IMG/VR virus record: IMGVR_UViG_3300025101_000178
Span: 1 to 24,610 of that record
Length of the DNA: 24,610 nt
DNA from: a virus
Direction: 5' to 3' (one strand)
The position numbers and the translations under genes are program-made. The notes beneath the pieces are model-generated. The model saw only the letters and a program-made list of their open reading frames with translations, was not told where the DNA came from and did no database searches. Positions 1 to 24,610 of the stretch are shown one piece after another (the stretch's first letter is position 1; the number at the start of each line of letters is the position of its first letter).

Positions 1-1
1 T

Positions 2-1639
2 GACGAATTAACAACATATGAAAAAGCGTTTGAACTACTTGCAGAAAAACTAGAAAAAAGTAATAAATATAAAGTAGGTAGTTTTTGGGAGTTTACTAGG
101 GATATATGGTCTCAAGGATTTGAGCATCCAGAATATTTTCAAGCATGGCATGTGGGTAAATTAACTGAAGAAGTTGAAAAGTGTATTGAAGATGGTCTTA
201 ACTATTTAGCTATATTACCAAGAGCACACTTTAAATCTACTATATTAGGACACGCTTTTAGTATTTGGAGAAGTTTAAAAATTCAAGGCAGTGCGAATAT
301 ATTATATTTATCTTATAGTGATACTATGGCTAAGTATCACATATCTGAAATAAACAAAGAAGTAAACCGTAATCCTTTATTGAAAGATATGATGACTAAC
401 AGAGCCCCAAAAGCTGATTTTACATTTAGATATGACACAGGTAATGGTGGCAGTGCTGAAATTTTACATGGAGGATTGTTTTCATTCAAAAGAGGTATGC
501 ACGTTAATGGAGCATTAATTGCAGACGACATTTTGAAAGACCCTGAAAGCCCTCTTGCATTAGGGCAAATGAATAAGATTGAAGACCACTTTTTGACTGA
601 ATCGCTTTTCATACCTAATAAGGGAGTACCAGTAGTAATTGTTGGTACACCTATGATGCCCGGAGATTTACTTACTATATTAGAAAAGGATGACCGATTT
701 GTAACAAGAAAGATGCCAGCACTTGACCCTGAACCGGGTAGAAGAGTATTAATGCCAGAGTTATATAGTGAAGAATGGTTATTAGAACAACAAAAAGCTA
801 AACCTAAGTCATTTGCGTCAGAGTTTTTACTGCAACCACACTTTAATACTGAAGCATATTTTGATTCTGAAGATATAGAAAAGTGTGAAGATGATAACTT
901 AAGGTCTTTTCCTACAACTGTAAAACATGATTTTGAAGAAGATGAAGATGTATTTGCAGGGTTTGACGTGGGTAAAAAAAGACACCCGTCACATCTAGTG
1001 ATATTTAAACGTAAAGGTGAAAAAGTAGAACAGATACATCAATCATGGTTAGATGGTTGGGACTATTCAGAACAAATAGAATATTTAAATGAAGCGGCTG
1101 AAAACTTTGGGTTGACAAAGGGTTATATAGATAACACAAGAGGTGAGTTAGAGGATAGGGGTTTAGATAGAAAATGGCATCCACTATCATTTAGTTTGAA
1201 GTCTAAAAACAATATGGCACATATCTTTGAACAGTATGTTCATTCAGGTAATTTATTTTTAATTAGAGACACTAGACAAAGACAACAGATACTTTCAGTT
1301 AATAATGAATTGAAAGCCCCAGAGACTCCAATGGGTCACGGAGACGCTTTTTTCTCTATTGCAATGGCTTTACAAGCTGCGTATGAAACAGGCATTTATA
1401 GCATGCAAGCTGTAGGTGATTTGCAAGAGTTCGTACACGATGTGGAACCATCACTAAAATATCAAAATATGGACAAAAATAAGCCAGAAAAGTTAATCGA
1501 TTTTGATAAAAACGTGTATAATGATAGTAGCAAAAACTTACAAGCACCCAACCCAAATTGTACAGAGGACTTCTGTGGTCCCTCATTGTGGGTGCCTGCT
1601 AGGGGTTTGTGTCTTTATTGTAATTATAAAAAATCGTAG
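2..1639 (+). CDS. terL: Terminase large subunit, 5'-truncated by window edge
   Basis: This is the ATPase-nuclease motor that pumps phage DNA into the prohead and cuts it. The frame is open from base 2, so the true start lies outside the window; the GTG at 152 is internal, because coherent protein (EFTRDIWSQGFEHPEYFQAW) precedes it. The ATPase half shows a Walker A-like loop PRAHFKST (nt 218-241) and a Walker B ALIADD (512-529), followed by VVIVGTPMMPGD, a coupling-like segment. The RNase H-like nuclease half shows three acidic positions of the expected kind: FAGFDVG (about 956-976), GYIDNTRGE (about 1121-1147) and HGDAFFSIAMA (about 1337-1369). The last 26 residues hold C-x4-C-x11-C-x2-C, an odd zinc-ribbon-like tail. 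The stop is followed after 19 bases by the reductase gene. Function is secure; the role of the Cys tail is unknown. Confidence 0.93.
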   Translation, partial: DELTTYEKAFELLAEKLEKSNKYKVGSFWEFTRDIWSQGFEHPEYFQAWHVGKLTEEVEKCIEDGLNYLAILPRAHFKSTILGHAFSIWRSLKIQGSANILYLSYSDTMAKYHISEINKEVNRNPLLKDMMTNRAPKADFTFRYDTGNGGSAEILHGGLFSFKRGMHVNGALIADDILKDPESPLALGQMNKIEDHFLTESLFIPNKGVPVVIVGTPMMPGDLLTILEKDDRFVTRKMPALDPEPGRRVLMPELYSEEWLLEQQKAKPKSFASEFLLQPHFNTEAYFDSEDIEKCEDDNLRSFPTTVKHDFEEDEDVFAGFDVGKKRHPSHLVIFKRKGEKVEQIHQSWLDGWDYSEQIEYLNEAAENFGLTKGYIDNTRGELEDRGLDRKWHPLSFSLKSKNNMAHIFEQYVHSGNLFLIRDTRQRQQILSVNNELKAPETPMGHGDAFFSIAMALQAAYETGIYSMQAVGDLQEFVHDVEPSLKYQNMDKNKPEKLIDFDKNVYNDSSKNLQAPNPNCTEDFCGPSLWVPARGLCLYCNYKKS

Positions 1640-1658
1640 TAACCATAGGAGGTTCATT

Positions 1659-3530
1659 TTGGTCACGTTAACACAACAAGCAGAAACAGTAGCGTCAAAG
1701 AGATATTATTTAAAAGACGAATCAGGTGAACCTGAAGAAAACGCAAATACATTATTAGAAAGAGTAGCTAAAGCTATAGCATCTTCTGAAAAATTATATG
1801 GAAAGTCAGATGCAGATGTAGAATTAACGACAAAAGAATTTTATGATATGATGACCGAGTTAAACTTTATACCTAACTCTCCGACACTCATGAACGCTGG
1901 CACAAAACAAGGCACATTGTCTGCGTGTTTTGTACTACCTTTAGAAGATAGTATGGAAGACATTATGAAGGCAGCTCATGACATAGCTATGGTACAAAAG
2001 TTTGGTGGTGGGACGGGCTTTGCCCTAAGTAAGTTACGTCCAAGAGGCGATAAGATAAAGACAACTCATGGTATTGCTTGCGGTCCAATACAAGTGTTAC
2101 AGACACTATCTAGAGTATCATCCATGATTACTCAAGGTGGTAAAAGAGATGGGGCAAACATGGCAGTAATGTCAGTCTACCATCCAGATATATTAGAGTT
2201 TATTGACTGCAAAAAAGTAGAGGGTGAAATACATAACTTCAACATATCAGTAGGTGTAGACTCTAACTTTATGAAAGCCGTAGAAGCTAATCTTAATTAC
2301 CCACTAATAAATCCAAAGAGTAAACAAGTGGTCGGTGAGTTAAACGCAAAAGAAGTATTTGATAAAATGGTATACGGTGCGTGGAGAAACGGCGAGCCCG
2401 GTATGATTTTCCTAGATGAAGTGAATAAAGACAATCATGTTACAGAAGAATATGGTGAAATGATTGCGACAAATCCATGTGGGGAACAACCATTATTAGG
2501 AAATGAATCGTGTAATTTAGGTTCTATTAACTTAGCTAACTTCGTATACACTAAAGAAGTAAGACCTTACATTAACTGGGACGGATTACGAAGTACAATT
2601 ACAACAGCTACAAGATTTTTAGATAATGTAATTGATGCTAATAAATATGCAACTCCAGAAATAGAAAAAATGACTAAAGCTACAAGAAAAATAGGTTTAG
2701 GTATTATGGGATTTGCGGACATGCTTACACAACTTAGAGTTTCTTATGGTTCTAAAGAAGGTAGGAAGATAGGTTCTGATATAATGAGGTTCTTAAAGAC
2801 ACATGCAGATAAAGCATCTAAAGATTTGGCAGAAGAAAGAGGAACTTTTCCAGCATGGGATAACAGTGATTACGGTGAGGATGAAAAATATAGGAATGCA
2901 TGCAGATTAACTGTTGCACCTACAGGAACTATCTCTATGTTTGCTGACGCATCTAGTGGAGTAGAACCATTGTTCTCTTTAGCTTATAGAAAGATGAACA
3001 TATTAGAAGGTGAAACACTTTACTATGTGAATAAATACTTTGAACAAGATGCTAAAGAAATGGGTTTCTATTCAGATGAGTTGATGGAATACTTATCTGA
3101 CGGGGGACAATTAAAAGATAGACCTGAAGTGCCTGATGAAATAAAAGAAATATACACTACAGCACCTGAGATATCTCCTGAAGCACACGTTGGGATGCAA
3201 GCAGCTTTCCAAGAACATTGTGACTCTGGAATATCTAAGACGATAAATTTTGCAAATGATGCTACAATAGAAGATGTGTACACAACTTATATGCTAGCTT
3301 GGAAGACAAAATGTAAAGGAATTACAGTATATAGAGCTGGTAGTAGAGATAAAGAAGTATTAGTAACTGCACACAAATCAGATGAGACTACACCATCTGA
3401 GACAGAAGAACAACTTAACTTTTTTCAAGAAATAGAAGAAGCAGATTGTTGTGTAGAACCTAACATAGTTATGGAGTCTGGTTGTAAGACATGTAAAACT
3501 TGCGGGTGGAGTGCTTGTCATATAGCATAA
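1659..3530 (+). CDS. nrdJ: Class II (adenosylcobalamin-dependent) ribonucleoside reductase
   Basis: The enzyme reduces ribonucleotides to deoxyribonucleotides using a B12-generated thiyl radical, providing DNA precursors during infection. The proposed start is TTG at 1659, six bases after a perfect AGGAGG (1647-1652). Longer in-frame extensions run into the terminase gene and are not phage-like protein. Numbered from TTG (623 residues): SACFVLPL gives Cys90; NPCGEQPL gives Asn272, Cys274 and Glu276, the radical-site triad; SCNLGSINL gives Cys285, the redox partner of Cys90; [14 protein letters not shown] and [10 protein letters not shown] are family signatures. The C-terminus has [12 protein letters not shown], matching the Cys-rich tail of NrdJ enzymes that re-reduces the active site. 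There is no N-terminal ATP-cone, so overall dATP inhibition is unlikely. A metabolic gene between terminase and portal is unusual placement. A weak TATAAT at 1517 inside the terminase 3' end could add transcription. Confidence 0.94.
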
Positions 3531-3531
3531 A

Positions 3532-3560
3532 TTCACAGTTTTAGCAAAAAATAGTATAAT
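3532..3560 (+). promoter_or_regulatory. Sigma70-type promoter for the 3579 gene
   Basis: TTCACA (3532-3537), a 17-base spacer, then a perfect TATAAT (3555-3560). Transcription would begin near 3567, right at the AGGAG SD of the next gene, so the leader would be only about a dozen bases. It sits just after the reductase stop and would start a separate transcript for the portal region. Confidence 0.6.
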
Positions 3561-3578
3561 AATAGTAGGAGAAAAGAT

Positions 3579-3995
3579 ATGCCTATAGGTAATATGTTAA
3601 GAGATAGACAAGAACAGTATGTCGCACAAAAAGACAGTGCTGGAACTTGGAGAATATTAGATACTTGGCATGAGGATTTAACTAAGTTAGACCCAGAAGA
3701 TGAAATAAATGACGCAAGTGAAGCGGTAACTATTTTATCAGAAGGTGGATTCTTAGCTTTAGTTAGAGAAGCAACAAGATTAGGGGTGTTACAAAACGCT
3801 GCCCTAATCGAAAATGATGCTTTAGCAGACCAAGTAGCTGAACTAAAAGAAGAAAACGATAGACTAAAAATACAAATTGAAACTACCCCTGCTGCTACAG
3901 TTACACACGAGGAAAAAGCGGGGTTGAAACAACATGCAATAAACACGATAGCGAAGATAGTAGCTATAGATAGTGTTGAAGTAACTGAGGAATAG
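3579..3995 (+). CDS. Unrecognised small coiled-coil protein upstream of portal
   Basis: A 138-residue protein I do not recognise. AGGAG (3567-3571) lies seven bases before the ATG. The first half has a charged, Trp-containing region (TWRILDTWHEDL), then a helical stretch (ALVREATRLGVL). Residues about 75-102 form a heptad-like coiled coil (ALADQVAELKEENDRLKIQI), followed by a Thr/Ala linker and a short final helix. It lies six bases upstream of the portal gene and shares its putative promoter, so a head-assembly role is plausible by context only. There is no signal peptide, membrane segment or catalytic motif. Confidence 0.8.
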   Translation: MPIGNMLRDRQEQYVAQKDSAGTWRILDTWHEDLTKLDPEDEINDASEAVTILSEGGFLALVREATRLGVLQNAALIENDALADQVAELKEENDRLKIQIETTPAATVTHEEKAGLKQHAINTIAKIVAIDSVEVTEE

Positions 3996-4000
3996 GATAT

Positions 4001-5992
4001 ATGAAATTAGGAGATTACCTTCCAGAAGTTCCTGAGATGGCTAAGTCAATGGGGAAACTTGGGTCTCAAATAGATATGTTTGGCGACATGATGGAGTTGA
4101 GCAAAGCTGCTGGAGATACAGGTACTGGACCCACATTTGGTGTTGATTACATAGTAAACACTTATGTAAGAAATCAACTTGCATATAGAAAACAACTTAT
4201 TCAAGATTTACAGACTGTAGCTTACACTTGTGAAGAATTAAGAGCCCCTATAATGCACATTACTGGGGAAGTATTCAGAAGAGGTATAGATTTTGAACCT
4301 ATAAAAGAAGACCCTGATGAAAGCCAACTAGATAGAATAAAACAATTTTTAGATGATTGTAACGTATTTGACCAAGGACTTGAAGAAGTTCTAAGACAGT
4401 TTCACTGGGACTTGAACACAGTTGACGATGCTTTCTTGTATTTTTCAAAAGAATATCATGATGATGGAGATGGTAAATTAAGTTCTAGAGTGACAGAGAT
4501 TAGAAGAATTAACCCCGCACTTATAGAATTTGACTTAGATGAAACAGGTTTACCTAAAAACTCTCACTTTTTCTGCCCAATACACAGAGAACAAATAAAA
4601 GAATCTCCAGAAACTTGCCCTGAAGAAAAATGTGACCTTGACATGCAACCTGCAATGTACAGATATTTATACAGAACAGAGGTACATTACTTTTTAGACA
4701 CTGAAATTGTTCACTTATCTAAATTTAATCCAACTGAAACGTATGGTTGGTCACCTATTTTAACAATATTTGAAAAAGCACTTACCTTAATTGGTATGGA
4801 TAGAAACTTATACAGATATTTCTTTGAAAGAAAAATGCCTGCGTCTATGGTAATGGTAACTACAGATGACCCTGAAAGTTTAAAAAGAGAACGAGAGTCA
4901 CTTGCTGCTAAAACACGGCAAGACCCTAACTATATTCCAATGATTGCTGTATCTTCTAGAACTAATAGAGGTAGAGTTGACATGGTAAGACTATTCCACA
5001 CACTACAAGAGATGGATTACTTACCAGTAAGAGCAGAAATACGAGAAAGAGTATCTGCTATATACGGTGTGTCCCCAGTTTTCCAAGGAGCACCTGATTC
5101 ATTTGGTGGTTTAACACAACAAACTTTACAATTAACAGTGATGAGTAGGGTTGTTGAAAGAGACCAAAGACAGATTATGGAAAAAATATTTGGGGCTATA
5201 ATAGATAACTTTGGTATTACCGATTACAAAATGGTGTTACCTAACCCTGAAGAAAAAGCAGAAGCAACTAGAATTGCACAATCACAACAGAGAGCGGCTA
5301 TAGCAAATCAAATGTTGAACATGGGATTTGATGTAGCTCTGAATGGTAATAAATTAAAGATTGATGAATTAGACTTTGTAGTATCAGGAGACCCTGTACC
5401 TACTGCTAAAATTCAAGCTGAACAACAAGCACTTCAATTAGAAGCTGCTGAACAACAAGCTGCTCAACAATCGGCTATGATGGAAGCACAGCAAGCTCAG
5501 ATGGATGCGGCTCCAGAAGGAGGAGAAGGAGGACTCCCTCCAGAAGAAGGCACAGAAGATATGCCTAAAGATGAGACTCCAGAAGATGAAGGCTCAAAAG
5601 AAGTGCCTATTGAAAACGCTGTGACAGATGTTCCTGAAAGAATAGCTAACTTAGAAACTTCTAAATTTAAAGACCCTGATTTAAGTAAAGGTGTGGCAAC
5701 ATCTACATGGATAGATAGTTTAGCCGAACAAGGATATCAGTTCCCTATAATTAAACAAATATCACCAGACGGTACTAAAATATGGTTTTCTAATGCTGGC
5801 GAGGAATACACAGGAAACTTAGGCGGGTCTGGAATTAATAGTATAGAGAAAGCCTACTTTGGCAATCCCGTGTTCTCTGAGGCTGGAGGTAAAAAATATA
5901 TTGGAGACCAATATCAATACGAAAGTGGTGATGGAAGCTCTAAGCCAAAAGCTGTAAATGTAGAACGACATGATGATGAGGATGATGACTAA
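4001..5992 (+). CDS. Portal protein
   Basis: The dodecameric ring at the capsid vertex through which DNA passes and on which the terminase docks. Assignment rests on size (663 residues), position after terminase, and portal-like segments: an N-terminal clip/wing region (RAPIMHITGEVFRRGIDFEP), EIRRINPALIEF, TEIVHLSKFNPTETYGWSPI, and the C-terminal crown-like run VRAEIRERVSAIYGVSPVFQG then QQTLQLTVMSRVVERDQRQI. An insertion at residues 192-211 has C-x2-H-x10-C-x4-C, a possible zinc site. Residues about 475-550 are Gln/Ala/Glu-rich then Pro/Glu-rich and likely disordered. The last 65 residues form a separate acidic tail ending in Asp repeats. The stop overlaps the next ATG by one base (TAATG), implying translational coupling. 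Confidence 0.85.
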   Translation: MKLGDYLPEVPEMAKSMGKLGSQIDMFGDMMELSKAAGDTGTGPTFGVDYIVNTYVRNQLAYRKQLIQDLQTVAYTCEELRAPIMHITGEVFRRGIDFEPIKEDPDESQLDRIKQFLDDCNVFDQGLEEVLRQFHWDLNTVDDAFLYFSKEYHDDGDGKLSSRVTEIRRINPALIEFDLDETGLPKNSHFFCPIHREQIKESPETCPEEKCDLDMQPAMYRYLYRTEVHYFLDTEIVHLSKFNPTETYGWSPILTIFEKALTLIGMDRNLYRYFFERKMPASMVMVTTDDPESLKRERESLAAKTRQDPNYIPMIAVSSRTNRGRVDMVRLFHTLQEMDYLPVRAEIRERVSAIYGVSPVFQGAPDSFGGLTQQTLQLTVMSRVVERDQRQIMEKIFGAIIDNFGITDYKMVLPNPEEKAEATRIAQSQQRAAIANQMLNMGFDVALNGNKLKIDELDFVVSGDPVPTAKIQAEQQALQLEAAEQQAAQQSAMMEAQQAQMDAAPEGGEGGLPPEEGTEDMPKDETPEDEGSKEVPIENAVTDVPERIANLETSKFKDPDLSKGVATSTWIDSLAEQGYQFPIIKQISPDGTKIWFSNAGEEYTGNLGGSGINSIEKAYFGNPVFSEAGGKKYIGDQYQYESGDGSSKPKAVNVERHDDEDDD

Positions 5993-7152
5993 TGGCTAAA
6001 AATAAGTTTAACCCAAAGGATACTAAGTATTCAAAACTTCCTAAGTCAGCAGCCCCTAAATCTCCTAATGAACCTGATGAGTACGAAGACCATTCGTATA
6101 GTCATAGAGAGGTAAGACCTGACGGGGCGACAGTATATTATTATGATAATGGTGTAAAGGCTATTCACCACCCTAAAAAAACAGGTTCTGATTATCACAG
6201 AAAAGCATCCGAACATCATTCAGATAAAGCACAAGAACTGATAAGTGCTAAAAAAACAGAATCTGCTTTATCGCATCTTAGAGCTAGGATAGGTCACAGG
6301 ATGGCGGCTAAGAAAAAAGCAGAAGACGAATCTAAAGTAAGTAAATTATATAAAGATTTTGGTGGGGCTGACTCAGGAGCAGGCGATATAGTTGCTGTTG
6401 CATCTGACCCCGGTATATTTACTGAGACATATAGTGGTACAGACTCTAAAAAGAAAAAGAAAGATACTAAGAAAGAAATTAAAGAAAATGAAAAACGAAA
6501 AAAGAAAGCTAGTGGTCCAGATAAATTAGATAAGTGGTTAGAAGATACACAAGAAAAAACTTTAGATTTAATGTCACTTACTAAAACAGATGCAAAAAAA
6601 TATGACCTAGGAAGAACAGGAGGTCTTACTCCTGATGCTTCTATTAAAACTCCAGATGAAGAACGTGATGTAGAAGAATTTATGGAAGCTAGAACTAAGA
6701 ATGCTGAAAACAGAGCTATGGGTATCAAAGAAACTAAAGACGGCATGATAAAAGTTGATGAATCTATTAGCCTATCTAAGACACAACAGTTTAGTAATTA
6801 CATGACACAGTTACTAAACGATGTTAGATTAGAAATGCGGAAAGAAGATGAAGAAGATTATGAGCTCACTGACAAAGACAGAGAAGAATACATGGAAGAA
6901 TATTCTAGAGCATCTGACTTACAAGATGAAAAACTAGAAGAATTTACTAAAATGGAAACTGATTGGTCAAAAGGCAAAAAAGATGGTAAACTAAACAATA
7001 TGCCTTTTTTAGGTAGTTACAAGAAATCAATTGAGGGTAGGAGAGAGAATCCTCCACCACAAGTAGAAAAGCAATACGGGGCACCAAGAAGCCCTAGACC
7101 AGACCCTAATGGGTATAGGAATCCCCCAAACAGGAGGGTCCCTAAAGATTAA
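5992..7152 (+). CDS. Lysine-rich hypothetical protein coupled to portal
   Basis: A 386-residue, strongly charged protein that I do not recognise. The N-terminus includes a compact motif rich in Tyr and Asp (YSHREVRPDGATVYYYDNGV), reading like a small beta-hairpin domain. A His/Lys-rich helix follows, then a lysine run around residues 150-172 (KKKKKDTKKEIKENEKRKKK), then acidic helices (RKEDEEDYELTDKDREEYME) and a Pro/Arg-rich tail. It has no SD of its own beyond GAGGATG inside the portal gene and starts in a TAATG overlap, so it is probably translated by reinitiation after portal. It may be a minor head protein; nothing in the sequence proves that. Confidence 0.78.
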   Translation: MAKNKFNPKDTKYSKLPKSAAPKSPNEPDEYEDHSYSHREVRPDGATVYYYDNGVKAIHHPKKTGSDYHRKASEHHSDKAQELISAKKTESALSHLRARIGHRMAAKKKAEDESKVSKLYKDFGGADSGAGDIVAVASDPGIFTETYSGTDSKKKKKDTKKEIKENEKRKKKASGPDKLDKWLEDTQEKTLDLMSLTKTDAKKYDLGRTGGLTPDASIKTPDEERDVEEFMEARTKNAENRAMGIKETKDGMIKVDESISLSKTQQFSNYMTQLLNDVRLEMRKEDEEDYELTDKDREEYMEEYSRASDLQDEKLEEFTKMETDWSKGKKDGKLNNMPFLGSYKKSIEGRRENPPPQVEKQYGAPRSPRPDPNGYRNPPNRRVPKD

Positions 7153-7173
7153 CCACAGTAATAGGAGATTAGA

Positions 7174-8532
7174 ATGACAACATTCGTCATACCAGAAGAG
7201 GCTAAAGAAGAGATAGTAAAGAGAAAAATGGCAGGAGCAACATGGAGTGCTCTATCAAGATGGGTAGCAGATAGATGGGGTGTAGCAGTTCACAGAACTA
7301 CGTTACAGAAGTGGTACGATAGAGAAGTAGAATTACTCGATGAACAACAGTCAGACGACATGGAAGATATGGAAGCAGACTTCACACCTGAAGCACATGT
7401 TAAAATGGCTAGAAAAATAGAGACCTATAAAGGTGAAGCTAGATATTGGAAGAAAGTTGCAGAAGCAGCTATCAAAAAAGAAGCTAAAGAAGACCTACTA
7501 ATAGACTCTATTAAAAAATTTACCCCTTCATATAAAGAAGTAAAAAAGTATAAACGCCGAAAACCCACAGGTAAAATAAAAGGTAATAGTGTACAGTCTA
7601 TGATTGCACCTCTTACAGATACCCACATTGGAGACAATGTTGAGTTAGAAGAAATGATGGGTTTGAATGAATACAATATTGATATATTTAATAAAAGACT
7701 TTATGGATGGGCGAACCAAGTTATTACATTAGCAGAACTCAGACGTAATTCCGCAGAGGTTGGGGAGCTTATTGTTCCGATGCTTGGAGATATGATTAGT
7801 GGAGACATTCATGAAGAGTTAGCTAGAACTAACAACGACCATTGTATGGGGCAAATGATAAGAGGGGCTAACCTTATATCACAAGCACTAATGTTGATTG
7901 CTCCACATTTCGATAAAGTAAGAGTTCCATGTGTTGTAGGTAATCATGGTCGGATGACTAGGAAACCCCCTATGAAGAACAAGTACATGGATTGGGATTA
8001 CATGTTGTATCAATGGATATCTGTGTTCTGTCAAAATCAAAAGAACATAGAATTTCACATACCAAAAACATTCATGACTACGATTAACGTATGTAACAGA
8101 AACATATTGCTAGCTCATGGAGATTTTATTAATGGTGGTGGTAGTGGTACTTCAATCAATAGAGGTGTAAGTAATATGCGAAATGTTCTTTCATTCCGAA
8201 AAGGTTTAAAAGAAGAACTTAATCATATACAGGATAACAGTTTAGAAAGTATACCTGATAATTATGATTCAGCTTTACTAGGACACTTTCATAGAATAGA
8301 TGAAATAGATATAGGTACAGGAGCAGTGCACATATGTGGTTGCATGAAAGGTGGAGATGAATTTGCAATGCAAAGAGTACAAGCTATCAATAAACCAAGA
8401 CAATTAGTTCTATATTATCACCCTAAATACGGGGAGATTGGTAAAGAAGTTATCTATCTAAACAGGTATGATTCACGCAAAGGTCAATTTAATGATATAT
8501 TACCTGATGTTTGGTCTAAAACTTTTAGTTAA
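7174..8532 (+). CDS. HTH-coiled coil-calcineurin-like metallophosphoesterase
   Basis: A 452-residue fusion. Residues about 6-50 resemble a helix-turn-helix (EEIVKRKMAGATWSALSRWV, then VHRTTLQKWYDRE), as in transposases and small terminases. Residues about 75-125 are a helical charged linker. From residue 143 a metallophosphoesterase follows with its metal ligands in order: D149-x-H151 (PLTDTHIGD), LGDMISGD with D206, GNHGR with N257/H258, LLAHGD with H315, and LGHFHR with H371/H373. This family hydrolyses phosphodiesters in nucleic acids or nucleotides with a two-metal centre. The HTH suggests DNA targeting, possibly in packaging or in protecting or trimming DNA; that is inference. AGGAG (7163-7167) is six bases from the ATG. 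Confidence 0.88.
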   Translation: MTTFVIPEEAKEEIVKRKMAGATWSALSRWVADRWGVAVHRTTLQKWYDREVELLDEQQSDDMEDMEADFTPEAHVKMARKIETYKGEARYWKKVAEAAIKKEAKEDLLIDSIKKFTPSYKEVKKYKRRKPTGKIKGNSVQSMIAPLTDTHIGDNVELEEMMGLNEYNIDIFNKRLYGWANQVITLAELRRNSAEVGELIVPMLGDMISGDIHEELARTNNDHCMGQMIRGANLISQALMLIAPHFDKVRVPCVVGNHGRMTRKPPMKNKYMDWDYMLYQWISVFCQNQKNIEFHIPKTFMTTINVCNRNILLAHGDFINGGGSGTSINRGVSNMRNVLSFRKGLKEELNHIQDNSLESIPDNYDSALLGHFHRIDEIDIGTGAVHICGCMKGGDEFAMQRVQAINKPRQLVLYYHPKYGEIGKEVIYLNRYDSRKGQFNDILPDVWSKTFS

Positions 8533-8553
8533 TTAGGTTCAGATTAGTATAAT
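8524..8553 (+). promoter_or_regulatory. Promoter giving a probable leaderless mRNA
   Basis: A perfect TATAAT (8548-8553, within TTAGTATAATA) lies only five bases before the ATG at 8559. The expected transcription start coincides with the start codon, and no SD is present in the gap. The -35 (TTTAGT, 8524-8529, 18-base spacer) is weak. Confidence 0.45.
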
Positions 8554-8558
8554 ACAGT

Positions 8559-8966
8559 ATGGAAGAACAATTCATACAACAAGTCTTTACACAAGCGTGC
8601 CTAAATACTATTCAGGCTACTGTAAGCTCAGTACTTGCTAAATCTCAAGAGAGGTGTCCAGTTGAAACAGGACAACTAAGAGCATCGGCTGCAATTACTG
8701 AAGCTAACCCCAGTACAGGACAGTATATTCTTGCATATAATGCAAATGATAGTGCTCCTTATGCAGCAATAGTAGAAAAAGGTGGAGTAGTGGGGGCTCA
8801 TTATCGTAGAAGTCCTAGAACAGGACAATCATACCCTGTTAAAGGCTACACTGTAGAGGGAAAGTTCTTTTTAAGAGACGCAATTACAGATGTACTGAGT
8901 GGTGACTTTAATGATGTTGTCATAACAGCTAATCAAGGTAGCACAGGCTACAGTATTAATTATTAG
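8559..8966 (+). CDS. HK97 gp10-like head-tail connector / tail completion protein
   Basis: A 135-residue protein with the signature pattern of the HK97 gp10 family: CPVETGQLRAS (residues 33-43), YAAIVEKGG (68-76) and FFLRDAI (103-109), matching the family's PVdTGrLR ... Y..yvE.G ... fLr.A layout. These proteins sit at the head-tail interface or complete the tail end. It normally lies downstream of the capsid gene; here it lies upstream of scaffold and capsid. No SD precedes the ATG; a TATAAT lies five bases upstream, so the mRNA may be leaderless. It is followed after 12 bases by the 70-residue gene. Confidence 0.82.
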   Translation: MEEQFIQQVFTQACLNTIQATVSSVLAKSQERCPVETGQLRASAAITEANPSTGQYILAYNANDSAPYAAIVEKGGVVGAHYRRSPRTGQSYPVKGYTVEGKFFLRDAITDVLSGDFNDVVITANQGSTGYSINY

Positions 8967-8978
8967 AAAGAGGATAAG

Positions 8979-9191
8979 ATGGAAGACTTAGAAATTACAC
9001 AAAATCAAGAGTGGATTATAGCAAAACACTCAAGAATGGTAGGAAAAGTATTAGATTTAGTAGAAGCTGCTATGCCTGAAGGCAAACAGTGCGAAAAACT
9101 AAAAAAATTGCTACAAGTTCCCCTATATGATTTTAGAAATGACATGTTACGTCTAGAAAACGGCGAAGCTGATACTAATATCGTAGAATAA
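8979..9191 (+). CDS. Small helical protein, relative of the 11728 gene
   Basis: A 70-residue protein of unknown function. The core RMVGKVLDLVEAAMPEG, then LKKLLQVPLYDFRNDM, aligns without gaps to RMVGEVMTLIEGSLTDA and LKKSIKQAMWRTNRNI in the 73-residue protein at 11728. The two look like diverged paralogues placed on either side of scaffold and capsid. I recall similar short proteins with a conserved Cys-x2-LKK helix in marine phages, but I cannot name a family. SD AGGA at 8971-8974. Predicted to be two helices, with no signal or membrane segment. Confidence 0.82.
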   Translation: MEDLEITQNQEWIIAKHSRMVGKVLDLVEAAMPEGKQCEKLKKLLQVPLYDFRNDMLRLENGEADTNIVE

Positions 9192-9210
9192 CCCTTATAT
9201 TTTTTTATAT

Positions 9211-9231
9211 TTATACTTAAATTAGTATAAT
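9211..9231 (+). promoter_or_regulatory. -10 box embedded in an inverted repeat, scaffold/capsid leader
   Basis: TTATACT (9211-9217) and AGTATAA (9224-9230) are exact reverse complements separated by six bases, and the right arm plus one base gives TATAAT (9226-9231). The site could be an operator over the promoter, or a symmetric promoter. No convincing -35 is visible. A second TATAAT lies at 9258-9263, with GTGACT (9236-9241) as a possible -35. Confidence 0.4.
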
Positions 9232-9358
9232 AAAAGTGACTATTAAATATAGTATTTTATAATATATTGTGAACAAGGTCGGCGGTGGCTAAGACCAACC
9301 TTCTTCAGGTCGAACAAGTTTTTTAAATAAACAAAACCTTAAAAATAAGGAGGCTATA
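9232..9358 (+). promoter_or_regulatory. Possible structured 5' leader of scaffold and capsid genes
   Basis: This is a 127-base untranslated stretch whose centre (9271-9316) is clearly more GC-rich than its surroundings. GACC at 9293-9296 can pair with GGTC at 9277-9280 or with GGTC at 9308-9311, and AAGGT (9275-9279) can pair with ACCTT (9298-9302), so the folds are mutually exclusive. A T run (9319-9324) follows. CCTTA/TAAGG with an AAAA loop overlaps the SD AAGGAGG (9347-9353), which could mask it. The stems are short, so this is a candidate rather than a proven RNA element. Confidence 0.35.
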
Positions 9359-10195
9359 ATGGCTGATGAAATTCTAAACAGAATTGAAAAGCACATGGAA
9401 GGTACGTCATTAGGTTTGGCGGCTCTTGCAGAAGTGCTACAAAAAATGGATGGAAGAATGGACGCAGACGATGCTTATGCTATAGAAAAAGCAGAGCAAG
9501 AACAAGCAGCTATTCAACACGCTAACTTAGTAAAAAATATTGCTAAGTCAGTATTGATAGAACTATCCGACCAAGGTATGGACGTTGACGGTACAGACAT
9601 CGAAAACGTAGGAAAGCCAGACCCGACTAAAGGAGCAACTGCTACACCTAATTATGTAGGAGATGCGGATGATTCATCTGAAACTATTACTCCAAGAAGC
9701 AGTATTGAAGACCAACAGGCTTCAATCATGGCTGAGGACAATGGTGAAGAAGAAGATGAAAAAGAAAAAGCATACATGAAGAAAGCTCATGAAGAAGACG
9801 AAGATGAAAAAGAAAAAGCAATGCACCCTATGAAAGAAAAGGCAATGCATGATGACGAAGATGAAGACGAAGATGAAGAAAAAGCTATGTTGAAAAAATC
9901 AATAGCTCAACTTCAGAAACAAATTGAAAGCCTAGACATCTCTAAGGCTGTCAAAGAAGAATCCGAGAATAGACTACGAAAAATGGGATTCAAGGAAGAG
10001 AATGGATTACAGAGACCACAATTGAGCACTAACGTGTTTGGAGCAGACGAAACTCCAATCAAGAAAGCTCAGACTGTGGGCGATGTAGTCGACCAACTAA
10101 CAAACTTGTCTTACAAAGAACTGCGAAAAATGCAAGAATTAAAGAGACAGGGTATAGTAGAGGGTCTGCCAGACGAAATCGCAGGCTTAAGCTAG
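9359..10195 (+). CDS. Probable scaffold protein
   Basis: A 278-residue protein immediately upstream of the major capsid gene, the standard scaffold position. It is helical and highly charged. Residues about 130-182 alternate acidic runs and EKA(M/Y) units (EDEKEKAYMKKAHEEDEDEK and on), followed by a coiled-coil-like helix (LKKSIAQLQKQIESLDISKA) and a C-terminal helical segment (VGDVVDQLTNLSYKELRKMQ) that could bind capsid subunits. There is no enzymatic motif. A perfect AAGGAGG lies five bases from the ATG, and its leader has its own promoter-like boxes, consistent with high expression. Scaffold is inferred from position, charge and coiled coil; an internal head protein is the main alternative. 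Confidence 0.68.
   Translation: MADEILNRIEKHMEGTSLGLAALAEVLQKMDGRMDADDAYAIEKAEQEQAAIQHANLVKNIAKSVLIELSDQGMDVDGTDIENVGKPDPTKGATATPNYVGDADDSSETITPRSSIEDQQASIMAEDNGEEEDEKEKAYMKKAHEEDEDEKEKAMHPMKEKAMHDDEDEDEDEEKAMLKKSIAQLQKQIESLDISKAVKEESENRLRKMGFKEENGLQRPQLSTNVFGADETPIKKAQTVGDVVDQLTNLSYKELRKMQELKRQGIVEGLPDEIAGLS
9746..9905 (+). repeat. Imperfect acidic/EKAM coding repeat
   Basis: Three to four imperfect units of an acidic run followed by EKA(M/Y) within the probable scaffold gene. The DNA is purine-rich (GAAGA/GATGA runs), and unit number could vary between relatives by slippage. Confidence 0.6.
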
Positions 10196-10235
10196 ACTTT
10201 TAATAATAAACTAAAAAAACGAGGAGATAATAATT

Positions 10236-11612
10236 ATGCCTTCACTAAGTGAATACATATCTCAATCGAATAGAGGACTAAACCAGTCTGTATTCGGTCC
10301 TGAGTACTTATCAAAAGCGTTTAATGCAGCGAACACAGGAACTGCTGATGCAATCTATACGACTACATCTGCGGATAATGTGTTCACGTCTACTTTCGGA
10401 AGAAAAGTATGGCAGTCATTGAACAACCAAACTCGTTTCTTCAACGCAATCCCAAGAACAGTTTTCGGTAACACCGTTGGTTGGAGGGTAAGAACGGATA
10501 GAGGTAGCCAAAGGTCTCGACCAATAACAGAGACTGGTAGCTTACCAGACATTGACGTTTCAAACCTAGAAACAATCTCTAGCTTGCCTAAGATTATTTC
10601 TACTTCATTCGGTGCTTCTGTGAAAGCAATGTACACTGCCCAATTAGAAGGTGGTGTGGGTGACGTATTAGCGTTGGAAAACGAAAACGCACAACTTGAC
10701 CACATCAAGGAAATGAACCAAGAGCTATTGCTACCAAACACAGTGGCAAACATAGGTGCTGGTTCAGGAACTTCAGATGCTAACGTAACAAATGGTTCCG
10801 ACTTAAGAATCGGAGACACAGTAATGTTAGTAGATGCAGGTTCATCAACAGCAAATACACCAGCAATTTCTGCAATTTCTGGTACCGATGTAACATTCGG
10901 TAGTGCACTATCAGGTACACCTGCAGCAGGTACTTCAACTGTAGCAGACAACCTATCAGTGCAAACTAGAGCAGGATTAACATCAATTGATGATATCGTT
11001 GCAATTAACAACGATGCAACAGTTGGTAACGGTGGTGTACAGAGGTTCGCTGGAGCTTACGACTTAACTACAGCAAACAGAACTTCAGGCACATTCGGTG
11101 CTGCTGCTACTGTAAAAGGTAACAGTGGTGTTGGAAGAGACCTATCTCTAAACCTACTTGATGACTGTATTCAGTCTATCAGGACAAATGGTGGAGAACC
11201 TAAGTTAATTCTTATGGGTCACGACCAATACTTCAAACTAGAGAGATTACTTAACTCTCAACAGAGATACATGGGACAGGAAGAGTACCAAGTAGGAGTA
11301 GGTTCTGAAAAGACCTTTCCGGGTACAAGAACTGGACTAGTTCTCGCAACTTACCAAGGTATTCCAATTCTACCAGATGCAGACACTACTAAATCAGAGG
11401 CTGCTTCAGGTGGTTCAAAACTAGGTTCAAACATCTACGTTTTGGATACAGACTACCTAGAAATCGCTGTGGCTCAACCTACTCAGTATATTGAGAACAG
11501 AGATTACTTCGCAGCTGACGCACTTGTAGTCAGAGGTTTGCTATACACAATGGCAGAGTTCAGAAGCTACAGGTTTGACGTACAAGGTGCGATTTTAGAC
11601 TTAAACTCATAG
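10236..11612 (+). CDS. Major capsid protein, HK97-type
   Basis: The shell-forming protein, 458 residues, directly after the probable scaffold. GAGGAG (10221-10226) lies nine bases from the ATG. Features fitting the HK97 fold: an N-terminal arm (NRGLNQSVFGPEYLSKAF), then NVFTSTFGRKVWQSLNNQTR, VGWRVRTDRG and ITETGSLPDIDV as the E-loop-like part, and a P/A-domain region LSLNLLDDCIQSI, KLILMGHDQYFKLERLL, then YQGIPILPDAD, LDTDYLEIAV and a C-terminal RGLLYTMAEFRSYRFDVQGA. Residues about 172-245 form a Gly/Ser/Thr-rich beta insertion (GDTVMLVDAG, ISGTDVTFGS), probably a surface domain. Codons look richer in C-ending forms than in neighbours, as expected for the most abundant protein. A strong hairpin follows the gene. 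Confidence 0.87.
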   Translation: MPSLSEYISQSNRGLNQSVFGPEYLSKAFNAANTGTADAIYTTTSADNVFTSTFGRKVWQSLNNQTRFFNAIPRTVFGNTVGWRVRTDRGSQRSRPITETGSLPDIDVSNLETISSLPKIISTSFGASVKAMYTAQLEGGVGDVLALENENAQLDHIKEMNQELLLPNTVANIGAGSGTSDANVTNGSDLRIGDTVMLVDAGSSTANTPAISAISGTDVTFGSALSGTPAAGTSTVADNLSVQTRAGLTSIDDIVAINNDATVGNGGVQRFAGAYDLTTANRTSGTFGAAATVKGNSGVGRDLSLNLLDDCIQSIRTNGGEPKLILMGHDQYFKLERLLNSQQRYMGQEEYQVGVGSEKTFPGTRTGLVLATYQGIPILPDADTTKSEAASGGSKLGSNIYVLDTDYLEIAVAQPTQYIENRDYFAADALVVRGLLYTMAEFRSYRFDVQGAILDLNS

Positions 11613-11646
11613 TCGGTTAAAGTCATACTAAACTAAGACTATATGT

Positions 11647-11690
11647 AAAAGTAGAGGGTGATTAAGATTAAATTAGTCACCCTCACTTTT
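11647..11690 (+). terminator. Strong intrinsic terminator-like hairpin after the capsid gene
   Basis: GAGGGTGATTAA (11654-11665) pairs with TTAGTCACCCTC (11673-11684) around a 7-base loop, with one T-G wobble. Beyond a single bulged A, AAAAGT (11647-11652) pairs with ACTTTT (11685-11690). This gives about 18 base pairs ending in a short T run. Confidence 0.75.
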
Positions 11691-11727
11691 GAATGAATGT
11701 AAATGAAATGTAATGTAAGGATGAATA

Positions 11728-11949
11728 ATGCAGATTGTATATGCTAACGGAGTATTACAAAGTCTAGATGTACAAACGAAGAGGATGGTTGGGGAAGTGA
11801 TGACCTTAATAGAAGGTTCATTAACAGATGCTCCAACAACCACTGCGTTAAAGAAATCGATTAAGCAAGCCATGTGGCGAACTAATCGCAATATTCAAGA
11901 TGACGTGACAAGTATGGCATTTAATACGGAGGAAATAAAAGATGGCTAA
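11728..11949 (+). CDS. Small helical protein, relative of the 8979 gene
   Basis: A 73-residue protein of unknown function. AAGGA (11717-11721) is six bases from the ATG. Its middle (RMVGEVMTLIEGSLTDA, then LKKSIKQAMWRTNRNI) matches the 70-residue protein at 8979, suggesting duplication and divergence. It lies just after the capsid terminator and overlaps the following virion-protein gene by eight bases, so the two are translationally linked. This suggests a capsid-related role, but nothing shows what it does. Confidence 0.78.
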   Translation: MQIVYANGVLQSLDVQTKRMVGEVMTLIEGSLTDAPTTTALKKSIKQAMWRTNRNIQDDVTSMAFNTEEIKDG

Positions 11950-12586
11950 ACATACTTTTAAACTATCAGACGTAACACCAGACGCTAGAATTATAGCAAG
12001 GTCTGCATTAGGTTACGATTTTAACTATTACGCTGACGCTGAAACATTATTGTTCGGTAGTACAGACGAAACTGCATTTAGAATGCAAAACATTACACCG
12101 GGTACAGGTATCTCAACAGGTACTGGTACAGTGTACAAAGCTAACGTGACAGTAGCTGGTGACTTAATTAAGACTGAAATTCTTATTGACCTCACTGGTT
12201 TAAACTCATCTGCAGCAGGAGACATTATCGGTAAAAACAGTACAGCTAACTGTCACATAGGACAGATTACATCTGCTTTATGTGGTACAGTATTTGCGGG
12301 TACTTTCCAATCGCTAGAAACACCAGCAGGCGGAGAACCAGACATTGACTTGTTCTCAGCTACTGTTGGAACTGGCACAGAAGATGCAGCTGTTTCTGGC
12401 TTATCAGAAACTAAGTTGCTTGACTTAGGTGCTGACTTAGCAGCAGGAAACTTAGGTACACCATTTGCTTTATCAGCATTCCCAGCAGCTGACGAGTTCT
12501 TATACTTAGTTGGTTCTGGTGGTGGAACAGATGACACTTACACAGCAGGAAAGATACTAATAACACTTTACGGACAACCTGCATAA
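11942..12586 (+). CDS. Probable capsid decoration or minor virion protein
   Basis: A 214-residue beta-rich, Gly/Thr/Ala-rich protein with no enzyme motif. It starts AKHTFKLSDVTPDARIIARS and ends DDTYTAGKILITLYGQPA; the closing TAGKILITLYG pattern is one I associate with marine-phage virion proteins. The composition resembles the capsid protein's beta insertion. Its place right after capsid suits a head decoration or fibre protein. The SD GGAGGA is embedded in the end of the preceding gene. Confidence 0.65.
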   Translation: MAKHTFKLSDVTPDARIIARSALGYDFNYYADAETLLFGSTDETAFRMQNITPGTGISTGTGTVYKANVTVAGDLIKTEILIDLTGLNSSAAGDIIGKNSTANCHIGQITSALCGTVFAGTFQSLETPAGGEPDIDLFSATVGTGTEDAAVSGLSETKLLDLGADLAAGNLGTPFALSAFPAADEFLYLVGSGGGTDDTYTAGKILITLYGQPA

Positions 12587-12600
12587 AAATAGGTTATAAT
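12571..12600 (+). promoter_or_regulatory. Possible promoter before the 12659 gene
   Basis: CGGACA (12571-12576, four of six matches to TTGACA), an 18-base spacer and a perfect TATAAT (12595-12600). Transcription would start near 12607, inside the hairpin at 12604-12629, so promoter and hairpin may not both act on the same transcript. Confidence 0.35.
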
Positions 12601-12603
12601 TGA

Positions 12604-12629
12604 GTAGCCACTCTTTATTGGGTGGCTAC
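12604..12629 (+). other. 10-bp hairpin between virion genes
   Basis: GTAGCCACTC (12604-12613) pairs with GGGTGGCTAC (12620-12629) around TTTATT, with one T-G wobble. No T run follows, so it is a poor intrinsic terminator. It could protect the 3' end of the upstream mRNA or be a processing site. Confidence 0.5.
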
Positions 12630-12658
12630 CAATATAAATGAAATAGGAGAATAAATAC

Positions 12659-13681
12659 ATGTCAATAACAAACGATTATCAAGATTCAGCATCTTTTGAA
12701 ACATGGCAATCAGACCCCAGTACAAGAACCGCTGTACAGCCATGGGATAGATATGTACCTTTTAGCGGTTCAGTCGGAACAGCAGCCGCAGATATAATAA
12801 ATGTACACTCAAGTGCATACTACGATATAGACCAAGGAGCTACTACAGCAAATTTAGAATTACCTACTAGTGGTAGTCCCGGTATAAATAGAATTTTAAA
12901 CCCTTCAATAGAGAATGCAAGTATATCAGAATTTACAGCAGTTGGGTCTGCTTTATCAAGAACAACTGGAGCCCCTTTCTTAGGGTCAGCAGAACTAACA
13001 TGTAACCCAGCAAACTCAGCAGCTAAAGAAGGATTCACTGTTACTACAGATACTTTAGCTGGAGGTACTTCAAGAAGTGCGGATGCATATTTATGTGCAC
13101 AAGGAATGGTAAGAGGAGCATCAGCATCAGGAGATGCAGTAATACAGATTTTAGATTCTAGTGATAATGTATTAGCTACTGGTGATGCAGTAAGTTTAAC
13201 TACATCTTACCAAAGAGTATCAGTACACTACAAACTTCCAACTGGCGGAGCGACATACAAAGTCAAGTTCTGTTCAAGCACACAACACAATATTAATATG
13301 TTGTGGGATGCATTGATGTACGATAAAAGAATGAACACTAAAGTTATTGATTATATAGATGGTAACCTTGCTGGTGGTAATACATACCAATGGGAAGGCA
13401 CTACAGACCTATCAAGGTCAAGACATCTATCTCCAATCGGTGCAATTAGAGGGATAGTAATTAGAAACACTCACGCATCACAAGAATTATATGTAGCATT
13501 TGATACTACTGCAGAAGCAAGTACAGCTGCTATAAAATTAACTGGTAATGACACTACAGAACATAACTTCTTTGAGAGTCAACATCCGTTAGATTTCAGA
13601 AGAAATATTTCTGTAATAGCTAGCGGAGCTAGTACAACTTACGAAGGCGTAATCTGGGGAGTTGCAGCCCCTGTAGGATAG
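12659..13681 (+). CDS. Virion structural protein with carbohydrate-binding-like domain
   Basis: A 340-residue protein. Residues about 78-225 read like a jelly-roll carbohydrate-binding module: RILNPSIENASISEFTA opens it (the usual NP-x-hydrophobic-E pattern), beta strands follow (VRGASASGDAVIQILDSSDN), and it closes with MLWDALMYDKR. Next comes YIDGNLAGGNTYQWEGTTDL, close to the YxDG...W.GT...S motif common in phage tail and fibre proteins. The C-terminal third (IGAIRGIVIRNTHASQELYV) is beta-rich. It may decorate the capsid or bind host surface glycans. AGGAG (12645-12649) is nine bases from the ATG. The family role is inferred from motif reading only. Confidence 0.68.
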   Translation: MSITNDYQDSASFETWQSDPSTRTAVQPWDRYVPFSGSVGTAAADIINVHSSAYYDIDQGATTANLELPTSGSPGINRILNPSIENASISEFTAVGSALSRTTGAPFLGSAELTCNPANSAAKEGFTVTTDTLAGGTSRSADAYLCAQGMVRGASASGDAVIQILDSSDNVLATGDAVSLTTSYQRVSVHYKLPTGGATYKVKFCSSTQHNINMLWDALMYDKRMNTKVIDYIDGNLAGGNTYQWEGTTDLSRSRHLSPIGAIRGIVIRNTHASQELYVAFDTTAEASTAAIKLTGNDTTEHNFFESQHPLDFRRNISVIASGASTTYEGVIWGVAAPVG

Positions 13682-13689
13682 GAGACACA

Positions 13690-15027
13690 ATGGTTACTAT
13701 GGCTAGTAATACACAATATAAAAGCTGGCTTTCGTCTGAGGACGAGACTATTGTATCTTTGGAAAAAGCACAGTCTGGTAGAACAACACTTGAAGATATC
13801 GCTGATGCTTTAGACGAGTATAAGAGGTTGTACATCGCTGGGCTAGCATCTCCCGCAGAGATGATTACATTAAATAGAGCCTACCCAGAAAATATAGAGT
13901 ACGCAGAAGTGTGTGAAGGTCTAAAAGATGAAGAGGGTGAAATGCCTTTGATGGTTGTTGGAGGTCCCGCATCAGTAGAAGTTGTTGATAGAGAAGGACA
14001 TCTTATCACAACAGACGCTCTTAAAAAAGCATTTAAAAGATACATGAAGAACTTTAGAGGTAGAAACGTAATGGTTATGCACTCTGATGTTCAAGTAGGA
14101 CACGCACTCCCAGCGTATATAAGTAAAGCTGGTAATATATTTAAGAGTGGTGTAGATGACAAAGGTTTATTTTTTATAGCAGAACTAAGAGATGATACTA
14201 AAATATCTAACAGAGTAAGAGAGCAAATCGAAAAAGGTGGCATGAAATCTTATTCTATCGCAGGAAGTGCTACTAAAAGTAAAGAAATTAATAAATCCGA
14301 TGGTAGTCACATATTACAAGTAGATGATATGGAACTAGCAGAGGTAACAATATGTGAAAAGGGAGTAAATCAGAACGCTCATTTTGAATTACTTAAAGGT
14401 GATAAAGCGGAAGGGTCATGTGTAGATGGAAGTTGTTTAACAAAGTCTCACGACCCATCTCCCGAACCAGAAATAATTGCTATCTCTAAATCAGAAATAC
14501 CTTCATTTAAACACATGTTTGCAAGTTGGATTGCTAAAGAGAGCGACTCTGATAAATCTAGAGCAGTAGCAATAGCGACTGCACAAGCTAAAAAAGAAGG
14601 TTACAAAAAATTTACTGATGGTAGTCCGGGTGATGACCGAAGAGATAAAATAGCAGAAGCTATTAAAGATAGTGCTAAGTCTGCTAAAGAAAAAGCAATA
14701 ACTAAAACATTCCTTGTAAAACAACCTCAAGATTACGGTCCAGCTACTCCCGGCATGGGAAGCCAAACTGGTAGTACTACAAGAAGGATGAATTTTGGTA
14801 AAGATAATCCCACAGAACTTTACTATAGAGCTAATGCTCCTGAAGGACAGAAGTATCAAGAATATAGTGGGGGAACATTTAATGTAGCAGGTCAACCTCC
14901 TGAAGGTATGAGTCCTGATGAAGTTGAATCAAGGATGACATATGATGGTACTAGTTTTTCATATAAACCTACAGAGAAATCAATAAGTAAACAATTATTT
15001 TTAGATAAATTAAAGGAGATAGTATAA
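13690..15027 (+). CDS. Prohead maturation protease (S78-like) with long C-terminal extension
   Basis: The serine protease that trims scaffold and capsid proteins during head maturation. Residues about 90-235 match the HK97 prohead protease/assemblin-like fold: GPASVEVVDREGHLITTDAL, VMVMHSDVQVG with likely catalytic His131, GLFFIAELRDDT, GGMKSYSIAG with likely nucleophile Ser189, and ELAEVTICEKGVNQNA, equivalent to the family's L.EVSlV..PaN..A. The remaining 210 residues are an added tail with a helical patch (SRAVAIATAQAKKEG) and low-complexity Gly/Ser/Pro stretches, ending in an amphipathic helix (QLFLDKLKEIV). It lies three genes after capsid rather than before scaffold. AGGAG overlaps the previous stop. 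The stop (TAA) is in the same frame as the next gene. Confidence 0.84.
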   Translation: MVTMASNTQYKSWLSSEDETIVSLEKAQSGRTTLEDIADALDEYKRLYIAGLASPAEMITLNRAYPENIEYAEVCEGLKDEEGEMPLMVVGGPASVEVVDREGHLITTDALKKAFKRYMKNFRGRNVMVMHSDVQVGHALPAYISKAGNIFKSGVDDKGLFFIAELRDDTKISNRVREQIEKGGMKSYSIAGSATKSKEINKSDGSHILQVDDMELAEVTICEKGVNQNAHFELLKGDKAEGSCVDGSCLTKSHDPSPEPEIIAISKSEIPSFKHMFASWIAKESDSDKSRAVAIATAQAKKEGYKKFTDGSPGDDRRDKIAEAIKDSAKSAKEKAITKTFLVKQPQDYGPATPGMGSQTGSTTRRMNFGKDNPTELYYRANAPEGQKYQEYSGGTFNVAGQPPEGMSPDEVESRMTYDGTSFSYKPTEKSISKQLFLDKLKEIV

Positions 15028-15028
15028 T
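15023..15028 (+). promoter_or_regulatory. -10 box giving a possible leaderless start at 15034
   Basis: TATAAT at 15023-15028 (within ATAGTATAATATA) ends five bases before the ATG at 15034, the same geometry as at 8548. It contains the protease stop codon. The nearest SD (AAGGAG, 15013-15018) is 15 bases from the ATG, too far for normal use. No -35 is clear. Confidence 0.35.
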
Positions 15029-15033
15029 ATAAT

Positions 15034-16983
15034 ATGAAGAAAGATGTATATCCAGACGTAAGAATTGAAATCATTTCTGAAGGTCTCACAAAGAAAATAT
15101 TAGAAAGCTCAGGAAGCCCAGCTCCATCTGTATACGGTGAAGAACAACCTGAAGGTAAAAACTTGCCTAACGTAAGTATTAAGGGCAAAAACAAAGAGCT
15201 ACAATCTGTGTTAGAAACATCTAACAAAAAGCCAACGTATACTGGTTTAGTTAAAGAAGCTATACAAGAACTTCGCAAGGATAATCATAATAAAGGAACA
15301 GGGTCACAGCAGAACTTTGGTGACTTGACCACAGGTCAAATGGACCCTCAAACTAAAAAAAGACCCGGTACACCATTTACAAGAATGACTGACTCAGACC
15401 CAGATAAATATGGTTCACCAGACCAGTTCATAGTCACACCTCCTAAAGATGCTGATGCAGGAGTGCAAAGTACGGCATCTAGAAGAAAAGGTATTGAAAG
15501 TCAAGTGGCATCTCAAACTCAGAACATGGTCAAGGAAGCCGTACAAGAACTACGGAAGGAAAAAGCGTATGACCCAATGGGTGGAGTGATGGGTAGTAAA
15601 CCAAAAGACGCTCCCGTAACACAAAGAGAAAATGTATATGAATCAGCAGCATTAGCTGGGATAGACCCGTCAGGAGCTAGAAGACCTGAATCAGTACCTC
15701 CTAGTGAAAGAGCAGATGTTAAAGAAGCATTAGCTACTGCACCTACTCCTGTAGCACCCGCCTATGGCGATACTCCTACGACATCAAGAGAAAATGTATA
15801 TGAAGAAGCTAAATTACAAGGCATAACTTCGTATGGTCCTTATCAAACTTATGGTGGTGGTACATCCGCACCCACTGGTGAGGAAGCTGCTTTTGGTTCA
15901 GGTAGTCCATACTCTAGAACTGCAGAAGGACTTGGTAGTGGTACAACAGAAAGTATAGACTATAGACCTCAAGATAAAAAAACAACTGCTAAAGACACAG
16001 ACGCTGCAAGCATATCAGATATTTCAGCACTAACAGGCACAGGTACTCAGTCAGGAACTAGAGACCCTAAAGGGTTTGATTCTTCTGCTGTAAGTGCCAT
16101 CGCTGCACGAGAGGCTGCTGCCCCAACAGGCGGAGCTGGTAAAAAAGAAGATAAAGCACCAGCAACACCAACGCCTTCATTAGTGGGTGGACCAGATGTT
16201 GATGAAGATGTCTTAGAAGGTAGAAGCAGTGGTACTCTACCACCAGACGAATCAACTAAGGGTGCCAAAGGCACTGAAGGTACTGGGGACGTAGATGCAA
16301 CATCTAGTGAAATAGCAGAAGATGTTACTGGTACAGCACCAGAACCTTCTTCAACACCAGATATAGACCCTAAGATTACATCAGAGCTTGGCTTAGGAGT
16401 AAGGGCTAACCCTGAATTAACTAGACCTAAAGGTGCTGGTGGACAGTTATTACCTGAGTTTGGTTCATCAGGATACTTTGATGCAATACTATCAATAGGT
16501 GAGGGTGGTAAAAACGTAGAAGCTAATTATGGTGTAACAGGTTCGGAAGACGGACAAATTTCACCGTTATCAGAGTTCTTATCTTTATATGCACAGAACC
16601 CACAATTTGACCAAAGCAAATTTTTAGATAACTTAGGTATCAAACAACCTGAAGCACCTGAACCAGAAAAAGCTGATATAGAAAAAGCTAATCCGTTCAA
16701 GGCATCATTAAAGAAACAAGCACCTCCGATGGCTATGACAATGAATAAGCCAGCTAACATGGGTGTAGGCATGCAACAACCAGTAGTGACTGGTGCAGGC
16801 ACTATGAAGAATACAGAGAAAGCTGTAGCGGCTAACAAGCCAGCAGCAGTGGGGGCATCTAAAAAAACTAAAGCTACTAAAAGAAAAGCAGGTTCTATAG
16901 CAGAACTCGCTAAGAAAGCTCTAATAAAAAAGGGTATGGTTTGGGATATAACTAATAATAGTTGGGTTCCAATAAGGAAATAA
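15034..16983 (+). CDS. Large disordered, probably virion-associated protein
   Basis: A 649-residue protein rich in Pro, Thr, Gly, Ser, Lys and Asp, with no recognisable enzyme domain. Internal repeats: LVKEAIQELRK (72-82) and MVKEAVQELRK (165-175), and the pair TQRENVYESAALAGI (196-210) and TSRENVYEEAKLQGI (250-264). A folded-looking segment lies near residues 455-550 (ELTRPKGAGGQLLPEFGSSG, YFDAILSIGEGGKNVEANYG, then SEFLSLYAQNPQFDQSKFLD). The C-terminus is basic (KKTKATKRKAGSIAELAKKA) and ends WDITNNSWVPIRK. The layout suggests a tether: ordered helices linked by flexible stretches, ending in a basic anchor. It sits between protease and a 1186-residue relative in style. Function unknown. Confidence 0.75.
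   Translation: MKKDVYPDVRIEIISEGLTKKILESSGSPAPSVYGEEQPEGKNLPNVSIKGKNKELQSVLETSNKKPTYTGLVKEAIQELRKDNHNKGTGSQQNFGDLTTGQMDPQTKKRPGTPFTRMTDSDPDKYGSPDQFIVTPPKDADAGVQSTASRRKGIESQVASQTQNMVKEAVQELRKEKAYDPMGGVMGSKPKDAPVTQRENVYESAALAGIDPSGARRPESVPPSERADVKEALATAPTPVAPAYGDTPTTSRENVYEEAKLQGITSYGPYQTYGGGTSAPTGEEAAFGSGSPYSRTAEGLGSGTTESIDYRPQDKKTTAKDTDAASISDISALTGTGTQSGTRDPKGFDSSAVSAIAAREAAAPTGGAGKKEDKAPATPTPSLVGGPDVDEDVLEGRSSGTLPPDESTKGAKGTEGTGDVDATSSEIAEDVTGTAPEPSSTPDIDPKITSELGLGVRANPELTRPKGAGGQLLPEFGSSGYFDAILSIGEGGKNVEANYGVTGSEDGQISPLSEFLSLYAQNPQFDQSKFLDNLGIKQPEAPEPEKADIEKANPFKASLKKQAPPMAMTMNKPANMGVGMQQPVVTGAGTMKNTEKAVAANKPAAVGASKKTKATKRKAGSIAELAKKALIKKGMVWDITNNSWVPIRK
15247..15558 (+). repeat. Repeated KEA-type amphipathic helix (two copies)
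   Basis: Copies at 15247-15279 and 15526-15558 encode VKEA(I/V)QELRK. The DNA differs at many synonymous positions (for example AAAGAAGCT against AAGGAAGCC), so the protein motif rather than the DNA appears conserved. Related motifs occur in the next protein at about 17296 and 20209. Confidence 0.6.
15619..15825 (+). repeat. RENVYE coding repeat (two copies)
   Basis: Copies at 15619-15663 and 15781-15825 encode T-x-RENVYE-x-A-x-L-x-GI. The core AGAGAAAATGTATATGAA is identical in both, unlike the KEA repeat, suggesting a more recent duplication. Confidence 0.6.
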
Positions 16984-16986
16984 TCA

Positions 16987-19900
16987 ATGGCTAAAAGAGA
17001 ATCTATAGTACCCGGATTGGGTAAAAAGCAGGCGGCTGTCTTTGAAAATAGAGAAGCAAGACAGTTGGAACACAAAAGACACCTTGATGAATTAGGGTTT
17101 CCACAAGAGCAAGATAAACATGGAAGACCTGAACTAGAAGCTGCCTCTCTTAGATACGCCCCTGTAAGTTACGATGACCCAGAAAACCCAACACCTTCTA
17201 GAGTAGTGAACCAAGCAGGACAAGATTTAGCTGATTCTAATGAAACTCCTAATAAGATGGTGCTTAATAAAGAAGATTTACTAGACGTATCTGCTATTGT
17301 AAAAGAAGCTATGGATGAAGTATTTATACAGAAAGATAAGGGTCCTATTGGATTTGTAAAACCTGAAACAAAAGCATCTGGATTAAAGGGTCTGTTTAGG
17401 GGTGCTGGTAAACTTTTACCATGGGCTGCTCCGTTACTTTTTAACCCTGTTAGTAAAGTAGCTTTAGGAATAGTATCTAAACCAGTTCTTATAGGAGCGG
17501 GTATTGGATATGCTGCATGGAAAGGTTGGGATGCCATAGAAGAGGCTTTTGAATCAGATTCAGAAAGGGCAGCAACAGTTGAAAAGATTTCTAAAGTGCC
17601 TTATAATCTTAGGACTGATTCGCAACAAAGAGACTTAAAAGAAGCCTTGGATGAATTATGGGGTAAGAAATTTGGGTTAGGCTCTACAGGTGGTGAGTAT
17701 ATAGATGGGCAAACTAATTTTGCAACTCCAGCGGATATGACTGCTTACTTTAATACACTCTATGATGGACAAGGAAATATTCCTATAGTACAGATTGATG
17801 AATTTACTGAACAATTTGCTGCTCCAGATAACGCAGCAAGAAGAGCTGAAATGGGTATAGTTGGAAAAGTCTTTGAATCAGTTGGTGAAGATGCTGCAAA
17901 ATTGATGGGTGCTTTATTTGGTACAGACACCGGAGATACAATTTCTTTTGAAGACTTTAATACAAGCATGCAGAATGCTGCAAAAAATGACGCTCTTTTA
18001 GTTGATGATAAAGCAACCACTAAAAATATTCTTCAAGGTATGATTGACATCGAAGAACTTCCTAAAGATTCAAATATAATAGATAAAGTAAAAAATAATG
18101 TTGGACAGTTTACTGAAAACTTAAAACAAAATATTCCGGGTATAGGACTTGATATTGAAATAGGTTCTAATTTAAAAACGGATGATTTAGTAGATATGGA
18201 TGTGCCAGTCTTAGACATGCAAGGTATGGGCACAGCAGGTGCTGCAGTAGGGCTAGATGCATCACAACAAGCAGCTGCAACTAAAACAGCATTGGAAAAA
18301 CCTAAACAATTGAGAGATATACAATCACAAATAGGTTCTGCTATGGCAGGAACAGGACAAACTCCTACTGCACAGCAAGAAGCTAGAACCAAGTTTGAAA
18401 GCCCCACTTTACAAATAGCAGCAGATAAAAGAGCTAAAGAAATGGAGAAGCCTATAACACCTCCACCTCCTACTCCTACACCTCCTGCAGGTAGTAGAAA
18501 TACACAAGCTGATTTACAGAGCACAGCTGCAATGACACCGCCCACATTAAAACCATCAGGCACAGCTGCTTTAGGTTCTACATCTAAAGGAAGAACATTA
18601 TCTGTAGACGAAGGTCTAATAGATGGTAAACAATTTGGAACTATATCAGGACCGGGTACTGCAGACTACAGAATACAAGTTAACTCTAAGACTTATCCTA
18701 AAGCTAAACCCGGTGAGGTTATTACATTAAGTAAGATGGATACATATCAAGCATGGATAGAAAAAGCTGAAGGAGAAGGAGCTATGGCTAAGGTACAACT
18801 AGATAGGGTATCTGACTTAGCTGCTATGATGCACGATATATTAGAAGATGGTGATGAGTTGCCCGGATGGATTCAAAACAAGATATCAGATTCATTACAC
18901 AATCTAGAAGCATCTATATCTCATGTGATGTATGATGAAAAAGAAGAACAAGGGCTTGTCAAATCAAAACAAGTATTCCACGATTTTTTAGCCAAAGCCC
19001 CTCAAACTAGGGGCAATCTTCTAGAGAACGAAGTGTTCTTGCAGAAGTTTTTGGGATTAGGATTGTTAGGTAAGCTCGCCCCAAAGGTAGCTAAATTTTT
19101 AACTGGTGGTCTTTTGTTTGGAGGAGCTGCAAAAAAAGGTAGCAAAATAGTAGGTGAAAAAGTTAAAGAAGAAACTAAAAAGAAAGGTGTTAACAAAACA
19201 CTTCTTGGATTAGGAGCTTTATCTACAGCAGGTGTTGCGGGGGTACTTGGATATCAACCACCATCACTAGAAAGAGATGAAGCCTTAAAAGAATATAATA
19301 GTTTACCTGAGACACTTAAAAGAGGTATAGACAATCAAATAAAACCTAAAGCCCAAGAAGCTCTTGACATGTTACCAGACCCTGTTAAAGAAGTAGGTTC
19401 AAATGCTTTTGATGCAATAGCTGGTGTAGTAGATAATATAAAAAGAGGTGGTGAGTTCAAAGGACTAACAGCAGAACAAGTGCAAGACATTGGAGCTTCT
19501 GATAGAGGAGCAGACTATAGTTCTCCTGCAGACCCTAATATAGTAAGAAGAGGCACAGAACTAGATATTAACTTTAAACCTGCTAGTTACATTATGCCTA
19601 TATATGACACAAGTCCTGAAGCAAATGCTAGAGTAAGAGCTGGTGGCTCTGAAAGCATTATAGGATACTCTAGTCCAGCAGGTGATGTAATGCTAAATAA
19701 ACCTGTATCATCCATGGGACAACTACCAACACAATTATCTAAACAAGACCCACCTAAAACTGGTGGAAACTTTGCAGGAGCTCTTGCGGGGCTACAAAGT
19801 CAAACAAGCACTGACAAACCATATACACCACCCGCACCATCAGGAGGACCTAGTAAACTATCTACAGGAGCAGGCAGTGACTATGCTAGTATTTATGGTA

Positions 19901-20547
19901 AAGATTTTGCAGATAGAGGCGTGGGAGACTCTCCTTATAAAGGGGGTACAGATGCCGCAGAGATAGCAGCAGACCCTGCTAAATATTATGGGAACATTGC
20001 AGGCTATGCAGATGGTAAACCAATTACATTTGATGAAGCAACAGCAGAAGCATCAAAGGCTAAAGCTGGTACTGAAGGGGTTCCGATGGAAGATACGTTT
20101 GAACTTCCTAAACCTCCTAATCCTGAAGATGCAGTTCCAGACCCTGTTCAATTTGATACATTAGAAGAAGCTCAAAGAACTTTATTTCCAGATTCTTTTG
20201 AAAACGCAATAGTAAAAGAAGCTGTATCTGAATTTTTAAGTAAAGCAAAAAAGAAGGGTGGCAGGAAGAAAGACCCTCGTCTTGAAAGAGCTGGAGTAGA
20301 AGGCTACAATAAACCTAAGAGAACTCCTAAACATCCGAAGAAGTCTCACATAGTTGTGGCTAAAGAAGGTAATAAAATAAAGACTATACGTTACGGAGAA
20401 CAAGGTGCTAAGACTGCCGGTGACCCAAAGAAAGGTGAGTCTGCAAAGATGAAAAAGAAACGAAAATCATTCAAAGCACGACATGCAAAAAACATTAAGC
20501 GTGGTAAGATGTCAGCAGCTTACTGGGCAGACAAATCGAAATGGTAG
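16987..20547 (+). CDS. Giant composite protein; candidate internal/ejected virion protein
   Basis: A 1186-residue mosaic. An N-terminal basic region is followed by a KEA helix (IVKEAMDEV, residues 104-112); a Gly/Ala hydrophobic stretch (about 137-178: LLPWAAPLLFNPVSKVALGI, VLIGAGIGYAAW); acidic helices; Pro/Thr/Gln linkers; a helical unit at about 609-651 (MMHDILEDGDELPGWIQNKI), a pattern I recall in many marine phage proteins; and two more hydrophobic segments (about 686-712 FLGLGLLGKLAPKVAKFLTG and 737-757 LLGLGALSTAGVAGVLGY). It closes with a second KEA helix (1075-1083) and a Lys/Arg-rich 100-residue module (KPKRTPKHPKKSHIVVAKEG, ARHAKNIKRGKMSAAYWADK) that in other phages I recall as a stand-alone small protein. 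Membrane-active segments plus a DNA-binding-like end suit an ejection protein; tape measure is an alternative. SD AAGGA at 16974. Confidence 0.72.
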   Translation: MAKRESIVPGLGKKQAAVFENREARQLEHKRHLDELGFPQEQDKHGRPELEAASLRYAPVSYDDPENPTPSRVVNQAGQDLADSNETPNKMVLNKEDLLDVSAIVKEAMDEVFIQKDKGPIGFVKPETKASGLKGLFRGAGKLLPWAAPLLFNPVSKVALGIVSKPVLIGAGIGYAAWKGWDAIEEAFESDSERAATVEKISKVPYNLRTDSQQRDLKEALDELWGKKFGLGSTGGEYIDGQTNFATPADMTAYFNTLYDGQGNIPIVQIDEFTEQFAAPDNAARRAEMGIVGKVFESVGEDAAKLMGALFGTDTGDTISFEDFNTSMQNAAKNDALLVDDKATTKNILQGMIDIEELPKDSNIIDKVKNNVGQFTENLKQNIPGIGLDIEIGSNLKTDDLVDMDVPVLDMQGMGTAGAAVGLDASQQAAATKTALEKPKQLRDIQSQIGSAMAGTGQTPTAQQEARTKFESPTLQIAADKRAKEMEKPITPPPPTPTPPAGSRNTQADLQSTAAMTPPTLKPSGTAALGSTSKGRTLSVDEGLIDGKQFGTISGPGTADYRIQVNSKTYPKAKPGEVITLSKMDTYQAWIEKAEGEGAMAKVQLDRVSDLAAMMHDILEDGDELPGWIQNKISDSLHNLEASISHVMYDEKEEQGLVKSKQVFHDFLAKAPQTRGNLLENEVFLQKFLGLGLLGKLAPKVAKFLTGGLLFGGAAKKGSKIVGEKVKEETKKKGVNKTLLGLGALSTAGVAGVLGYQPPSLERDEALKEYNSLPETLKRGIDNQIKPKAQEALDMLPDPVKEVGSNAFDAIAGVVDNIKRGGEFKGLTAEQVQDIGASDRGADYSSPADPNIVRRGTELDINFKPASYIMPIYDTSPEANARVRAGGSESIIGYSSPAGDVMLNKPVSSMGQLPTQLSKQDPPKTGGNFAGALAGLQSQTSTDKPYTPPAPSGGPSKLSTGAGSDYASIYGKDFADRGVGDSPYKGGTDAAEIAADPAKYYGNIAGYADGKPITFDEATAEASKAKAGTEGVPMEDTFELPKPPNPEDAVPDPVQFDTLEEAQRTLFPDSFENAIVKEAVSEFLSKAKKKGGRKKDPRLERAGVEGYNKPKRTPKHPKKSHIVVAKEGNKIKTIRYGEQGAKTAGDPKKGESAKMKKKRKSFKARHAKNIKRGKMSAAYWADKSKW

Positions 20548-20553
20548 GATAAC

Positions 20554-20787
20554 ATGGATTACGCAGAAACTATATTTAATCAAATACTTGAAAAAGCTAA
20601 AAGAAAAAAACGAAAGAAGTCTACTGTAAACAAAGCAGGAAACTACACTAAACCGGGTATGAGGAAACGAATGTTTCAACGAATCAAAGCTGGTTCTAAA
20701 GGTGGTGCTAAGGGACAATGGTCTGCTAGGAAAGCACAACTACTTGCACAACGATATAAGAAAGCTGGAGGAGGCTACAGGAACTAA
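20554..20787 (+). CDS. Small very basic phage protein
   Basis: A 77-residue, strongly Lys/Arg-rich protein. An N-terminal amphipathic helix with a basic tail (YAETIFNQILEKAKRKKRKK) is followed by a conserved-looking block GNYTKPGMRKRMFQRIKAGS then WSARKAQLLAQRYKKAGGGY. I recall this block from marine phages, but cannot give a family name or function. Charge suggests nucleic-acid contact, perhaps within the virion. AGGA (20546-20549) overlaps the preceding stop. It is in the same frame as the giant gene, separated by one stop and two codons, and overlaps the next ATG by one base. Confidence 0.85.
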   Translation: MDYAETIFNQILEKAKRKKRKKSTVNKAGNYTKPGMRKRMFQRIKAGSKGGAKGQWSARKAQLLAQRYKKAGGGYRN

Positions 20788-21056
20788 TGGCTAAGAAGAA
20801 GTCACAGAAGTCCCTAAAGAATTGGGGTGACCAAGATTGGGATTACGTTTCTGAAGGTGATAAAAAGAAACCTAAGAAGAAGCGTGGTAGATACTTGCCT
20901 AAGTCTGTGCGTAGAAGCCTAACACCCGGACAGAAAGCCGCGACTAATAGAAAGAAACGTAAGGCAGGTGGTGTAGGAAGCCGAGCTAAATATTCAAAGA
21001 AGGTAGCTAAGAAAGTTAGTAGCGTATCTAAACTTATAAAATACTTATCCAACTAA
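20787..21056 (+). CDS. Second small very basic phage protein
   Basis: An 89-residue Lys/Arg-rich protein. It opens with WGDQDWDYVSEGDKKKPKKK, then GRYLPKSVRRSLTPGQKAAT and NRKKRKAGGVGSRAKYSKKV, a pattern I associate with small phage proteins of unknown role, and ends with a short hydrophobic helix (VSSVSKLIKYLSN). It starts in a one-base TAATG overlap with the previous basic gene, so the two are coupled and probably act together. Its net positive charge points to DNA or RNA binding. There are no catalytic residues. Confidence 0.85.
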   Translation: MAKKKSQKSLKNWGDQDWDYVSEGDKKKPKKKRGRYLPKSVRRSLTPGQKAATNRKKRKAGGVGSRAKYSKKVAKKVSSVSKLIKYLSN

Positions 21057-21068
21057 TCCAAACTATTG

Positions 21069-21088
21069 TATAATAATAATACAGGAGG
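21069..21088 (+). promoter_or_regulatory. -10 box and SD for the cysteine-rich gene
   Basis: TATAAT at 21069-21074, followed by AGGAGG at 21083-21088, eight bases before the ATG at 21097. The transcript leader would be short and begin close to the SD. The -35 (TTATCC, 21045-21050) is weak. The perfect SD predicts strong translation of the metallothionein-like protein. Confidence 0.45.
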
Positions 21089-21096
21089 GTTAATCT

Positions 21097-21288
21097 ATGA
21101 CTGAACAATATATATGCGAGTGCGAATGTGAGTTAGACGTTCAATGCGAAGAGGGGACGTGCAAGAAAGATGAATGTGAATCGGATGAGTGTTTATCTAC
21201 ATGTTCAAATGAACCAGAAGAATATGAATGTTGTGGCGAGAATTGCTGTAACAATGATGATATTGTATACGATGAATTTGGTTGCTAG
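21097..21288 (+). CDS. Metallothionein-like acidic 13-cysteine protein
   Basis: A 63-residue protein with 13 cysteines (7, 9, 11, 17, 22, 27, 32, 36, 45, 46, 50, 51, 63), no His, and about a third Asp/Glu. The spacing includes C-x-C-x-C near the start (ICECECELD), C-x4-C ladders (QCEEGTCKKDECESDECLST) and two CC pairs (YECCGENCC), typical of metal-thiolate cluster proteins rather than zinc fingers, which pair cysteines around a folded loop. No signal peptide is present, so it should stay in the reducing cytoplasm and bind metal rather than form disulfides. It has a perfect SD and its own -10 box. It does not align by eye to a known bacterial metallothionein, so metal binding is inferred from composition. 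Confidence 0.78.
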   Translation: MTEQYICECECELDVQCEEGTCKKDECESDECLSTCSNEPEEYECCGENCCNNDDIVYDEFGC

Positions 21289-21639
21289 ATGAGATATCGA
21301 ATTGAAAAACCTAAGAGCCCTGTAAAAAAAAGACTAGGAGCACAGTCACAAATAGTGGCTATGCCTTTTAAAGATAATAACAGAGCCGATAAGATTGATG
21401 AAATTAATCTAGGAGGGAATATGTCTATATGGCATGTGACGCTTGAGACAGGCTATGAAGAAGTAGTCTTTGCTGAAAGCTACAAGGAAGCTGTCGAAAA
21501 AGCTGAACACAATCAAGATAACCCAACTTATAAAACAAGTGGGTTTGAAATATTTTATACTCTGATAAAAGATATTAGAGATATAAGAGATGACTTAGAA
21601 AGAATAAAACAAGTAATTAAAATACCAGAGGAAGAATAG
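21289..21639 (+). CDS. Unrecognised small protein with two possible starts
   Basis: Read from the ATG at 21289, which abuts the previous TAG (TAGATG), the product is 116 residues. A second in-frame ATG at 21421 has a far better SD (AGGAGG, 21411-21416) and gives 72 residues starting MSIWHVTLETGYEEVVFAES. The shorter form looks like a compact beta-alpha-beta unit in which VVFAESYKEAVEKA resembles the A-x-S-x-x-E-A pattern of small phage proteins, followed by a charged helix (IRDIRDDLERIKQVIKI). The first 44 residues are basic and lack clear structure. Both forms may be made, the long one by reinitiation. Function unknown. Confidence 0.65.
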   Translation: MRYRIEKPKSPVKKRLGAQSQIVAMPFKDNNRADKIDEINLGGNMSIWHVTLETGYEEVVFAESYKEAVEKAEHNQDNPTYKTSGFEIFYTLIKDIRDIRDDLERIKQVIKIPEEE

Positions 21640-21640
21640 A

Positions 21641-21928
21641 ATGGCACATTTTGAAATACATAGAGATGTTTTAGATGCACAAGCTCAGTGGATATACACT
21701 AAAGGTGATGGCACAGAGATATGTGTAGAAGGGCAGTATGGGACAGGTAAATATGTTTACTCTACTGCTGGGGCTAAAGGCTATTGGACAGATGCTGTAA
21801 TAGCAAATAAACTATCTCCAAGTGCTTTACTTTCAGCTCTTGCTACTGAAGTAGGAGAGAGTGTAGGAGACATAACATTTGATACTAGTCTGTGTAGGAA
21901 CGAAAATCCTGTAACTGAAGCAGGCTAG
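21641..21928 (+). CDS. Unrecognised small protein
   Basis: A 95-residue protein I cannot assign. It starts one base after the preceding stop with GAGGAAG as SD. The first half is beta-rich with many aromatics (AQWIYTKGDGTEICVEGQYG, KYVYSTAGAKGYWTD), the middle is a helix (SPSALLSALATEVGES), and the end is unstructured. It resembles a small globular domain. It is the last + strand gene before the minus-strand HNH gene; a short AAAGA/TCTTT inverted repeat (21930-21943) marks the convergent junction. Confidence 0.72.
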   Translation: MAHFEIHRDVLDAQAQWIYTKGDGTEICVEGQYGTGKYVYSTAGAKGYWTDAVIANKLSPSALLSALATEVGESVGDITFDTSLCRNENPVTEAG

Positions 21929-21934
21929 GAAAGA

Positions 21935-22303
21935 CTAATCTTTAGGGGCACCACCATGAACATCAATAGCAGACTTAGCACCTTCTTTTTTAACCCTGTA
22001 AGTATCAGTTTGAGCATGGCAATTAGGACATACCAACTGCAAGTTCTTTTCGCTATTATCATTATGGTCACCGTTTTTATGGTCAAGTTCTAAGGGGATA
22101 TCTTCTTGCATCCAATAAGCCAATCCACATATAGCACATACAGGTTCAAGAATACGTTCTCTGATAAGACGTATCTTCAACTTGTCACTTTGCATAGGAA
22201 CCTTATTAGAAAGATAATCTTCAATCGGTCTAGCTTTCTGAATGTCGTATTTAGTTTTTACAAATGGTGGAACACCAGATTTTCTAATTTTCTTGATTTG
22301 CAT
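21935..22303 (-). CDS. HNH endonuclease
   Basis: A 122-residue nuclease of the small HNH type found free-standing in phages. The core has CAICG (Cys56, Cys59), then LELDHKNGDHNDN with Asp74-His75 as catalytic/metal residues, NLQLVCPNCHAQTD giving Cys92, Cys95 and His96. The four cysteines form the structural zinc site and the beta-beta-alpha metal fold cuts DNA. It is the only confident gene on the minus strand, with its own SD (AAAGG, five bases from the ATG) and its own -10 boxes, consistent with a separately acquired, perhaps homing-type element. It could instead act in packaging, but it is far from the terminase. Confidence 0.88.
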   Translation of the reverse strand: MQIKKIRKSGVPPFVKTKYDIQKARPIEDYLSNKVPMQSDKLKIRLIRERILEPVCAICGLAYWMQEDIPLELDHKNGDHNDNSEKNLQLVCPNCHAQTDTYRVKKEGAKSAIDVHGGAPKD

Positions 22304-22327
22304 GTTTACCTTTTTCTAAAAAGTATG

Positions 22328-22345
22328 TTATACTATATTATACTA
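22328..22345 (-). promoter_or_regulatory. Tandem -10 boxes for the HNH gene
   Basis: TTATACTA occurs twice ten bases apart (22328-22335, 22338-22345). On the minus strand this reads TAGTATAA twice, and the outer copy gives a perfect TATAAT (22342 down to 22337). The -35 is weak. On the + strand the same repeats give TATACT, so the region might serve both directions. Confidence 0.4.
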
Positions 22346-22379
22346 AGTAAATTAATAAAACTAAAAAGACGGAGGTACA

Positions 22380-22463
22380 TTGGAAGTACAGGACATAGTA
22401 AAGTTCTTTTTTGGGTTTGTATTCATCACTGCATTCCTACAAGGGTTCTTGTCAGCATTTTAA
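22380..22463 (+). CDS. 27-residue membrane peptide
   Basis: A very small gene with a TTG start, GGAGG (22371-22375) four bases upstream. The product starts MEVQDIVKFFFGFVFITAFL and ends in a short hydrophobic QGFLSAF. Residues about 8-27 would span a membrane once. Phages often carry such peptides as early membrane-acting or host-modulating factors, or as spanin/holin-like parts, but this one has no recognisable family. It is compact between the HNH gene's divergent promoter and the next small gene. TTG is supported by its use for the reductase. Confidence 0.5.
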   Translation: MEVQDIVKFFFGFVFITAFLQGFLSAF

Positions 22464-22490
22464 ATAAAATAAATAGTGGGGGGTCTTTAA

Positions 22491-22652
22491 ATGAATATAT
22501 TTAAAAGACTCTCCTGCATTTTAAAACTATCTGATTGTGATTGGGACTTAGTAGAGATTTTCCCTGTCGATATGGCAAAGAAAACTACTAAGCGATTTTT
22601 CAGATGTTCTAAATGCAAGAGAGTGAAATACAAACTACATGTCAGAGAATAG
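22491..22652 (+). CDS. 53-residue zinc-knuckle-like protein
   Basis: It starts MNIFKRLSCILKLSDCDWDL and ends FFRCSKCKRVKYKLHVRE. C-x6-C near the start followed by C-x2-C in a basic context resembles the short phage proteins with C..H-W...C-x2-C (DUF1660-like), with the usual His replaced by Cys. The pattern suggests one structural zinc ion. It overlaps the next gene by 14 bases, and a G-rich run (GGGGGG before TCTTTAA) is its only SD-like signal. Function unknown. Confidence 0.6.
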   Translation: MNIFKRLSCILKLSDCDWDLVEIFPVDMAKKTTKRFFRCSKCKRVKYKLHVRE

Positions 22653-23106
22653 AGATAGAGAAAATTTTCAACGGATAGATGACACCGAGATTACTACAAT
22701 CTCCTTGACGCTACCTGAAATTTTATACATAGACGATAACATAAGTTTGATGTTAGATGGGAGGGACTTTGAGAACATGATGCCTTTAAGACCCGTAGCC
22801 CCATCAGCAATCGTGCTAGTTCCCATAGACTTTATTGATAAGATTGGGAGGGCGTTTATTAAAATAATGACTCAAAAGACTGACGCAAGGCTTGGGAAGA
22901 GAACAGTAAGTGTCAAGATGTCAGAGATGGAACTGTACATGTTGAGAGAATTATGCATTAGCAGAATGGACTTCAACGGACATAAGGTAGGGTTGACATT
23001 AAAGAAGAAAGTATTGTTTGCACTATACCAAAGAAAACAAAAGACAATAGATATTATTGAACAACTATTAGAAGATATAGATTTAGGAGATACTAAATAT
23101 GAGTGA
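22639..23106 (+). CDS. Unrecognised protein, small-gene region
   Basis: A 155-residue protein I do not recognise. It appears to have an N-terminal beta-rich part (TEITTISLTLPEILYIDDNI) and a helical C-terminal part (MSEMELYMLRELCISRMDFN, KTIDIIEQLLEDIDLGD), suggesting a compact soluble protein. The start overlaps the end of the zinc-knuckle gene by 14 bases and has no clear SD, so translation is likely coupled. It overlaps the next gene by eight bases (ATGAGTGA). No catalytic motif is visible. Regulator or host-takeover protein is possible by neighbourhood only. Confidence 0.75.
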   Translation: MSENRDRENFQRIDDTEITTISLTLPEILYIDDNISLMLDGRDFENMMPLRPVAPSAIVLVPIDFIDKIGRAFIKIMTQKTDARLGKRTVSVKMSEMELYMLRELCISRMDFNGHKVGLTLKKKVLFALYQRKQKTIDIIEQLLEDIDLGDTKYE

Positions 23107-23434
23107 AGAAATAAACATGAAAGATACTTTACAACATGCAAGTATGTTTGTAGGTATAAACAAGATAACTAAAAAGAACGCTAAACTTTTTAACAAGAGA
23201 TTAAAGATATTAAGATTTGCAGGACTGCACATATTTGACCATGTAAAACTTCAAGACATTGAGGAACACATTGACCTTAGCACAGATGCGAAGAAGATGA
23301 CTCCCGTTGAATTTAAAAATACAGTGTGGTCTAGCATGGAAGAAGGTGCTGAAATTTTAGTTCAGGAACAAGAAAACCCCACTGAAATTTTAGATGGTCA
23401 GGAAGCCGAAGCTGAAGATAATAAGGAAGATTAG
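23099..23434 (+). CDS. Unrecognised small acidic-tailed protein
   Basis: A 111-residue protein of unknown role. AGGAG (23085-23089) is nine bases from the ATG. The N-terminal half is helical and basic (INKITKKNAKLFNKRLKILR), with IFDHVKLQDIEEHIDLSTDA next; the C-terminus is strongly acidic (VQEQENPTEILDGQEAEAED). Such an acidic tail can mimic DNA or bind basic partners, though nothing proves this here. It forms a pair with the preceding gene through an eight-base overlap. Confidence 0.75.
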   Translation: MSEEINMKDTLQHASMFVGINKITKKNAKLFNKRLKILRFAGLHIFDHVKLQDIEEHIDLSTDAKKMTPVEFKNTVWSSMEEGAEILVQEQENPTEILDGQEAEAEDNKED

Positions 23435-23454
23435 GAACTAAACCTAAACTACTA

Positions 23455-23598
23455 TTATACTTGTGCTAAATAAAATCTAGTTAACTCCTTAGATGGCTTG
23501 TATCTATTCTGATAGTAATCATCTTCAAGATGACTTATCATGTCTAAATTTATATAGTAATCCTGTGGTTTAAATGCCCATTTAAAAAGTCCTTTCAT
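23455..23598 (-). CDS. Candidate 47-residue minus-strand gene
   Basis: A short open frame inside an otherwise empty 245-base gap. The product begins MKGLFKWAFKPQDYYINLDM, then ISHLEDDYYQNRYKPSKELT and RFYLAQV: a balanced, aromatic-rich composition unlike a random shadow. A G-rich SD-like run (complement of CCCCCC, 23601-23606) lies just upstream of its ATG, adjoining the -35 of the + strand promoter. No family is recognised. Support is composition, position and SD, so it is tentative. Confidence 0.42.
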   Translation of the reverse strand: MKGLFKWAFKPQDYYINLDMISHLEDDYYQNRYKPSKELTRFYLAQV

Positions 23599-23606
23599 AA
23601 CCCCCC

Positions 23607-23636
23607 TTGACAATATTAGTTTCTCTAGTTTATCAT
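23607..23636 (+). promoter_or_regulatory. Sigma70-type promoter for the 23680 gene cluster
   Basis: A perfect TTGACA (23607-23612), an 18-base spacer and TATCAT (23631-23636). It would start transcription near 23643, giving a leader of about 37 bases before the ATG at 23680. It is the best -35 box seen in the window. Confidence 0.65.
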
Positions 23637-23679
23637 ACTTATTACAAATCGAATTAAGTTACGAAAGGGTTAACAGAAT

Positions 23680-23892
23680 ATGAAAGAATATGAATATCTA
23701 TTTTCAGTCCCGTGCTTTATGAATTATACCATAGTAGCAGAGAACGAAGAACAAGCTAGAGAGATGTTAGAAAATGATGGGGCAGAAATCAATGGGGAGT
23801 GGAGAAATTGTCCTAGTGGAGATTTATCTTTAGAGGGCGAAGATTATAAAAAAGCAGATTTAATAGATGTAGATGAGGTGTACTATGACTAA
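23680..23892 (+). CDS. Small DpnD/PcfM-like protein (tentative)
   Basis: A 70-residue protein. The opening YEYLFSVPCFMNYTIVAENE then EQAREMLENDGAEIN has the beta strand, A-E-N-E-E-x-A-R-E-M helix and later acidic strand (DLIDVDEVYYD) that recall the small phage/plasmid DpnD/PcfM-like fold. The resemblance is from pattern only. It is the first gene after the TTGACA promoter. SD AAAGGG lies about ten bases upstream. It overlaps the next gene by eight bases (ATGACTAA). Confidence 0.68.
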   Translation: MKEYEYLFSVPCFMNYTIVAENEEQAREMLENDGAEINGEWRNCPSGDLSLEGEDYKKADLIDVDEVYYD

Positions 23893-24121
23893 TCCTGTTG
23901 ACACTAGATACCTACAGAATAGAGATAGTATGATTGAAACTATATTAGACTATTGGCAAGAGGGTTGGTATGATGGCGACCAAAGTGATGTGGTTGATGA
24001 GTTAAGAGGATTGCACAATGGTAGCGAGAAGCCACTTGACTTATGGTCTGATAGTGAGATACAATCTGAATATGAAAGAGCAGTTGAGTTCTTAGAAGAA
24101 CTACAAGATATTGAGGATTAA
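23885..24121 (+). CDS. Unrecognised small acidic protein
   Basis: A 78-residue protein of unknown function. I chose the ATG at 23885 over an in-frame ATG at 23873, because GAGG (23875-23878) sits six bases upstream of it. It has a Trp/Tyr-rich segment (ILDYWQEGWYDGDQSDVVDE) and an acidic C-terminal helix (YERAVEFLEELQDIED). It is predicted helical and soluble. It is in an operon with the preceding and following genes. Confidence 0.72.
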   Translation: MTNPVDTRYLQNRDSMIETILDYWQEGWYDGDQSDVVDELRGLHNGSEKPLDLWSDSEIQSEYERAVEFLEELQDIED

Positions 24122-24122
24122 T

Positions 24123-24536
24123 ATGAAACACTATAATACAATAGAAGAACATAGAGAAGCACAAGCAAAAAAGTTCAGAGAAGATTTGGCAAGTAGAGTA
24201 GAAGATATATTAGTTAGGGTTGACCAAAAACTACACGACTATAAAGATGATAAAGTATACCCTATAATTATTGCTACATTATTAGATACAAGGGACTATG
24301 ACACAATATGGTGTAGTGGTTCATCTACTGATGATATGTGGTTTACATTCCTAGACAACCTTGAAAGAGAAGATGAGTTGATGGGTATGAAAAATGACCA
24401 CTACCATAGATTGCTAAAGATTAAACCTTATGAATACGACCACGACTTTCAGGGTAGACTAATTGAGTTATATTGTTTCATGTATGATTTAACATGGGAC
24501 TTTATATATAAAGCATGGGAGTTGCATGATGAATAA
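24123..24536 (+). CDS. Unrecognised helical protein
   Basis: A 137-residue protein I do not recognise. The start is set at the ATG 24123, six bases after GAGG (24113-24116); an in-frame TTG at 24111 is rejected because it overlaps that SD. The N-terminal half is a charged helix (HREAQAKKFREDLASRVEDI), followed by YPIIIATLLDTRDYDTIWCS and a C-terminal Trp/Tyr-rich helix region (LIELYCFMYDLTWDFIYKAW). It has no catalytic or membrane signature. It is cotranscribed with the genes upstream and overlaps the next start by eight bases. Confidence 0.72.
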   Translation: MKHYNTIEEHREAQAKKFREDLASRVEDILVRVDQKLHDYKDDKVYPIIIATLLDTRDYDTIWCSGSSTDDMWFTFLDNLEREDELMGMKNDHYHRLLKIKPYEYDHDFQGRLIELYCFMYDLTWDFIYKAWELHDE

Positions 24537-24610
24537 ACTAGACGATTTTATAAAAGAGAACATTCCAAATGATGTGGTATGGAAAGACAAGATGGTAGAA
24601 CTTGTTACTA
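24529..24610 (+). CDS. Partial gene running off the right edge
   Basis: An ATG at 24529 (a second at 24526) with GGAG (24518-24521) seven bases upstream opens a frame that stays open to the edge. The visible start reads MNKLDDFIKENIPNDVVWKD, then KMVELVT. It overlaps the previous stop by eight bases, as its neighbours do. Too short to assign. Confidence 0.6.
   Translation, partial: MNKLDDFIKENIPNDVVWKDKMVELVT

Follow-up and report, generated by a model that had tools for sequence, protein, structure and literature searches.

The window, by which we mean the whole stretch of 24,610 nucleotides analysed here (IMG/VR virus record IMGVR_UViG_3300025101_000178), carries a short gene for an acidic and extremely Cys-rich protein, termed below the Cys-ladder protein. 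Table 1 lists this gene together with its leader, its neighbours and one gene located elsewhere in the window.

Table 1. Features of the Cys-ladder locus and the window
Feature	Coordinates	Strand	Basis or remark
RNR (ribonucleotide reductase) large-subunit gene	1674..3530		class II type by halovirus matches; between terminase and portal
K77, small Lys-rich protein (phrog_17747)	20554..20787	+	upstream, conserved block
K89, small Lys-rich protein (phrog_14910)	20787..21056	+	next gene upstream; common among related viruses
TATTGTATAATA leader motif, possible promoter element	21064..21076	+	conserved in close relatives
Shine-Dalgarno (SD), AGGAGG type	21082..21087	+	sequence; G-rich SD retained in all homologues
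Cys-ladder acidic protein gene, metallothionein-like	21097..21288	+	ORF, composition, homologues, invariant Cys columns
g116, translationally coupled partner, 116 aa	21289..21639	+	abutting/overlapping stop/start; co-occurrence; AF2
HNH homing-endonuclease-like gene	21935..22303	-	PADLOC HEase, E 1.8e-21

The Cys-rich gene and its neighbourhood

The Cys-ladder ORF runs from an ATG start to a TAG stop and encodes 63 residues (MTEQYICECECELDVQCEEGTCKKDECESDECLSTCSNEPEEYECCGENCCNNDDIVYDEFGC): 13 Cys, 15 Glu, 6 Asp and 2 Lys are present, while His and Trp are missing. With 21 Asp/Glu against 2 Lys/Arg the net charge is approximately -19. The Cys residues are arranged in a CxCxC motif, a C-x4-C ladder, two CC pairs and a CCGxxCC cluster. 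This agrees with the composition reported in an earlier note on the same DNA (13 Cys among 63 residues, CxCxC, C-x4-C, two CC pairs, an acidic background and no His), as does the claim made there that a signal peptide is lacking, since on inspection the N-terminus is not hydrophobic. Among 25 other genes taken from the window Cys makes up 0.69% of residues, so that the Cys-ladder protein is ∼30-fold enriched; at this background the binomial probability of at least 13 Cys in 63 residues is 6e-16. In 200 Markov-random windows with matching dinucleotide composition, moreover, the 10,999 stop-free stretches at least 60 codons long included not one with such a Cys content. The ORF is confirmed as a real gene and not a chance reading frame.

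The AGGAGG, the perfect SD of the earlier note, lies 9–10 nt ahead of the ATG. The leader from TATTGTATAATA to the SD is kept in close relatives, including two (L002 and L008) whose DNA further upstream differs; the motif is missing ahead of the Cys genes of two divergent relatives (L025 and L031), which begin ∼10 bp after the preceding stop codon and simply follow K89. The gene had also been credited with its own -10 element. A TATAAT is indeed there, but neither a sigma-70-like site nor a -35 partner was found with it, the element is absent from the two divergent relatives, and the + strand of the window has 20 copies of the same hexamer. Since the virus is probably archaeal (see below), a bacterial -10 need not apply to this gene.

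Both clades of homologues described below share the gene order K77-K89-CYS-g116-HNH(-)-g155-g111, with the HNH gene in the same place in relatives of each. No metal-transport or metal-sensing gene was recognised near the Cys gene. K77 and K89 form a tandem of Lys/Arg-rich proteins (23 and 30 Lys/Arg, respectively, and no Cys) whose PHROGs have hundreds of homologues in viral contigs; they are possibly DNA-condensing or head proteins. In L008 (7140–7835) an extra C-terminal domain lengthens K89 to 231 residues ahead of the Cys gene. In L026 and L054 the K77-K89 pair sits between the RNR and portal genes and not after the structural block, so this block has moved. More distant viruses have, ahead of their K89 homologues, short Cys-rich ORFs unrelated to the Cys-ladder protein, of 39 residues with 8–11 Cys (L068:2041–2160 and L076:2044–2163) and of 51 residues with 6 Cys (L056:1695–1850 and L057:1357–1512), which perhaps represent another type of Cys-rich protein in viruses.

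Downstream, the stop codon of the Cys gene abuts the start codon of g116 in the clade of the window (TAGATG) and overlaps it in the other clade (ATGACTAA, ATGGATAA). Abutting or overlapping of stop and start in both clades is a conserved signature of translational coupling. In one survey g116 was present in both records that carry the Cys gene and in 0 of 26 related records that lack it, and when two surveys are combined the two genes co-occur wherever they are found. The g116 product is predicted to consist of a basic disordered N-terminus followed by a beta-beta-beta-alpha-alpha domain (AF2 pLDDT 65, moderate). It matches profiles of phage RNA-polymerase inhibitors at E-values of 0.005–0.016 (Pfam) and 0.02–0.07 (PHROG), all below curated thresholds; these very weak hints are a lead, not a result. 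Nothing firm came from fold searches of PDB, viral and VIA structures, where the best Foldseek match in PDB was Acb4 of phage SPO1 (E 0.14, Z 2.6) and the best VIA match had a Z of 3.0.

These properties of g116 bear on an alternative in which the acidic Cys-rich protein would be its binding partner, an antagonist, chaperone or antitoxin-like factor acting through the basic N-terminal tail, with metal, if bound at all, only structural. The coupling in both clades is what such a pair might display, as are the joint presence and joint absence of the genes in the records searched and the opposite charges of the Cys protein and the adjoining tail; the faint likeness of g116 to RNA-polymerase inhibitors adds a very weak hint. 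Equal co-occurrence would, however, be expected of an operon shared within one lineage, the likeness lies under the profile cut-offs, nothing firm came from the fold searches, and the proposal by itself leaves 12 fixed Cys residues unexplained. We consider it unlikely.

Conservation of the Cys residues

Homologues of the Cys-ladder protein are found in nine virus records including the window, and comprise seven distinct sequences with identity down to 49%. A scan of viral contigs gave close relatives at 74–81% identity, all retaining the 13 Cys. The divergent pair at 49% (L025 and L031) came from reading the DNA directly downstream of the many K89 homologues; both were borne out by a profile search run on 39 records, and L025 turned up once more when the collection was scanned later. 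A further 31 related records, of which many are fragmentary, lack the protein, and no relative was found in 50,697 records of phages and archaeal viruses. A DNA pattern for the Cys spacing, applied to viral and genome contigs with matches filtered for reading frame, returned among the matches listed only the known members and repeats whose translations are poly-Cys, a result that does not imply absence from cellular genomes. A profile search of 443 archaeal genomes (200 in the class to which a Nitrosopumilales genome belongs, 243 in that of a ‘Euryarchaeota’ MAG) found none, save one chance match that was read and discarded.

The earlier note had named unconserved Cys positions in homologues as evidence that would count against its reading. 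What the alignment gives is the reverse: 12 Cys are invariant in all seven sequences and a 13th is present in five, with the spacing C-x-C-x-C-x5-C-x4-C-x4-C-x4-C-x3-C-x8/10-CC-x3-CC fixed throughout apart from the single gap of 8 or 10. Between the window and L025, which represent the two clades, only 35% of non-Cys positions are identical; at that rate the chance of all 12 Cys matching is ∼3e-6, a value to be taken as rough, given that positions depend on one another. That the Cys stay invariant against such divergence elsewhere favours a function based on thiols, for instance metal binding.

Codon usage points the same way. Silent TGT/TGC variation is seen in 8 of the 13 Cys columns among the first five sequences and the two divergent ones, and in 10 columns when a column counts once any single pair of sequences differs silently there, yet no column varies in residue. 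Nonsynonymous changes between the window and its relatives number 0 at Cys and about 16–50 elsewhere, and dN/dS against the close relatives is 0.06–0.11, an approximate value with synonymous sites near saturation. By these comparisons the gene is under strong selection, and the 12–13 thiols are shown to be the feature that selection holds.

Every member has 55–69 residues, 12–13 Cys, two CxC and two CC motifs, a net charge of -19 to -22 and one to five Phe/Tyr, with no Trp or His in any. The CxxC motif is counted zero times in all seven sequences. The C-terminal 13th Cys and the DEFGC tail are restricted to the close clade, where the tail and the acidic residues are conserved.

A short Cys-containing ORF preceding another gene recalls the copper-responsive upstream ORF (uORF) CruR/DUF2946, which has a CXXC motif and an export signal, and is separated from the following gene by 162 bp without translational coupling to it (PMC9426467). 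By analogy, the Cys-ladder ORF might, while being translated, sense metal or Cys-tRNA and so gate g116, directly upstream of which it lies and to which it is coupled; metal-sensing uORFs at least have precedent (PMC9426467). But CruR relies on its CXXC and on a gap incompatible with coupling (PMC9426467), and neither is found here: the stop and start codons abut or overlap, CxxC is lacking and Cys are far more numerous, which sets the gene apart from CruR-type uORFs. RNA structure at the locus does not rise above shuffles (z 0.19), on which ground an RNA attenuator was likewise rejected, and the conserved acidic residues and DEFGC tail of the close clade argue for a working protein. We regard a sensing uORF as highly improbable.

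The carrier virus and its possible host

Although the earlier note called the protein a phage product, this label is probably wrong, the best matches of the portal and capsid proteins being haloarchaeal tailed viruses. Among 50,697 virus records only archaeal viruses match, at E-values of 1e-31 to 1e-33 for the portal and 1e-8 to 1e-10 for the capsid, one of the latter being a Methanofastidiosa virus. The portal and the major capsid protein are relatives of those of HVTV-1, HCTV-1 and HCTV-5, at 25–30% identity. They are of halovirus type, as in archaeal tailed viruses related to Druskaviridae and Magrovirales; haloviruses have described relatives in the sea, the Magrovirales (PMC12999244, PMC10768690). 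The carrier differs from these groups in that its identity to them is only 25–30% and in that the phage and archaeal-virus records hold no homologue of the Cys protein. A survey of magroviruses mentions neither metallothionein nor cysteine (PMC10160649). Of the related records, G023 and G028 carry a family B DNA polymerase, which was not found in 11 others including the window, itself a fragment. Kinship with marine Pelagibacter or Roseobacter phages was considered and rejected, DNA-level similarity to these lying mostly in Lys-rich coding regions.

To judge from these proteins the carrier is probably a tailed virus of an archaeon. RNR is widespread in phages, and haloviruses are among the best matches of the viral enzyme. 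Its identity is ∼45–51% to the class of the Nitrosopumilales genome versus ∼33% to the class of G040; viral RNRs travel, so this identity is not decisive for the host. Portal homologues amounted to one match of 28% in 300 genomes of the Nitrosopumilales class and none in 292 genomes of the other class.

Relation to metallothioneins and a proposed role

In known families the Cys-ladder protein has no place. None of its seven members matches any Pfam or NCBIfam family at E ≤ 10, the protein matches no PDB chain at that cut-off, and PHROGs give no match. The likeness to metallothioneins proposed in the earlier note does not extend to membership of a known metallothionein family: neither metallothionein models nor solved structures gave a match. 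In general build, the protein does resemble metallothioneins (the SmtA/BmtA type, PF02069, and those of animals and plants): it is small, with ∼20% Cys in CxC and CC clusters and few hydrophobic residues, it is apparently unfolded without metal, and its Cys are conserved across homologues, which would suit them as ligands. It differs in being virus-encoded and very acidic, in its dominant C-x4-C spacing and in lacking CxxC, a combination of regular ladder and absent CxxC that is unusual among known metallothioneins. SmtA-type proteins use His, which is missing here. Unlike classical animal metallothioneins, each Cys-ladder member has one to five aromatic residues; bacterial metallothioneins also tolerate Tyr.

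Other small Cys proteins found in archaea or archaeal viruses, namely zinc fingers or ribbons, rubredoxins, ferredoxin-like proteins and the haloarchaeal CPxCG micro-proteins, are built on CxxC knuckles. Lacking CxxC, the Cys-ladder protein does not fit the usual designs of zinc fingers or ribbons, ferredoxins and rubredoxins.

Could the Cys instead form disulfides? The gene directly follows structural and Lys-rich genes on the same strand, and the 12 common Cys are an even number, as might be expected of a disulfide-stabilised structural or virion-associated mini-protein, oxidised after release or in an oxidising compartment. CxCxC and adjacent CC motifs are, however, poorly suited to disulfides, no signal peptide was seen, the close clade has 13 Cys, and almost no hydrophobic residues are available to form a core; such a protein seems to us quite improbable here.

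Given a chain that is acidic and has few hydrophobic residues, and a cytoplasm that is presumably reducing, the CxCxC, CC and CCGxxCC motifs make metal-thiolate binding the best explanation. We accordingly favour, at a probability of roughly 0.5, a small cytoplasmic metal-thiolate (metallothionein-like) protein of a tailed archaeal virus, made together with g116. It would be disordered when empty of metal and, in the reducing cytoplasm, its Cys thiolates would fold on their acidic backbone around d10 metal ions, as in metallothioneins, with a load of about 3–4 Zn(II), or more Cu(I), per protein. AF2 without ligand predicts no fold (pLDDT 37), a model of no use for fold search; as weak evidence, it is compatible with folding only on metal. 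Presumably translated from one message with g116, near the late structural genes, the protein would during infection buffer or sequester metal or act as a thiol reserve, and would perhaps serve or shield g116. The gain to the virus may be metal supply, deprivation of host enzymes or protection; the earlier note had suggested zinc or copper buffering, the stripping of metal from host enzymes or a guard against redox stress. If this holds, it would be metallothionein-like in action while belonging by sequence to no metallothionein family.

Within the open-access literature, so that earlier reports may exist elsewhere, we came across no bacterial or archaeal virus that encodes a protein for buffering metal, and no relevant phage metallothionein. 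Tentatively, and with rather less than even confidence, we picture a metallothionein-like family with its own Cys-ladder architecture, carried by archaeal tailed viruses and translated with a partner, that may manipulate the metal or redox state of the host. As a family with conserved thiols that can easily be expressed and assayed for bound metal, it would open a part of metal control in archaeal virus infection to direct test.
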